NCBI GenBank assembly: GCA_018715595.1 | Contig: DVLI01000026.1 | Coordinates: 129,966 to 193,965 of the forward strand | DNA length: 64,000 bases | Origin: Candidatus Caccoplasma merdavium | GTDB lineage: Bacteria > Bacteroidota > Bacteroidia > Bacteroidales > UBA11471 | Direction of reading: 5' to 3' | Part shown: one piece after another, positions 1-64,000 of the stretch | Numbering within the stretch: position 1 is the stretch's first letter | Layout: every line of letters begins with the position of its first letter | Program-made: the position numbers and the translations under genes | The notes under the pieces: model-generated | What the model was told of the DNA's origin: nothing | Database searches by the model: none | What the model saw: the letters and a program-made list of their open reading frames with translations, nothing else

Positions 1-753
1 GGCCATGATGAGTGTAATGAAAAGGATAAGAAATCCCATCGATGAGATGAGCCGTATAGGCTTTATCGAAAATGAGGTGATGCCTTCGATGGCAAAATTG
101 ACCATCTTGCGCAGCGGATATTTCGACTCGCCGGCAAATCGTTCATGTCGCTCGTAGTAAACGCTGGTCGATTTATATCCGATGGTGGGGATAATCCCGC
201 GAAGAAAGAGATTCCGTTCGGGATATTGGGCAAGATGTTGCAAGGCACGGCGGCTCATCAGTCGGTAGTCGGCGTGGTTATAGACCGATTTGGCTCCGAG
301 CCACGACATGAGCCGATAAAAAGCCAATGCCGTGGTACGCTTGAAGAATGTATCGCTTTTGCGGGAACTGCGCACGCCGTAAACAATGTCGAATCCTTGT
401 GCATAGGCATCGACCATGGATTCGATGCAGTCGACATCGTCTTGCAGGTCGGCGTCGATGGAGACGGCTGCATCACAAATGTCTTTTACGCTCATGAGCC
501 CGGCCAGCAAGGCGTTCTGATGACCGCGATTCAGTGCCAGGCTCAATCCGAAGACATGTTTGTCATTACGAAACAGTTCCTCTATCAAGGACCATGTCTT
601 GTCTTTGCTTCCGTCGTTGACAAACAGGACAAAACTGTTCTCGGCCACTTTCTTTTTCTCCATCAAAGTTTGGAGAATACCGGTAAGGCGTTTGGCCGAT
701 TCGGCTAAGACCTTTTCTTCGTTATAACAAGGTACGACGATGGCTAATCTCAT
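1..753 (-). CDS. GtrB/DPM1-like family 2 glycosyltransferase (partial)
   Basis: Only the first 251 codons are present; the gene runs off the left edge. I translated it from the ATG at 751-753. It opens with a GT2 start (VVPCYNEE, residues 7-13) and has NDGSKD at 46-51 and the IDADLQDD acidic cluster at 99-106. After the catalytic domain comes a hydrophobic segment near residues 235-251, matching the polyprenyl-phosphate sugar transferases (GtrB, DPM1, ArnC type) that carry C-terminal membrane helices. The likely role is loading glucose or another hexose onto undecaprenyl phosphate for envelope modification. The preceding gene in the same direction ends 58 bases upstream, so co-transcription is possible. 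The sugar cannot be told from the sequence. Confidence 0.9.
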   Translation of the reverse strand, partial: MRLAIVVPCYNEEKVLAESAKRLTGILQTLMEKKKVAENSFVLFVNDGSKDKTWSLIEELFRNDKHVFGLSLALNRGHQNALLAGLMSVKDICDAAVSIDADLQDDVDCIESMVDAYAQGFDIVYGVRSSRKSDTFFKRTTALAFYRLMSWLGAKSVYNHADYRLMSRRALQHLAQYPERNLFLRGIIPTIGYKSTSVYYERHERFAGESKYPLRKMVNFAIEGITSFSIKPIRLISSMGFLILFITLIMA

Positions 754-810
754 AACGGGTAAAAATGACGGTTTTTTCGTTATGCGAAGATACGAAAAAT
801 CTCAATAAGA

Positions 811-1176
811 TTATAATGGGAGTATCTCGTGCAATGAAATATCTTTTGTTTGCAGTGACGGCACAAGGGTGTAGAGGCGGCAAACAGGAGGCATGCAATA
901 TCGCGATAACAGGGCCGTGTCGGCAAGATAGGTGGCCAAGATAGGCAGGGAAAAGAGCCCTTTGGCTTTCAATTCGGCCAAGATGTGATATTTTTCTGCT
1001 TCAAAGGCGGCATTGGTTGCCAGCAATATCCCATCACAAAAACGGGTGCCGGCGATTTCCCGTTCATAGGGAGAAACCGTAACGGTATGGAGCCGTGGCT
1101 CCACACACATAAGCGACATCGGCTTTACCTCTTTGCCCCAACAAACATAGTGTGCCAAGAAACGTCGCGTTGTCAT
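811..1176 (-). CDS. hypothetical protein, 121 aa, coupled to the DUF4296 lipoprotein gene
   Basis: I do not recognise this family. Its ATG overlaps the stop of the upstream DUF4296 gene by four bases (ATGA), the usual sign of translational coupling. Its codons (GCC, GAA, ATC, TTG-rich) look like those of its neighbours rather than random. The protein has no signal peptide or membrane segment. It has scattered cysteines and a central stretch rich in Ala, Glu and Leu (about residues 55-85). Its place after lspA and an exported lipoprotein suggests a link to the same operon but gives no function. It could be a spurious frame, although the overlap and codon use argue against that. Confidence 0.55.
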   Translation of the reverse strand: MTTRRFLAHYVCWGKEVKPMSLMCVEPRLHTVTVSPYEREIAGTRFCDGILLATNAAFEAEKYHILAELKAKGLFSLPILATYLADTALLSRYCMPPVCRLYTLVPSLQTKDISLHEILPL

Positions 1177-1946
1177 GGTTTCGGAACATTGGGCCGGTTT
1201 TTGTACCGGATACGCAACAAGGAAATTTTATCGACATAGCACTCTTGCCATGATGGGTGCAGAGGGATTTCGATGCTGCCCATGACCCGGGCGACCCGAT
1301 TGTTTTGGGCCTGGGCTTCAAGTGTTATCTTCCCATCTCGTGTGATTTCCTTGCTTACCGTGTAAATCGAATCATTCCGGTGTCTTATCACAAGCGTTAC
1401 ACGCACCTTATCGACGGTACCTTGGGGTAACTTGGCGAAATTCATGGACAACTGGAAAATGTCATTTTCCCTGAAATTGTCATCGGCCAAGACATTGAAC
1501 AGCAAGGTATGACGATATAATCGCGGTTCGAACATGAAATAGGGTTCCTTGTTCCATACATCGATGGAGTCGCCGGGGCGGGTGAGGGGCGAACTCTTAC
1601 GCTCGACAAGAAGCGTTTTTACGGCATCGTCTTCTTCTCTGAGCCGGGCAGAGACATTGGTATAGATTTGAGAATATCGGGTCATGTGCTCGCTGTACCA
1701 CACCAGGGAGGTGTCGAACTGGGCAAGGGTCACCTCGTGGCGGTCGAGAACCGATTGACGCAACCGCTCTCTCGCATCGGTGGTGGCATATAGGGGCATG
1801 TTGTCCGAGATGGCTTCGGCTTTGTGTATGTCGACAAGAAGGTCTTCCATCTGTTCGGGTGCGATGATGTGCGACGGTATTTGCTCACACGCCACAAGGA
1901 GAAGCGTGAAACTTATACCTGCTAATATCCGTTTGGCTCCGAACAT
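1173..1946 (-). CDS. DUF4296 domain lipoprotein
   Basis: This is a predicted outer-envelope lipoprotein of 257 aa. I chose the ATG at 1944-1946 because the next residues form a lipoprotein signal, with a hydrophobic run ending in LLVAC (Cys about residue 20). The longer open frame would overlap lspA and has no signal. The region after the Cys (IIAPEQMEDLLVDIHKAEA) matches the start of DUF4296, a domain largely confined to Bacteroidota: a helical N-terminal part followed by a charged C-terminal half. The gene follows lspA by 11 bases, so the enzyme that would process this lipoprotein is made from the same message. The molecular function of DUF4296 is unknown to me. Confidence 0.8.
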   Translation of the reverse strand: MFGAKRILAGISFTLLLVACEQIPSHIIAPEQMEDLLVDIHKAEAISDNMPLYATTDARERLRQSVLDRHEVTLAQFDTSLVWYSEHMTRYSQIYTNVSARLREEDDAVKTLLVERKSSPLTRPGDSIDVWNKEPYFMFEPRLYRHTLLFNVLADDNFRENDIFQLSMNFAKLPQGTVDKVRVTLVIRHRNDSIYTVSKEITRDGKITLEAQAQNNRVARVMGSIEIPLHPSWQECYVDKISLLRIRYKNRPNVPKP

Positions 1947-1957
1947 ATGGATAGTTC

Positions 1958-2593
1958 TTATTTTGATTTTGACTTCGACGGGAACAATTCCGAGAGGGAA
2001 GAGGAGAAGGTGTGCCGGTAGAACAAGATAAGGATAAGGACGCCTACCGATATGGCCGAGTCGGCTATATTGAAAATCGGGTGAAAGAACTCGAAATATT
2101 CCCCTCCGACAAACGGAATCCATTGAGGCCAGTAAAAACCGAACAGGGGGAAATAGAGCATGTCGACGACCTTTCCGTACAGAAACGGGGCATATCCGCC
2201 TCCCTCGGGCATAAACGTGGCGACCGTGTAATAGGTCGACTCACTGAACATCATTCCGTAGAACAATGAGTCGATAATGTTGCCCAAAGCACCGGCAAAA
2301 ATAAGCGATATGCAGATGACAAATCCGCTCTTGTAGTGGGTGTGGCGAGTGAGTTTGAAGAGGTAATACCCAATGACCGTGATGGCTGCGACTCTGAACA
2401 AGCTGAGGAACAACTTGCCGAGGACCTCTATACCAAAAGCCATTCCGTTGTTCTCGATAAAAAGAATGCGGAACCACGGGAATACCGTGATTGATTCACC
2501 TATGGTGAAATGAGTCTTGATCCATATTTTTGATGCTTGATCGATGAGAAGCACCAAAAATATGGATAAGAGAGCAATGTGCCGTTTTGTCAT
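1958..2593 (-). CDS. lspA: lipoprotein signal peptidase (signal peptidase II)
   Basis: This enzyme cleaves prolipoproteins at the lipidated cysteine in the inner membrane. The 211-aa protein has four membrane segments. Both aspartyl-protease signatures are intact: GNIID with Asp108 and NIADSA with Asp178. The two aspartates are about 70 residues apart, against roughly 20 in E. coli LspA. The extra periplasmic insert (about 112-170) is rich in aromatics and Gly, and I believe this enlarged form is common in Bacteroidota. The start is the ATG at 2591-2593, which overlaps the stop of the DksA-like gene. The longer frame would add 30 charged residues before the first helix. Confidence 0.95.
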   Translation of the reverse strand: MTKRHIALLSIFLVLLIDQASKIWIKTHFTIGESITVFPWFRILFIENNGMAFGIEVLGKLFLSLFRVAAITVIGYYLFKLTRHTHYKSGFVICISLIFAGALGNIIDSLFYGMMFSESTYYTVATFMPEGGGYAPFLYGKVVDMLYFPLFGFYWPQWIPFVGGEYFEFFHPIFNIADSAISVGVLILILFYRHTFSSSLSELFPSKSKSK

Positions 2594-2967
2594 TTTTGTT
2601 CTTTCTTCGCATTGATACTCAGCGTCGCATGAGGTACGGCATAGAGACGTTCTTTGGGTATCAGTTCGCCGGTTTCTCGGCATATACCGTAGGTCTTGTT
2701 CTCGATGCGCACCATGGCGGCCTGCAAATGCTGGATAAATTTCATCTGACGTTGCGCCAACTGTCCGGCTTCTTCTTTCGATAACGTCGTAGCTCCTTCT
2801 TCAAGGACTTTGAACGTGGGGGAGGTGTCGCTGGTATCGTTACCGTCGGCATTCATGACAGAAGCTTTGAGCAGCTCATAGTCTTTATATGCTTTATCAA
2901 GTTTCTCTTGAATAATAGCTCGAAATTCTTCCAACTCTGCATCGGAATAACGTGTTTTCTTTCCCAT
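2590..2967 (-). CDS. TraR/DksA-family regulator with a degenerate zinc finger
   Basis: This 125-aa protein is an N-terminal helical coiled coil (about 10-90) followed by the DksA-type C-terminal segment (YGICRETGELIPKERL, about 93-108). DksA-family proteins bind the RNA polymerase secondary channel and modulate initiation. Only one cysteine (Cys96) remains of the usual C4 finger, so zinc cannot be bound in the standard way. I recall similar degenerate fingers in other Bacteroidota members. It is first in the run to lspA, with a promoter at 3000-3031, and its stop overlaps the lspA start (ATGA). The assignment to the family is firm; direct RNA polymerase binding is inferred. Confidence 0.88.
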   Translation of the reverse strand: MGKKTRYSDAELEEFRAIIQEKLDKAYKDYELLKASVMNADGNDTSDTSPTFKVLEEGATTLSKEEAGQLAQRQMKFIQHLQAAMVRIENKTYGICRETGELIPKERLYAVPHATLSINAKKEQK

Positions 2968-2999
2968 GGTTTGATAGATTTGGTATTAGTATTTTGCCA

Positions 3000-3031
3000 C
3001 GAAGGTAAAAAGATTTGCCCCATATTACAAA
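3000..3031 (-). promoter_or_regulatory. promoter of dksA-like/lspA operon
   Basis: Read on the minus strand this is TTTG (3031-3028), 20 bases, then TACCTTCG (3007-3000). It fits the Bacteroidetes -33/-7 promoter with one mismatch in the -7 box. The -33 element lies in the loop of the ileS terminator hairpin. The coding start is about 33 bases downstream. Confidence 0.5.
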
Positions 3032-3046
3032 TAATACGGGGCAAAA
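3007..3046 (-). terminator. rho-independent terminator of ileS
   Basis: A 13-bp inverted repeat with one mismatch (TTGCCCC arms, 3014-3045) lies just past the ileS stop. On the minus strand it is followed by TCTTTTT. It overlaps the promoter of the next operon. Confidence 0.6.
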
Positions 3047-3053
3047 TCGAATA

Positions 3054-6000
3054 TCATGCTTTTATTACAGCCGCTTGTATGGAGAATGTCTCGAAGTCGA
3101 GTTCGGCCCCGGCCGAGTCGAGAGCATCGCACAAGGTGATGCTTTCGGCCAAGACCTGTTTGGCGATGTAATCTTTATATTCTTCAACAGCCGGGTCAGT
3201 CTCTTCATTGCGAGTAAGTTGCACATGAATTTTGTCGGTTATGTCAAATCCGCTCGACTTGCGGATATTTTGTATCCGGTTGACCAATTCACGCGCGATG
3301 CCTTCACGTCGCAAATCTTCCGTGACCGTGATGTCGAGAGCCACCGTGAGACGTCCTTCATTGGCAACCAGCCACCCGGGAATGTCTTCCGATATGATTT
3401 CCACATCGTCGAGACCGATGACCGCCTGTTGCCCGTCGATATTGAATGTGAAATTTCCTTCTTTTTCAAATTTCAGAATATCTTCTTGCGACATGGCAGC
3501 CACATTTGCGGCCAGTTGTTTCATGATTTTGCCATAACGCGGGCCCAGTTTCTTGAAGTCGGGTTTTACGCGTTTTACCAAGATCCCGGCCGCATTGTCG
3601 GCAAAGAGCATCTCTTTGACATTTACCTCGTTGAGTACAAGCTCTTTTATCGATTCGATGTCTTTCTGCTGTTTTTCATCGAGGACAGGAATCATGAGCG
3701 TTGTGAGCGGCTGGCGCACCTTGATGTTTACCTTGCGCCGCAGAGCCAATACCATCGAGGTGATGTCTTGGGCGTCTTGCATACGTCCTTCGAGGGCTTT
3801 GTCGATGGTCGATTCGTCGGCTTTGGGGAAATCGCTCAGGTGTACCGATTGAGCGGCACGCCCGGTGGCCGAGGTCAGGTCGGTATAGAGACGGTCGGCA
3901 AAGAACGGCGCAATGGGAGCCATGAGCGCAGCCACCGTTTCGAGGCAGGTGTAGAGTGTCTGGTAAGCCGAAAGTTTGTCGGTATCCATGTTCCCGCCCC
4001 AGAAACGTTTGCGGTTGAGGCGCACATACCAGTTGCTGAGGTTGTCATTGACAAAGTCCGATATGGCACGGCCGGCACGCGTCGGTTCATAATCGGCATA
4101 GTATCCGTCGACCTCTTTGATAAGCGAATTGAGCAGCGAGATAATCCAACGGTCGATTTCGGGACGTTGCGATACCGGTATTTCAGGTTCTGCAAAGGTA
4201 AATCCGTCGACGTTGGCATAGAGGGCAAAGAACGAATAGGTGTTGTAGAGCGTGCCGAAGAACTTGCGGCGAACTTCTTCTACGCCGTCGAGGTCGAATT
4301 TGAGGTTATCCCACGGCGATGAGTTGGTAATCATATACCAGCGCAAGGGGTCGGAGCCGTATTTCTCGATGGCCGAGAAGGGGTCAACGGCGTTTCCGAG
4401 ACGCTTCGACATCTTGTTGCCGTTTTTATCGAGAACCAAACCGTTGGATATGACTGTTTTGTAGGCCACTTTATCGAATATCATCGAAGCAATGGCATGG
4501 AGGGTGAAGAACCAGCCACGGGTTTGGTCTACGCCTTCGGCGATGAAATCGGCGGGATATACCTTGCCACTGTCGAGCAACTCTTTGTTCTCAAACGGAT
4601 AATGTATCTGGGCATAAGGCATGGAGCCGGAGTCGAACCATACGTCGATAAGGTCGCTTTCGCGTTTCATGGGTTTCCCGCTTTCCGAGACGAGAATGAT
4701 GTCGTCGACATAAGGGCGGTGCAGGTCGATTTTGTCATAATTCTCCCGCGTATATACTCCCGGCACGAAACCTTTTTCCTTATATGGGTTGGTTTTCATA
4801 TATCCGGCGGCAATCGATTTCTCGATTTCGCCATACAATTCTTCGAGAGAACCGATACAGATTTCCTCGCCGTCTTCCGAGCGCCAGATGGGCAACGGAG
4901 TTCCCCAGTATCGCGAACGGCTCAGGTTCCAGTCGTTGAGGTTTTCGAGCCACTTGCCGAAACGTCCCGTACCGGTCGATTCGGGTTTCCAGTTGATGGT
5001 CTTGTTCAGCTCCATCATACGCTCCTTGCATGCCGTCGAGCGGATAAACCAACTGTCGAGCGGGTAATAGAGTACCGGTTTGTCGGTGCGCCAGCAGTGG
5101 GGATAGTTGTGGGTATGTTTCTCGATTTTGAAAGCTTGGTTGTTTTGCTTCATCATCATGCAGATGACAATGTCGAGCGACTCCGCGGCTTGGGCGGCTT
5201 TCTCATCGTATTTCCCATCGACGGTGAATCGGGGGTCATAGGCGTTTTTGACCCATGCGCCTTGATAAGGTGCGTATTTTTCGACATCGACGCATGTCTT
5301 TACAAATGTCTCGTCCAAGTCATCGAGGAGGTAGAATTTGCCGGTCAGGTCGACCATCGGGCGGGTTTCTCCCTTTTTGTTTATCATAAACAGCGAGGGA
5401 ATTCCGGCAGCTTTGGCAACCTGGGCGTCATCAGCACCAAATGTGGGCGCGATGTGCACAATTCCCGTACCGTCATCGGTGGTGACATAGTCGCCGGGAA
5501 TGACGCGGAATGCGCGGTCACTGGCCGACCAGTTCCCATCTTTATCGACATCGACGGGTTTTACCCAAGGTATCAACTGCTCATATTCCATACCTACAAG
5601 GTCGGTTCCTTTGTATTCGGCTACGACTTTATAGGGAATAAGTTTGTCTCCGGGTTTGTAGGCATCGAGGTCGAGGTTGGCCGCTTTGGGATTGAAGTGA
5701 TTGTTGAGCAGAGCCTTGGCCAGTACGACGGTAATCGGTTCTCCGGTATATCCATTGTAGGACTGCACGGCGACATAGTCGATTTTAGGACCGACACAGA
5801 GGGCCGTGTTCGATGGCAGGGTCCAGGGTGTCGTCGTCCATGCGATGAAGTAGGGGGTACCCCATGCCGCCATTTCGGGGCGCGGATTCTTCATCTTGAA
5901 TTGAGCCACCACCGTCGTGTCTTTTACGTCGCGATAGCAACCCGGCTGGTTCAACTCATGCGAACTGAGACCTGTACCGGCTGCCGGCGAGTAGGGCTGT

Positions 6001-6539
6001 ATGGTGTATCCTTTATATAGGAGTCCTTTCTTGTAAAGTTGTTGCAAGAGCCACCACAACGTTTCGATGTAACGATTGTCATAGGTGATATAGGGGTCTT
6101 TCATGTCGACCCAATATCCCATTTTGTGTGTGAGGTCTTCCCATTCTTTGGTAAACTTCATCACATCTTTGCGACAGGCGGCATTATACTCTTCGACCGA
6201 GATTTTCTTACCGATGTCTTCTTTGGTGATGCACAAGGCTTTTTCCACGCCCAATTCTACGGGCAGGCCGTGCGTGTCCCAGCCGGCTTTGCGCATTACC
6301 TGGAACCCTTTCATCGTTTTGTAGCGGCAGAAAATATCCTTGATGGAGCGCGCCATGACATGGTGTATGCCGGGCATGCCGTTGGCCGAAGGAGGACCTT
6401 CATAGAAAACAAATGAGGGTGCGCCTTCCCGTATTTCGAGACTCTTTTGGAAGAGTTGTTCGGCGTCCCACTTTTTCAGCACCTCCTTATTTATCTCCGA
6501 TAAATCGAAGTGAGAATATTCGGTAAATTTCTTGTCCAT
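3054..6539 (-). CDS. ileS: isoleucyl-tRNA synthetase, eukaryote-like (type 2) clade
   Basis: This enzyme charges tRNA-Ile with isoleucine in the cytoplasm. The 1161-aa class I synthetase has its HIGH-type motif as GIHH (about residue 58) and KMSKR near residue 712. The CP1 editing domain lies between them, with WTTTPWTLPSNTAL conserved. The C-terminal quarter contains RVKPDFKKLGPRYGK, typical of the eukaryote-like type 2 enzymes, and lacks the Cys4 zinc finger that ends type 1 bacterial IleRS. Type 2 enzymes are usually insensitive to mupirocin, so natural resistance is a reasonable inference. The gene is monocistronic, with its own terminator and a -7 box at 6577-6584. Confidence 0.97.
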   Translation of the reverse strand: MDKKFTEYSHFDLSEINKEVLKKWDAEQLFQKSLEIREGAPSFVFYEGPPSANGMPGIHHVMARSIKDIFCRYKTMKGFQVMRKAGWDTHGLPVELGVEKALCITKEDIGKKISVEEYNAACRKDVMKFTKEWEDLTHKMGYWVDMKDPYITYDNRYIETLWWLLQQLYKKGLLYKGYTIQPYSPAAGTGLSSHELNQPGCYRDVKDTTVVAQFKMKNPRPEMAAWGTPYFIAWTTTPWTLPSNTALCVGPKIDYVAVQSYNGYTGEPITVVLAKALLNNHFNPKAANLDLDAYKPGDKLIPYKVVAEYKGTDLVGMEYEQLIPWVKPVDVDKDGNWSASDRAFRVIPGDYVTTDDGTGIVHIAPTFGADDAQVAKAAGIPSLFMINKKGETRPMVDLTGKFYLLDDLDETFVKTCVDVEKYAPYQGAWVKNAYDPRFTVDGKYDEKAAQAAESLDIVICMMMKQNNQAFKIEKHTHNYPHCWRTDKPVLYYPLDSWFIRSTACKERMMELNKTINWKPESTGTGRFGKWLENLNDWNLSRSRYWGTPLPIWRSEDGEEICIGSLEELYGEIEKSIAAGYMKTNPYKEKGFVPGVYTRENYDKIDLHRPYVDDIILVSESGKPMKRESDLIDVWFDSGSMPYAQIHYPFENKELLDSGKVYPADFIAEGVDQTRGWFFTLHAIASMIFDKVAYKTVISNGLVLDKNGNKMSKRLGNAVDPFSAIEKYGSDPLRWYMITNSSPWDNLKFDLDGVEEVRRKFFGTLYNTYSFFALYANVDGFTFAEPEIPVSQRPEIDRWIISLLNSLIKEVDGYYADYEPTRAGRAISDFVNDNLSNWYVRLNRKRFWGGNMDTDKLSAYQTLYTCLETVAALMAPIAPFFADRLYTDLTSATGRAAQSVHLSDFPKADESTIDKALEGRMQDAQDITSMVLALRRKVNIKVRQPLTTLMIPVLDEKQQKDIESIKELVLNEVNVKEMLFADNAAGILVKRVKPDFKKLGPRYGKIMKQLAANVAAMSQEDILKFEKEGNFTFNIDGQQAVIGLDDVEIISEDIPGWLVANEGRLTVALDITVTEDLRREGIARELVNRIQNIRKSSGFDITDKIHVQLTRNEETDPAVEEYKDYIAKQVLAESITLCDALDSAGAELDFETFSIQAAVIKA

Positions 6540-6576
6540 GTTTGTCAGAACTATTTATGCTTTATATAAGTGAGTG

Positions 6577-6584
6577 CAAAGATA
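6577..6584 (-). promoter_or_regulatory. -7 box of the ileS promoter
   Basis: The minus strand reads TATCTTTG 38 bases before the ileS ATG. A weak -33 (TTCG near 6603-6606) sits about 20 bases upstream. It diverges from the aspS promoter within a 291-base intergenic gap. Confidence 0.45.
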
Positions 6585-6722
6585 AGAAAAAACATCTAAT
6601 AAACGAACTATCGCATGACACAGGTTTTCTTATTGCAAATCAAAACAAGCAAAAACAGACCGGGGTAAGGCAAGCATCCATAAAGACTGCATACTTTGCC
6701 CGTTACAAATTTGCATCATTCA

Positions 6723-6753
6723 TTGCTTATTCATCTAAAATAAACTACCTTTG
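6723..6753 (+). promoter_or_regulatory. aspS promoter
   Basis: TTG (6723-6725), 20 bases, then TACCTTTG (6746-6753). This predicts a leader of about 70 bases, which includes a small GC-rich hairpin (CACACC/GGTGTG, 6775-6789), before the aspS ATG. Confidence 0.6.
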
Positions 6754-6830
6754 CGCATCTTGTGCCGCGGAATGCACACCGTGGGTGTGAACGAGGCATT
6801 TGTAATATTTTGACAATAAACAGGAAATAT

Positions 6831-8588
6831 ATGTATAGGACAAAAACATGCGGAGAATTGCGATTGAGCGATGCCGGTAGTGTCGTCACATTGGCAGGTT
6901 GGGTACAACGCCTCCGCAAGATGGGCGGTATGACATTTGTCGACCTGCGCGACCGGTATGGAATTACGCAATTGGTTTTCAACGAAGAAGAAAATGCCGA
7001 GTTGTGCGAGCAGGCCAATCATCTGGGACGGGAATATGTGATTCAGGTTGTCGGGAAAGTGAATGAACGATTCAGCAAGAATCTCAACATACCTACCGGT
7101 GAAATCGAAATCATCGTTTCGGAGTTGAAGGTGCTGAACAGTGCCTTGACACCGCCATTCACTATCGAAGACAATACCGATGGCGGTGACGACATTCGCA
7201 TGAAATATCGTTACCTCGACTTGCGCCGTTCGGCTGTGCGCAAGAATCTCGAATTGCGTCACAAAATGACGATAGAGGTGCGTAAATACCTCGACGAACA
7301 TGGATTTATCGAAGTGGAAACCCCGATTTTGGTAGGCTCCACCCCCGAGGGCGCCCGGGACTTTGTCGTTCCCTCCCGTATGAACCCGGGACAATTCTAT
7401 GCTTTGCCCCAAAGTCCCCAAACCTTGAAACAGTTGTTGATGGTATCGGGATTTGACCGTTATTTCCAAATTGCCAAATGCTTCCGCGATGAAGATTTGA
7501 GAGCCGACCGTCAGCCCGAATTCACCCAAATCGACTGTGAAATGTCATTTGTGGAGCAAGATGACATCATCAACCTTTTCGAAGGCATGGCCAAATACCT
7601 CTTTAAAGTCATTCGCGGTGTAGAACTCACCGAACCTTTCTTGCGTATGCCTTGGTCCGAAGCCATGAAATATTATGGAAGCGACAAACCCGATTTGCGT
7701 TTCGGCATGAAGTTCGTTGAGTTGATGGACATCATGAAAGGCCACGGCTTTTCGGTCTTCGACAATGCGGCGTACATCGGTGGTATCTGTGCCGAGGGAG
7801 CCGCTCACTATACCCGCAAGCAACTCGATGCCCTTACCGACTTTGTGAAAAAGCCGCAAATTGGTGCCAAAGGAATGGTTTATGCCCGTGTCGAGGCCGA
7901 CGGAACGGTAAAATCGAGCGTCGACAAGTTCTACCCGCAAGAGGTGTTGCAGGAGATGAAAGCGGCCTTCGGTGCCAAACCGGGCGATTTGATTTTGATT
8001 CTCAGCGGCGATGATGCCATGAAGACCCGCAAGCAACTTTGTGAGCTTCGTCTCGAAATGGGCAATCAACTGGGATTGCGCGACAAGAACAAATTTGCCT
8101 TGCTTTGGGTGGTTGACTTCCCCATGTTTGAGTGGAGCGACGAGGAAAATCGCCTCATGGCCATGCACCACCCCTTTACACACCCCAAAGAAGAAGACAT
8201 TCCTTTGCTCGATACCAACCCCGAAGCTGTCCGTGCCGATGCCTATGACATGGTGTGCAACGGCATCGAAGTGGGAGGCGGGTCGATTCGTATCCACGAT
8301 GCACAGTTGCAAGCCAAGATGTTCGAAATACTGGGCTTTACCCCCGAACGCGCACAGGAACAGTTCGGCTTCCTCATGAATGCCTTCAAATACGGTGCTC
8401 CCCCTCACGGCGGATTGGCTTATGGCCTCGACCGCTGGGTGAGCATATTTGCCGGCCTCGACAGTATTCGCGATTGCATCGCTTTCCCCAAGAACAACAG
8501 TGGCCGCGATGTGATGCTCGATGCCCCTTCGGTGCTTGATCCCAAGCAACTCGACGAGTTGAATCTCAAAGTAGAACTGCCTCAGTAA
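6831..8588 (+). CDS. aspS: aspartyl-tRNA synthetase
   Basis: This class II synthetase of 585 aa charges tRNA-Asp. I start it at the ATG at 6831 ([12 protein letters not shown]), which follows an AGGAA-like sequence. The longer frame would add 23 atypical residues that begin close to the predicted transcription start. Domains in order are an N-terminal OB-fold anticodon domain (about 1-105), a class II core with the motif 2 region ([18 protein letters not shown], about 220-237), the bacterial GAD insertion (about 290-410) and motif 3 (GLAYGLDRW) near residue 528. The bacterial-type insertion and length are normal. Whether it is discriminating or also charges tRNA-Asn is not clear from sequence alone. 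Confidence 0.97.
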
Positions 8589-8598
8589 ATCATTTCGC

Positions 8599-9696
8599 AT
8601 GATAACGGTCGGAGACATCATACAAGTCTTGGAAACGGTGGCACCTTTGGCGTTGCAGGAATCCTATGACAACGCCGGGTTGCTTACCGGTTCACGCGAC
8701 ATGGAGGCGCACGCCGCCCTTGTGTGCATCGACATTACCGAGGAGGTCATCGACGATGCCATATCCCAAGGAGCCAATTTGGTCATTTCGCATCACCCAC
8801 TGGTGTTCCGTCCCCTGAAATCATTTACCGGAAAAGATTACATCGAACGCACACTCATCAAAGCCATCAAAAACGACATTGCCATCTATGCCTGCCACAC
8901 CAATATGGATAATGCGTGGAATGGCGTAAACTTTAAAATGGCCGAGATGTTGGGGCTCTTCAATCTCTCGATACTCTCACCGCTTCCCCAGCAACTGTTG
9001 AAGTTGGTGACCTATGTCCCGTCGAGCCATGCCGATAGCGTGCGGCAGGCTCTCTTTGAGGCCGGAACCGGTACCATAGGCGATTATGACGCATGCAGTT
9101 ACAACAGCGAAGGTTTCGGGACGTTCCGGGCCGGAGAAAGCACTCACCCTTATTGCGGCGCAATCGGTGAATTGCACCAAGAGCCTGAAATGAGGATTGA
9201 GATGGTACTTCCTCGTCATCTGCGTGCACGGGTGGTGCGCACGCTTTTGCAGGTGCACCCCTATGAAGAGCCGGCATTCGACCTCATTGCCATAGAGAAC
9301 GAATGGGAACAGGCCGGTGCAGGGGTGGTGGGAGAGTTGCTCTGCCCGATGGACGAGATGGATTTTTTGCAACGATTGAAATCGGTTTTCAAGGCCGGTT
9401 GCGTAAAATATTCTTCTCTTACGGGGAAAAAGATACGACAAGTGGCATTGTGCGGAGGTTCAGGCTCATTTCTCATACCCAAGGCCGTGGCAATGGGAGT
9501 CGATGCCTTTGTGACCGGAGAAATCAAATACCATGAATTTTTCGGCAATGACGACTCCATATTATTGGCCGAAATAGGCCATTATGAAAGCGAACAGTAC
9601 ACAAAAGACATTTTTTGTGAGATAATAACAAAAAAATTTCCTACCTTTGCGTGCTATTATACAAAGGTTGAAACAAATCCGATAAATTATTTGTAA
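8599..9696 (+). CDS. NIF3/YbgI-family dinuclear metal-centre protein
   Basis: The 365-aa protein belongs to the NIF3 family, which forms hexameric toroids with a dinuclear metal site. Ligand-type motifs are present: HH at residues 65-66, HTNMD near 100 and GEIKYHE near 310. A central insert (about 125-235) corresponds to the PII/CutA-like domain of the long form. E. coli YbgI lacks it, but it is common in Bacteroidota and Firmicutes. The biochemical role is unsettled, with GTP cyclohydrolase-like or metal-handling roles proposed. It begins 10 bases after aspS and ends two bases before the zinc-ribbon gene, a neighbour often found beside NIF3 genes. Confidence 0.92.
   Translation: MITVGDIIQVLETVAPLALQESYDNAGLLTGSRDMEAHAALVCIDITEEVIDDAISQGANLVISHHPLVFRPLKSFTGKDYIERTLIKAIKNDIAIYACHTNMDNAWNGVNFKMAEMLGLFNLSILSPLPQQLLKLVTYVPSSHADSVRQALFEAGTGTIGDYDACSYNSEGFGTFRAGESTHPYCGAIGELHQEPEMRIEMVLPRHLRARVVRTLLQVHPYEEPAFDLIAIENEWEQAGAGVVGELLCPMDEMDFLQRLKSVFKAGCVKYSSLTGKKIRQVALCGGSGSFLIPKAVAMGVDAFVTGEIKYHEFFGNDDSILLAEIGHYESEQYTKDIFCEIITKKFPTFACYYTKVETNPINYL
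9614..9649 (+). promoter_or_regulatory. internal promoter ahead of the zinc-ribbon gene
   Basis: TACCTTTG (9642-9649) lies in the 3' end of the NIF3 gene, 50 bases before the next ATG. TTTG occurs at 9614-9617, a spacing of 24, slightly longer than usual. It probably allows independent expression of the downstream gene. Confidence 0.4.
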
Positions 9697-9698
9697 GC

Positions 9699-10463
9699 AT
9701 GGCTACTGAAAAGACAAAAGCTGAAAAGGAATATACCGTTGAAGAACGGTTGAAAACGCTGTACGAGTTACAGACTATGCTCTCGGAGATAGACCGCATC
9801 AAAACCTTGCGCGGAGAACTTCCTCTCGAAGTAAAAGACCTCGAAGACGAGATCGCCAGATTGGAAACCCGGGTTCAAAAGTTCCAAGGCGAAATCGTCC
9901 AATTACAAAGCGATATTGCCAAAGAGAAAGAAGGAATCAAAAATTCCCAAACGCTTATTGAGAAATATACAGCCCAACAAGACAATGTGCGAAACAACCG
10001 GGAGTTTGATTTCTTGACAAAAGAAATAGAATATCAGAATTTGTCGATAGAGCTCTGCGAAAAACACATTCGCGAATATACGGCTCAGGAAAAGAACAAA
10101 AAAGAGGAAATCGAGACCTGTCAAACCACTATTGCCGAGCGGACAACCGACTTGCAAGAGAAAAAAGAGGAACTCGATGAAATCATCGCCGAGACTCGCC
10201 AAGACGAGGAAAAATTGCGCGAAAAAGCAAAAAAACTCGAACAACAGGTCGACCCCCGTCTGTTGTCGGCATTCAAACGCATCCGTAAAAACGCCCGTAA
10301 TGGCTTGGCCGTCGTTTATATCCAACGTGGAGCTTGCGGAGGTTGCTTCAACAAAATCCCGCCACAACGGCAACTCGACATCAAGATGCACAAAAAAATC
10401 ATCGTTTGCGAATACTGCGGTCGCATCATGATCGACCCTGAATTAGCTGGCGTACAAGAATAA
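9699..10463 (+). CDS. coiled-coil protein with C-terminal C4 zinc ribbon (CT398 type)
   Basis: A long helical hairpin (about residues 15-195, heptad-rich in Glu, Lys and Leu) precedes a C4 zinc ribbon with CxxC pairs near 213-216 and 237-240. This is the layout of the family that includes chlamydial CT398/CdsZ, which binds sigma-54 or secretion partners, and of homologues usually encoded next to NIF3 genes. The function in Bacteroidota is not established; nucleic-acid or protein scaffolding is plausible. The gene follows the NIF3 gene by two bases and ends before a strong terminator. The 254-aa length is typical. Confidence 0.88.
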   Translation: MATEKTKAEKEYTVEERLKTLYELQTMLSEIDRIKTLRGELPLEVKDLEDEIARLETRVQKFQGEIVQLQSDIAKEKEGIKNSQTLIEKYTAQQDNVRNNREFDFLTKEIEYQNLSIELCEKHIREYTAQEKNKKEEIETCQTTIAERTTDLQEKKEELDEIIAETRQDEEKLREKAKKLEQQVDPRLLSAFKRIRKNARNGLAVVYIQRGACGGCFNKIPPQRQLDIKMHKKIIVCEYCGRIMIDPELAGVQE

Positions 10464-10482
10464 GATTTTTTAAAAGGAAATC

Positions 10483-10519
10483 AAAGGCGGGTTCAGATTC
10501 CATGGAACCCGCCTTTTTT
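10483..10519 (+). terminator. rho-independent terminator after the zinc-ribbon gene
   Basis: Perfect GC-rich arms AAAGGCGGGTTC and GAACCCGCCTTT flank a short loop and are followed by a T run. It lies 20 bases past the stop. Confidence 0.9.
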
Positions 10520-10548
10520 ATTGATGATTGTGGATTTACAGAGAAGAC

Positions 10549-11079
10549 ATGACACATTTCAAACAAGTGAGAGAAGAGTGCCACAGGCATGAGAAGGCGG
10601 GAGAGGAGTTGCCCTATTCCGTCAGGCCGGCTGTCATCACAGATGTGGTTGCCATGCAATCTCTTTTTCGCGATACCGTATTACAGATTTGCCGTCGGGA
10701 CTACACCGCCGAAGAGGTGGCGGACTGGGTTTCATGCGGAGACAGCTCGGAGCATTGGGAGGCCCTCCTTTCGGCACACCGCTACATTGTCGCACAAGAC
10801 AGGCAGGGTAACATCATCGGCTTTTCTTCCATGAACGCCGCCGGTTACCTGCACGCCATGTTCGTTCACAAAGACTGGCAGAGAAAAGGTATTGCGGCTT
10901 TGCTGCTCTCGGAGGTGGAAAAAATGGCTCATGGGTATGGCGTAGACCGAATCAGCGTTGAAGCAAGTATTACCGCACGGGCTTTTTTTGAAAAACATGG
11001 CTACACCGTGATGCGGGAGCAGAAAGCAAAAGCTAATCGGTTATATATGACCAATTTTGTCATGATGAAAATTTTGTAG
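10549..11079 (+). CDS. GNAT-family N-acetyltransferase
   Basis: This 176-aa protein is a cytoplasmic acetyl-CoA transferase of the GNAT fold. The pyrophosphate-binding signature is QRKGIAALLL (about residues 107-116), followed by the beta-bulge and the C-terminal motif ARAFFEKHGY (about 146-155). About 25 residues precede the domain. I used the ATG at 10549; a TTG seven codons upstream is possible but close to the preceding terminator. It is a single-gene unit between two terminators. The acceptor substrate (protein, amine or antibiotic) cannot be inferred. The motifs make the fold assignment safe. Confidence 0.85.
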   Translation: MTHFKQVREECHRHEKAGEELPYSVRPAVITDVVAMQSLFRDTVLQICRRDYTAEEVADWVSCGDSSEHWEALLSAHRYIVAQDRQGNIIGFSSMNAAGYLHAMFVHKDWQRKGIAALLLSEVEKMAHGYGVDRISVEASITARAFFEKHGYTVMREQKAKANRLYMTNFVMMKIL

Positions 11080-11097
11080 TCATCAGGAAATTGACAC

Positions 11098-11136
11098 AAA
11101 AAAGGAGTGTCCTGGTTTTCAGGACACTCCTTTTTT
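11098..11136. terminator. bidirectional terminator between GNAT gene and mutB
   Basis: Near-perfect 17-bp arms (AAAAAAGGAGTGTCCTG and complement) have A on the left and T on the right. It can therefore stop transcription of the rightward GNAT gene and the leftward mutB gene, whose stops lie 19 and 17 bases away. Confidence 0.9.
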
Positions 11137-11152
11137 GTAGGAGGGGAAGTGT

Positions 11153-13306
11153 TTATTCTTCCCAACCGCGTAATTGCATGAGGATTTTGGTGACGTCATA
11201 AGCCGAGCGGGCCACAGGTGTACCGGGACCGAAAATGGCAGCAACTCCTGTTTTGTAGAGGAAGTCATAGTCTTGCGGAGGAATAACGCCACCGGCAACG
11301 ACGACGATGTCTTCGCGACCCAGTTTCTTCAACTCTTCAAATACTTGGGGTATGAGGGTCTTGTGACCGGCAGCCAAAGAGGACACGGCCAATACATGCA
11401 CGTCGTTTTCAACGGCTTGGCGAGTTGCTTCGGCCGGAGTCTGGAACAGCGGTCCCATATCGACATCGAAGCCGCAATCGGCATATCCAGTAGCTACGAC
11501 TTTGGCACCGCGGTCGTGACCGTCCTGACCCATTTTGGCAACCATGATACGAGGTTGACGGCCCTCTTTCTGCGCAAATTTTTCGATAATTTCCTTGGCC
11601 CGTATGAAGTCGGGGTCATTCTTTGTTTCTGTTGAATACACGCCTGATATGGTTCTAATGATTGCTTTATAACGTCCCACGACAGCTTCGCAGGCATCTG
11701 ATATTTCGCCCAGCGTCGCTCTCACTTTGGCTGCTTTCACGGCCAAGTCGAGCAGGTTGCCTTGTTTGGTCTTCACGCATTCGGTAATGGCGTCAAGAGC
11801 GGCTTTCACGGCATCGTTGTCACGATGAGCTTTCAAGTCGTTCAGTCGGGCAATTTGCTGGTTGCGTACCGAGGTATTGTCCACTTCGAGAATGTCGATG
11901 GGGTCTTCTTTTTCGAGACGGTATTTGTTGATACCCACAATGGTTTGTTTGCCCGAGTCGATGCGAGCCTGCGTGCGAGCCGCAGCCTCTTCGATACGCA
12001 GTTTGGGCAGACCGGTCTCGATGGCTTTGGCCATACCGCCGAGTTTCTCGATTTCCTGAATGTGTTCCCACGCCTTGTGCGCCAACTCATTGGTGAGGCT
12101 TTCGACGTAATACGAACCAGCCCACGGGTCAATCTCTTTCGTTACATAGGTCTCTTCCTGAATGTAAATCTGAGTGTTGCGGGCAATACGAGCCGAGAAG
12201 TCGGTAGGCAGGGCGATGGCTTCGTCGAGGGCGTTGGTATGCAACGATTGGGTATGACCTTGTGCGGCTCCCATGGCCTCGATACAGGTACGGCCTACAT
12301 TGTTGAAGGGGTCTTGCTCGGTAAGCGACCAGCCCGATGTCTGCGAGTGGGTGCGCAAAGCCATCGATTTGGGATTCTTGGGGTTGAACTGTTTGACGAT
12401 TTTGGCCCACAGCATACGCGCTGCACGCATCTTGGCAATCTCCATGAAGTAATTCATGCCGATGGCCCAGAAGAACGACAGACGCGGAGCAAATGTATCG
12501 ATATCCATTCCGGCATTGATTCCGGCACGGAGATATTCCAATCCATCGGCCAAGGTATATGCCAATTCGATGTCGGCTGTCGCACCGGCTTCCTGCATGT
12601 GGTACCCCGAGATGGAGATGGAGTTGAATTTGGGCATGTACTGGGAGGTGAACTCGAAGATGTCGGCAATGATACGCATCGAGAACTCAGGCGGATAGAT
12701 ATAGGTATTGCGCACCATGAACTCTTTCAGAATATCATTCTGAATGGTTCCGGCCATCTCTTCGAGCTTGGCTCCTTGTTCCAGTCCGGCGTTGATATAG
12801 AAGGCCATGATGGGAAGTACGGCTCCGTTCATGGTCATTGATACCGACATTTTGTTCAAGGGTATGCTGTCGAACAAGACTTTCATGTCCTCGACACTGC
12901 ATATCGACACACCGGCTTTTCCTACATCACCGACGACTCGTTCGTGGTCGGCATCATAGCCACGGTGGGTGGGCAGGTCAAATGCCACCGAAAGACCTTT
13001 CTGTCCCGAAGCCAGGTTGCGGCGATAGAAAGCATTCGATTCTTCGGCGGTAGAGAATCCCGCATATTGCCGAATGGTCCAAGGACGCATGGCATACATT
13101 CCGCTGTACGGACCTCTCAGATAGGGAGGAATACCGGCAACATAGTTGAGGTGCTCCATGCCTTCGAGGTCGGCTTTGGTGTAGATGGGTTTTACGGGAA
13201 TCTGTTCGGGAGTTATCCAGTCGGCATTGTTGTTTTGCAGCTCCGCATGTCCGCTATGGGCGAAAGCATCGGTGCGAATATTTATGTTTTTGAAATTAGG
13301 TCTCAT
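11153..13306 (-). CDS. mutB: methylmalonyl-CoA mutase, catalytic (large) subunit
   Basis: This B12-dependent enzyme interconverts succinyl-CoA and (R)-methylmalonyl-CoA, a step in propionate production by Bacteroidales. The 717-aa protein has the N-terminal TIM barrel ([20 protein letters not shown] near residues 62-81) and a C-terminal cobalamin domain with GQDGHDRG, in which the axial-ligand histidine is near residue 597. It is encoded 28 bases downstream of mutA, so the two subunits come from one message. Length and motifs are normal. The epimerase and the MeaB chaperone are not in this window. Confidence 0.97.
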
Positions 13307-13334
13307 AGTGTAATGCTTTTAAGCCATTGGCGGG

Positions 13335-15197
13335 TTAAATAGATAATAAGGTATTATACTCTTTCAGCGTTTCGAGGACGTTGCTGCGTACATTGATAAA
13401 TCGCGTGATACCTTGTGATTTCAAATCTTCCATGCATTCAGGAGCGCCGGCAACGACAAGAATGGCTTTGTCGCCCAACAACTGATGAGCTTCGGGAGCC
13501 AAAGTGGCATATTCTTCGTCGCTCGAACAGAGGACAACGATGTCGGCCTTGGCCTTCAAGGCTGCCTCAATACCCGCTTGCACCGTGTCGAAACCAAGGT
13601 TGTCGATGATTTCATAGCCGGCACAACCGAAGAAGTTGCCCGAGAATTGCGAACGAGCCAACCGCATGGCCAAGTTCCCGATGGTCAGCATGAATACTTT
13701 GGGACGCTTGCCCGATTTTTCGGTAGCCAATCGCAAGGCTTCGAAATCGGCTGCACCACGGCCTGAGCGGAGGAATGGCATTTCGGGCGTACACTCTTCG
13801 TGATGGTGGCACCCGCAAGCATGAGCCGAATCGGCAACGATTTTATCGAGCGCCGTTTCATGGATATTGGGATATTGGTTGGTTCCCAAAAGAATTTCTT
13901 TGCGTCGGGCAATGGCTGTGCGACGAGCTTCGGCTGCATTGTTTACCGCATTTTGCACCAGTCCAGAGCGGAGGGCGGCATAGAAACCTCCGGCTTCTTC
14001 GACTTCGAGGAAGAGTTTCCACGCCTCTTCGGCGATAGAAGCAGTCAGTGTTTCGATGTAATAGGAGCCTCCGGCGGGGTCAACGATTTTATTGAAATGG
14101 GATTCTTCTTTGAGCAATAATTGCTGGTTGCGGGCAATGCGTTCGGAAAAATCGTCGGGCTGCTTATATGCAATGTCAAACGGCGTTACCGTAATGGAAT
14201 TCACCCCGGCCAAGGCTGCCGACATGGTTTCGGTTTGCGAACGGAGCAGGTTGACATGTGCATCGTAGATGGTCATGTTGAATTGCGAGGTCTGAGCGTG
14301 CATCATGATTTTGGCGGCGCAGTCACAGGCCGGTTTATAGGCCGAAACGATTTGTGCCCACAACATGCGTGCAGCACGGAATTTGGCCATCTCCATGAAA
14401 TAATTCGACGAGATGCCGAAATTGAATTTGATGCGCTTGGCGATTTCATCTACCGGGAGTCCTTTGTCGGTAAGCGCGGCGAGCCATTCATTACCCCATG
14501 CCAAGGCATATCCCAACTCCTGGGTGATGTATGAACCGGCGTTGTTGAGCATCACGGCATCGACCATCAACACGCGGTAGTGGGGCAGTTCCGAGACTGA
14601 CTCAATGGCTTGAACAGCCATGTCGGCATATTTCGGGAAGTCCCTGCCATGTTTCAGTATGCGTTTGAACGGGCCATAACTAATAGAACCTTTGACTTTT
14701 TGGAGATCTACACCCTGAGCTTTGAAATAAGCCGTGAGTTCGGTGCCCACTTTTACTGCATTCTTTATGCAGGAGATGAAGTTCAACTCCACGTTTTCGG
14801 CATCGATACCTTTCAGTAAAGTGGCAAATCCTTCGGGGTTTATATGGTCTTGTCCTATCTGGAAGCCCAATGACGTAACTCCTTTTTGGAGCAAATCCAA
14901 TGCTTTCTGATTGGCTTCTTGCGGGTTTTCGACATGAATATCTTGGCGAATGAGCCATTCATTGTCGCGTTTCGTCCCCCTTACATAAGGATATTCTCCC
15001 GGAAGGGAATCGGTCGTTTTCAACCCTTCAATGTCTTCGGCCCGATACATGGGCTGAACATTGAATCCTTCGTTGGTGCGCCACACGAGCTTTTTGTCGA
15101 AATCGGCGCCTTTCAAGTCAGCAATAACCTTCTCTTTCCATTCTTCGGTAGAGACTGGCGGAAATTGCTCGAACAGTTTTTCTTTATTCGCTGTCAT
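13335..15197 (-). CDS. mutA: methylmalonyl-CoA mutase, small subunit
   Basis: This 620-aa protein is the non-catalytic partner of the heterodimeric mutase. It keeps the barrel plan (YVRGTKRDNEWLIRQD near residues 70-85). Its C-terminal cobalamin-like domain has no DxHxxG motif: the equivalent stretch reads LTIGNLAMRLARS. That agrees with the known loss of B12 binding in MutA subunits. A short His/Cys-rich patch (HACGCHHHEEC, near 458-468) sits in the linker before this domain; I do not know whether it binds metal. The gene is first in the pair, with a -7-like box (15268-15275) about 70 bases upstream. Confidence 0.96.
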   Translation of the reverse strand: MTANKEKLFEQFPPVSTEEWKEKVIADLKGADFDKKLVWRTNEGFNVQPMYRAEDIEGLKTTDSLPGEYPYVRGTKRDNEWLIRQDIHVENPQEANQKALDLLQKGVTSLGFQIGQDHINPEGFATLLKGIDAENVELNFISCIKNAVKVGTELTAYFKAQGVDLQKVKGSISYGPFKRILKHGRDFPKYADMAVQAIESVSELPHYRVLMVDAVMLNNAGSYITQELGYALAWGNEWLAALTDKGLPVDEIAKRIKFNFGISSNYFMEMAKFRAARMLWAQIVSAYKPACDCAAKIMMHAQTSQFNMTIYDAHVNLLRSQTETMSAALAGVNSITVTPFDIAYKQPDDFSERIARNQQLLLKEESHFNKIVDPAGGSYYIETLTASIAEEAWKLFLEVEEAGGFYAALRSGLVQNAVNNAAEARRTAIARRKEILLGTNQYPNIHETALDKIVADSAHACGCHHHEECTPEMPFLRSGRGAADFEALRLATEKSGKRPKVFMLTIGNLAMRLARSQFSGNFFGCAGYEIIDNLGFDTVQAGIEAALKAKADIVVLCSSDEEYATLAPEAHQLLGDKAILVVAGAPECMEDLKSQGITRFINVRSNVLETLKEYNTLLSI

Positions 15198-15267
15198 ATG
15201 TTTTTCTTTAAGGTTTTTAATTCCATAAACGTCTTTGGTCAGGCAATTGAAAAATTTATAATTTCTC

Positions 15268-15275
15268 CAAAGGTA
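15268..15275 (-). promoter_or_regulatory. -7 box of the mutA-mutB promoter
   Basis: The minus strand reads TACCTTTG here. I found no -33 element at the usual spacing; the nearest TTG lies only 13 bases upstream. This is a candidate only. Confidence 0.35.
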
Positions 15276-15336
15276 GGAATAAATTTCCCAATAAAAAATC
15301 TTTATGACAGGATTTTATCCGTGGAAAGAGGGCTTT

Positions 15337-16476
15337 TTATCTTTTCTTATATGATAAAAGCCGGGATTGATAGATGCGACTTGCAAAATGTATGCATATG
15401 CCGGCAAAAAAGAATAGAAGGGCAAGGGAACAAAGGGTCTCGACAACGGGCATGTCGTAGGCATACCGGGTAACGAGCAGCATGGGAGAGGTGAATGGCA
15501 AGTAGGTGCACCATGCGGCAAGGTTGCCCGACATGTCGTTCAGGCTATACAGCCCGACATAGAATGCAATCAGGGAGAGAAAGGTAAGGGGGACTACAAA
15601 TTGCCGGCTGTCGGTCTCGGGATTGATATAGGCGCCAACAATGGCAAACAGGGAGGCATAGAGCAAATAACCACCCATGAAGCTGAGGAAGAAAAGTATT
15701 GTCCAACCCGGTGTGATAAAGGCAAAATCGTCCGATGCCGTAGAACAGTCGATTCTCATAAATAAAAGGAACAAGGCTCCCCATATCAGGAATTGTGTTA
15801 CCCCACACAAGGCGATGGCAATGATTTTCCCGTAAATCAAATCCCGGGCCTTTACCGAGGTCAAGAGGATTTCGAGTATTCTATTGCTTTTCTCTTGGAC
15901 GGTGCTTTGCAAGACACGGGCACTATATATAAAAATAAATAGATATATCAACGTGCTGAATATGACGATTCTGTCAAAATATTCGTGTCCCGCGATTTCG
16001 GTTGAATTTCCAATCGGGGAGAGGTCGATGATGTCGAGGGGAACGTCAAGTCGAGACCGCATCTCATCGGGCAGTTCTTGTAACTTTTGATGGAGAATGT
16101 AGTCGGAGAGGAGGCACGTCAGATACTGTTTTGTTTCTTTCCGGTTGACCTCTGTTGAATAGAAAATGGTCGAAGGAACGCCTTTCTCATCTTTCGTCCC
16201 GATGTAAAGAACCGTTTGAGGCGTGACATCATCGGGGAGGGAGTTCTCTCTTTCGGACAGATAGGTTATCCCCGCTTTGCCGGTAAACGCATCGGCGTAG
16301 CTACCTTCACGGTCGATGACATACACTTGGCGGGCATCATTTCCCGATGTCGCGGTCATGAGCAGATAATATCCGCACCCGAAAAGCATGGGCAACAAGA
16401 GTGTCATCAACCAAAACGAGCGTTGCGTGACTTGTGCCCGATATTCCCGATGTATGATGAGCATTAATTTATTCAT
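15337..16476 (-). CDS. ABC-2 type transporter permease (NatB-like)
   Basis: The 379-aa inner-membrane protein has the NatB/ABC-2 plan: one N-terminal helix (about 20-40), a large extracytoplasmic domain (about 45-165) and five or six C-terminal helices. I start it at MNKLMLIIHREYRAQ (ATG 16474-16476), the typical opening of the family. The upstream frame would add 42 residues lying inside the ATPase gene. It overlaps the ATPase gene by eight bases, so the pair forms one exporter. The substrate is not evident; relatives export sodium, antibiotics or lipids. The end of the frame falls within a hairpin-like sequence without a T run. Confidence 0.9.
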   Translation of the reverse strand: MNKLMLIIHREYRAQVTQRSFWLMTLLLPMLFGCGYYLLMTATSGNDARQVYVIDREGSYADAFTGKAGITYLSERENSLPDDVTPQTVLYIGTKDEKGVPSTIFYSTEVNRKETKQYLTCLLSDYILHQKLQELPDEMRSRLDVPLDIIDLSPIGNSTEIAGHEYFDRIVIFSTLIYLFIFIYSARVLQSTVQEKSNRILEILLTSVKARDLIYGKIIAIALCGVTQFLIWGALFLLFMRIDCSTASDDFAFITPGWTILFFLSFMGGYLLYASLFAIVGAYINPETDSRQFVVPLTFLSLIAFYVGLYSLNDMSGNLAAWCTYLPFTSPMLLVTRYAYDMPVVETLCSLALLFFFAGICIHFASRIYQSRLLSYKKR

Positions 16477-17389
16477 GGCTTCTATCGGATTGTAAAGGGC
16501 CTGAAACGACTTGGGTAAATATCTCTTCGAGGGTGGTCTCTTGGGCTTCGAAACGCGACAGGGGATATTCCCTCGACAGGAAAGATGACAATTCCGAAAC
16601 ACTTATCCCTTTTTTCATCTTCACGATATGTTCGCGACCGGTTGTCTCAACGATGGAGAATAGCGAGCGTTCTTCTTGCAGGATTATCGATTTTTCGGTC
16701 GTGAAACGGTATAACGACGAAGCATGTCGTTTCTTGATTTCTTCGAGACAACCTTGCAGACCGACACGTCCTTGATTGATGAGAATGACGTGCGAGCAAA
16801 GTGTGGCGGCTTCGTTGAGATGGTGCGTCGAGAGGAGAATCGTAGTACCTTGCTGTTGTAAATCCAAAATTTCGGCGCGCATGGTTGCCAAACCGATAGG
16901 GTCGAGTCCTGAAAACGGCTCGTCAAGAATCAACATACGAGGGGAGGCGATGACAGTGCCGATAAACTGGACCTTTTGCTGCAAACCTTTCGAAAGGCTT
17001 CCGACGAGATGTCGGGCCCTATCGCCGAGGCCGAGTTTTTCGAGCCACATCCGGGCCAATCGTTTGGCTTCTTGCCGGGGTATTCCTTTGATACGCGCCA
17101 AAAATACCAACTCGTCGGTCACGCTCATGGCATTGTAGAGTCCTCTTTCTTCGGGCAAATAACCGATGTGGTCCATGTCCCTGTCGCATAACGGACGATT
17201 GTCGAACACGACGGTGCCCCTGTCGGGACGGAGGATTCGGGTGAGAATGCGCATCAAAGTCGTTTTTCCGGCACCATTCGGCCCCAAAAGCCCGCATATT
17301 TTTCCTTCGGGTATGTCGACGGATACCGTATCGAGAGCCACTTTCGCCCCGAAACGTTTCTCTATGTCGTGTGTTTCAATCAGACTCAT
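16469..17389 (-). CDS. ABC transporter ATP-binding protein (NatA-like)
   Basis: The ATPase partner of the downstream permease has 306 aa. It carries Walker A GPNGAGKTT (about residues 36-44), the signature LSKGLQQKVQ (about 134-143), Walker B LILDEPFSGLDP and the switch histidine in STHH. The C-terminal 80 residues form the extra domain of NatA-like exporters. It starts 12 bases after the dnaG stop, with no terminator or promoter between, so it is probably transcribed with primase. That link is likely one of location rather than function. Confidence 0.93.
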   Translation of the reverse strand: MSLIETHDIEKRFGAKVALDTVSVDIPEGKICGLLGPNGAGKTTLMRILTRILRPDRGTVVFDNRPLCDRDMDHIGYLPEERGLYNAMSVTDELVFLARIKGIPRQEAKRLARMWLEKLGLGDRARHLVGSLSKGLQQKVQFIGTVIASPRMLILDEPFSGLDPIGLATMRAEILDLQQQGTTILLSTHHLNEAATLCSHVILINQGRVGLQGCLEEIKKRHASSLYRFTTEKSIILQEERSLFSIVETTGREHIVKMKKGISVSELSSFLSREYPLSRFEAQETTLEEIFTQVVSGPLQSDRSHE

Positions 17390-17401
17390 GTCCGGGGCGC
17401 T

Positions 17402-19402
17402 TTACCGAGGTCTGACAATTCGTTCGCCAAGTTCCTTGGCCAACGCCGCTTTTACCTTGAAAAGGTCCGACAGTTTCTGCATGAGAGCCCGTTTCTCCTC
17501 GATGCTTTCCTCACCTCTTTTCAGTTGTTGCTGCATGGCGGCTATTTCCTGCCCGATTATGGCGTCTTTCAACTCGAACAAGGCTCGTGGTACCAACTCG
17601 CCGATGCGCTCTTCTTCACTGGCGATATGTTGGTATTTGGTGTGTACCTTGCTCAATTCATATTTGTCACTGATGCAGTTCAAGGCAATGTCACTGATTT
17701 CGGGGTCGGGGTGTGAGGTAAAATACCGGGCGAGATGCGTCTCGGAGCGGGCAAAACAGGCTTCGGCTTCTTCCCTGATTCTTTGGTATATGGGATTTGA
17801 AAAAACGATTTCGTCGTTTTTCAGGTCGTTGAAGATATACGGAGCCACTTTCCACATGGCCCCTGCATCGTCTTTTGGGAAAAGGTCCAAGTCTCCATAT
17901 CTGATGATATAGCGTATCAATGAGCGTTCTGCCAAGTCATTGATATATTTGGTAGTCGAAGTTCCTGGTTGTGTGGGCGGGGTGTGTCGTGTTGGCTCTT
18001 CAAGCGAAATAGGGCTTTCTCTCTCCGTCGAAGAGGTATTATTGGAATCGGTGTCAGAACCGGAATTGCCATTTCCTTCTTCCTTGTTATTTGCCAATTC
18101 TTGATATCGGCGCTTGTTTATTTCGGTGAGTAGCACATTTTCGGCAATCTCCATGACACGGCTACATTCTTTGACATAAACCGAACGTTCGATTCTATCA
18201 GGGATTACTGCAATACTTTGTACGATATCGGTGATGAGCGCCGCTTTTTTGATGGGGTCTTGACCGGCACTTTCGAGCAAGAGGTCGGTTTTGAATCGGA
18301 TAAAATCGACTTCATGTTCATTGATGTATTGAGTAAACGCCGCAGCACTCTGTTTCTGTGCGAAAGAGTCGGGGTCATCACCGTCGGGCAAAAGGACGAC
18401 TTTGATGTGCAGACCTTCTTTCAGGAGCATGTCGATGCCTCGCAACGAAGCCTTTATGCCGGCGGCATCGCCGTCATATAGCACCGTCACATTGTTGGTA
18501 AAACGGTGTATGAGCCTTATCTGCCCCGGAGTAAGTGAAGTACCCGATGAGGCCACGACGTTTTCAATACCCGACTGGTGCATCGACAAGACATCGGTGT
18601 AGCCTTCGACCAAGAAACAGTTGTCCTGTTTTACGATGGCTTGTTTGGCTTGATAGATGCCATAGAGTTCATGGCTTTTGTGATATATGTCCGATTCGGG
18701 CGAATTGACATATTTGGCCATCTTCTCATTCTTTTTCAGTATGCGGCCACCAAATGCCAACACTTTCCCCGATAGGCTGTAAACCGGGAATATGACTCGC
18801 CCACGGAAACGATCGCTGATTTGTCCGTCACTGTTTTCAAGACAAAGGCCCGTGGAAAGAAGATATTCTTTCTTATATCCACGCTTTCGGGATTCGTTGT
18901 AGAGGGCATCACGTTGATCGAGCGAATATCCCAATCCGAATTTCTTGATGATGTCATCTCTAAATCCCCGTTCATGGAAGTAAGAAAGCCCGATAGAGCG
19001 CCCTTCGGCATGATTGAAAAGAATGTTTGAAAAATATTCCTGCGCGAAAGCATTCACGATGAGCATGCTTTCGCGTTTACTCTGTTGCTGTTTTTCCTCT
19101 TCGCTTTGTTCCCGTTCGTGAACTTCGATGTTGTATTTCTTGGCCAAGTATTTCAATGCCTCATAATAGGTCATTTGTTCATGTTCCATGATAAAATGCA
19201 CGGCACTGCCCCCTTTCCCACAACTAAAACATTTACAGATGTTTTTCGACGGGGAAACGCTGAACGAGGGGGTTTTCTCGTCGTGGAAGGGGCACAGACC
19301 AATATAGTTCACGCCCCTTTTTCGCAAGGTGACGAAGTCCGAAACGACTTCGACAATATTGGCGCTGTCGAGGATTTTATCTACGGTGGCTTGGTCTATC
19401 AT
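17402..19402 (-). CDS. dnaG: DNA primase
   Basis: DnaG makes RNA primers at the replication fork. The 666-aa protein has the N-terminal CHC2 zinc domain (CPFH 37-40, CFSC about 58-61), the RNA polymerase core and a Toprim region (EGYTDV near 265, YDGDAAG near 315). The C-terminal region is helical and probably binds DnaB helicase. A low-complexity Asn/Ser/Thr/Glu-rich linker (about residues 445-485) separates core and tail. The gene has a good promoter (19427-19458) and leads an apparent operon with the ABC exporter. Unlike the classical macromolecular-synthesis operon, neither rpsU nor rpoD is next to it here. Confidence 0.96.
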   Translation of the reverse strand: MIDQATVDKILDSANIVEVVSDFVTLRKRGVNYIGLCPFHDEKTPSFSVSPSKNICKCFSCGKGGSAVHFIMEHEQMTYYEALKYLAKKYNIEVHEREQSEEEKQQQSKRESMLIVNAFAQEYFSNILFNHAEGRSIGLSYFHERGFRDDIIKKFGLGYSLDQRDALYNESRKRGYKKEYLLSTGLCLENSDGQISDRFRGRVIFPVYSLSGKVLAFGGRILKKNEKMAKYVNSPESDIYHKSHELYGIYQAKQAIVKQDNCFLVEGYTDVLSMHQSGIENVVASSGTSLTPGQIRLIHRFTNNVTVLYDGDAAGIKASLRGIDMLLKEGLHIKVVLLPDGDDPDSFAQKQSAAAFTQYINEHEVDFIRFKTDLLLESAGQDPIKKAALITDIVQSIAVIPDRIERSVYVKECSRVMEIAENVLLTEINKRRYQELANNKEEGNGNSGSDTDSNNTSSTERESPISLEEPTRHTPPTQPGTSTTKYINDLAERSLIRYIIRYGDLDLFPKDDAGAMWKVAPYIFNDLKNDEIVFSNPIYQRIREEAEACFARSETHLARYFTSHPDPEISDIALNCISDKYELSKVHTKYQHIASEEERIGELVPRALFELKDAIIGQEIAAMQQQLKRGEESIEEKRALMQKLSDLFKVKAALAKELGERIVRPR

Positions 19403-19426
19403 GTCAACATCAAAATTTAAGCACGA

Positions 19427-19458
19427 CGAAGGTACGATTTCTTCTTCTTTATAGCAAA
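19427..19458 (-). promoter_or_regulatory. dnaG promoter
   Basis: On the minus strand this is TTTG (19458-19455), 20 bases, then TACCTTCG (19434-19427). The -7 box has the same one-base deviation as the promoter at 3000-3031. The start codon lies 24 bases downstream. Confidence 0.55.
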
Positions 19459-19585
19459 CCTTCCCTGAAATAATTCCCCGTCCATAAATTCACTTGCCGT
19501 TATTCGGGCCCACAAGGAAAGTGAGACTGGATATACCTTAATAAAGGAAGGGTGGTGTCGATAAGGTGAAAAATTTCGATAAAAG

Positions 19586-19619
19586 TTTGCTGAATATCGA
19601 AAGATTACAATTACTTTTG
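19586..19619 (+). promoter_or_regulatory. tig promoter
   Basis: TTTG (19586-19589), 22 bases, then TACTTTTG (19612-19619). This predicts a leader of roughly 100 bases before the trigger factor ATG. Confidence 0.6.
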
Positions 19620-19725
19620 CACCATTAAAATTGCGGGCATGTGCGAAATAAGCTCCTTTTGTGCTTCGATTTTAAACATAATCTACTGAAAATAACATAG
19701 ATAATAACCAAATAGATTCGCAAGA

Positions 19726-21081
19726 ATGAACGTTTCACAAGAAAACACAAGCAAAGTTTCGGCTTTGATAAAGATTGACATCGTAAAAGCCGATTATGAA
19801 GAAAAAGTAGAAAAGGCTTTGCGTACTTATCGTCAGAAGGCTAATATCCCCGGTTTCCGTAAAGGTATGGCGCCGATGGGTATGATCAAGAAAATGGTGG
19901 GCAAATCGATCCTGCTCGAAGAAATAAACAAATTGGTTTCGGAAAGTCTTTACAATTATATTAAAGACAATAAGATGAATATCCTGGGCGAGCCTCTGCC
20001 CTCGGAATCGCAAGCAGAAATCGATTTCGACAAACAAGAGGATTTCACTTTCCTGTTCGACGTGGCTTTGGCACCTGAAATCGACATCACCCTTACTGAC
20101 AAAGACAAAATCGACTATTACCACATCGACATCGATGATGACATGGTAGCCAAGCAGAAAGAGGCTCTTTGCAGCCGTTTCGGCGTGCAACAACCTGTCG
20201 AAGAAGCCAGCGAGAAAGACATCGTAAAAGGCCAGTTCGTAGAACTCGACGAGAACAACGCGCCCAAAGAAGGCGGCATCTCGGTTGAGTCGCTTCTCAC
20301 CCCGGCTTATCTCAAAGACGAAGCCGAGAAAAATAAATTCGTCGGCAAGAAAGTCGGAGACAAGGTCGTATTCAATCCGTCTGTTGCTTGTGGCGAAAAT
20401 GACACCGAAATTGCAGCCATGCTGCACATCGGAAAAGATAAATCGGCCGATGTGAAATCGAACTTCGAAGTCGAAATCACTTCTATTCTCGGATTCAAAC
20501 CCGCCGAAGTGGGACAAGAACTCTATGATAACGCTTTCGGTAAAGATACCGTAAAGAGTGAAGAAGAATTTACCGCAAAAATCCGCGAAATGCTCGCCTC
20601 GCAGTTGCAACCCGAGAGCGATTACAAGTTTGCCCTCGATGCCCGCACCGCATTGGAAGCCAAAGTGGGAGAGGTGGAACTTCCCGACAACCTGCTCAAA
20701 CGTTGGCTGGTTGTGACCGGTGAAAACCGCACGGCCGAGTCGGTAGAAGAGGAATATCCCAAAATGGTCCCCGACTTGAAATGGCAACTCATCAAGGAAG
20801 AAATCGTGAAAAAATACGAAATCAAAGTCGATGACGCCGATATGCTCGAAATGGCCAAGAAAGCAACTCGCGCACAGTTCGCCCAATACGGTATGGCCAA
20901 TGTGCCCGATGACCTGCTCGAAAAATATGCTTCCGATATGCTGAAAGACAAGAAAATCGTCAGCAACATTGCCGAGCGTGCCACCGAAGAAAAAATCATC
21001 GAGACAATCAAATCCCATGTTTCTCTGAACGAAAAGAACATTTCGGTCGAAGATTTCTATAAAATGTTTGAAAGCAAATAA
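19726..21081 (+). CDS. tig: trigger factor
   Basis: This ribosome-associated chaperone and prolyl isomerase folds nascent chains. The 451-aa protein has the N-terminal ribosome-binding domain with the signature GFRKG (about residues 44-48), a central FKBP-like domain (about 150-245, clearly diverged from the proteobacterial sequence) and a long helical C-terminal domain rich in Glu and Lys. Peptidyl-prolyl isomerase activity may be weak given the divergence, but that is inference. The gene stands alone between its promoter and a strong terminator, just ahead of clpP-clpX. The tig-clpP-clpX order is widely conserved in bacteria. Confidence 0.95.
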   Translation: MNVSQENTSKVSALIKIDIVKADYEEKVEKALRTYRQKANIPGFRKGMAPMGMIKKMVGKSILLEEINKLVSESLYNYIKDNKMNILGEPLPSESQAEIDFDKQEDFTFLFDVALAPEIDITLTDKDKIDYYHIDIDDDMVAKQKEALCSRFGVQQPVEEASEKDIVKGQFVELDENNAPKEGGISVESLLTPAYLKDEAEKNKFVGKKVGDKVVFNPSVACGENDTEIAAMLHIGKDKSADVKSNFEVEITSILGFKPAEVGQELYDNAFGKDTVKSEEEFTAKIREMLASQLQPESDYKFALDARTALEAKVGEVELPDNLLKRWLVVTGENRTAESVEEEYPKMVPDLKWQLIKEEIVKKYEIKVDDADMLEMAKKATRAQFAQYGMANVPDDLLEKYASDMLKDKKIVSNIAERATEEKIIETIKSHVSLNEKNISVEDFYKMFESK

Positions 21082-21102
21082 TCCGACAGACATTTTCCAC
21101 AT

Positions 21103-21136
21103 AAAAAATCAGCCCCCAGTCCGGGCTGATTTTTTA
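21103..21136 (+). terminator. rho-independent terminator of tig
   Basis: Arms AAAATCAGCCC and GGGCTGATTTT are followed by a T run, about 22 bases past the tig stop. It separates tig from the clpP promoter. Confidence 0.9.
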
Positions 21137-21172
21137 TATCGTTACTCTCCACATTTCCCGCGAAAAACAAAA

Positions 21173-21204
21173 TTTGCGGGATAATGGTTTTATTTCTATC
21201 TTTG
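21173..21204 (+). promoter_or_regulatory. clpP-clpX promoter
   Basis: TTTG (21173-21176), exactly 20 bases, then TATCTTTG (21197-21204): a consensus Bacteroidetes promoter. Transcription should begin near 21211. This excludes a clpP start at 21206 and supports the ATG at 21245. Confidence 0.75.
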
Positions 21205-21244
21205 TTTGAAGAAAAAATCAGAAACCTCAAAAAACGTTTTGATT

Positions 21245-21919
21245 ATGAACGACGATTTTAGAAAATATGCCACCAAACATTTGGGAATGAATGGCCTTGC
21301 TCTCGACAAATACATCGACATAACAAGCAGTTACATTTCTCCGACGATTATCGAAGAACGTCAGATGAATGTTGCCCAAATGGACGTTTTCTCCCGTTTG
21401 ATGATGGATCGTATCATCTTCTTGGGGACACAGATCGACGATTATGCTGCCAATGTCATACAGGCTCAACTGCTCTATCTCGACTCGTCCGACCCCGGTA
21501 AGGACATTTCCATCTATCTCAATACCCCGGGCGGAAGCGTATATGCCGGGTTGGGTATTTACGATACGATGCAATATATTTCGAGCGATGTCTCGACCAT
21601 TTGCACGGGTATGGCAGCCTCGATGGGTGCCGTCTTGCTGGTGGCCGGGACAACGGGCAAACGTTTTGCCTTACAACATTCTCGCGTGATGATTCATCAG
21701 CCGATGGGGGGAGCCCAAGGGCAAGCCTCCGATATCGAAATTACGGCTCGCGAAATACAGAAATTGAAGAAAGAACTTTACACCATCATTGCCAACCATT
21801 CGGGCAAACCGTATGAACAAATCGAAAAAGATTCGGACCGTGATTACTGGATGACCGCTGCCGAGGCGAAAGAGTATGGCATGATCGACGATGTATTAGT
21901 ACGCGTAAAAACGAAATAA
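21245..21919 (+). CDS. clpP: ATP-dependent Clp protease proteolytic subunit
   Basis: ClpP forms the serine-protease barrel fed by ClpX. I start it at [14 protein letters not shown] (21245, 224 aa) because an in-frame codon at 21206 lies upstream of the predicted transcription start. The catalytic serine is in [11 protein letters not shown] (about residue 123), the histidine in [11 protein letters not shown] (about 148), and the aspartate in the C-terminal part. The Gly-rich oxyanion strand ([10 protein letters not shown]) is intact. The stop codon overlaps the clpX ATG by one base (TAATG), so the subunits are translationally coupled. Confidence 0.96.
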
Positions 21920-23157
21920 TGGGAAAGAAAGAAACAGAATGCCGTTGCTCGTTTTGCGGACGGAGCGAACGGGAAGTCGGCTATCCGCTTCTCTCGGGAT
22001 ATGCCGGATATATCTGTGTCGAATGCGCAGAACAAGCCTCTATTGCAGCCCGCGAAATCAAGCAGAAAGCCTCGGATCTGAAACTCGGGCTCGAAGAGCT
22101 GCCCAAACCCAAGGAAATAAAAGCCTTCCTCGACCAGTATGTCATCGGTCAAGACGATGCCAAACGTTATCTCTCGGTAGCTGTTTACAACCACTACAAG
22201 CGCTTGTTGCAATATAAACAAGGGAAAAAAACAGATGATGTAGAAATAGAAAAATCGAACATCATCATGGTGGGACGCACCGGTACCGGTAAAACCCTCT
22301 TGGCAAAGACCATCGCCAAATTGTTGAAAGTACCTTTTACGATAGTCGACGCAACCGTTCTTACTGAGGCCGGATATGTGGGTGAAGACATCGAAAGCAT
22401 TCTTACCCGCTTGTTGCAGGTGTCGGATTATGATGTCGATGCCGCCGAACGGGGAATCGTCTTTATCGACGAAATCGATAAAATCGCCCGCAAAGGCGAC
22501 AATCCGTCCATCACACGCGATGTGAGTGGCGAAGGCGTACAGCAAGGACTGCTCAAACTCCTTGAAGGCTCGGTCGTGAACGTTCCCCCGCAAGGAGGCC
22601 GTAAACACCCCGAGCAAAAGATGATTCCGGTCAATACAAAAGACATTCTTTTTATCTGTGGCGGTGCGTTCGACGGTATCGAAAAGAAGATAGCCATGCG
22701 TCTCAACACCAAGGTCGTAGGATATGGGGTAGACAAAAAACGCGATACCATCGACCGGGAAAATCTCTTGCAATATATCACGCCGCAAGATTTGAAGTCG
22801 TTCGGCTTGATACCGGAAATCATAGGCCGTCTGCCCATATTGACATACCTCGATCCACTCGACCGCCAAGCCTTGCGTCAAATCCTGACCGAGCCCAAAA
22901 ATTCCATTATCAAGCAATATGTAAAAATGTTTGAAATGGACGGTATAAAACTCACCTTTGATGAAGAAGCGCTCGATTTCATGGTCGACAAGTCCATCGA
23001 GTTCAAACTTGGTGCACGAGGGCTGCGTTCCATCGTCGAGGCAATCATGATCGATGCCATGTTTGAACTTCCATCGACCGATTGCAAGTCACTTCACGTT
23101 ACGAGAGCCTATGCCGAAGAGAAAATAAAGAAAGCAAATATGCACACACTACATTAA
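21919..23157 (+). CDS. clpX: ATP-dependent Clp protease ATPase subunit ClpX
   Basis: This AAA+ unfoldase delivers substrates to ClpP. The 412-aa protein has the N-terminal C4 zinc-binding domain (CSFC near residues 10-13, CVEC near 37-40), Walker A GRTGTGKT (about 117-124), Walker [10 protein letters not shown] and the sensor-2 region GARGLR. The ClpP-docking loop is expected in the large domain. Length and motifs are standard. No terminator is evident after it; the recQ promoter follows 17 bases after the stop. Confidence 0.97.
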
Positions 23158-23173
23158 AAAATAGGAGGATAAA

Positions 23174-23204
23174 TTTGTATAGTGAAAGAAAATTCATAAA
23201 TTTG
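23174..23204 (+). promoter_or_regulatory. promoter of the first recQ gene
   Basis: TTTG (23174-23177), 19 bases, then TAAATTTG (23197-23204). The ATG is about 50 bases downstream. Confidence 0.5.
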
Positions 23205-23255
23205 TTCATAATCACAGATTATGCGTGCTGAAAACCGACTATAAATGAGAACTTT

Positions 23256-25436
23256 ATGACAACGAAAAACGATTTGACCGCAGCTTTGAAAGAGCATTTC
23301 GGGTTTGATGCTTTCAAGGGAAACCAAGAAGCGATAATCAAAAATCTGCTTGCCGGAAACGATACGTTTGTGTTGATGCCTACGGGAGGAGGTAAATCGC
23401 TCTGTTACCAACTGCCTTCACTACTCTCCGAAGGCACCGCAGTTGTTATATCGCCACTCATAGCCTTGATGAAAAATCAAGTCGATGCCATGCGGAATTT
23501 CAGCGAAGAAGACGGGGTGGCGCATTTTATAAATTCCTCGTTAAACAAAGCGTCGATTGATTTGGTCAAGGAAGACATTCTCTCGGGTAAAACCAAGCTC
23601 CTATATGTCGCCCCCGAATCATTGACCAAAGAAGAAAATATCGAATTCCTCAAACAGGTAAAAATATCGTTCTATGCCGTTGACGAGGCACATTGCATAT
23701 CGGAGTGGGGACATGATTTCCGCCCCGAATATCGTCGCATTCGTCCCATCATCAACGAAATAGGCTCCCGGCCGGTAATTGCCCTCACGGCAACAGCCAC
23801 ACCCAAGGTGCAGCACGATATACAGAAAAACTTGGGAATGACCGATGCCGCAGTCTTCAAATCGTCGTTTAACAGGCCCAATTTGTATTATGAAGTACGC
23901 CCCAAAACAAAAAATATCGATAAAGAAATTATCAAATATATAAAGTCCCAACCCGGAAAATCGGGTATCATTTACTGTCTGAGCCGTAAAAAGGTCGAAG
24001 AACTGGCCGAAACCCTCAAAGTGAATGGTATCAATGCTCTGCCCTACCATGCCGGAATGGATTCAAACACACGCACACATAACCAAGATGCTTTCCTGCT
24101 CGAAGAAGTCGATGTCATCGTGGCAACCATTGCATTCGGAATGGGCATCGATAAACCCGACGTGCGCTTTGTGATTCATTACGACATACCCAAGAGCCTC
24201 GAAGGCTACTATCAGGAAACCGGCCGTGCAGGACGCGACGGGGGCGAAGGCCAGTGCATAACCTTCTATGTCAAAGAAGACTTGGAGAAACTGGAAAAAT
24301 TCATGCAGGGAAAGCCCATCGCCGAACAAGAAATAGGAAAACAACTGTTGATCGAAACGAAAGCATATGCCGAGTCGTCGGTATGCCGCCGCAAATTGTT
24401 GTTGCACTATTTCGGGGAAGAGTATACCGAAGATAATTGCGGGAATTGTGACAACTGTTTGAACCCCAAGAAACAAGTGGAAGCACAAGATATGTTATGT
24501 GCGGTATTAGATACCGTAATAGCCTTAAAAGAAAAATTCAAAGCCGAACACGTCATCGACGTGCTTTTGGGCAAAGAAACCTCAGAAATCCTCTCCTATA
24601 ACCAAGATGAACTCGAAGTATTTGGTTGCGGACAAGGTGAAGACGAGAAAAAATGGGCCACTGTCATACGGCAAGCCCTTATTGCCGGATATTTGGACAA
24701 GGACATCGAAAATTACGGACTGCTGAAAGTGACGAAAGCAGGACATGAATTTTTGAAACACCCTGTATCGTTCAAAATCGTACAAGACAATGATTTCGAT
24801 GAAATAGAGGAAGAAGCTCCCATGAAAGGCGGTGGCGTTTGTGCCGTAGACCCGGTACTCTATGCCATACTCAAAGACTTGCGCAAGAAAATCGCAAAAA
24901 AACTGGAACTCCCGCCCTATGTCATTTTCCAAGATCCGTCGCTGGAAGCCATGGCCACCACATACCCCGTAACGCTTGAAGAGCTGCAAAATATCCCCGG
25001 CGTGGGAGCGGGGAAAGCCAAACGATACGGGGAAGAATTTGTGAAGGTCATCAAAAAGCATTGCGACGAAAATGAGATAGAACGTCCCGAAGATTTGCGC
25101 GTACGCACCGTCGCCAACAAGTCCAAGCTGAAAGTCTCCATCATACAAGGCATCGATCGCAAAATAGCATTGGACGAACTGGCCGAGTCGAAAGGCTTGG
25201 AATTTTCCGACCTCCTCGACGAAGTGGAGGCCATCGTATATTCCGGCACCAAAATCAATATCGATTATTTCCTCGAAGAGGTAATCGATGAAGACCACAT
25301 CGAAGACATCTTTGAATATTTCAAGGAGGCCGAAAGTGACGATCTCGAAGCGGCCATCGAAGAGTTGGGCCGTGATTATACCGAAGAGGAGATACGCCTG
25401 GTGCGTATCAAATTCCTCTCAGAAATGGGAAATTGA
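23256..25436 (+). CDS. recQ: RecQ-family ATP-dependent DNA helicase with HRDC domain
   Basis: This 3'-5' DNA helicase unwinds recombination and repair intermediates. The 726-aa protein has Walker A PTGGGKSLCYQ (43-53), the DEAH box in VDEAHCISEWGHDFRPEY (near 145-160), helicase motif VI QETGRAGRDG (near 318), the RecQ zinc cluster starting at CRRKLL (about 375), a winged-helix RQC region and an HRDC domain (about 535-600). It ends in roughly 110 acidic, helical residues that E. coli RecQ (609 aa) does not have. A second, shorter RecQ lies at 38262-40169, so the cell carries two non-identical enzymes. Confidence 0.95.
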   Translation: MTTKNDLTAALKEHFGFDAFKGNQEAIIKNLLAGNDTFVLMPTGGGKSLCYQLPSLLSEGTAVVISPLIALMKNQVDAMRNFSEEDGVAHFINSSLNKASIDLVKEDILSGKTKLLYVAPESLTKEENIEFLKQVKISFYAVDEAHCISEWGHDFRPEYRRIRPIINEIGSRPVIALTATATPKVQHDIQKNLGMTDAAVFKSSFNRPNLYYEVRPKTKNIDKEIIKYIKSQPGKSGIIYCLSRKKVEELAETLKVNGINALPYHAGMDSNTRTHNQDAFLLEEVDVIVATIAFGMGIDKPDVRFVIHYDIPKSLEGYYQETGRAGRDGGEGQCITFYVKEDLEKLEKFMQGKPIAEQEIGKQLLIETKAYAESSVCRRKLLLHYFGEEYTEDNCGNCDNCLNPKKQVEAQDMLCAVLDTVIALKEKFKAEHVIDVLLGKETSEILSYNQDELEVFGCGQGEDEKKWATVIRQALIAGYLDKDIENYGLLKVTKAGHEFLKHPVSFKIVQDNDFDEIEEEAPMKGGGVCAVDPVLYAILKDLRKKIAKKLELPPYVIFQDPSLEAMATTYPVTLEELQNIPGVGAGKAKRYGEEFVKVIKKHCDENEIERPEDLRVRTVANKSKLKVSIIQGIDRKIALDELAESKGLEFSDLLDEVEAIVYSGTKINIDYFLEEVIDEDHIEDIFEYFKEAESDDLEAAIEELGRDYTEEEIRLVRIKFLSEMGN

Positions 25437-25460
25437 CCAAAGTGTCACAACAACAATCAA

Positions 25461-25490
25461 AAAGAGTGGGGGATAACCCGCTCTTTTTTT
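25461..25490 (+). terminator. rho-independent terminator of recQ
   Basis: Arms AAGAGTGGG and CCCGCTCTT (one G-T pair) are followed by T7, about 25 bases past the stop. Confidence 0.85.
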
Positions 25491-25564
25491 GTATACCGAA
25501 AAATAAAAAAGCCCTAAAAGAGAAAAAAGATTTTTTTAACCCATGATTCTTGCAAAAAAATGCG

Positions 25565-25572
25565 TATCTTTG
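25565..25572 (+). promoter_or_regulatory. -7 box of the guaB promoter
   Basis: TATCTTTG lies 31 bases before the guaB ATG. No TTG stands at the usual 19-21 base spacing; the nearest is only 12 bases away. Confidence 0.45.
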
Positions 25573-25582
25573 CGTGCAATAA

Positions 25583-27082
<1,500 letters not shown>

Positions 27083-27110
27083 GTCTCTTACCATACTTTA
27101 ATAAGTTTAT

Positions 27111-27178
27111 ACACCTGTTTGACGTGTTCGATATAATAAATTTATTATATTTGAGCCGTTAAAACAGGTGTATTTTTA
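27111..27178 (+). terminator. composite inverted repeat: probable guaB terminator overlapping the next promoter
   Basis: A perfect 10-bp inverted repeat (ACACCTGTTT at 27111-27120, its complement at 27162-27171) encloses a perfect 20-bp AT palindrome (27131-27150) and is followed by ATTTTTA. It lies 28 bases past guaB. The -7 box TATATTTG of the next gene is inside the loop. Confidence 0.5.
27118..27153 (+). promoter_or_regulatory. promoter of the SurA/OstA/mutL run
   Basis: TTTG (27118-27121), 24 bases, then TATATTTG (27146-27153). The spacing is at the long end. The -33 overlaps the left arm of the inverted repeat at 27111-27171. Confidence 0.45.
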
Positions 27179-27182
27179 TATC

Positions 27183-29147
27183 ATGTCATCAAAGAAAAAC
27201 AATACGATGAAAATTCCGCATATTTTATTGGCTTCAACCCTGTTTTTCCCCATGTTGTCTTACGCACAGGTCTCTGCCGACAGCGAGATTATGCAAGTAG
27301 CCGGGAAAAGCATAACCAAAGGAGAGTTTGAATATACATACCGGAAAAATATCCAGCAACAATCCGATAAGACACCCCTTGATGAGTATGTTACGCTGTT
27401 TGAGAATTATAAATTGAAGGTAGCTGAGGCCGAATCCCAAGGAATAGATACCACGCAGCAATTCCTTGCCGAATTTGAAGGGTACAGGAATCAATTGGTA
27501 AAACCCTATATGGTCGATGCAAGTGCCGAGGAGAAACTGGCCCATGAAGCCTACGACCGTCTGCTCGAGGAGGTCGAGGCCAGCCACATACTCTTTACGG
27601 TAGCGCCAACAGCTACGCAGGCCGAGAAAAAAGCGGCATATCAGAAAGCCATGGAGGTGAGAAACATGGCAATGGGAGGAGCCGATTTTGCCTCCTTGGC
27701 CCGACAATATTCCGAAGACCCTTCGGCACAAAGGAATGGGGGATATTTGGGGTATTTCGGAGCCTTTTACATGGTTTACCCGTTTGAAAAAGCGGCGTAT
27801 GAGACACCGGTTGGAGAAATATCCATGCCGGTCGAATCACAATTCGGTTATCATCTCATCAAGGTAACGGGGCGACGCCCCACCCGGGCCGTTTCACTCT
27901 CTCACATCATGTTGAAGGTGTCACAAAACGCGCCCGAAGAGAAGCAAAAAGCACAAGAAGCAAAAGCTTGGGCTCTCTATAAAAGAATACAGAATGGCGA
28001 AGATTTCGCGGCCTTGGCACGCCAATATTCCGAAGACCCGTCATCATCTGCAAACGGAGGTCTTTTGCCATTGTTGTCGACGGGACAGATTATACCGTCT
28101 TTCGAAAATGCAGCTTTTGCATTGACAAAAGTGGGAGAAGTATCGACTCCGGTGCGTACCGAATTTGGCTGGCACATCATCAAACTGTTGGGAGAGAAGA
28201 GACCCGAGTCATACGAGAAAATGCGCGAATTCATCGTCCGTCGCATGGCCCGAGACGAGCGTTCCGATGCCGGTCACAAGATGTTTGTGGAGAATCTGAA
28301 AGCAGAGAAGCATTTTGCTTGGAACGATGCCGTTAAAAATCAAATTGAGAAAAGCATAGCCGATACGGCTTTTTACGGCCGACTGGCACAAATGGACGAG
28401 CCATTATTCTCGTTTGCAGGGAAATCATATCCGGCATCAGGATTACTTCGATATGCCAAGGCCGGGAAATCACCCGACAACATCTCTATGGTTGAATTGC
28501 GGAAATGGATTGACCAATACGTCGATGATGCACTGATTGAATACGAAACGGCCGAGTTGTGCCGCACCAATGACGAGTTTCGGTATCTGTTGCAGGAATA
28601 CCGTGACGGAATGCTCCTGTTTGAGGTCAGCAACCGCGAAGTGTGGAACAAAGCTCTGGAAGATGAGTCGGGCTTGAAAAAATATTTCCGCAAGAACAAG
28701 AAAAAATATGCTTGGGACACACCGCGATACAAAGGGTATGTCATATCGGGTGATGATTCATTGATGGTAAAAGAGGCCCAAAAAAGATTGTCAAAAGTCA
28801 AACAGGACCAAGAAGATGCCGTAATAGCCGAGTTATATGAAGAATATAACGACAGCACGCGCCATATCACCATCGAAAAAGGACTGTATCAGCAAGGAAT
28901 GAACGCCGTTGTCGATACAAGAATCTTCATGGCCGGGAATGCCGATACGGTGCAAACAACTCTGCCTGTCAAAGCTGTTTGCGGGAAGTTAATCGGTACC
29001 CCTGAATCATACGAAGAGGTGAAAGGCCCGGTAATTTCGGATTACCAAAATTATCTCGAACAAAAGTGGGTTCGGAAATTGCGCAAGAAATACCCCATCA
29101 CGGTAAACGATGAAGTTCTCGCTTCGGTAAAACCGATTGACGAATAA
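27183..29147 (+). CDS. periplasmic parvulin-type peptidyl-prolyl isomerase (SurA/PpiD-like)
   Basis: This predicted exported foldase has 654 aa from the ATG at 27183; the ATG at 27207 (MKIPHILLAS) is equally possible. A signal peptide ends near LSYAQ. A SurA-like N-terminal helical region comes next, then two parvulin domains with the repeated signature FASLARQYSEDPS / FAALARQYSEDPSSSANGG and the closing strands FGYHLIKV and FGWHIIKLLG. The C-terminal 300 residues are helical and mixed-charge without a domain I recognise. The gene leads a run of three such proteins upstream of an OstA-like gene, which points to outer-membrane protein folding. Confidence 0.9.
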   Translation: MSSKKNNTMKIPHILLASTLFFPMLSYAQVSADSEIMQVAGKSITKGEFEYTYRKNIQQQSDKTPLDEYVTLFENYKLKVAEAESQGIDTTQQFLAEFEGYRNQLVKPYMVDASAEEKLAHEAYDRLLEEVEASHILFTVAPTATQAEKKAAYQKAMEVRNMAMGGADFASLARQYSEDPSAQRNGGYLGYFGAFYMVYPFEKAAYETPVGEISMPVESQFGYHLIKVTGRRPTRAVSLSHIMLKVSQNAPEEKQKAQEAKAWALYKRIQNGEDFAALARQYSEDPSSSANGGLLPLLSTGQIIPSFENAAFALTKVGEVSTPVRTEFGWHIIKLLGEKRPESYEKMREFIVRRMARDERSDAGHKMFVENLKAEKHFAWNDAVKNQIEKSIADTAFYGRLAQMDEPLFSFAGKSYPASGLLRYAKAGKSPDNISMVELRKWIDQYVDDALIEYETAELCRTNDEFRYLLQEYRDGMLLFEVSNREVWNKALEDESGLKKYFRKNKKKYAWDTPRYKGYVISGDDSLMVKEAQKRLSKVKQDQEDAVIAELYEEYNDSTRHITIEKGLYQQGMNAVVDTRIFMAGNADTVQTTLPVKAVCGKLIGTPESYEEVKGPVISDYQNYLEQKWVRKLRKKYPITVNDEVLASVKPIDE

Positions 29148-29167
29148 ATCATAAAACGACCAGACCT

Positions 29168-30028
29168 ATGCGTCCAGGCTATCTACCAACCACAATCGCC
29201 GCGCTGCTGCTTTCCTTCTCGGCATGTACCCTCGATAAGAAAGAGATCCCGGGAGCCATCGTCAGTGTGGGAGACCGATATCTCACCCGTGAGATGCTTG
29301 CACAAGTTATTCCCAACGGTCTTTCGCCCCGCGACAGCAGTGCCTTTGCCGACGCGTATGTGCGCCATTGGGCCGAAGACGAGCTCGTGTATGATGCCGC
29401 CCAAAAGAACATACCCGATGTGGAGAAAATCGATATGTTGGTCGATAAATATCGCCGGGAACTTTTCGTGCATGAATATCAGAAACAAATACTCAGCGCC
29501 AAACTCGATAACGAAATATCAAATGATGCCGTGCGGAATTATTACCGTACCCATCTCGACAAGTTTGTATTGAAAACCCCTATCATCAAAGGTCTTTTCT
29601 TAAAAGTCGCAGAGACGTCACCCGAGCTGAAAAACCTGAAAAAATGGTATCGCAGCAAAGACCATGGCGCCGTAGAAAATATCGAGAAATATACGCTCCA
29701 CAACATTATCAACTACGACTATTTCTATGACCGGTGGGTCTCGTTCGATGAGGTTTTGGGGGCAATCCCATATCAAGTAAGCGATGCCAACCGTTTCTTG
29801 CAAACCCATACCTATATCGAGGTCAATGAAGACGGTTATTGGTATTTGTTGAACATCAGCGACTATCTGCCCGCAGGAGCAAATATGCCGCTCGATTTCG
29901 CCCGCACGCAAATCGAAGAGATTTTGTTGAACCAAAAACGCATGGACTTCTTGCATCAAATGAATAACGAACTCTACCAAGAAGCTCTCGAAAATCGAAA
30001 GATAAAGTATTATGGCCGGGTATATTGA
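29168..30028 (+). CDS. SurA-like periplasmic lipoprotein without a parvulin domain
   Basis: The 286-aa protein has a lipoprotein signal (LLLSFSAC, Cys about residue 20). It resembles the SurA N-terminal chaperone domain (VGDRYLTREMLAQVIP near 36-51) with no recognisable isomerase domain. It probably binds unfolded outer-membrane proteins while anchored to a membrane. It lies between two parvulin proteins, 20 bases after the first and 30 before SurA, so the three likely act together. I have no closer family name; the assignment rests on the N-terminal pattern and the neighbourhood. Confidence 0.7.
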   Translation: MRPGYLPTTIAALLLSFSACTLDKKEIPGAIVSVGDRYLTREMLAQVIPNGLSPRDSSAFADAYVRHWAEDELVYDAAQKNIPDVEKIDMLVDKYRRELFVHEYQKQILSAKLDNEISNDAVRNYYRTHLDKFVLKTPIIKGLFLKVAETSPELKNLKKWYRSKDHGAVENIEKYTLHNIINYDYFYDRWVSFDEVLGAIPYQVSDANRFLQTHTYIEVNEDGYWYLLNISDYLPAGANMPLDFARTQIEEILLNQKRMDFLHQMNNELYQEALENRKIKYYGRVY

Positions 30029-30058
30029 CCTTACGGCCCCTAATGATAACGAACATCT

Positions 30059-31441
30059 ATGAAAAAGAATTTATTTCTCACAACACTCATAAGTTGCCTT
30101 ATTGCCGGCAACATGACTTTTGCCCAATCGCCATCTCCGACCCCCGGTGTAGTCGATGAAATCGTGTGGATAGTCGGTGACGAAGCCATACTGCTTTCCG
30201 ATGTCGAGGCTCAATACCGTGCCATGCAAAGCCAAGGACAGCGCATCAATGGAGACCCTTATTGCGTCATTCCCGAGCAAATCGCCATACAGAAACTTTT
30301 TCTGACGCAAGCTCGTCTCGACAGTGTATTTGTTACCGAGTCGGAAGTTTTCTCCAATGTCGAACAGCGCATCAATACCTGGATCAACTCGATAGGCTCC
30401 AAAGAAAAGGTCGAAGAGTATTTCAACGCGACCATACCTCAGTTACGGGAGGAATTGTCATCGACCGTTCGCGACCAGTTGACGGTATCAGCCATGCAAC
30501 GGAAATTGGTTGCGGAAGTAAAAGTGTCTCCGGCCGATGTGCGCCGTTTTTATGCCAGCTACTCGACAGACAGTCTTCCTTATATCCCGGTACAAGTCGA
30601 AGTGCAACTGATACGGGTCGACCCCCTCATTCCCCAACAGGAAATCGATGATATAAAAGCCCGCCTGCGTGAATACAGCGAACGGATCACATCGGGTGAA
30701 GCCGAATTTTCGACATTGGCCATCTTGTATTCCGAAGACCCCATGTCGGCTCGCCGAGGAGGAGAATTAGGCTTTTTCAGCCGGGCCGATATGCTTCCTG
30801 AATTTACCAACGTCGCTTTCTCGCTCAATGACCCTAAGAAAGTTTCCAAAATTGTTGAGACGGAATTTGGGTATCACATCATACAGTTGATAGAGAAACG
30901 AGGCGACCGCATCAACTGCCGCCACATTCTCCTAAGACCGAGGGTGTCGAGTGAAGAACTCAACCAAACCATGGCCCGCATGGATACCCTCAGACAAGAT
31001 ATTGTCGACAACAAAATCACCTTCGAAGAGGCTGCCCAATATGTGTCGCAAGACAAGGAGACCCGCAATAACAAAGGTCTTATGGTGAATATGTCCGAAA
31101 CCGGCGTATCGACTACCAAATTCCAAATGGACCAACTCCCGCAGGAAATTGCAAAAATCGTAGACAAAATGGAGGTGGGAGAGATTTCTCAACCCTTCAC
31201 CATGATCGACCAAAAACGCGGCAAAGAAGTGGTAGCCATGGTGAAACTGAAAGCGCGCATTCCCGGCCATAAGGCAAATGTGTCGAACGATTTTCAGATA
31301 TTGAAGGGCATTGTCGAGGAACATAAACGTAATGAATTGATTGATAACTGGATTCGCGAAAAACAGAAAGAGACCTATATCCGCATCAAGGAAGGGTGGG
31401 ACGATTGCGAGTTCACATACGATGGTTGGATCAAGAAATAA
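30059..31441 (+). CDS. periplasmic chaperone/peptidyl-prolyl isomerase SurA
   Basis: This 460-aa protein has a signal peptide ending near NMTFAQ (residue 23), the SurA N-terminal chaperone module (about 30-165) and a first parvulin domain (about 170-285; FSTLAILYSEDPMSARRGG, FGYHIIQLIEKRG). A second, weaker parvulin-like domain follows (about 290-395). Lower conservation there is common, and isomerase activity in that domain is doubtful. A terminal helix closes the chaperone module. It is expected to escort outer-membrane proteins through the periplasm. Its stop codon overlaps the ATG of the OstA-like gene by one base (TAATG), tying foldase and lipopolysaccharide-type genes together. Confidence 0.9.
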   Translation: MKKNLFLTTLISCLIAGNMTFAQSPSPTPGVVDEIVWIVGDEAILLSDVEAQYRAMQSQGQRINGDPYCVIPEQIAIQKLFLTQARLDSVFVTESEVFSNVEQRINTWINSIGSKEKVEEYFNATIPQLREELSSTVRDQLTVSAMQRKLVAEVKVSPADVRRFYASYSTDSLPYIPVQVEVQLIRVDPLIPQQEIDDIKARLREYSERITSGEAEFSTLAILYSEDPMSARRGGELGFFSRADMLPEFTNVAFSLNDPKKVSKIVETEFGYHIIQLIEKRGDRINCRHILLRPRVSSEELNQTMARMDTLRQDIVDNKITFEEAAQYVSQDKETRNNKGLMVNMSETGVSTTKFQMDQLPQEIAKIVDKMEVGEISQPFTMIDQKRGKEVVAMVKLKARIPGHKANVSNDFQILKGIVEEHKRNELIDNWIREKQKETYIRIKEGWDDCEFTYDGWIKK

Positions 31442-33111
31442 TGTCGATGCAGGTAAAAGGCAAAAAAATAGTGTCACTCCGGCATCTGTTCCCGTATGTC
31501 GCCGGATTGCTGTGGCTCTTCTTCATCATACCCGATGCAACGGCTGTTGGAACCGAGGTGCAGCCGCCCGAGCGTCGCGAGCCCGACCGCACGATGGCGA
31601 CATCGAAAGACAAGGTCTTTCTCGAAGCAGCCAATGAATTGGAATTCAACGAGTTGATTACGCCCGATTTCCAAATATTACGAGGTGATGTTCGGTTTCG
31701 CAAAGACAGTATGTATATGTTTTGCGACAGTGCCTATTTCTATGAAAAGACCAACTCACTCGATGCCTTCGGTAATGTGCGCATGGAGCAAGGCGACACG
31801 CTGTTTATCTATGGTGATGAACTCTATTACGATGGTGAGACCCAACTAGCTCGTATCCGTCACAATGTGCGCATGATAAACCGCGATGTCGTGCTCACGA
31901 CCGACAGCTTCAACTACGACATGGAGATAAACATCGGCTACTATTTCAATGGAGGAGAGGTGGCCGACACCGTCAATCGGCTCAATTCGTTCTACGGTCA
32001 ATACTCACCCGACACCAAAAATGCCGTATTTAATTACGATGTAAAATTGTTCAACCCCCAATTTACCCTATACTCCGACACGCTCGAATACAACACCACG
32101 ACCAAGGTCGCCGACATATTGGGACCTTCGGTCATTGTCTCCGACAGTAACACCATCTACTCTTCGCTGGGATTCTACAATACGGCCGAAGACGTGGCAC
32201 AACTCTACAACCGTTCTCTCATTGTCTCGAAAAGTCAGAAACTGACCGGAGACACCATCTTCTATGACCGGAACAACGGTTTTGGTGAGGTTTTTGGGCA
32301 CATGGTCGTCGACGACACACTGCGTATGATGCAGATGCACGGGCATTACGGGTTTTACAATGAACGGCGGGAAGAGTCTTTTGCAACCGATTCGGCTCTC
32401 ATGATCGACTACTCCCAGCCCGACACCCTATACCTGCATGCCGATACGTTGGAGTCGCTCAAACTCAACAATATCAAACGCGTGTTGCTGGCCTATCACG
32501 ATGTGCGCATATTTCGCAATGACATGCAGGCCATTTGCGACTCGATCATATACAAGGTCGAAGATTCGGTACTTGTTATGATGGACGGCCCGATTATGTG
32601 GAATCTCGATTATCAGATTTTCGGCGACACGATAAAGGTGTATATGAACGATTCGACCATCGACTGGGCCCACATTCCGGCCTTTGCCTTTGCCACCCAG
32701 CAGAAAGACACCGCATTCTTCGACCAACTGTCGGGGAAAGACCTGAAAGCCTATTTCACGAATGGCGACATTACGCGTGTCGATGTCAGTGGAAACGTCC
32801 AGACAATTTTTTACCCCCAAGAGTCGGACATGACCTTTACGGGAATGAACAAGGCCGAAACCAGTTTCTTGACCATGTATATGAAAAATCGTCAGATGGA
32901 CAAGTTGAAGATGTGGCCTACCGTAGACGGTACGATGACTCCCATTTCGAAACTAAAACCCGACATGATTTTCTTACCCGATTATAAGTGGTACGAAAAT
33001 TATCGGCCCAAAAACAAAGCCGACGTATTCAGAGAGACTCGTCGTCCCCGATCGGAGATAAAGAAAGTGCGTCATACCGAAGAATTTTTTGAAGACGAAG
33101 AAGACCTATGA
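31441..33111 (+). CDS. OstA/LptA-like envelope protein
   Basis: The 556-aa protein starts at the ATG overlapping the SurA stop; a longer frame would begin inside surA. After a membrane-spanning signal (about 15-35) it consists of OstA-like beta-jellyroll repeats. These recur as ILRGDVRFRKDSMYMFCDSA, ALDAFGNVRMEQGD-like and TGDTIFYDRNNGFGEVFGHM segments, as in LptA and the LptD periplasmic domain, which bind lipopolysaccharide. The C-terminal 40 residues are charged and acidic. It is likely a periplasmic component of lipopolysaccharide transport; multi-repeat OstA-like proteins of this size are common in Bacteroidota. It overlaps mutL by four bases. Confidence 0.85.
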   Translation: MSMQVKGKKIVSLRHLFPYVAGLLWLFFIIPDATAVGTEVQPPERREPDRTMATSKDKVFLEAANELEFNELITPDFQILRGDVRFRKDSMYMFCDSAYFYEKTNSLDAFGNVRMEQGDTLFIYGDELYYDGETQLARIRHNVRMINRDVVLTTDSFNYDMEINIGYYFNGGEVADTVNRLNSFYGQYSPDTKNAVFNYDVKLFNPQFTLYSDTLEYNTTTKVADILGPSVIVSDSNTIYSSLGFYNTAEDVAQLYNRSLIVSKSQKLTGDTIFYDRNNGFGEVFGHMVVDDTLRMMQMHGHYGFYNERREESFATDSALMIDYSQPDTLYLHADTLESLKLNNIKRVLLAYHDVRIFRNDMQAICDSIIYKVEDSVLVMMDGPIMWNLDYQIFGDTIKVYMNDSTIDWAHIPAFAFATQQKDTAFFDQLSGKDLKAYFTNGDITRVDVSGNVQTIFYPQESDMTFTGMNKAETSFLTMYMKNRQMDKLKMWPTVDGTMTPISKLKPDMIFLPDYKWYENYRPKNKADVFRETRRPRSEIKKVRHTEEFFEDEEDL

Positions 33112-35018
33112 GCGATATTATCCATCTTTTACCCGACTCGGTAGCCAATCAGATTGCCGCCGGAGAGGTCATTCAACGACCGGCTTCCGTGGTGAAGGAG
33201 TTGGTCGAGAATGCCATCGATGCCGGAGCGACCGAGATACAAATCTACATCAAAGATGCGGGTCGCACCTTGATTCAGGTTGTCGACAACGGGAAAGGCA
33301 TGTCCGAGACCGATGCCCGCTTGTCGTTTGAACGGCATGCCACCTCGAAGATAAGTTCGGCTCAGGACCTTTATTCACTGCGTACGATGGGGTTCCGCGG
33401 CGAAGCTTTGGCTTCTATTGCGGCTATCTCCCAAGTCGAACTGCGGACTCGTCGCCCCGAAGACGAAATCGGAACATCGATTCTCATCTCGGGCTCAAAG
33501 GTGGAGTCGCAAGAATATGTTTCGTGCGCTGCGGGTTCTAATTTCATGGTCAAGAACATCTTCTTCAATGTACCGGCTCGAAGAAAATTCTTGAAATCAA
33601 ATCAAGTAGAATTCGGTCTCATCCTATCTGAGTTTGAGCGTACGGCACTCATCAATACCGATATATCTTTCAAACTGGTACATAACGATGTAGAACTTTT
33701 CCAGTTACCACCATCCAATTTCCGCCAGCGTATTGTTGCCTTGTTCGGGAAGAATCTCAACCAACATCTGTTGTCGGTCGATGTGCAGACCTCCCTGGTG
33801 TCGATAACCGGATATATCGGTCACCCCGATTCGGCGCGCAAACGCAATGCCTGGCAATACTTCTTTGTCAACGGGCGCTATATGCGTCACCCATATTTCT
33901 ACAAAGCGGTTGTCTCCAACTATGAGCAGCTGTTGCCGGCCGGTGAATTGCCCCATTTTTTCCTGCACATACAAGTCGACCCGTCGACCATCGATGTGAA
34001 CATTCACCCGACGAAGACAGAGATTAAATTTGAAAACGAACAGCCTATCTGGCAAATTCTTTCAGCAGCCGTGAAGGAGACTCTGGGCAAATTCAATGCC
34101 GCACCGACCATCGATTTCGATACCGAAGGTGCTCCCGAAATACCCATTCTGCACACAGGGCAGCAAGTAGCGCCACCCCGAGTTTCCTACACGCCCGACT
34201 ATAATCCCTTTACATCGTCATCGAAAGCATCGGGCCATTCCCATCGGGTCGATTATGACTGGACACAACTTTATCAGGATTTTCAGGCCAACAAAGAGAT
34301 GCCCACCAGGACCGATGCCGAGGGGGAAGACGTGAAAATCCCCTCGAAGATAAATCGGCAAACGTCGACATTCTCCGAACAGCCCGAACTCGAAACGACG
34401 GCCGATGCCATACCGTTGACGATACCCATGCAAGAGCCCTCTTACCCGATAGATACGGGTGTCGAGCATCTGCAAATCAAGGGAAAATATGTATTGACTT
34501 CGGTGAAGTCGGGATTGATGATTATCGACCAGCACCGAGCTCATGTACGCATTCTCTTCGACCGCTACATGTCGCACATACAAGACAAGAAAGGCGTTTC
34601 GCAGCGGCTCATTTTCCCCGAAATGATTCATCTCTCCCCGTCTCAGGGAGCAGAGCTGCTTTCGGTCAGCGAAGATTTTGAAGCGCTGGGATTCGACATC
34701 TCCGACATGGGGGGAGGCTCCTTTGCCGTGAATGCCGTGCCCGCCGGTATCGATGGCCTCGATGTCCCGACCTTGGTCGATAAAATGCTCGAAACCGCCA
34801 CCCAACGCGGGGGAGATGTAAGTGTCGATGTGCACGAAGCCATTTCTTTGGCCTTGGCCGAATCGGCGGCAATCCCCTATGGACAAATCTTGTCGCCCCT
34901 TGAAATGGAAAAACTCATAAGCGACCTTTTCTCTTCAACGGCGCCCAATTACACTCCCGACGGAAAAATCGTCGTTTCGATTGTAAGCGACGATGAACTA
35001 CAAAAAAGGTTCCGATAA
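33108..35018 (+). CDS. mutL: DNA mismatch repair protein MutL
   Basis: MutL couples MutS mismatch recognition to strand removal. The 636-aa protein has the GHKL ATPase N-terminus (NQIAAGEVIQRP, GFRGEALASI near 100) with a variable linker (about 345-440) and a C-terminal dimerisation domain. The position of the MutL endonuclease motif reads DQHRAHVRILFD (about 474), lacking the metal-binding glutamate, and the C-terminal CPHGRP-type motif reads YTPDGKIV (about 615). Nicking activity is therefore not predicted. The gene is coupled to the OstA-like gene by an ATGA overlap, so a repair protein is translated from an envelope message. Confidence 0.96.
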   Translation: MSDIIHLLPDSVANQIAAGEVIQRPASVVKELVENAIDAGATEIQIYIKDAGRTLIQVVDNGKGMSETDARLSFERHATSKISSAQDLYSLRTMGFRGEALASIAAISQVELRTRRPEDEIGTSILISGSKVESQEYVSCAAGSNFMVKNIFFNVPARRKFLKSNQVEFGLILSEFERTALINTDISFKLVHNDVELFQLPPSNFRQRIVALFGKNLNQHLLSVDVQTSLVSITGYIGHPDSARKRNAWQYFFVNGRYMRHPYFYKAVVSNYEQLLPAGELPHFFLHIQVDPSTIDVNIHPTKTEIKFENEQPIWQILSAAVKETLGKFNAAPTIDFDTEGAPEIPILHTGQQVAPPRVSYTPDYNPFTSSSKASGHSHRVDYDWTQLYQDFQANKEMPTRTDAEGEDVKIPSKINRQTSTFSEQPELETTADAIPLTIPMQEPSYPIDTGVEHLQIKGKYVLTSVKSGLMIIDQHRAHVRILFDRYMSHIQDKKGVSQRLIFPEMIHLSPSQGAELLSVSEDFEALGFDISDMGGGSFAVNAVPAGIDGLDVPTLVDKMLETATQRGGDVSVDVHEAISLALAESAAIPYGQILSPLEMEKLISDLFSSTAPNYTPDGKIVVSIVSDDELQKRFR

Positions 35019-35020
35019 GC

Positions 35021-35932
35021 ATGATGCCGATATACCGTTATATTTCTTGCCTGCTTCTTCTCTCAGGACTTCTTTCTTTGTCCCTCCCGGCCGATGCGAG
35101 AAGAAAGCGGGACCCGCTTCCGCAAAAATCGAAAGAGACGATTTTCATGGAAACGTATTTCCCCGAGCGTCCATGCCGGGAGTGGGAGAAGGGGAAACGG
35201 TTTATCTACCTCGATAACGAACTCTCGCCGCTGATACAACCCCGGGATATTTCGACAAGTGACTCTTCATACAGGGGGAAAATATTTCTCTACGAAGGTA
35301 TGGCCGAAGCCTCACCATGGCGTACGGGTACCGTAAACTTGCTCTTCTCCTGCGATGGCCATAAATACACTTTCAAAACGGGGAAAAGCCGCGAAGAGAT
35401 TCAGAATACGACCTACACCCCGCTGTTGCCCATGTTGGTCGCCGACGAAGATGTGTGTAAAGCGCAGCTCCTGCTGGTGGGAAAGACACTCTACACCCGA
35501 CCCGCAACCTGGGTCGACTCGGTCGGGAACACCTCTGCCAACCGGCGGTATTGCCCGGTAAAAATCATCGATATTCAACCCGGGAACAGCATCTATCCGA
35601 TAGCGTTTGTCTTTCGAGATGCCGACTCGTCGACCTATCGCATTTTCGGGTCCTTGACACAAACGTCGCGTATGCAGGCCGCCACTTTCGATCGGCTGTT
35701 CACCTTTGACAATCCGCGTTTGGCTCATGAAGACATCTCCGACGAACATTGGCGCTTGATTACTTATGGCCGGGTTACCGAAGGCATGACCAAAGAAGAG
35801 TGCCGGCTCTCATTGGGGAACCCGCAAAATGCCCGCGAAATACCCACATACAGCGGGCTGAAAGAGGAGTGGTATTACCGCACCGGCGCCTATCTTTTTT
35901 TTGAAGACGGCAAATTGTCGCGTTACCGATAA
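35021..35932 (+). CDS. secreted hypothetical protein with a BamE/SmpA-like C-terminus
   Basis: This 303-aa protein has a signal peptide (hydrophobic about 9-24, cleavage near ADA). I do not recognise the central region (about 60-240). The last 55 residues (VTEGMTKEECRLSLGNPQN, then an ending strand YLFFEDGKLSRYR) resemble the SmpA/OmlA fold found in BamE, a small outer-membrane assembly subunit. The gene begins two bases after mutL and lies 12 bases before murB, inside an envelope-related run. A role in outer-membrane assembly or as a surface protein is inferred only from this context. Confidence 0.75.
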   Translation: MMPIYRYISCLLLLSGLLSLSLPADARRKRDPLPQKSKETIFMETYFPERPCREWEKGKRFIYLDNELSPLIQPRDISTSDSSYRGKIFLYEGMAEASPWRTGTVNLLFSCDGHKYTFKTGKSREEIQNTTYTPLLPMLVADEDVCKAQLLLVGKTLYTRPATWVDSVGNTSANRRYCPVKIIDIQPGNSIYPIAFVFRDADSSTYRIFGSLTQTSRMQAATFDRLFTFDNPRLAHEDISDEHWRLITYGRVTEGMTKEECRLSLGNPQNAREIPTYSGLKEEWYYRTGAYLFFEDGKLSRYR

Positions 35933-35944
35933 AAGTTTTTGACG

Positions 35945-36961
35945 ATGAAAATAGAAGAACATTACCCGTTACAAGAGATTCACACATTCCATCTGCCGGT
36001 GAAAACCCGTTACTACGTCGAGTATGACAATATCGATGAGTTGTGTTCATTCCTCAGTGAATCTCCGTTGTTGGAACAATACCCATGCTACCACATGGGA
36101 GGTGGCAGCAACCTCTTGTTCCTGCACGATTATCCGGGCGTTATATTGCATTCGGCCATACGTTTCATCGAGCAGGTGTCGGAAAACGGCGATTCGCTGG
36201 TGTTGCGAGCAGGAGCCGGCGTCGTATGGGACGATTTTGTCAAATACTGTGTCGAGAACAACTGGGGAGGAGTGGAAAATCTCTCGCTCATACCCGGAGA
36301 GGTCGGCGCGTCGGCCGTGCAGAATATCGGGGCCTATGGCGTTGAGGTGAAAGATGTGATAGAGAAAGTCGAGACCATCGACATTCATACCCGCCAACCG
36401 CGCATATTTACCAACGAAGAATGCAAATACGGTTACCGCGACAGCATTTTCAAGAACGAATATCGCGGTCAATACATCGTGACGGCGGTACAATACCGGT
36501 TACAAAAAAATGCGACGTTCCATCTCGATTACGGGAATTTGAGGGAGGCTGTGGCACGGTGTTCCAATCCGACGTTGGCCGATGTGCGGAGAGTGGTCAT
36601 CGAAATACGTCGCTCGAAATTACCCGACCCCGATGAAACAGGCAATGCCGGTAGCTTTTTCAAAAACCCGGTCGTTCCCAAAGCTCATTACGAACGCCTG
36701 AAAAAACGCTACCCCGACATGCCGCATTATCCTGTCGATGAAGCACGGGTGAAGTTGCCGGCCGGCTGGCTTATCGACCGGGCCGGGTGGCGGGGAAAGA
36801 CTCATGGCGGCGCAGGTGTCTATGAAAAACAGTCCCTTGTATTGGTCAATCGGGGTGATGCCACAACACGGGACATAACCGAATTGGCCGACAAGATATG
36901 CCGCTCGGTAAAAGAAATATATGACATCGACCTTTCACCCGAAGTAAATTATATTCAGTAA
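35945..36961 (+). CDS. murB: UDP-N-acetylenolpyruvoylglucosamine reductase (MurB)
   Basis: This enzyme reduces UDP-GlcNAc-enolpyruvate to UDP-MurNAc in peptidoglycan synthesis, using FAD and NADPH. The 338-aa protein from the ATG at 35945 has the FAD-binding GGGSNLLF (about 51-58), the substrate region GEVGASAVQNIGAYGVE (about 119-135), YGYRDSIFK (about 162-170) and the catalytic-serine segment GNAGSFFKNP (about 234-243). It is type I by length and by the YxDS-type loop. An in-frame TTG six bases earlier is less likely. One base separates its stop from the following metallo-hydrolase gene. Confidence 0.95.
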   Translation: MKIEEHYPLQEIHTFHLPVKTRYYVEYDNIDELCSFLSESPLLEQYPCYHMGGGSNLLFLHDYPGVILHSAIRFIEQVSENGDSLVLRAGAGVVWDDFVKYCVENNWGGVENLSLIPGEVGASAVQNIGAYGVEVKDVIEKVETIDIHTRQPRIFTNEECKYGYRDSIFKNEYRGQYIVTAVQYRLQKNATFHLDYGNLREAVARCSNPTLADVRRVVIEIRRSKLPDPDETGNAGSFFKNPVVPKAHYERLKKRYPDMPHYPVDEARVKLPAGWLIDRAGWRGKTHGGAGVYEKQSLVLVNRGDATTRDITELADKICRSVKEIYDIDLSPEVNYIQ

Positions 36962-36962
36962 A

Positions 36963-37730
36963 ATGCTGGTACAATTTTTAGGAACGGGAACATCGACCGG
37001 CGTGCCGATGATTGGTTGCAATTGTGAAGTGTGCCGCTCGACCGATGCCCGAGACAATCGTTTGCGTTCGTCGGTGTGCCTAACCATCGGCGACAAAAAT
37101 ATCCTGATAGATTGCGGCCCCGATTTCCGCCAACAGATGCTGCGAAGCGGCATCGGCCACATCGATGCCGTGCTGCTTACCCACGAGCATTATGACCACA
37201 CGTCGGGGCTCGACGAACTTCGGAATTTTTCCCGTGACAATCCTATCCCGATATATGCCGAACCGAATGTCCTCGAAATCATTCACCAGCGGCTCTTTTA
37301 TTGTTTCTCGGAGCAACCCAAGCCCGGAGTAGCCCACCTGTCGCTCAATCCCATCGAGGCACTCTCTCCGTTCCGGATTTTCGATATTGAAATAAACCCG
37401 GTCAGGGTGTGGCATTACCGCTTGCCTATCATCGGTTACCGCATCGGCAATTTCGCATACATAACCGACATGCTCACGATGGACGAAGAGGAATATCCCC
37501 GGCTGTTTAATCTTGATACACTGGTTGTCAATGCCTTGCGCCATAAGCCGCATTTTTCGCATCAAAATCTCGAAAGCGCGTTGGCGTTTATTGCTCGACT
37601 TGCTCCGAAACAAGCCTATATCACACACATGAGCCATCAGATAGGATTGCATGCCATTGAGGAGAAAAGGTTACCCTCGAATGTGCTTTTTGCGTATGAC
37701 GGACTGACAATTTCCGTACCCGAAGAATAA
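36963..37730 (+). CDS. metallo-beta-lactamase-fold hydrolase (PhnP-like)
   Basis: The 255-aa protein opens with the PhnP-family start GTGTSTGVPMIGC (7-19) followed by a second cysteine pair (CEVC). The dinuclear metal motif HEHYDHT occurs near residues 74-80, further ligands are expected at the AYITDM and HMSHQIG segments, and the fold is complete. PhnP-like enzymes are cyclic phosphodiesterases. Homologues in non-phosphonate genomes are annotated only as MBL-fold hydrolases, and no phosphonate gene is near here. It starts one base after murB and is probably cotranscribed. The substrate is unknown. Confidence 0.88.
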   Translation: MLVQFLGTGTSTGVPMIGCNCEVCRSTDARDNRLRSSVCLTIGDKNILIDCGPDFRQQMLRSGIGHIDAVLLTHEHYDHTSGLDELRNFSRDNPIPIYAEPNVLEIIHQRLFYCFSEQPKPGVAHLSLNPIEALSPFRIFDIEINPVRVWHYRLPIIGYRIGNFAYITDMLTMDEEEYPRLFNLDTLVVNALRHKPHFSHQNLESALAFIARLAPKQAYITHMSHQIGLHAIEEKRLPSNVLFAYDGLTISVPEE

Positions 37731-37802
37731 ATTACCGTATTACGATGTTCCCGTGCTGAAAATCGGACTGAGCATGATTTTTCATTCCTGTTATCTTGCC
37801 TT

Positions 37803-38183
37803 ATGAAACAACACCCTTTCTCGATAAAAGAACGCCTGCATAGTTTCGTCTATGCTTTCAATGGGTTGAAATTGTTTTTCACCCGCGAGCACAATGTCCG
37901 CATACATCTTGTTGTAGCCATAGTCACCATCGGCATGGGGTTCTTCGTCGGGGTGTCGCCGATGGAGTGGGTGGCCATCGCCCTGACAATAGGGGTGGTA
38001 CTTGCCGCCGAGGCCGTCAATACAGCCGTTGAGTATCTCTGCAATTTTGTCTCTCAGCAGAAAGACCAACGTATCAAAGAAATAAAAGATGTTGCGGCAG
38101 GAGCTGTGCTCTTGTGTGCCATGGCCGCCGTTGTCGTGGGACTGATTATTTTCTTGCCCTACTGGGTGCAAATGATTCGGTAA
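37803..38183 (+). CDS. dgkA: diacylglycerol/undecaprenol kinase
   Basis: The small (126 aa) integral-membrane kinase has three predicted helices (about 32-50, 55-72 and 97-120). The DgkA signature EAVNTAVEYLCNFV occurs near 68-81, with the preceding NVRIHLVVA. In Gram-positive bacteria members of this family phosphorylate undecaprenol, and in Proteobacteria diacylglycerol. For a Bacteroidales species either substrate is possible. It begins 72 bases after the hydrolase gene and may end the run that includes murB, which would suit a lipid-carrier recycling role. It converges with the second recQ. Confidence 0.92.
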   Translation: MKQHPFSIKERLHSFVYAFNGLKLFFTREHNVRIHLVVAIVTIGMGFFVGVSPMEWVAIALTIGVVLAAEAVNTAVEYLCNFVSQQKDQRIKEIKDVAAGAVLLCAMAAVVVGLIIFLPYWVQMIR

Positions 38184-38261
38184 TGACGTCTATTGGCTTT
38201 TGGTATTGACTACTGGCCTATCACAAAGCCACAAGAACGGTTGTTCGAAACCAAATTCCAA

Positions 38262-40169
38262 TCATTTCTTTCCAAGAAAATACTTTTGGTTCTCTTCCCG
38301 TAGGAAACCTTCATCGACAAGATACCGAATGGCCTCAATGAGAGCGTCTTGTGTATATGGCAACCGTTCCAACATCTCGTTTATGCTCAGAGAATCCTTT
38401 TGCAGCAGGAGTTTGACCGAAGCCCAAATCTGGTCGAACAGGGTAGGCGAGAGGGTCGCATTTTTTTTCTTCTGACACACGTCGCAACCACCGCAATCCC
38501 CGGTATTTTCTTCGCCGAAATATTCGAGCAACAACCGCTCCCGGCACACATTGTCGCACATGGCATACTGTAAAATGCGTTCGATGCGTGCCGAAAAACG
38601 CTTTTTCCGCTCCTCGTAGGCCGAACGGGGAATTTCGAGATACTTCAAGGCTGTGCGCGAACGGGAGAAATAGATAAATGGCATTCTCTTGCGCGGAATG
38701 TAATGCAAGATGTGCAGCTTTCCCAAATAGATGAGACTCTCGTAAATCGTTTGTGAAGGCAATCCCGTACGCCGCTCGATGAGCGACTCCTTGATAAAAA
38801 TGTAATCGGCAAACAGCCCCGTATAGGAACGCAACAGGCATTGCAGTACCGTATCGGTATCGGCATCATCGACTTTGAGCCGGTAAAGCTCATCACGTTG
38901 CACCGTAACCATGACCCTCGATTGTGACTCGGCCTCTTCGACATACTCGATATAACCCGACTGTTCAAGAATCTTCAAGGCATGGTAGGTGGGTAATATC
39001 GGGAATTTGAAAACGCTGCAAAAGAGATTCAAGTCAAAATCCCGCACGGTGTTTATGCCGCTGCCCTCGGCTATTTGCAGGTAATTGCACAAGGCTTCAT
39101 ACACGCGCGTTATGAACTCTTTTTCCGGGAACATGTCGGCAACCCGCTTGTGCAACTTCGACTTGTCGGTCGGCGAGTAGAGCAGTACGGCATAGGCCGT
39201 GTTCCCGTCTCGTCCCGCGCGTCCGGCTTCTTGATAATATTCTTCGGGAGAACTCGGCATATCGAGATGGACCACAAGACGCACATCGGGCTTGTCGATT
39301 CCCATGCCGAACGCATTCGTTGCCACCATCACGCGAGAACGGCCCTCTTTCCAGGCTTGTTGCCGCGCCTCTTTCTCCTCGGGATCGATACCGGCATGAT
39401 AGAATTGCACCGATACGCCTTCGCGGTAGAGCAGTTCGGCCACCTCCTTGGTCTGCCTGCGACTGCGGACATAGACAATGGCACTGCCCTGTATGCGCGA
39501 AAGGATATAGACCAACTGCTGCATTTTGTCTTCGTTATAACGAACGACATAACGAAGGTTGGAACGGCGGAAACTCTTCCGGAAGACATTCTCGGCTCTG
39601 AACAGCAACTTTTCCTGAATGTCCTTCGCCACTTCGGGAGTTGCCGTTGCCGTCACTGCCAGTACGGGAATCTGCGGGATTTTCTGCCTTAACTCAGCGA
39701 TTTTCAGATAGTCGGGTCTGAAATCATATCCCCACTGCGAAATGCAATGGGCTTCATCTATGACCAATAAGGAGATGGACATGTCTTTGAGTTTGTCCTG
39801 AAACAAACTTGTCGAGAGCCGTTCGGGCGATACATAGAGGAACTTATACTTGCCCAGTATGCAGTTGTCGAGTGTGGTAATCATCTCTCGATAGGTCATT
39901 CCCGAATGGATATACGACGCTTTTATGCCGAGCCCACGCAACGTGTCGACTTGGTCTTTCATCAAGGCAATCAAAGGCGTGACCACGATACAAGTCCCGT
40001 CGAGATATAAACCGGGCACCTGGTATGTAATCGACTTTCCGCCACCCGTTGGCATCAGGGCAAGCGTATCTTTCCCTTCAAGAATCGACTTGATAATGTC
40101 TTCTTGCAAGGGTCGGAAGGTCTCATACCCCCAATATCGGTATAATATCTCGTGAATCTGTTGCTCCAT
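38262..40169 (-). CDS. recQ: RecQ-family ATP-dependent DNA helicase (second copy, short form)
   Basis: This 635-aa helicase is distinct from the one at 23256-25436. It has Walker A PTGGGKSITYQ (about 39-49), VIDEAHCISQWGYDFRPDY (near 134-152), motif VI QEAGRAGRDG and the zinc cluster CRERLLLEYF...CGGCDVC (about 539-561). It has no HRDC domain; the C-terminus is a short winged-helix-like tail. Such short RecQ paralogues are common in Bacteroidota beside a full-length enzyme. A strong promoter lies at 40227-40258. It is monocistronic and converges on dgkA, with no clear terminator in the 78-base gap. Confidence 0.94.
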   Translation of the reverse strand: MEQQIHEILYRYWGYETFRPLQEDIIKSILEGKDTLALMPTGGGKSITYQVPGLYLDGTCIVVTPLIALMKDQVDTLRGLGIKASYIHSGMTYREMITTLDNCILGKYKFLYVSPERLSTSLFQDKLKDMSISLLVIDEAHCISQWGYDFRPDYLKIAELRQKIPQIPVLAVTATATPEVAKDIQEKLLFRAENVFRKSFRRSNLRYVVRYNEDKMQQLVYILSRIQGSAIVYVRSRRQTKEVAELLYREGVSVQFYHAGIDPEEKEARQQAWKEGRSRVMVATNAFGMGIDKPDVRLVVHLDMPSSPEEYYQEAGRAGRDGNTAYAVLLYSPTDKSKLHKRVADMFPEKEFITRVYEALCNYLQIAEGSGINTVRDFDLNLFCSVFKFPILPTYHALKILEQSGYIEYVEEAESQSRVMVTVQRDELYRLKVDDADTDTVLQCLLRSYTGLFADYIFIKESLIERRTGLPSQTIYESLIYLGKLHILHYIPRKRMPFIYFSRSRTALKYLEIPRSAYEERKKRFSARIERILQYAMCDNVCRERLLLEYFGEENTGDCGGCDVCQKKKNATLSPTLFDQIWASVKLLLQKDSLSINEMLERLPYTQDALIEAIRYLVDEGFLREENQKYFLGKK

Positions 40170-40654
40170 GACGACGACACATCAGCGCCTGACCACAATC
40201 TGTTCAGGCATCGCTGCATACTTTGACAAAGATAACGAAAGAGGAGAGCAGAAGCAAACAGAAAAAGAAGTTTTCGAGTTTGATTATGCCAAGCCGCCTG
40301 TCTTCTGATACGATAGCGAAAAGGTAAACGCAGAGACATGATAGAAATATTTCTATGTACCCTTATTATTCTTACCTGCGTATTATGAAAGACGATTATG
40401 GATTTATATATCAAACGGGAAATAATATTTTTGTCAACACATCTTCTTTGAATAGCAACACAATCAGTGTCTATTTTTTGCGATAACTTACTGATGTTTG
40501 CGCGTCACTCGATAACTTTAAATTACACATTTCGTCTGTGAGTCACGCGTTTGCCAATCGCGTATTTTCTCAATCTTCTTTTCCTATGCCATACATTGAT
40601 ACACTTTACTGTATGAAACTTGGCCTACATTACAAAAAAGAGAGTCTGCTATAA
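40170..40654. other. intergenic region between recQ and the WG-repeat gene
   Basis: This 485-base, AT-rich stretch contains the recQ promoter near its left end. An imperfect 10-bp inverted repeat (CGCGTCACTC at 40501-40510 and its near complement at 40540-40549) has no T run. I find no supportable open frame, RNA gene or terminator here. Confidence 0.55.
40227..40258 (-). promoter_or_regulatory. promoter of the second recQ gene
   Basis: On the minus strand this is TTTG (40258-40255), exactly 20 bases, then TATCTTTG (40234-40227). It is a consensus promoter with a leader of about 55 bases. Confidence 0.65.
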
Positions 40655-41929
40655 TCACTTTTGCCCGTCATACTTGGTATCAAACCAATCTCCCCGGCTG
40701 TTGATATAGCCCTCTTTGCCGTTTAATTGAACCCGAGCTAAGCCATTATCAAAAGGGTATGCCCAATCGTATATGAAGGGAATTGCCGTATTACCCTGCT
40801 TGTCGATAAAGCCATATTTGCCATTTAATTGGACTGCGGCCAGACCTTCGAAGAAATACCATGCATAGTCGTATTGGCAAGGAATGGCGGCATTACCTTG
40901 GGCATCGACATAGCCCCATTTCCCATTTAATGAGACTTTTGCAAAGCCTCCATAGAAATCTTCTATTTCCTCATATAGACATGGGACAACCGTATTGCCT
41001 TGCCGATCAATGTATCCATGCTTGTCATTTAATATAACCTCTACGATGTCTTTATTAAAATCGTATACATAATCGTATTTGCATGGAATCGCCGTATTAC
41101 CCTGTTTGTCGATAAAGCCATACTTGCCATTTAATTTCACCCGAGCCAAGCCCTCTCTGAAGGAGTTTGCTTTGTCGTATAGGAAAGGAATTGCCGTATT
41201 ACCCTGTTTGTCGATAAAGCCATATTTGCCATTTAATTGGACTGCGGCCAGACCTTCGAAGAAATACCCTGCATAGTCGTATTGGCAAGGAATGGCGACA
41301 TTACCTTGTGGGTCGATAAAGCCCCATTTTCCATTTAATATTACAGCAGCCAAGCCCTCTCTGAAGTAGTGTGCACCGTCGCATTTGCACGGAATGACCG
41401 TATTACCTTGCTTATCTACAAAACCTCTCTTACCATTTAATTCGACCATAGCCACCCCATCATAGTGTTGCCATACATTGTCGTATTTACAGGGTATTAC
41501 TTCCTTGCCATACTTGTCGATAAATCCCCTTTTACCTTTTAATATGACCCTCGCCAAACCATCTTGGAAAGGCCATATTGCATAGTATTTGCAAGGAATC
41601 ACCATATTGCCTTGCTTGTCGATACAACCATACTTTCCGTTTAATTGGACTGAGGCCAAGCCCTCGCTGAAATATCCTGAATTGTCATATTTGCAAGGAA
41701 TCACCATATTGCCTTGCTTGTCGATAAAACCGTACTTTCCGTTTAATTGGACCGAGGCCAAACCCTCGCTGAAAGCTCCTACATAGTCATATAGGAAGGG
41801 AATCATTGTGTTGCCATGGACGTCAACAAATCCCCATTTTCCTGACGCGTTTTCTTTCCGTTTCAATTCCTGTCCGGTAGCGGATGCGACCAGCAGAAAA
41901 GCAAGAAAAAGTAAAAAAAATTGCTTCAT
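40655..41929 (-). CDS. exported WG-repeat protein
   Basis: The 424-aa protein has a signal peptide (cleavage near ATG-Q, residue 20). From residue 30 to 403 it consists of eleven tandem WG repeats of exactly 34 residues with the pattern GKYGFIDKQGN-x-x-IPCKYD-x6-F-x-EGLA-x-V-x-LN, plus a partial twelfth. WG repeats fold as short beta units and are found in many secreted or peripheral bacterial proteins; their ligand is generally unknown. I start at the ATG at 41929 rather than the GTG two codons earlier. It is monocistronic, with a promoter at 42046-42078. No neighbour suggests a function. Confidence 0.9.
   Translation of the reverse strand: MKQFFLLFLAFLLVASATGQELKRKENASGKWGFVDVHGNTMIPFLYDYVGAFSEGLASVQLNGKYGFIDKQGNMVIPCKYDNSGYFSEGLASVQLNGKYGCIDKQGNMVIPCKYYAIWPFQDGLARVILKGKRGFIDKYGKEVIPCKYDNVWQHYDGVAMVELNGKRGFVDKQGNTVIPCKCDGAHYFREGLAAVILNGKWGFIDPQGNVAIPCQYDYAGYFFEGLAAVQLNGKYGFIDKQGNTAIPFLYDKANSFREGLARVKLNGKYGFIDKQGNTAIPCKYDYVYDFNKDIVEVILNDKHGYIDRQGNTVVPCLYEEIEDFYGGFAKVSLNGKWGYVDAQGNAAIPCQYDYAWYFFEGLAAVQLNGKYGFIDKQGNTAIPFIYDWAYPFDNGLARVQLNGKEGYINSRGDWFDTKYDGQK
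40721..41842 (-). repeat. eleven tandem 102-bp WG-repeat units
   Basis: The coding repeat is 11 x 102 = 1122 bases with no length variation between units. Sequences starting near 40779 and 41187, exactly four units apart, stay almost identical over about 110 bases. Units at the N-terminal end (about 41571-41790) are near copies one unit apart. Confidence 0.85.
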
Positions 41930-42045
41930 ATTCACCCGTTTATTTTAACATGCACATTAGTTCCATAGAAATAAGCTCCCTTTGCTATAAACTATATCTC
42001 TACTTTCGTATAGCCAGCACAAGAACAGAAGATCTCACTAAGAAT

Positions 42046-42078
42046 CAAAGATAACTTGCTACGTTCCTACGTTCCAAA
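42046..42078 (-). promoter_or_regulatory. promoter of the WG-repeat gene
   Basis: On the minus strand this is TTTG (42078-42075), 21 bases, then TATCTTTG (42053-42046). It predicts a leader of about 110 bases. Confidence 0.55.
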
Positions 42079-42282
42079 TCTAATCAATAAATTTGTCGAA
42101 AGCAAAAAAAGAAGAAGATATTTACCTCTACCTGTTATGGTAAATATTATAATCAATCTTTTTATTCCTCGATCGCGTTACACACCTGCTTCCATCGTTT
42201 AACTTGGGGAGTTGTCAGTCTTGATGTGTCAGGAGATATGGTGTAATCTGTCGTTTTGGCAGTTTTTTCCTAAAAAAAAGTT

Positions 42283-42298
42283 TGGCATGGATTTCGCA
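42283..42298 (+). promoter_or_regulatory. candidate sigma-54 type -24/-12 promoter for groES-groEL
   Basis: TGGCATGGATTTCGCA places GG (42284-42285) and GC (42296-42297) exactly 10 bases apart, as the sigma-54 consensus TGGCACG-N4-TTGCA requires, with two mismatches. The predicted start near 42309 gives a leader of about 58 bases. No enhancer-binding protein gene is in the window. This is a candidate only. Confidence 0.35.
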
Positions 42299-42366
42299 CT
42301 AAGGAAAGTGTCTTTCTAAAAAAGAAAGAGGAATTGAAATTATAATTCACTTAAAAATAAAAAGAA

Positions 42367-42636
42367 ATGAACATTAAACCGTTAGCAGACAGAGTATTGA
42401 TCAAGCCTGCACCCGCAGAAGAGAAAACGATCGGCGGAATCATCATTCCCGATTCTGCCAAGGAGAAACCCCTAAGAGGTGAAATTATCGCCGTAGGTAA
42501 AGGGACGAAAGACGAAGAAATGGTCGTAAAACCCGGTGATACGGTATTGTATGGCAAATATGCCGGTACCGAACTCGAATTGGACGGTGAAAAATACCTT
42601 ATCATGCGTCAGTCCGACGTTTTGGCAATTCTCTAA
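42367..42636 (+). CDS. groES: co-chaperonin GroES
   Basis: The 89-aa heptamer-forming lid of the GroEL chamber. The opening [14 protein letters not shown], the mobile loop around [12 protein letters not shown] (about 18-29) and the roof and base strands ([21 protein letters not shown]) are standard. It is followed by groEL after 35 bases with no terminator, the usual bicistronic arrangement. Promoter use is uncertain because the normal Bacteroidetes -7 box is absent upstream and a -24/-12-like site is present instead. Confidence 0.97.
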
Positions 42637-42653
42637 CTTATAACTTGGTTTAA

Positions 42654-44315
<1,662 letters not shown>

Positions 44316-44337
44316 TGAATGTCCATACATATAAAAC

Positions 44338-44377
44338 AGAAAAGGGAATGCGTTTTCGCATTCCCTTTTCTATTTTT
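44338..44377 (+). terminator. rho-independent terminator of groES-groEL
   Basis: Arms AAAAGGGAATGCG and CGCATTCCCTTTT flank a three-base loop and are followed by a T-rich run, about 22 bases past the groEL stop. Confidence 0.9.
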
Positions 44378-44435
44378 CCGCTTTTCTCAAAGAAGATGAC
44401 ATTATGCCTGTTCTTGTTGTCTGATGTCTGAAAGT

Positions 44436-44466
44436 AAAAAAGGCTGCAACCTTCGGCGCAGCCTTT
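44436..44466 (-). terminator. rho-independent terminator of mdh
   Basis: Arms AGGCTGC and GCAGCCT with a T run on the minus strand, about 20 bases past the mdh stop. Confidence 0.8.
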
Positions 44467-44485
44467 GTATTTGTCGATAAATATA

Positions 44486-45487
44486 TTATCGAATGTTGGG
44501 GTTGATTTTGTTCCACTCGCTGATGGCGGGCAGCACACCCATGGCGATTACTTCGTCACGGAGAGCGCATAGGTGCTCGTAGCTCTTTTCGAGAGCGGTC
44601 TCTTCTTCGGGAGTACCTTTGACTGCTTTGAGATGACAGCCGTCGGCTGTAATATCGGTTTCCCAAGCCATCATGATGTGATCAAACTTATCGTTCGACA
44701 CATAGGTTCCGGCCGGCCAACGGAACGGTTTGCCACCCATGGCGGCAGCAATCATTTCGACCGATACATATGCCGGACTTTGGAATGAAGAACGACCGCG
44801 CAAGGCAATGATATTGGCACCGCCTTTGGTTACTTTCTGTTGAATTTCGGCCCATTGTTCTTTCGACAAAGCTTCTGTACCGATAATCTCGGTCAACGGC
44901 TTTCCGTTTACTTTGGCCGTAGAGGCAAAGACAGCCATTTGTTCGCCATGACCGCCATAAGTGCGACAGTTCTCGACTGCGTCCATCGAGATGTGGAAAT
45001 ATTTGGCCAGTTCACTGCGCAGACGGGTCGAATCAAGTGCGGCCAACGTCGTAACCTGAGAGGGTTTCAAGCCCGAGTGCAGAAGAACGATAAGACCGGT
45101 AATATCGGCCGGGTTGAAGATGATGACGATATGTTTTACGTCGGGGCAATATTTCTTGACATTTTGTCCGAACTCTTCGGCAATAGCCGCATTTCCTTTG
45201 AGCAGGTCTTCACGAGTCATGCCGGCCTTACGGGCAGCGCCACCCGAGTTGATGATATATTTGGCACCGGTGAGGGCTTCTTTGATATCAGACGTATAGG
45301 TGATGTTCACCCCTTCAAAACCGCAATGATATAACTCTTCGGCAACACCTTCCAACCCGGGTGCATAGGGGTCGTAAAGACAGATGTTGGGAGTCAAATT
45401 CATCATGATGGCAGTTTGTGCCATATTGGAGCCGATCATGCCGGCAGCACCAACAATGGTGAGTTTTTCGTTCGTAACAAAATTCAT
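44486..45487 (-). CDS. mdh: malate dehydrogenase
   Basis: This NAD-dependent enzyme interconverts malate and oxaloacetate, part of the reductive branch that leads Bacteroidales to succinate and propionate. The 333-aa protein has the Rossmann start LTIVGAAGMIGSNMAQ (about 9-24), the substrate-loop arginines around ARKAGMTREDLL (about 85-96), the segment FNPADITG (about 124-131) and the catalytic His in TYGGHGEQM (about 176-184). It is the Bacteroidota-type sequence, which differs from E. coli Mdh. The gene is monocistronic, with a consensus promoter (45542-45572) and its own terminator. Confidence 0.92.
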   Translation of the reverse strand: MNFVTNEKLTIVGAAGMIGSNMAQTAIMMNLTPNICLYDPYAPGLEGVAEELYHCGFEGVNITYTSDIKEALTGAKYIINSGGAARKAGMTREDLLKGNAAIAEEFGQNVKKYCPDVKHIVIIFNPADITGLIVLLHSGLKPSQVTTLAALDSTRLRSELAKYFHISMDAVENCRTYGGHGEQMAVFASTAKVNGKPLTEIIGTEALSKEQWAEIQQKVTKGGANIIALRGRSSFQSPAYVSVEMIAAAMGGKPFRWPAGTYVSNDKFDHIMMAWETDITADGCHLKAVKGTPEEETALEKSYEHLCALRDEVIAMGVLPAISEWNKINPNIR

Positions 45488-45541
45488 AGTCGTATAATTT
45501 GTTTGTTATCAGTTTATTAACCTTTTACACATTTACCTTGC

Positions 45542-45572
45542 AAAGATACGATGCAGAAACGAATAATACAAT
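45542..45572 (-). promoter_or_regulatory. mdh promoter
   Basis: On the minus strand this is TTG (45572-45570), exactly 20 bases, then TATCTTTG (45549-45542). It predicts a leader of about 50 bases before the mdh ATG. Confidence 0.65.
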
Positions 45573-45630
45573 ATTATATTTACCAAAAGAAGTAAAAGAA
45601 AGAAAATAAGCAATCAAATAAGGCCGGCAT

Positions 45631-45662
45631 ATTGACAGGTACGGCCGGAGTTGTTATCTTTG
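45631..45662 (+). promoter_or_regulatory. intact promoter in front of a decayed acyltransferase
   Basis: ATTG (45631-45634), 20 bases, then TATCTTTG (45655-45662). It matches the active promoters in this window but now leads only into the pseudogene fragment. Confidence 0.5.
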
Positions 45663-45689
45663 TTGTCAAAGGTAAAAAACCGAGCAATA

Positions 45690-45855
45690 GGAAATGAACC
45701 GTTGGGAAAAAAGTTTGGAATAATGCCACAATCGGAGCCGGTGCCGTCGTTGTGAAAGATGTGCCGGAGAACGCGACAGTAGCCGGGGGGTTCCCGCCAA
45801 AATCGTTTCGTATAAATCACCCGGCAGATACATAGGAAATCGATGGATACATTGA
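45690..45855 (+). pseudogene. C-terminal relic of a hexapeptide (NeuD/LbetaH-type) acyltransferase
   Basis: One frame reads VGKKVWNNATIGAGAVVV, then KDVPENATVAG (45701-45789): the last turns of a left-handed beta-helix acyltransferase. At a run of six G (45785-45790) the frame breaks. In the next frame it continues GVPAKIVSYKSPGRYIG to a stop at 45853-45855. A further frame change lies before 45701 (IGNE then VGKK). The N-terminal two thirds are missing although a good promoter stands upstream, so an internal deletion plus indels is likely. Confidence 0.65.
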
Positions 45856-45876
45856 TGTTCCACAAGTGGATAAACG

Positions 45877-45913
45877 GCAAAGCCTACCTGTCGCATCGAC
45901 AAGTAGGCTTTGC
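45877..45913 (-). terminator. hairpin after phoH
   Basis: An inverted repeat of GCAAAGCCTAC and its complement around 45877-45913 lies 22 bases past the phoH stop. The T run is poor, so termination is possible but weak. Confidence 0.4.
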
Positions 45914-45934
45914 TGCATGAAAACAAATGGATTG

Positions 45935-47251
45935 TCACAGTAAATTGCTGGCCAATTCGGAGAGCTTGCTACGCTCGCCTTTCACCAAATTGACATGGCC
46001 AAAAATCTCTTGTCCCTGCATGCGGTCTATCATGTAGGCCAACCCGTTTGATTGGGTGTCGAGATAGGGGGAGTCGATTTGGTACACATCGCCGGTAAAG
46101 ACCATCTTGGTACCTTCGGCAGCTCGGGTTATAATGGTTTTTATCTCATGTGGTGTCAGATTCTGAGCTTCGTCTATGATGCAGAATGTGTCGGAAAGGC
46201 TGCGCCCGCGAATATAGGCCAAGGCTTCAATGACCAGGTTGCCGCCGGCCTGCATCTCCTGCAATGCGCGATAATCGTTACTGTCGAGGGAAAATTGGCG
46301 CTTGATGACATTAAGATTGTCGAATAGCGGTTGCATATAAGGGGCTATTTTCTGCTTTTCATCTCCGGGCAGGAATCCGAGGTCCTTATTCGATAGCGAC
46401 ACGATGGGGCGGGCGAGGAGTATCTGCTTGTAGAGCCCATGTTGTTTCAAGGCACCGGCCAAGGCCAACAGGGTTTTTCCCGTACCGGCCTTACCGGTGA
46501 TGGCCAAGAGTTTGATGCGGTCATCATTAAGCAAATCAAAGGCAAAAGCCTGCTCGGCATTGCGCGGTTCAATGCCGAAATTCTTCTCTTTGGTGACTTT
46601 TCTCACAATACCGTCGGCGGTGACATAGCGAGCCAGTACCGAGGAATTGCCGCTATCGAGGATAAAACATTCATTGGTGCGCAATTTCGTGCCGATTTGC
46701 TCTACCGGAATTCCGCTTTTCGAACTGTAAATGGCGTCGATGACATCGGGCGACACATCGGTAATGGTTCGATGTTCGTTTTCGAACAAGTCTATGGCCT
46801 TCACCTTGTCATTGGTATAGTCTTCTGTCTCTATACCCAATGCCCGAGCCTTCATACGCAAGTTGATGTCCTTGGTCACGAAGATGGTGCGCATATCCTT
46901 GTGTTGCTCGGCAACTTCTATGGCTGCCGATAAAATGCGATGGTCGGGCTTGTCCTCGTGGAAAGCCTCTTTGACACGTTTGTTCAACGAACAATTCACG
47001 ATAATCGATAAACGTCCCAAATCGGGCCCTAATTGAGCCCCCTTTTCAAAGAAGTCTTTGTCGGTGTATTTGTCGAGTTGGCGGGCAAATTCCCGAGCAT
47101 TGTAATTGATTTCTTCATTGCCCTTTTTGAATTTATCCAACTCTTCCAATACGATAATCGGGATAAAAATATCGTTCTCTTCGAAATTGAATATGCACTT
47201 GTGGTCGTGCAGGAGAACATTGGTGTCTAAGACAAAATTCTTTTTCCCCAT
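45935..47251 (-). CDS. PhoH-family ATPase with N-terminal PIN domain (PhoH2/YlaK type)
   Basis: The 438-aa protein joins a PIN RNase domain (DTNVLLHD at 8-15, further acidic residues near 90-130) to a PhoH helicase-like ATPase with Walker A GKAGTGKTLL (about 257) and Walker B CIIDEAQNL. PIN-PhoH (PhoH2) proteins can unwind and cut RNA, so a role in RNA turnover or stress is likely. It is a single gene transcribed leftward with a possible -7 box (47295-47302). No antitoxin-like gene is adjacent. Confidence 0.93.
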   Translation of the reverse strand: MGKKNFVLDTNVLLHDHKCIFNFEENDIFIPIIVLEELDKFKKGNEEINYNAREFARQLDKYTDKDFFEKGAQLGPDLGRLSIIVNCSLNKRVKEAFHEDKPDHRILSAAIEVAEQHKDMRTIFVTKDINLRMKARALGIETEDYTNDKVKAIDLFENEHRTITDVSPDVIDAIYSSKSGIPVEQIGTKLRTNECFILDSGNSSVLARYVTADGIVRKVTKEKNFGIEPRNAEQAFAFDLLNDDRIKLLAITGKAGTGKTLLALAGALKQHGLYKQILLARPIVSLSNKDLGFLPGDEKQKIAPYMQPLFDNLNVIKRQFSLDSNDYRALQEMQAGGNLVIEALAYIRGRSLSDTFCIIDEAQNLTPHEIKTIITRAAEGTKMVFTGDVYQIDSPYLDTQSNGLAYMIDRMQGQEIFGHVNLVKGERSKLSELASNLL

Positions 47252-47294
47252 GGCTCATAAGTTTTTAAGGTTATTCCGCTCAATGCGGATTATC

Positions 47295-47302
47295 CAAATA
47301 TA
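47295..47302 (-). promoter_or_regulatory. possible -7 box of phoH
   Basis: The minus strand reads TATATTTG 43 bases before the phoH ATG. No -33 element is clear at normal spacing. Confidence 0.3.
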
Positions 47303-47486
47303 GGCATATTATATGAGAAATAAAAGCCTTGTTCAGAATAAAATTGTTCCATACAGCTGTTTTCCTTATATCTTGTGCCGAGAATCACCAAATATGGACA
47401 TTCTTGATATACAGCAAGGATTGTGATGATTGCGAACTTCTCTACTATAATCATTCATGAAAATTTCCGCGTTTAACAATATTTAT

Positions 47487-47520
47487 ATGCGAATTATTTG
47501 CAGATGCGAATTTTTCGCAT
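47487..47520 (+). promoter_or_regulatory. tandem 17-bp palindromic operator candidate upstream of the Fur-family gene
   Basis: Two abutting 17-mers begin with the same ATGCGAATT: 47487-47503 and 47504-47520. The second is a perfect 7-3-7 palindrome (ATGCGAA-TTT-TTCGCAT); the first has two mismatches in its right arm. The second fills the spacer between the candidate -33 and -7 elements, and the first covers the -33. Confidence 0.55.
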
Positions 47521-47528
47521 TAATATTG
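47497..47528 (+). promoter_or_regulatory. promoter of the Fur/QueD-like operon
   Basis: TTTG (47497-47500), 20 bases, then TAATATTG (47521-47528), one mismatch from the consensus. The leader would be only about 14 bases. The spacer is exactly the palindrome at 47504-47520. Confidence 0.4.
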
Positions 47529-47547
47529 AATCGAAAATAAAAGAATA

Positions 47548-47958
47548 ATGGAAACAATCGACAACATAAAGCTGGCAGGACTGAGAATAACCCCACAACG
47601 CAAGGCTGTGTATGAGGCGATGATGGAGTTGCGCCATGCGAGCATAGACGAAATAATAAAGAAAGTGCAGTCAAAAGACGGTGAAATGACCGTATCGACA
47701 ATATATCGCATACTCAACTCATTCTGCACGGCCAATCTGTTATCGAACATCTTCAATCCTGATGCAGGCAAAAGCTATTACGACATCACCGTCGCTGAAC
47801 ATCATCATGTATTCAAAGGTGAACAGGTAATGGATTACATGGACGACGAACTGACTGCCATGATAAGAAAATACTTGAAAAATAAGAATTTTGCATCGGA
47901 AGACATCGAAAAAGTACAGGTGCAAATAATTATAAATGAACCTAAGTCTAACCCCTAA
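47548..47958 (+). CDS. Fur-family metal-dependent transcriptional regulator
   Basis: The 136-aa protein has the N-terminal winged helix with LRITPQRKAVYEAM (12-25) and the recognition helix TVSTIYRILNSF (48-59). The dimerisation domain has the metal-site cluster HHH (85-87). It lacks the CxxC pairs that hold structural zinc in many Fur, Zur and PerR proteins. The metal or signal is not evident. An operator-like tandem repeat sits over its own promoter, so autoregulation is likely. Eleven bases separate it from a QueD-like gene, which is therefore the best candidate for a regulated partner. Confidence 0.9.
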   Translation: METIDNIKLAGLRITPQRKAVYEAMMELRHASIDEIIKKVQSKDGEMTVSTIYRILNSFCTANLLSNIFNPDAGKSYYDITVAEHHHVFKGEQVMDYMDDELTAMIRKYLKNKNFASEDIEKVQVQIIINEPKSNP

Positions 47959-47969
47959 ATATTAAAAAA

Positions 47970-48536
47970 ATGAGAAGTATCACAACGTTCGATTTGCAGT
48001 ATGCTCATCGTTTCTATGGTTTCCAAGGTGAAGCACAGTATCTTCACGGTCATACCGGGACTCTGACAATAGAGGTAGAAGATACGATTGAAAAAGGCGT
48101 GAACATGGTCTATCCGTGTAACGAAATCCAAAAGGTGGCATGGGAGGTGTTGAAAAATTTCGACCATGCCCTGATACTCCGCGAAGATGATCCGCTGTTG
48201 CCGGCCATACTCGACGTGTATGAAAAACAAGGTATCCGCAACGGTCACCCGCAGAACAAGATGAAAGGAGAGGCTTTTAAGACCGAGCTGGCCACCGCAT
48301 ATCCAGATGCACGCCTGGTGGTGACGAAAGAGACAATGACCGTCGAGGGCATGATAAAGATTGTCTATGACTTACTCAAAGACAAACTGAACATAGCCAA
48401 AATCACGTTCACAAGCGGTGTGAATGCAGGCTCTGCCGAGTTCGACACCAAGAACAACATCGAGCGCTGCCCGCTCTGCGGTGTAGCTCTTAACAAGGAC
48501 GGTGTATGCCCGAAATGTGGTTACAGAAAGAGATAA
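47970..48536 (+). CDS. divergent QueD/6-pyruvoyl-tetrahydropterin synthase-like protein with C-terminal zinc ribbon
   Basis: The 188-aa protein has the PTPS fold. Zinc ligands His13, His26 and His28 (YAHRF, LHGH) and the catalytic Asp65-His66 pair (NFDHAL) are present. By eye, the catalytic Cys four residues before HGH is Ala22 (Glu21 adjoins it), and the pterin-anchoring Glu near the C-terminus is Ser149. An insert of about 35 residues follows the DH pair, and the protein ends in a C4 zinc ribbon (Cys167, 170, 180, 183), which ordinary QueD lacks. It shares an operon with a Fur-family regulator. The exact reaction is uncertain: queuosine precursor synthesis, folate PTPS-III, or something else. 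Confidence 0.82.
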   Translation: MRSITTFDLQYAHRFYGFQGEAQYLHGHTGTLTIEVEDTIEKGVNMVYPCNEIQKVAWEVLKNFDHALILREDDPLLPAILDVYEKQGIRNGHPQNKMKGEAFKTELATAYPDARLVVTKETMTVEGMIKIVYDLLKDKLNIAKITFTSGVNAGSAEFDTKNNIERCPLCGVALNKDGVCPKCGYRKR

Positions 48537-48590
48537 TTGCTCGGACAATGAGTCTACGGTAATAAGACCGTGTATCGCAGAATGACAATG

Positions 48591-48625
48591 ACAGGCTGAA
48601 TAGTGATTTTTCACTATTCAGCCTG
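48591..48625 (+). terminator. terminator of the Fur/QueD-like operon
   Basis: Perfect 15-base arms (ACAGGCTGAATAGTG and complement) surround a T-rich loop, about 55 bases past the stop. The T run after the stem is weak. Confidence 0.6.
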
Positions 48626-48655
48626 TTCCTTTGCGTTTGCACGGCTTGTAACCAC

Positions 48656-48700
48656 ACAAAACGCCCGATGGAGACTCTGTCGGAGCCATACCACCGGGCG
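48656..48700 (-). terminator. terminator of sppA
   Basis: On the minus strand, arms CGCCCGGTGG and CCATCGGGCG with an inner GGCTCCGACAGAGTC stem are followed by TTTTGT, 23 bases after the sppA stop. Confidence 0.6.
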
Positions 48701-48722
48701 GAATCATCAAATTACAGGTCTA

Positions 48723-50495
48723 TTATTGAAACATGATGTCAAATGGCATTCGAGCCTGCAAACGGTCTACCTTGTCGATATTTTTAAGGAAAAGGAAGGT
48801 CTGCCCGAAATTGCCGAACATCGACTTCACTTTTTCCTGAATATAACGGTCGGGAGATACATTCGAGAGGAGAGAGGTCAGGAAATCCATTTGCTCGGGA
48901 TAGCGCTCAACGCGGTAATCTTCGAGGTTGGCACGGTCGGCTGCGGCCGCAATGGCATCGTCGAGCCCACCAAGCTGGTCGACCAACTTCAACCCTTTGG
49001 CCATTTCACCGGTCCACACACGACCTTCGGCGATTTTCTTTATCTCTTCAACCGGCATCTTGCGGCCATCGGCACAGCGACGTGTGAAGAGTTCATAGCC
49101 GTCGTTTACCATGTTCTGGAACAAGGCGCGTTCCTCAGTGTTTAGGGGCCGCCCCATGGCTCCCATGTCGGCAAGACGATTTGTCTTCACGCCATCGAAA
49201 TGCAGATTTAATGTCTCGGTAAGCAGTCTCGACGGGTCGGGTATCATACCGAATATCCCAATGGAGCCGGTGAGAGTGGTCGCCTCGGCCACAATCCAAT
49301 CGGCAGCACATGAAATATAATAGCCCCCCGAAGCGGCGTAATCGCCCATGGAAACGATGACCGGTTTTTTCTCTTTCAAGAGAGAAACCTCGCGCCATAT
49401 CTGTTCACTGCCATAGGCACTTCCTCCGGGCGAGTTCACACGCAAGACAACGGCTTTTACATTGTCGTCTTCACGAAGTTTCCGGAGGTCGATCATCACT
49501 TTTTCGGAGTGTATGCCTTCGGAGCCAAAAGCGTCCATGGCGTCGTCTATCGCCCCGTAGGCATAATAAACGGCTATCTTATTTTTGCTTTTAGATGCCT
49601 CTTTTGTCTCTTTCACATGCATCATTTCAGACATTGTAAGGACGTTGGGACGTTTTTTCTCGTCCTTGATACCGGTCAACTTCTTCAAATAATCATGCAA
49701 CTGGTCTTTATACATCAGCGTGTCGGCCAAGCCACAGCGAACATACTCGGTGGCAAGAGCATAATCCATGTTTCTATCGGCCAGTATATTCAAGGAATCG
49801 ACCGATATATGACGCGAAGCAGAAACATCATTTAGGATTTGGTTCCATATCGATTGCACATAAGCGCGAGTCTGCTCTTTGTTTGCCGCACTCATTTCGT
49901 TGGCGATATAGGGTTCAACAGCCGATTTATAAGTTCCCACACGGAATACCTGCATCTCTACACCCACCTTTTTCATGAGGTCTTTGTAGAACATGAGACG
50001 GCTTGCCATGCCGTGCCATGATATACTGCCCGAAGGATTCAGAATCACTTTGTCGGCGATACTTGCCAAATAATATGAGCTCTGAGTGTAACTGTCGCCA
50101 TAGGCAATAATAAATTTTCCACTCGTTTTAAAATCGCCAAGGGCACGACGTATTTCTTGCATGGAAGCGGAAGAGCAGGAGAAACCACCTGCATTGAGGC
50201 AGATGCCTTTGATGTCTTTGTTCTCTTTGGCCTTTCTGATGGAGGCGACAATGTCATCGAGACCATGCACGGTTGTGCTGTTACCCAAGAATCGTCCGAA
50301 AGGATTTTCCTGACTGCGTTCCGAGACTACACCTTCAAGGTCTAAAACATATACCGAATTTTCTTTTACCGTCGTCTCGGCATCCGAACTTGCTGCTACT
50401 CCCATCAAGACGATGATTCCGAACACGCTGACTATCGCACCGGTAATCAACAGTCCGACAATGGTCGCAAACGTAAATTTAAAAAACTCTTTCAT
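48723..50495 (-). CDS. sppA: signal peptide peptidase SppA, 67K type
   Basis: This membrane-anchored serine protease degrades cleaved signal peptides. The 590-aa protein has one N-terminal membrane helix (about 8-33) and two tandem peptidase domains. The general-base lysine is in TYKSAVEP (Lys190) in the first domain and the nucleophile in GDYAASGGYY (Ser389) in the second, the split catalytic dyad of the long E. coli type. Length and spacing are normal. It follows a phosphodiesterase gene by 34 bases and probably shares its message. Confidence 0.95.
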   Translation of the reverse strand: MKEFFKFTFATIVGLLITGAIVSVFGIIVLMGVAASSDAETTVKENSVYVLDLEGVVSERSQENPFGRFLGNSTTVHGLDDIVASIRKAKENKDIKGICLNAGGFSCSSASMQEIRRALGDFKTSGKFIIAYGDSYTQSSYYLASIADKVILNPSGSISWHGMASRLMFYKDLMKKVGVEMQVFRVGTYKSAVEPYIANEMSAANKEQTRAYVQSIWNQILNDVSASRHISVDSLNILADRNMDYALATEYVRCGLADTLMYKDQLHDYLKKLTGIKDEKKRPNVLTMSEMMHVKETKEASKSKNKIAVYYAYGAIDDAMDAFGSEGIHSEKVMIDLRKLREDDNVKAVVLRVNSPGGSAYGSEQIWREVSLLKEKKPVIVSMGDYAASGGYYISCAADWIVAEATTLTGSIGIFGMIPDPSRLLTETLNLHFDGVKTNRLADMGAMGRPLNTEERALFQNMVNDGYELFTRRCADGRKMPVEEIKKIAEGRVWTGEMAKGLKLVDQLGGLDDAIAAAADRANLEDYRVERYPEQMDFLTSLLSNVSPDRYIQEKVKSMFGNFGQTFLFLKNIDKVDRLQARMPFDIMFQ

Positions 50496-50529
50496 CTTGT
50501 TTCCTTTCTTTATTGGTAATTTGATATAT

Positions 50530-51024
50530 CTATTTTTCTGCCAATTCTATCACTTCCAAATCTTTGAAACAGCCATCTGCAATGGAAAACCGCACCAGCG
50601 TACGCTGCTTGTGAAACCCATATTTTCCGGCCGCTCCGGGATTGATATGCAACATTTGCAACTTCTTGTCATACATAACTTTGAGTATATGTGAATGTCC
50701 CGAAACGAACAGACGTGGAGGGTTTCGAAATATCTCGGGTACGACACGAGCATCATATTTTCCCGGATAACCGCCGATATGCGTTATCCACACATCGGCT
50801 CCTTCTATTGTAAATCGTTGATGTTGGGGATAGATTGTCCTTATTTCTTGCCCGTCGATATTCCCGTATACGGCTCGCAACGGTTTTATGGCTTCGAGTT
50901 TGCGTGCCACGTCGAGCGAACCGATGTCTCCGGCATGCCATATCTCGTCACAAGACTCAAAATATTCTCTATAACGCTCGTCCCACCAAGCGTGAGTGTC
51001 CGACAACAATCCTATGCGTTTCAT
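50530..51024 (-). CDS. YfcE/MJ0936-family metallophosphodiesterase
   Basis: The 164-aa calcineurin-like enzyme has the motifs SDTH (8-11), AGDIG (31-35), GNID (near 54-57), SGHSH (near 115-119) and a closing NPGA (near 134-137), all expected for a dinuclear-metal phosphodiesterase. Members hydrolyse model phosphodiesters; the physiological substrate is unknown. The gene lies directly upstream of sppA with a 34-base gap and no terminator. No good promoter was seen in the 93 bases behind it. Confidence 0.92.
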   Translation of the reverse strand: MKRIGLLSDTHAWWDERYREYFESCDEIWHAGDIGSLDVARKLEAIKPLRAVYGNIDGQEIRTIYPQHQRFTIEGADVWITHIGGYPGKYDARVVPEIFRNPPRLFVSGHSHILKVMYDKKLQMLHINPGAAGKYGFHKQRTLVRFSIADGCFKDLEVIELAEK

Positions 51025-51117
51025 CTGTTAAATATGAGATAAAAACGACAGGGAAACAGATTCTTAAAAGTGTGTTGAAAGAATGTTCCCCTGTTGCATT
51101 TGTTTGGTAAGAATTTG

Positions 51118-51720
51118 CTATTCGACGTTATCTTTCAGTTGCTTCCACATCGAGGCGGCAAGTCCGTATGATATAGTCATGATAAACAAGACGATGATTA
51201 TATTCAAAATGGTGAATATCCAATAGGGTGAAATAAACATGCGCATGAGTAGGTTGACAATGAAATATGCAATGCCTATTACCACATATATTCCGAAAAT
51301 GCACCATTTGCTGCCATCTGTGGCATCATACGAAGCTTTGAGTGCCTCGATGGGGCTTTTCCCTTTTTCCAGAAGAAAATAGAACGACAGCGACCAGGCC
51401 CAATACAGCACGATGGCTGGAACGACGAAGAAGCACAACGATGGAATGAGCGAAATCAGCATGATACCCAACAATACAAAATAGTGGCTCATATGTTTTC
51501 TGTAACCGGCATTAAAAATATGAGTGGGAGATATGGCTTCTTCCTTGGCTATTTTTACCGGAAGATACGACATGGCAATAGTCGTCCCTATATTCACATA
51601 GGGAATCCATATCGTCAGAAGATAAAGAATCAAACATCCTACCAACTGAAAAAAATTCATTATGGCATATGTGATACCGTCGACAAGGGTCTCATTGAAT
51701 TGTAAGGTTTGTTTTTCCAT
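51118..51720 (-). CDS. multi-pass membrane protein of unknown function
   Basis: The 200-aa protein has about five predicted membrane segments (near residues 22-45, 85-110, 110-125, 135-160 and 165-185), with Phe-, Ile- and Tyr-rich helices and a short conserved-looking loop (EALKASYDATDGSKW). I use the ATG at 51718-51720; a longer frame would add 12 residues before a basic start. I do not recognise the family; similar small proteins are often labelled only as predicted membrane proteins. It has its own promoter at 51806-51836 and appears to be monocistronic. Confidence 0.75.
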   Translation of the reverse strand: MEKQTLQFNETLVDGITYAIMNFFQLVGCLILYLLTIWIPYVNIGTTIAMSYLPVKIAKEEAISPTHIFNAGYRKHMSHYFVLLGIMLISLIPSLCFFVVPAIVLYWAWSLSFYFLLEKGKSPIEALKASYDATDGSKWCIFGIYVVIGIAYFIVNLLMRMFISPYWIFTILNIIIVLFIMTISYGLAASMWKQLKDNVE

Positions 51721-51805
51721 AGCAAAATTTTTTATTACAATATAACAGCGAGACACGGAATTTGCCAGTCCAAACCTGCGTTGTACCGAATCTTATATAT
51801 TTTTA

Positions 51806-51836
51806 CAAATATACGGATTAAATTCTACGATACAAA
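51806..51836 (-). promoter_or_regulatory. promoter of the membrane protein gene
   Basis: On the minus strand this is TTTG (51836-51833), 19 bases, then TATATTTG (51813-51806). The ATG lies about 86 bases downstream. Confidence 0.5.
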
Positions 51837-51868
51837 TGATAGACCTTGGATTTGTAATATCGAGGCTT

Positions 51869-53116
51869 TTATTCAAATTTAATGGTTTTGGCCGGACGAA
51901 TGCGCGAAATTATATAAGAGGGCCCGACAAGCATCAGCAACGAAACGAGGAATGCGGCAACATTCAGCAAGACAAGGTATCCGACATGGAATGAAATGGG
52001 CACAGCCGGAATGTAATATATCTCCGGGTCGAGTTTGATGACATGGAAATAATATTGAATCACACAGAGCGCTATTCCACAAAGATTTCCCCAAATCATT
52101 CCACGCCCCACAAGGAAGGCCGCGACATAAAGAAAAGTTTTGCGTATGGACAGATTATTGGCCCCCAAAGTCTTTAAAACACCAATCATGCGGGTATGTT
52201 CGAGAATGATGACAAGTAGTCCCGAAATCATCGTGAAACCCGACACAAGCGACATGAGTATGAGAATGACCCACACATTCATATCGAGCAAGTCGAGCCA
52301 ATTGAATAGCTGTGGATTGAGTTCCCGAACGGTATGAGTGAAATACGGCGCATTATATTTGTCTTTCATCGGAAGAAGAAGCGGATAGAGCTGCTCATTG
52401 ACCGGAGTCATGGCATCGCCGTCGTTCAAGCGTATCTCTATACCGCTATATCGGTCGCCGGCCCATCGGTTGAGCATTTGCACCTGGCGGGCGTCTCCGA
52501 AGATAAACAACCGGTCATATTCGGTCAGGTTGGTTTGGTAAATTCCTGAAACCATGAATTTTCGAGCCCGCACGCTCTCGTCGACAAAATAACAATAGAT
52601 GGCATCGCCGGCATGTAATTGCAACTTATCGGCCATATAGCGCGATAGGAGTATTTCGTTACCGGGAGTCTCGCCGTCGAGTCGAGGCAATCGCCCCTCG
52701 GTCAGATACCCCGCGATGAATTCGGTCGGATAATCGGCCGTCACGCCTTTGAGGGTGATGCCGAGGAAATCGGTATCGGTTTTCAATATCCCTGGTTTTG
52801 TGGCATAGCAGGAATATGATTCGATTTGCGGAAAGGTCGAAAGCAAGGTATCCAAGGCAGGAGAGAGGGCAATTGGGGCCGTTTCATAACTGTTCTGGTA
52901 GGCAGCTCCGGTAATCTGTATGTGGGCTCCGAAACCGATAACTTTCTCGCTGATTTCCCGTTTGAACCCGATAACAATAGAAACAGCCAATATCATAATG
53001 GCCATACCCAATGCGACACCCCATGTCGCAATGCGTATGGCCGGAGGTATTTGTACCGAACCTTTTTCCCCGGTTCGGGCATATATGCGTTTGGCAATAA
53101 AGAATTCTACATTCAT
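51869..53116 (-). CDS. LolC/LolE-type ABC permease (FtsX fold)
   Basis: The 415-aa inner-membrane permease has an N-terminal helix (about 26-50; ATWGVALGMAIMILAVSIVIGF) and a large periplasmic MacB-type domain (about 55-265). Three C-terminal helices lie around 275-300, 325-350 and 375-400. Sequences such as KTLGANNLSIRKTF fit the LolCE and MacB family that moves lipoproteins or exports peptides. No ATPase gene is adjacent, so the partner must be encoded elsewhere. It overlaps the aminotransferase gene by four bases (ATGA), so the two are co-transcribed. Confidence 0.9.
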   Translation of the reverse strand: MNVEFFIAKRIYARTGEKGSVQIPPAIRIATWGVALGMAIMILAVSIVIGFKREISEKVIGFGAHIQITGAAYQNSYETAPIALSPALDTLLSTFPQIESYSCYATKPGILKTDTDFLGITLKGVTADYPTEFIAGYLTEGRLPRLDGETPGNEILLSRYMADKLQLHAGDAIYCYFVDESVRARKFMVSGIYQTNLTEYDRLFIFGDARQVQMLNRWAGDRYSGIEIRLNDGDAMTPVNEQLYPLLLPMKDKYNAPYFTHTVRELNPQLFNWLDLLDMNVWVILILMSLVSGFTMISGLLVIILEHTRMIGVLKTLGANNLSIRKTFLYVAAFLVGRGMIWGNLCGIALCVIQYYFHVIKLDPEIYYIPAVPISFHVGYLVLLNVAAFLVSLLMLVGPSYIISRIRPAKTIKFE

Positions 53117-54312
53117 AAGGTGCGTCCCGGATAGGCTTCGAGCGCTTTTTGCAAGACAATCAAAGCCTTGGCCAAATCTTCTTTTTTCAAGACATAGGCC
53201 ATTCGCACTTCATTGATACCCAAACCGGGTGTCGTGTAGAAGCCCGAGCCGGGTGCCATGAACACCGTTTGTCCTTCATATTCGAAATGTTCAAGACACC
53301 AAGCGCAGAAATCATCGGCATTGTCGACCGGCAATTTGGCCATGGTATAAAAAGCTCCCATGGGAATGGGCGAATAGCAACCGGGTATGCGATTGATTCC
53401 GTCAATCAGGAATTTACGTCGTTCGACATACTCATTGTAGACTTCCGACATATATTCGGCCGACGCATCGAGAGAGGCTTCGGCAATGATTTGACCTATC
53501 AAGGGAGGACTCAACCGGGCCTGACAGAACTTCATCACGTTCTTTTTCAACTCTTCATTCTTGGTGATGAGCGCACCAATGCGAATGCCGCATTCACTAT
53601 AACGTTTCGATACCGAATCGATAAGCACGACATTGTTCTCAATGCCTTTCAGATGGAAAGCCGAGATGTACGCGGCACCGGTATAGCAGAATTCCCGATA
53701 CACCTCGTCGGAGAAGAGAAACAAGTCGTGTTTTTTCACGATGTCGCGTATCTGGTTCATCTCTTTCTGCGTGTAGAGGTATCCCGTCGGGTTGTTGGGG
53801 TTACAGATCAAGATACCTTTGGTGCGGGGGGTTATGAGTTCTTCGAATTTTTCTACGGGCGGGAGTGCAAATCCTTCATCGATCGATGAAGGCAGCGTTT
53901 TGATGATGGCACCGGCCGATATGGCAAAGGCCATGTAATTGGCATAGGCAGGCTCAGGCACGATTATCTCATCGCCCGGGTCGAGACATGCCATGAAGGC
54001 AAACAGCACCGCTTCGGAACCACCCGTCGTGATGATAATATCCTCGACATTTACATTGATGTTGAATTTGGCATAGTAGCCGACCAGTTTTTCGCGGAAG
54101 CTGTAAATACCCTCGCTGGGGCTGTATTCCAAGACTTTGCGGTCGATATGACGAGCCGCTTCAAGACCTATTTCGGGCGTAGGGAGGTCGGGCTGCCCGA
54201 TATTCAGATGATATACTTTTATGCCCCGTTTCTTGGCCTTGTTGGCCAGCGGGACGAGTTTGCGAATAGGGGAGGCGGGCATGATTTTTCCCCGCTCGGA
54301 TATTTTAGGCAT
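53113..54312 (-). CDS. PLP-dependent class I/II aminotransferase (aspartate aminotransferase family)
   Basis: The 399-aa cytoplasmic enzyme has the substrate-binding start NIGQPDLPTPE (about 37-47), the NPNNPTGYLY segment (about 169-178), the aspartate that holds the pyridine nitrogen (in LFLFSDEVYREF, about 193-204), and the Schiff-base lysine in VSKRYSECGIRIG (Lys near 236). It resembles aspartate or aromatic aminotransferases rather than branched-chain class IV enzymes. The amino donor cannot be set from sequence. It starts the leftward pair with the LolC/E-type permease. Confidence 0.92.
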   Translation of the reverse strand: MPKISERGKIMPASPIRKLVPLANKAKKRGIKVYHLNIGQPDLPTPEIGLEAARHIDRKVLEYSPSEGIYSFREKLVGYYAKFNINVNVEDIIITTGGSEAVLFAFMACLDPGDEIIVPEPAYANYMAFAISAGAIIKTLPSSIDEGFALPPVEKFEELITPRTKGILICNPNNPTGYLYTQKEMNQIRDIVKKHDLFLFSDEVYREFCYTGAAYISAFHLKGIENNVVLIDSVSKRYSECGIRIGALITKNEELKKNVMKFCQARLSPPLIGQIIAEASLDASAEYMSEVYNEYVERRKFLIDGINRIPGCYSPIPMGAFYTMAKLPVDNADDFCAWCLEHFEYEGQTVFMAPGSGFYTTPGLGINEVRMAYVLKKEDLAKALIVLQKALEAYPGRTL

Positions 54313-54342
54313 AATAGGAATTTTTCATTATATATTGAATGG

Positions 54343-54377
54343 CAAAGGTAATAGAATTATGGAAAAAATTGCACAAA
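54343..54377 (-). promoter_or_regulatory. promoter of the aminotransferase gene
   Basis: On the minus strand this is TTTG (54377-54374), 23 bases, then TACCTTTG (54350-54343). The spacing is long, so this is a moderate candidate. It lies beside the terminator of the polysaccharide locus. Confidence 0.35.
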
Positions 54378-54393
54378 AGCGCAGATTAAAAAA

Positions 54394-54435
54394 CAAAAAT
54401 GCGAAAAGTCGTCAATGATCCCGACTTTTCGCATC
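54394..54435 (-). terminator. rho-independent terminator closing the polysaccharide locus
   Basis: A 13-bp stem (ATGCGAAAAGTCG and complement, 54399-54434) is followed on the minus strand by TTTTTG and a further T6. It lies about 100 bases after the WecG stop. Confidence 0.75.
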
Positions 54436-54538
54436 ATCTTTCTATATCGATAGGGGAGAACTCTTCGAAACGATTTGCCTATCGCTCGATTCCTTGAACC
54501 AGTCTACCATCTCATGAGCTTCCGCCAACAGGGGCAGA

Positions 54539-55258
54539 CTACTTCTCGGTCTTCTCCTTCATCATATAACGGAAAAATATCAAGTTCCCCAGCAGATAGC
54601 GCCGCCACATACGTCGGGGTTCTTTCAGCAGACGATAGGCCCACTCCATTCCGTGTTTCTGCCACGCCTCCGGAGCCCGCTCCACGGTACCGGCAAAGAA
54701 GTCAAATACCGCACCGATGGTCCCGATATGGCCTCGCACATCGAGCTTGTCATAGTGGGTATAGGCCCATTTCTCCTGTTTGGGCGCCGTCATGCCTACC
54801 CACAAAAGGTCGGGTTTTACACGATTTACCGCTGCAATCATTTCCCGATTCTCTTCCTCGGAAAATTCGGGTTTATAGGGCGGGGAATAGGTCTCGACAA
54901 CGATATTCGGATACACTTCGCGCGCTTTCTCTTTGATCAGTTGAAGCGTTTTTTCACTGGCACCGAGAAAGAAACAGGTACCCCCTTTTTGATTGAGACG
55001 TCCCATTTCAAACTCAAACAAGTCCCACCCGGGAATCCGTTCGATATGTTCGTGCCGCAACCAGCGAAAAGCCAGGACAATACTCTCTCCATCGGGTATC
55101 AATGCCCCGCCGTGCAGCAAGGCTTCGGCAAAGAGAGGATCTTTCTGCGCATTATTATACGAATGCGCATTGATTGTATTAATCAGTAACTTGCCATCGG
55201 GCAGCGTCGCCAATTCGGACTTATGCCTCAATAAAGAAACTGTTTTCAGTCGAATCAT
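54539..55258 (-). CDS. WecG/TagA/CpsF-family glycosyltransferase (GT26)
   Basis: The 239-aa protein is a complete GT26 transferase: DGESIVLAF near residues 57-65, the core LLWVGMTAPKQEKWA (about 171-185) and the closing VFDFFAGTVERAP (about 204-216). WecG-type enzymes add ManNAcA or a related N-acetylhexosamine to a lipid-linked acceptor in capsule, teichoic acid or ECA synthesis. It is the last gene of the leftward locus, a place this family often takes in Bacteroidota clusters. The C-terminal basic stretch may contact the membrane. The sugar specificity is unknown. Confidence 0.93.
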   Translation of the reverse strand: MIRLKTVSLLRHKSELATLPDGKLLINTINAHSYNNAQKDPLFAEALLHGGALIPDGESIVLAFRWLRHEHIERIPGWDLFEFEMGRLNQKGGTCFFLGASEKTLQLIKEKAREVYPNIVVETYSPPYKPEFSEEENREMIAAVNRVKPDLLWVGMTAPKQEKWAYTHYDKLDVRGHIGTIGAVFDFFAGTVERAPEAWQKHGMEWAYRLLKEPRRMWRRYLLGNLIFFRYMMKEKTEK

Positions 55259-55297
55259 TTTTGAAATTATATTAGAGCGATAAAAATCTAACGTGAA

Positions 55298-56407
55298 TTA
55301 TTCCTGTGCGCACACCTTTTGGAGCGTTTGCACAAAACGAGTTTCAAAAATCGGTAATGTAAAGAGCTCCTTATACCGCTTGTAACCAGCTTCACCCATT
55401 TTTCGGCGCATCTCACCGTCATCGATAAGAATCGCTATCTTTTCGGCCAATGCCGTTGCATTTTCCTTCGGGACAATAAACCCAGTAACCCCGTCTTCGA
55501 CAATATCTCTTATGCCGCCTTCATCGGTCGAAATGACCGGCAACTTATATTGCATGGCTTCGAGATTGACCAGCGGGAACGATTCATTGTGATAAAACGT
55601 GGGGAAGACGAAGATGTCAGCCCCCTCAAAACAGGCCGCTTTTGCCTTACCATATTTGCTTCCGGCATAGACGACACTCTCGTCGAGGTGGCGTTGCGCT
55701 ACGGCCTGGGCAAAAGTCGCTGCCGAAATCTCCTGGGTCTCTCCGCCGACAAACGTACACGACACCGCATATCCCTGTTTTTTGAGTATCTGCAAAGCAT
55801 CGAGCAACACATACACGCCTTTCGAAGCAATCAGGTTCGAGAGGAACAAAATATTCACCTTGTCGTTCTTCCGGTTGAAAGCAGGCTCATCGGTAAAAAG
55901 TTCGGGAATGCCGTTGGCACAGACCTCAACATCTTTTCTCTCGACATAGCGGGAAAAATCGCTATACAGAAGCTCCGACAGCAAGATGACTTTCACCCCT
56001 TTGAAAAACCTCTTATAACAAAAGTCGAAAAGCGGTTTCTGTTGATAGTTCGATACCCCTTTGTTGTGATAGTGAACCACAACACGAGCCCCCAGTGATT
56101 TAAGCATTTGCACCACGACAAAGTCTTTGAGGAAAGCGCCTCCGCTGGCATTGGGCGTTACATATACCAAGTCGGGACGGAACGAGCGATACTCCTTGCG
56201 GATACGGCCAAGCAGACGAGAAAAGTCGGTCAGTTTCGACAACCGCACTTTGCCTATATCTTCCAGATTGGCCGCCGTAGCCAAGTTGATATACCGGCAA
56301 TCGAACGCCTCATTCACCAACCGGCTATCGTGGATATATTTTCCCACCATCGCAGCCCCATGCACCGGCGGCGGCATATGCATAATAAAAAGAACCCGCA
56401 GTCTCAT
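55298..56407 (-). CDS. family 4 glycosyltransferase
   Basis: The 369-aa GT-B enzyme begins MRLRVLFIMHMPPPVHGAAM at the ATG 56405-56407; an upstream TTG frame would add ten residues. Family 4 signatures include FLSNLIASKGVYVLLDAL (about 190-207) and the C-terminal FVFPTFYHNESFPLVNLEAM (about 266-285). This is the GT4 donor-binding E-x7-E pattern, here within ESFPLVNLEAM. It builds part of the surface polysaccharide repeat unit in the cytoplasm. The gene stands between the FrhB-like and WecG-type genes with gaps of about 33 and 39 bases. Confidence 0.93.
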   Translation of the reverse strand: MRLRVLFIMHMPPPVHGAAMVGKYIHDSRLVNEAFDCRYINLATAANLEDIGKVRLSKLTDFSRLLGRIRKEYRSFRPDLVYVTPNASGGAFLKDFVVVQMLKSLGARVVVHYHNKGVSNYQQKPLFDFCYKRFFKGVKVILLSELLYSDFSRYVERKDVEVCANGIPELFTDEPAFNRKNDKVNILFLSNLIASKGVYVLLDALQILKKQGYAVSCTFVGGETQEISAATFAQAVAQRHLDESVVYAGSKYGKAKAACFEGADIFVFPTFYHNESFPLVNLEAMQYKLPVISTDEGGIRDIVEDGVTGFIVPKENATALAEKIAILIDDGEMRRKMGEAGYKRYKELFTLPIFETRFVQTLQKVCAQE

Positions 56408-56440
56408 ACTGTTTATTAGCGTTGATTTATAAGACAATCC

Positions 56441-57550
56441 TTATTTATACAGAGATTTTAACCAGCCTTTTATCACAATCTCAGGAATAGAAAATCTGAT
56501 ACTCCATTTAAATCCAATCTTAGGATAGAAATGGCGAAATATCCGACTTCTGAACGAAAGAGTTTTGGGTTTTCTTAATTGTTCATTGTGTTTTAGAGCC
56601 TCTTCATAGGGGCGGGGAATGGCGTCAATCTCCGATTGAATTTGATTGTATAAACAAGCGCCACTCTTACTATTAACAAGACATAACGATATTCCTGTTT
56701 GTGGATCAATAGGTATCATAGCACGATTGATACCCCAAAAATCACCTAAGGTAAGATCGCCAACACGAGCCGCCTGAGCAAAGGGGCACGAATAGCAACT
56801 ATCTCGATAAAAGAGTCCCGTGAAAAACCCTTTGTAGTAAAAATCTTTACTTAATGGACGAGAAAAGAGTATATTATGTTCCTTTTTTATAGAAAATAGA
56901 AATTTGTTATTTTCGCGGAAATCGACCCGGTCGGCCTCTTGAAATAAAACATCATGAGGAAGGCTGTCTATCAACATGGCATTTGAAGGCACTCCATGAC
57001 AGACCAAATCAATAGTAGTCAAATTATCATATTTGTCTTGGAATGTATTTTTTACCCCCACAACTTGGCAAGGTGTGCCAATATATAAGACCTTTACTCC
57101 ATTTTTTAAGTCGATAGCCATCTGCTTGTATATGTCCCGCATATCACTTTGAACATATTTTGAACCCCTTATTGCATTGAGATCGTCGAGCGATGTGCAT
57201 CGGGTATGCTTAAATTTGAAGCCTGGCACAAAAGCGGCCCCATACACAACACCACCCTGTTTGATGGTATGCTCAGATAATGCCGTAGCGATGCCGCCGG
57301 AAGAACTTTGTATGCGAAGCGATTCATCTTTGCGCCATGCAGCATAGACCGTATGAGGCATCTTCCTTTCAGGTATATGATTGGCCGGGCAGACCTTAAC
57401 GCACGATTTACAATCGATGCATTTTGTCGCATCAATCTTTGGAATAAAATGCCCTATGGAGTTTTGCTCAAAATGAATACACGATACCGGACATTTGTCT
57501 ATACATGCCGCACAACCGAAACAATCTTTTTCGTCACAAATTTTTTCCAT
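56441..57550 (-). CDS. FrhB-family iron-sulfur protein (coenzyme F420 hydrogenase/dehydrogenase beta-subunit like)
   Basis: The 369-aa protein has two ferredoxin-type 4Fe-4S motifs near the N-terminus, CFGCAACIDKCP (10-21) and CIDCKSCVKVCP (43-54). The FrhB N- and C-terminal domains follow (GSKYVQSDMRDIYKQ near 126-140; CYSCPFAQAARVGDLTLGD near 258-276). Proteins of this type occur in many bacterial capsule loci next to a polysaccharide pyruvyltransferase, where the redox role is not established. Here that partner is directly upstream, one base away. An oxidoreductase acting on a sugar or polyprenol-linked intermediate is only an inference. Confidence 0.9.
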   Translation of the reverse strand: MEKICDEKDCFGCAACIDKCPVSCIHFEQNSIGHFIPKIDATKCIDCKSCVKVCPANHIPERKMPHTVYAAWRKDESLRIQSSSGGIATALSEHTIKQGGVVYGAAFVPGFKFKHTRCTSLDDLNAIRGSKYVQSDMRDIYKQMAIDLKNGVKVLYIGTPCQVVGVKNTFQDKYDNLTTIDLVCHGVPSNAMLIDSLPHDVLFQEADRVDFRENNKFLFSIKKEHNILFSRPLSKDFYYKGFFTGLFYRDSCYSCPFAQAARVGDLTLGDFWGINRAMIPIDPQTGISLCLVNSKSGACLYNQIQSEIDAIPRPYEEALKHNEQLRKPKTLSFRSRIFRHFYPKIGFKWSIRFSIPEIVIKGWLKSLYK

Positions 57551-57551
57551 A

Positions 57552-58664
57552 CTAATCCAAGACTTTACGAATAAACGATTCCGAGATGTTCAAGAATCGG
57601 TCTTTTATCGACTCTATTCTATTCCAGTCAATTTCTGCCGGAGAACTATTCTCTTTATCTGTCCGAATGTACCTGTCAGATAGCTCAAACATCGAGAGCA
57701 GACTTTCCATACGAGAGTTCACTTTATGCCGGTTCCGTCCGAAAACAAAGACCGGTTTGTGAAACATGATAGAAAATGCGGTTCCGTGGAATGAGTTGGA
57801 AACGAATGCGCTACAATGATATATAAGCGAAATAAACTCACATGGCCCGGTCTTGGTAAAATGTTTATCGGCATAACGAGTCTGATAGGCTCTGTCTGAT
57901 ATGGAATATATCTTCAAATTTTGCTCTTTGGCATACCGCACGGCAAAATCTTTCAATTCGTTATTCCCCTCAAAGTCATATATCAAAAGATAGGGTTCTA
58001 TACCTGTTTTTACAGGAACCATTATCTCTTTCCATTCTTCGATGGATAGTAGGAATACAGGATCCAATACCCAGGTCCCTTCTATTCCCATGGTCCGCAG
58101 TATGTCAATTCCATGATATTCCCTTACCGAAACGGCATCAAATTTTTTAAGCGAACAAGCTATGCGTTTACGGTTTTCATCATCTATATCAATATAAGAA
58201 AAACTGGCAGCATATGAGGCCCGTTTCCCTGAACGGACAAATTCGAGATAAAATGCCGGGTCACGGCCAGCTTCGTAAAAGACATTCCATATCTGGTCGC
58301 TTCCCACAACATACAAATCAGCTTCGGGCGGATTCTCCTGTAACTCTTCAAATGTGTAATAGACCTGTCTGGTCTCGTGCAACATGCGGTGAGTAAAGTC
58401 GTCGAATAGGTGCTTATTGGCCAATGTCGTTTGTCGTTGTAGAAATTTCAAGATACGATATACAACACGGGTTAGAGCATAGCGACTCATTTTTGACTCG
58501 GGGTTGACCCACTTGTAGTTGTATTTGCGGGTGAGATACTCCGGTTGATAATTTATAATCTCGACATCATGTCCTTGGCGGGACAAATAGGTCATGAGAG
58601 CATACGCCTGCAACGAAGCCCCGTAATTATAGACATTATATGTCGTCAGTGTCTTGATTCTCAT
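57552..58664 (-). CDS. polysaccharide pyruvyltransferase family protein
   Basis: The 370-aa protein has the CsaB-type start TTYNVYNYGASLQAYAL (7-23), the core VVGSDQIWN (near 118-126) and FVSNSFHGTAFSIMF (near 287-301) of polysaccharide pyruvyltransferases, which add ketal pyruvate to sugars. It is the partner often found with FrhB-like proteins in capsule loci. It overlaps the upstream GT4 gene by four bases and ends one base before the FrhB-like gene. Pyruvylation of the polymer is plausible; some family members have other roles, such as sulfur or colanic acid functions. Confidence 0.9.
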   Translation of the reverse strand: MRIKTLTTYNVYNYGASLQAYALMTYLSRQGHDVEIINYQPEYLTRKYNYKWVNPESKMSRYALTRVVYRILKFLQRQTTLANKHLFDDFTHRMLHETRQVYYTFEELQENPPEADLYVVGSDQIWNVFYEAGRDPAFYLEFVRSGKRASYAASFSYIDIDDENRKRIACSLKKFDAVSVREYHGIDILRTMGIEGTWVLDPVFLLSIEEWKEIMVPVKTGIEPYLLIYDFEGNNELKDFAVRYAKEQNLKIYSISDRAYQTRYADKHFTKTGPCEFISLIYHCSAFVSNSFHGTAFSIMFHKPVFVFGRNRHKVNSRMESLLSMFELSDRYIRTDKENSSPAEIDWNRIESIKDRFLNISESFIRKVLD

Positions 58665-59767
58665 AAAGTATCGATTCGCTCTATAAGTGATTGCATGAAG
58701 TCTTGATATTGATATGTCATCTGGTTGGGTTTCAATTTCACCGGATAATCTATTGTTACCACAGATGAGACTTGTCGCATGATTCTTGTCAATTGCTCAG
58801 TATCCATCGGATCAAAGAGAAAACCATTTTTATTTTCTTCGATGAGGCAAGAAGAGCCGGCTTTGTTTGATATAATAGATATGCAACCGGCTAAAAGGGC
58901 TTCATTGGTAACTGCTCCAAAAGGTTCTTTATAACTGGCCAAAATAAAACAATGGGCTATATTGTACCACGCGTTTAACGCATCGCCTTCCAAACGACCA
59001 GTAAACAATACATTAACAGACAATTGGTGGGCTAAATCCTCTAACGATACTTTTTCTTCACCATCACCAACGATAATCAACGCATTTTTGTTTTGGTCCA
59101 ATTTAGAAAATGCCCTAATGATGGTATCTATATTCTTAATTTTTACCAATCGGCCTACATACAGAAAAATACATTTGTTTTCCAAATGATTCTCTGAAAT
59201 GATCTGATTACTTGTCGGTAAAACACGGGCATATTCTTCTCGGGTCGCATTATCGGGTTTTATAATGGGAAACCAAAATCCGCGTTGGTATTTTTCATTA
59301 TACCATTTTACGACTTTGGGCTCAACAAGAATGATTTCGTCCAATTTATGGGCAAGAAGTTTTCTCGAATATTTATGGAACGCAGAGAAATCATTGTTCT
59401 CTGCAACCATATTATAACTATCATCGCAGATAGAAACTACCCTGTACTTTCTCCTAGTAAAAAATCGATGCAATAACACCCATATGGCACCAATGCTAAA
59501 TTCCTCCACAAAAACGATATCCGGTCTGAACGCATTTAACTCTCGCCAATATCCGGAATTGAATGTTCTACCTTTCCATTGGAATAACTCTTTCAGGTAG
59601 GTAGGAGAGAATAGAAATTGAGAGGAAATCTTTTCATAGTCAAATTTCTGTGAACGAAGATTTTTGTATCGCAGACATATCTTTGTATCAAAAGCCTTAT
59701 ATAGGTCATTAAAAAATGACACTCTATACGGTGCGACGGTCGAATGAAAAATCAAAAGTTTTTTCAT
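58661..59767 (-). CDS. family 4 glycosyltransferase
   Basis: The 368-aa GT-B protein opens MKKLLIFHSTVAPYRVSFFN and has the acceptor-side segment DIVFVEEFSIGAIWV (about 83-97), FLYVGRLVKIKNIDTIIRAF (about 200-219) and the donor site FGAVTNEALLAGC (about 282-294). It adds a hexose or fucose-type sugar to the lipid-linked repeat unit. The composition is AT-rich. It overlaps the pyruvyltransferase gene by four bases. Between it and the upstream fucosyltransferase lies a 169-base gap with the acyltransferase relic. Confidence 0.92.
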   Translation of the reverse strand: MKKLLIFHSTVAPYRVSFFNDLYKAFDTKICLRYKNLRSQKFDYEKISSQFLFSPTYLKELFQWKGRTFNSGYWRELNAFRPDIVFVEEFSIGAIWVLLHRFFTRRKYRVVSICDDSYNMVAENNDFSAFHKYSRKLLAHKLDEIILVEPKVVKWYNEKYQRGFWFPIIKPDNATREEYARVLPTSNQIISENHLENKCIFLYVGRLVKIKNIDTIIRAFSKLDQNKNALIIVGDGEEKVSLEDLAHQLSVNVLFTGRLEGDALNAWYNIAHCFILASYKEPFGAVTNEALLAGCISIISNKAGSSCLIEENKNGFLFDPMDTEQLTRIMRQVSSVVTIDYPVKLKPNQMTYQYQDFMQSLIERIDTL

Positions 59768-59779
59768 AATCTCTTTTTT

Positions 59780-59928
59780 CTAATCTATTCGGTTGGTTAC
59801 CAAATTAAAATATTCTTGCCCTTTATCCGATATGACTTTTGCCGGTATTCCAACAGCTACACTATTATAAATAAAATTATTCCATACAGTTGGTTCCATT
59901 TTAATTCTTTGAGTTCTTTATATTTCAT
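59780..59928 (-). pseudogene. relic of a serine acetyltransferase-like (hexapeptide) gene
   Basis: In the 169-base gap the minus strand encodes, in one frame (59899-59780), MEPTVWNNFIYNSVAVGIPA followed by KVISDKGQEYFNLVTNRID and a stop. VAVGIPAKVISDKG is the C-terminal end of a hexapeptide acyltransferase, and the helix-forming turns are gone. An overlapping frame (59928-59857) begins MKYKELKELKWNQLYG and may be the old N-terminus. A large internal deletion would explain both. It is too short to be an active enzyme. Confidence 0.55.
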
Positions 59929-59936
59929 TGTATCAC

Positions 59937-60857
59937 TTAACGGTTTTGTTTAATTAGATGTTTAAATCTTGATAGTAATGGCGCTAGATAGCTACATAAG
60001 TGAGATAATGTATCTTTATGTGATTTTATTTTTATCCAATTAGATAAATAACAATCCGAAGGAAAGTATCCAGAAGGTATAGGATAAGTTGATGGACAAA
60101 GGGTATTGAATTCTGTATTTGGATCCATCAATGCTGCCATAATACTAAATGAACTGTTACATACAATGTGGTAATCACACAAGGAGATCATTTCAAAATC
60201 AACCAAAAGAGAATTATGTGTCAATACACTTGTATATCTTTTTGAGAAAGATTTTACCAAAGGTGTCAACTTATCATAGAAAATTAGAAAGACTATCGAC
60301 CCATTCTCCTCGTTATTTTTAAGAATCTTATTCGCCGCATGGTACCAATAATTTTTATTTAGCATGAATCCTTTGACACGATAATCGAGAGCATTTCTGA
60401 AATGAATGGAACAAAATTTTGTATTAGGAGCAAATTGCGCTTTGATTTTAGTCAATTCATTCTCTGCCTTATTCTGAATATCAGAGGGAAATGCAAACCA
60501 TTCTCTTACTTCATCAATACGATGCAAAAAATATTTAGGGGATATATAATGTCCCCGCATCAATGTATTGTCTGATACCTCATATGCCTCTTTCTGAATT
60601 GAACTTATTGAATGAGAATCAGTTATTTCTTGAAAAACACTATAATTTTGAACGTCAGAAACAACCTCTTTTCGTATTTGTGGAAAAATAGACGTCAATG
60701 TGTTCCCAAACTTCTTATCCGTATCATTTTTCAGAAATTGATTATCATACTCGTTATATACACCAAATTCAAAACCTTTATCTAAGGCAATACTTTTGAC
60801 AGATGCATATGCAAACATCTGATTCCCTAATTGGTCGCTCAACTTTACTACCAACAT
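59937..60857 (-). CDS. alpha-1,2-fucosyltransferase-like glycosyltransferase (GT11)
   Basis: The 306-aa protein has the GT11 opening motif LSDQLGNQMFAYASVKSIAL (about 6-25), a diverged version of the HxRRxD motif (SIHFRNALDY, about 150-159), and the C-terminal HIVCNSSFSIMAALM (about 233-247). The family transfers L-fucose to the 2-position of galactose, here probably as a branch of the surface polysaccharide. Fucosylated capsule is known from Bacteroides. The codons and A+T content differ visibly from the housekeeping genes. The start follows the GT2 stop by six bases, so it is in the same operon. Confidence 0.85.
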   Translation of the reverse strand: MLVVKLSDQLGNQMFAYASVKSIALDKGFEFGVYNEYDNQFLKNDTDKKFGNTLTSIFPQIRKEVVSDVQNYSVFQEITDSHSISSIQKEAYEVSDNTLMRGHYISPKYFLHRIDEVREWFAFPSDIQNKAENELTKIKAQFAPNTKFCSIHFRNALDYRVKGFMLNKNYWYHAANKILKNNEENGSIVFLIFYDKLTPLVKSFSKRYTSVLTHNSLLVDFEMISLCDYHIVCNSSFSIMAALMDPNTEFNTLCPSTYPIPSGYFPSDCYLSNWIKIKSHKDTLSHLCSYLAPLLSRFKHLIKQNR

Positions 60858-60863
60858 GACTTT

Positions 60864-61706
60864 TTATTTTTTTTCGTATTTATTCAACCGGACCCAAATG
60901 TTGGGAAACATACACCGAACATATATCGTGCAATAATGAAAAATCGCTTTTATCAAACCATAGTGCCTCTTCTCAAAATAAAATATTTCTTTGGGTATGA
61001 GTCCTACCGGATTGTGTAACATCTTCCGACGTTCTCTATAAGGTATTTCCGGATTACACCACTTATTTATACTCTCATGTAAATCGCATTCACCGACATA
61101 TCTTCCTGCTTGGAATATCTCAATGCCGCTTTTGACTGCCCGCAAACCGTAATCGAAATCTCCAATGCCATGAGAAAAATAATAGTCTAAATTCCCGATT
61201 TTATTATACACATATCTCGGTATTAGAACTATGTTTCCGTTAAAAAAATCAACTTTTTGTAGTGTCCCGTCAAGAGCGGGAATTTTTTTATTTCTTCGGC
61301 CACCATATGTAGTCCTATCATGAGCTAAACTCTGCGTGGCACCAACTATTATGGCGTGATTGTTGGTGTTCTCAGCAGCCCGGCACAACTCTTGTAACAT
61401 AAAGGGATAGGTGAATGTATCGTCGTTGAGCCACAGATAGAAATCATAATCGCAATATGTCGCAGCAGCTTGCCAGGCTGTGTACATACCCCGATTCCAA
61501 TAGAGATTTCCATCGCCCTGAACGATATGTACCTCGGGATAATGTTTGGCAATGGCTTCGGCTGTACCATCGGTACAACCGTCGTCGGTAAGCCATACGT
61601 CTATGGCATATCCATCTACTGGTTCCTGTGCAAACAAATCATGCAGACACCGAAGAGTCTTCTCTTTTCGGTTGTGCACGGTAAGCAATACGGCAATTTT
61701 TTTCAT
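60864..61706 (-). CDS. family 2 glycosyltransferase
   Basis: The 280-aa GT-A protein opens MKKIAVLLTVHNRKEKTL, with the nucleotide aspartate in DVWLTDDGCTDGT (about 36-48), the DxD-like motif in LWLNDDTF (about 92-99) and the acceptor-site segment with FSHGIGDFDYGLRAVKSG (about 178-195). It is GT2 of the rhamnosyl or galactosyl type. Its start overlaps the end of the Wzy-like gene by 68 bases, an unusually long overlap that forces close translational linkage. No membrane segment is evident. Confidence 0.92.
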   Translation of the reverse strand: MKKIAVLLTVHNRKEKTLRCLHDLFAQEPVDGYAIDVWLTDDGCTDGTAEAIAKHYPEVHIVQGDGNLYWNRGMYTAWQAAATYCDYDFYLWLNDDTFTYPFMLQELCRAAENTNNHAIIVGATQSLAHDRTTYGGRRNKKIPALDGTLQKVDFFNGNIVLIPRYVYNKIGNLDYYFSHGIGDFDYGLRAVKSGIEIFQAGRYVGECDLHESINKWCNPEIPYRERRKMLHNPVGLIPKEIFYFEKRHYGLIKAIFHYCTIYVRCMFPNIWVRLNKYEKK

Positions 61707-62868
61707 GTTGTTTTGTAGCAGATAATTTTACTTCGATTTTCGAGGCATTGCATGCCAAGGCTATAATGATATATAACCCCATAAACTGAGGCCAAGACTC
61801 GGCTATAAACATCAACAGAATCACAGCCACTACAAAAGAAAAGAATCTTTCCAAGTGTATGATTCTATTTTTGCAAAACGCCTTCAATGCTAAGAATAAA
61901 AACGTAAAATAGGCTATTGTCCCTATAATCCCGCCCATAAAGAGTAATTGCACATATCCGTTGTCAATCGTTTTTGATATAAAACCACACCCCAATATAG
62001 GTGAAGAAAAGAAACCGTCAAAACCAATATTCCATACATTGGTGCGTCCCGTCATCGTCAGGTCTTTATGCAGTATGTCTTCGATAATAAATGAAAAAAG
62101 ATACTGTATTTTGAAGAAAGTAATGCCTATTCCAAGTAACAATATGGTACAAATAAGGAACTTGGGCTTTATCCATCGTTCTCTTTTTGTTTTATAGACA
62201 AACAATACATACATGACTATCAAGAATACTCCTGTAAGAGACGTCGCGGACCATAATATCAATACTGTAACAAATATTTCTGCAATAAGCAGCCATGCAA
62301 AAAGGTTCTTTTTTGTCGTTAAAAGCATCAATAAAATAGCACTGCACAAAGCCGGGAATAAAAAAGATGCTGTCATATTAGGACTTGACAAAAGCGAAAC
62401 CATGGCATTTTCAGTATAAAAATCATATAAACTTCGTGCATTCTTTTCGATATTTATGGTAAATCCGAATATTGAAATGAGGTAAACCAAATTGACCGTT
62501 ATCAAGATAAAGTAAATGACAAACAGTGCATGGATCAATGATTTCAACCGGTGCTCTATCAATAGTTCTATCAGCATGGTCAATGATAGAATAGATACGC
62601 TGAATATGAAAAAACGAGAAAGCCCTTCACCCGAAAAGATGGTTGAAAGAAACCAACATGCGAAGACCATCAATTCGCCTTTTAACAGCTTTGAAGGGAC
62701 TTTTTTCTCAATAAACAGATATTGTATGAATATAACTATCGCGACAAAAACACGCGAAACATTAAAAAACGTGTTTATCGCACCAAAACCCAGAATGTCG
62801 AAACATGCCGGTTTCAAAAATGTCGCAAAAGCGAATAGAATGAATAGAAATCTTATTGCAGATGACAT
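61639..62868 (-). CDS. O-antigen ligase/polymerase-like membrane protein (Wzy-like)
   Basis: The 409-aa protein has about ten to twelve membrane helices and a large loop between helices with the Wzy/WaaL-type signature TGRTNVWNIGFDGFFSSPILG (about 268-288), matching the O-antigen ligase domain. It is likely the polymerase that joins repeat units in the periplasm, although the polymerase and ligase members of this family cannot be separated by sequence alone. Two upstream genes and several downstream genes in the same direction are transferases of the same locus. Its last 23 codons overlap the GT2 gene. Confidence 0.85.
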   Translation of the reverse strand: MSSAIRFLFILFAFATFLKPACFDILGFGAINTFFNVSRVFVAIVIFIQYLFIEKKVPSKLLKGELMVFACWFLSTIFSGEGLSRFFIFSVSILSLTMLIELLIEHRLKSLIHALFVIYFILITVNLVYLISIFGFTINIEKNARSLYDFYTENAMVSLLSSPNMTASFLFPALCSAILLMLLTTKKNLFAWLLIAEIFVTVLILWSATSLTGVFLIVMYVLFVYKTKRERWIKPKFLICTILLLGIGITFFKIQYLFSFIIEDILHKDLTMTGRTNVWNIGFDGFFSSPILGCGFISKTIDNGYVQLLFMGGIIGTIAYFTFLFLALKAFCKNRIIHLERFFSFVVAVILLMFIAESWPQFMGLYIIIALACNASKIEVKLSATKQHEKNCRIAYRAQPKREDSSVSA

Positions 62869-62880
62869 GGCATATTGTGT

Positions 62881-63666
62881 TTAATTTTCATCATCAAAAT
62901 ATGTCATATTAAAATCACATATACTCATATCATTATTATCTTTAAAAAATTCATCTATCTCTTTCTCTAATTTGGAAGAACGTATATGGGTACAATGTTC
63001 TTTTATCACTTTTGCCGGACTTCCTGCTAATAAGATCATCTTATGATAATCAGAAAAATCTTTATTAACAAAACTTTTATTACTAACAATACTACCATTA
63101 GGAATAATTGCACCTTTCACTATTGAGCAACTATTTCCAATCCATACCGATGCTCCTATTAGAACTTTTCCTTCTTTTCGTTGAACGATGTTATTATTAA
63201 CGACGTAATGATAATTTGTATCACAAACGATACTTCCAAAAGCAAATCTTGTAAACTCTCCTATTTCAATATAATTATTTGCTAAAATTTTACACCCTCC
63301 ACCTATTTCAATATGTTCGCCAAACTTTGCAACTCCCGAGATCCTAAATACAACACCGGGAGAAACTCTTATAGGACCATTAATTATCAGAAGGCCATTA
63401 ATCATAAACAACATCGATGGCATTTTTGTCGGAACAAAAAAATCTTGATTATATCCCCACTTTATCAACCCGAATCGAGGCTTTACATTCAACTTGATTT
63501 TGGCGCGACTCAACACCAATTGGGTAGGTCCATATATCACCAATGGGAAATGGATTGCCTGCTTAAATGGTAATAGACGAAAATTGGCTATTATCGTTTT
63601 AAATACACAAAAACGATATTTTAAAGTTCGGTGCTTGATATTTTTTAATAAAGATATCAGAGTCAT
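62881..63666 (-). CDS. hexapeptide-repeat acyltransferase (WbbJ/maltose O-acetyltransferase-like)
   Basis: The 261-aa protein has an N-terminal extension (about 1-90) and a left-handed beta-helix core (about 95-215) with the repeats GVVFRISGVAKFGEHIEIGG and VLIGASVWIGNSCSIVKGAI. It ends in AGSPAKVIKEH, a usual coenzyme A-site ending. It probably O- or N-acetylates a sugar of the polysaccharide repeat. It is AT-rich, with the coding style of the locus. Twelve bases separate it from the Wzy-like gene downstream. A related relic occurs at 59780-59928. Confidence 0.85.
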   Translation of the reverse strand: MTLISLLKNIKHRTLKYRFCVFKTIIANFRLLPFKQAIHFPLVIYGPTQLVLSRAKIKLNVKPRFGLIKWGYNQDFFVPTKMPSMLFMINGLLIINGPIRVSPGVVFRISGVAKFGEHIEIGGGCKILANNYIEIGEFTRFAFGSIVCDTNYHYVVNNNIVQRKEGKVLIGASVWIGNSCSIVKGAIIPNGSIVSNKSFVNKDFSDYHKMILLAGSPAKVIKEHCTHIRSSKLEKEIDEFFKDNNDMSICDFNMTYFDDEN

Positions 63667-63675
63667 CTATTTTAT

Positions 63676-64000
63676 CTATTTTATCAATTTAATATTATAC
63701 AATTGTGATGCCATTATCGAATATGTAGAATGTGTGCAACCTATAATTTTTTTTGTCGCTCCCAAACAATATAAATCAACAACAGCATCTTTCATTCCTA
63801 TCGTATTTTTTCTTGTTAAAGAAAGATCTTGCGATATTATTCGTTCTCCATACTTTTGAATCATTAGGCTTTTAATTTCCTCCGAGTCGGTTGCCAAATA
63901 AAATTGGCAACGAGTATTTTGTTGGATTTCCTGATCCATCAATGTGAAGAATTTTTCATTTGGATTATCTTTTATTGCCGACAGATTATCGGTACGACGA
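63676..64000 (-). CDS. NodZ/O-fucosyltransferase-like glycosyltransferase (partial)
   Basis: Only the last 107 codons are present and the frame is open to the right edge. The stretch RRTDNLSAIKDNP, then CQFYLATDSEEIKSLMIQKY, then the C-terminal VVDLYCLGATKKIIG...STYSIMASQL resembles bacterial fucosyltransferase-like proteins with a NodZ-type GDP-sugar binding end. That suggests a second fucose-handling transferase in the locus, alongside the GT11 enzyme. The N-terminal catalytic part lies outside the window, so the family call is moderate. Its stop lies 9 bases before the acyltransferase start. Confidence 0.6.
   Translation of the reverse strand, partial: RRTDNLSAIKDNPNEKFFTLMDQEIQQNTRCQFYLATDSEEIKSLMIQKYGERIISQDLSLTRKNTIGMKDAVVDLYCLGATKKIIGCTHSTYSIMASQLYNIKLIK

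Follow-up and report, generated by a model that had tools for sequence, protein, structure and literature searches.

A tandem operator predicted within the promoter of a PerR-like regulator gene and its PTPS partner in Candidatus Caccoplasma merdavium

The window analysed here is a 64,000-nucleotide stretch of the Candidatus Caccoplasma merdavium genome. At the locus of interest, a gene encoding a Fur-type protein is followed, after a gap of 11 bases, by a gene for a PTPS paralogue. The two genes are predicted to be co-transcribed as an operon. Two 17-base repeats lie directly upstream. Beyond the PTPS gene, a stem resembling an intrinsic terminator separates it from a convergent sppA-like gene. 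The features are listed in Table 1.

Table 1. Features of the regulator locus, with positions numbered from the first base of the window.
Feature	Position	Strand	Remarks
Predicted operator unit 1, ATGCGAATTATTTGCAG	47487..47503	+	Contains the −33 TTTG; kept upstream of L014, L015, L016, L064 and L010
Predicted operator unit 2, ATGCGAATTTTTCGCAT	47504..47520	+	Occupies the promoter spacer; perfect 7-3-7 palindrome, less well kept in L014, L016 and L064
−33-like TTTG, Bacteroidetes sigma-ABfr promoter	47497..47500	+	From sequence; same position in six loci
−7-like element TAATATTG (consensus TAnnTTTG)	47521..47528	+	Same register, or no more than 2 bases off, in orthologues
PerR-like Fur-family repressor (predicted), 136 aa, without CxxC pairs	47548..47958	+	Pfam, fold, ligands, tree
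PTPS (QueD-like) paralogue with C-terminal zinc ribbon, 188 aa	47970..48536	+	Pfam PTPS 2.2e-12; same operon in L014, L015, L016 and L064
Bidirectional intrinsic-terminator-like stem closing the operon	48590..48627	.	17-pair stem; T-rich tails on both strands

The sequence-only reading had described two abutting 17-mers upstream of the Fur-type gene. In that description the first unit covers the −33 element, and the second is a perfect palindrome filling the 20-base spacer, plus three bases. We confirmed these coordinates. All seven arm pairs match in unit 2, and five of seven match in unit 1. The 20 bases separating TTTG from TAATATTG (47501-47520) consist of CAG and unit 2. Bacteroidetes promoters used by sigma-ABfr carry TTTG near −33 and TAnnTTTG near −7 (PMC7366714). 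The TTTG and TAATATTG elements, with their 20-base spacing, fit this consensus; TAATATTG differs from TAnnTTTG by one base. There are 27 bases between the end of unit 2 and the ATG of the Fur-type gene at 47548. We scored the array as the sum of arm matches (12 of 14) and identities between units (14 of 17), which gives 26. Dinucleotide shuffling never reproduced this score, either for the intergenic region (0 of 2000) or for the whole window (0 of 40); the best value was 22. Together, the shuffles and the conservation in orthologues described below rule out a chance palindrome.

The regulator is rare. Five of 393 Bacteroidales genomes encode it at E up to 1e-22; one of the five (L012, in genome G171) falls in the sister clade discussed below, and another (L013, in G241) is truncated. 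It was absent from the own-genus genomes searched. A separate scan recovered orthologues from a Prevotellaceae MAG (L014, 72%), Bacteroides ilei (L015, 74%) and Paraprevotella clara (L016, 63%). L064 came to light when 399 genomes of the B. ilei family were screened. These four, and L010, come from genera other than that of the window. The same PTPS gene stands next after the regulator in L014, L015, L016 and L064, and a catalase gene takes this place in L010 and L011 (L065). At L013 (G241:C58, 1534-1762) the regulator gene is N-terminally truncated and has no operator, and the PTPS gene behind it is intact; this may be a decayed regulator or an assembly join.

Conservation of the repeats upstream of orthologues had been named beforehand as a test of the operator proposal. 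We compared six loci: the window, L014, L015, L016, L064 and L010. All six carry two 17-mers, with TTTG at offset 10 in unit 1 and a spacer of 18-20 bases. Across the 34-base array the orthologues are 53-82% identical to the window (mean pairwise identity 68%); the flanks are 28-43% identical. The repeats are thus conserved. Counts over the 24 half-sites (T 23, G 20, C 19, A/G 23, A 23, A 23) give TGCRAA, and T occupies position 8 in 16 of them. The best units share the consensus TGCRAAT-n-ATTYGCA, a 7-1-7 inverted repeat with an AATnATT core, as expected of a Fur-superfamily operator. The data support the two 17-mers as a predicted operator of the repressor type inside the promoter. They also bear out the idea of a regulator subfamily with an operator of its own, since the tandem boxes are kept upstream of five orthologues and the sister-clade box differs. 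Two observations count against the operator reading: L014, L016 and L064 have a poorly formed unit 2, and the catalase-linked L011/L065 has half-sites alone, without a clean palindrome.

Alternatively, the repeats might bind another regulator, or be an AT-rich promoter remnant, with the Fur-type protein acting elsewhere. Binding of the protein to the array is, after all, a prediction, and the conserved unit 1 includes the −33 TTTG, an element that would be retained on its own account. However, conservation extends past TTTG to both arms of the units. Furthermore, of the 393 Bacteroidales genomes, only G000 and G197 contain a mismatch-free tandem pattern, and both hold the regulator (hypergeometric probability of co-occurrence about 4e-5 to 8e-5). 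No such array was found at the four PTPS orthologues without regulator that were examined (L057-L060). Hence, we regard this explanation as very unlikely. At 2-3 mismatches, the cases inspected in other genomes were mostly coding sequence or a terminator. A two-mismatch tandem TGC box with a TAnnTTTG-like sequence was seen at L091 (G044:C41, about 1501-1532), ~60 bases ahead of a gene encoding a Tat-signal protein. It may be a real promoter site, and another target of such a regulator.

The regulator protein contains the Fur-superfamily domain (Pfam FUR PF01475, E 1.4e-18, 67.7 bits against a cut-off of 23.1). Its predicted model (pLDDT 87) has the two-domain fold and aligns with Fur 1mzb over 129 residues (Z 15.0, rmsd 2.6). 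The matches to Fur, Mur and Leptospira PerR are about equal (Z 14.5-15), and the fold therefore leaves the subtype undecided. There is a single cysteine (C60) in the 136 residues. Thus, the two CxxC pairs of the structural zinc site are absent, in agreement with the sequence-only reading. Alignment identifies the regulatory ligands as H30, D79, H85, H87 and D96, which are invariant in the sampled clade. They correspond to H37, D85, H91, H93 and D104 of Bacillus subtilis PerR. Asp, rather than Glu, at the last ligand position separates PerR and Irr from Fur, Zur, Mur and Nur, and CxxC pairs are also absent from Leptospira PerRA/PerRB and from Irr (PMC8638967). The suggestion that the subfamily might have its own metal found no support; the ligand set is that of an ordinary PerR, and loss of the CxxC pairs has precedent. 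Arg at the recognition-helix position is a mark of Fur, as opposed to PerR (PMC8638967). The window protein has R54 in recognition helix H4, and all 7 sampled clade members have Arg here rather than the Asn of PerR. Judged by its ligand set and ancestry, the regulator is best read as PerR-like.

The box had been thought unlike those of known Fur-family regulators. This was not borne out: its 7-1-7 AATnATT frame is the one found in Fur, PerR and Zur boxes. It also has the same form as the Streptomyces Nur box, tTGCaa-N5-ttGCAA (PMC3919588), which orthologue units such as TTGCAAATAATTTGCAT match. The protein could accordingly be a regulator of the Nur or Mur type, responding to nickel or manganese. 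Indeed, when the clade profile was compared with solved structures, the best match was Nur 3eyy (3.4e-14), which shares the STVYR helix motif. However, most of that match falls within the DNA-binding domain. The discriminating position, Asp 96 in this protein, is Glu in both Nur and Mur (PMC8638967), and no nickel or manganese gene is nearby. A Nur or Mur identity is thus unlikely.

We built a tree of 16 sequences, including the own-genome CxxC paralogues and B. subtilis PerR. The window protein groups with six others in a clade supported at 100/100, which is nested in a CxxC-less branch (100/98); those paralogues and B. subtilis PerR lie outside it. The seven sampled members precede a PTPS paralogue with a zinc ribbon in five cases and a catalase gene in two. 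The CxxC-less branch has six further members, among them the own-genome paralogue L009. These form a sister clade, and 6/6 precede rubrerythrin. Bacteroides PerR BT0215 stands before rubrerythrin BT0216 (PMC12596196), and this synteny links it to the sister clade. Sister-clade promoters carry TTAGAATTATTCTAA, and their boxes are TTAGAATnATTCTAA. At L068 the TTAGAAT boxes have the same tandem 17-base geometry; the L007 and L009 promoters contain the sister-clade box in one-mismatch or degenerate form. The recognition helix reads S-T-x-Y-R in the window clade and A-T-V-Y-N in the sister clade. ATVYN is thus found with TTAGAAT, and STxYR with TGCRAAT. Hence, helix and box have changed together, and we infer that the helix change is linked to the C of TGC. 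There are four Fur-family genes in the own genome. Two further genes of PerR type, L009/L052 (contig C5) and L050 (contig C20), each lie beside a rubrerythrin gene, one without and one with CxxC pairs.

The PTPS paralogue retains the His triad (H13, H26, H28), and lacks both the QueD Cys and the PTPS-III Glu. The QueD (PTPS-I) motif is CxxxHGH (PMC5041015). The window protein has AQYLHGH instead, and canonical QueD function was rejected on this ground. A canonical queD (CENLHGH, of the CExxHGH type) adjoins queE elsewhere in the own genome. Between genera the PTPS proteins are 76-96% identical with fourfold sites saturated, which indicates strong selection. Recent transfer was considered for the 90-96% identities and rejected, because fourfold sites are about 60-75% different. 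The paralogue is patchy in Bacteroidales (6/393 genomes), often occurring without the regulator. Its model (mean pLDDT 71) matches the PTPS, QueD and QueD2 folds.

The nature of this partner brings in the main rival explanation, control by zinc. A zinc-loaded, Zur-like repressor would act on its own gene and on a QueD2-like paralogue, which would be made under zinc shortage. A second queD (queD2) is predicted to be under Zur in certain bacteria (PMC9508795), and Acinetobacter baumannii QueD2 (7v0f) is among the best fold matches of the PTPS model. The zinc ribbon, the presence of the paralogue after five of the seven clade members, and the separate canonical queD also fit. Conversely, the sensory Cys of Zur is essential (C88 in Escherichia coli, C79 in Streptomyces coelicolor; PMC6103462). 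The equivalent position here is D79, and the sole Cys is C60. The catalase neighbours of two clade members and the rubrerythrin neighbours of the sister clade also argue against zinc. In addition, no zinc-uptake gene with the box was seen among own-genome sites at up to 1 mismatch. We give zinc control a real but minor chance of being correct.

The same search listed the other own-genome sites, as the sequence-only reading had proposed. At up to 1 mismatch, the only promoter containing the box is the regulator's own; the remaining sites are intragenic (xylA, a sugar-nucleotide epimerase and a SulP transporter). At up to 2 mismatches there are 39 sites, versus 3 for the reversed control. Since the sites at up to 1 mismatch lie inside genes, this excess may reflect coding words, and we do not claim a wider regulon. 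A genome-wide regulon was rejected for the same reason. Catalase was rejected as a target in the own genome, which contains no catalase gene. In five orthologue-bearing genomes, the motif matches inspected outside the regulator promoter were mostly intragenic. The confinement of the box to one own-genome promoter suggests that the regulator is a local autoregulator.

We assign a probability of about 0.6 to the following reading: the downstream gene encodes a PerR-like, metal-loaded repressor whose operator is the pair of 17-mers; the repressor controls its own operon and is released by peroxide or by loss of Fe/Mn. Two metal-loaded dimers, one per unit, would sit side by side on the array. With both the −33 TTTG and the spacer occupied in this way, RNA polymerase containing sigma-ABfr would be blocked. 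The block would repress both the regulator gene and its PTPS partner. Oxidation of its metal-binding histidines by H2O2, or Fe/Mn loss, would then free the repressor and turn the operon on. Consistent with this reading are an array beyond chance, its conserved register, the PerR ligands with their Asp, and the catalase or rubrerythrin neighbours of relatives. Several points speak against this reading. In the window the target would be a PTPS paralogue and not a gene for peroxide defence, and the own genome lacks catalase. Moreover, R54 is a Fur-type residue, and the best profile match is the nickel regulator Nur.

There is nothing exotic in the geometry, and the system as a whole is a genuine, if modest, variation on a known kind of switch. 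A long-standing question is how Fur-family proteins of similar structure recognise different DNA sequences (PMC3931707). Here, two sister clades represented in one genome differ at helix and box, and both keep the tandem 17-base promoter geometry. They form a natural pair for exchanging and testing a few substitutions. The operon would also place a strongly conserved, uncharacterised PTPS paralogue under a signal from metal or peroxide. More tentatively, a CxxC-less, peroxide-sensing PerR-type domain may have been joined to a Nur-like reading head through changes at a few residues of the recognition helix, which would leave each of the two sister regulators in one genome with a regulon of its own. 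The PTPS-zinc-ribbon protein under its control would then be a new stress-response enzyme. We consider this possible, and somewhat doubtful as a whole.

Four known systems invite comparison. Zur-controlled QueD2, in Acinetobacter and others, likewise pairs a Fur-family regulator with a second QueD-like protein. However, the window regulator lacks the Zur sensory Cys, and its PTPS partner has an added zinc ribbon and no QueD Cys. Nur of Streptomyces, a nickel-responsive Fur homologue, has the same 17-base box form and STVYR motif. Conversely, it has Glu at the discriminating ligand, its sequence is distant, and the window regulator has no nickel-related neighbour. PerRA and PerRB of Leptospira interrogans, atypical PerR proteins without a structural metal site, share the absent CxxC pairs and the PerR ligand set. 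One Leptospira structure (5nl9) is among the best matches of our model (Z 14.5). They differ in having Asn in the recognition helix, where the window protein has Arg, and in their boxes. Bacteroides PerR (BT0215) resembles the window regulator in its autoregulated promoter position and, to judge from sampled sister-clade members, in lacking CxxC pairs. The likeness is drawn from the sister-clade tree and synteny, and from the tandem 17-base boxes at L068. On the Bacteroides side, the box is TTAGAATnATTCTAA and the helix A-T-V-Y-N; in the window clade, TGCRAATnATTYGCA goes with S-T-x-Y-R and with a PTPS or catalase partner.
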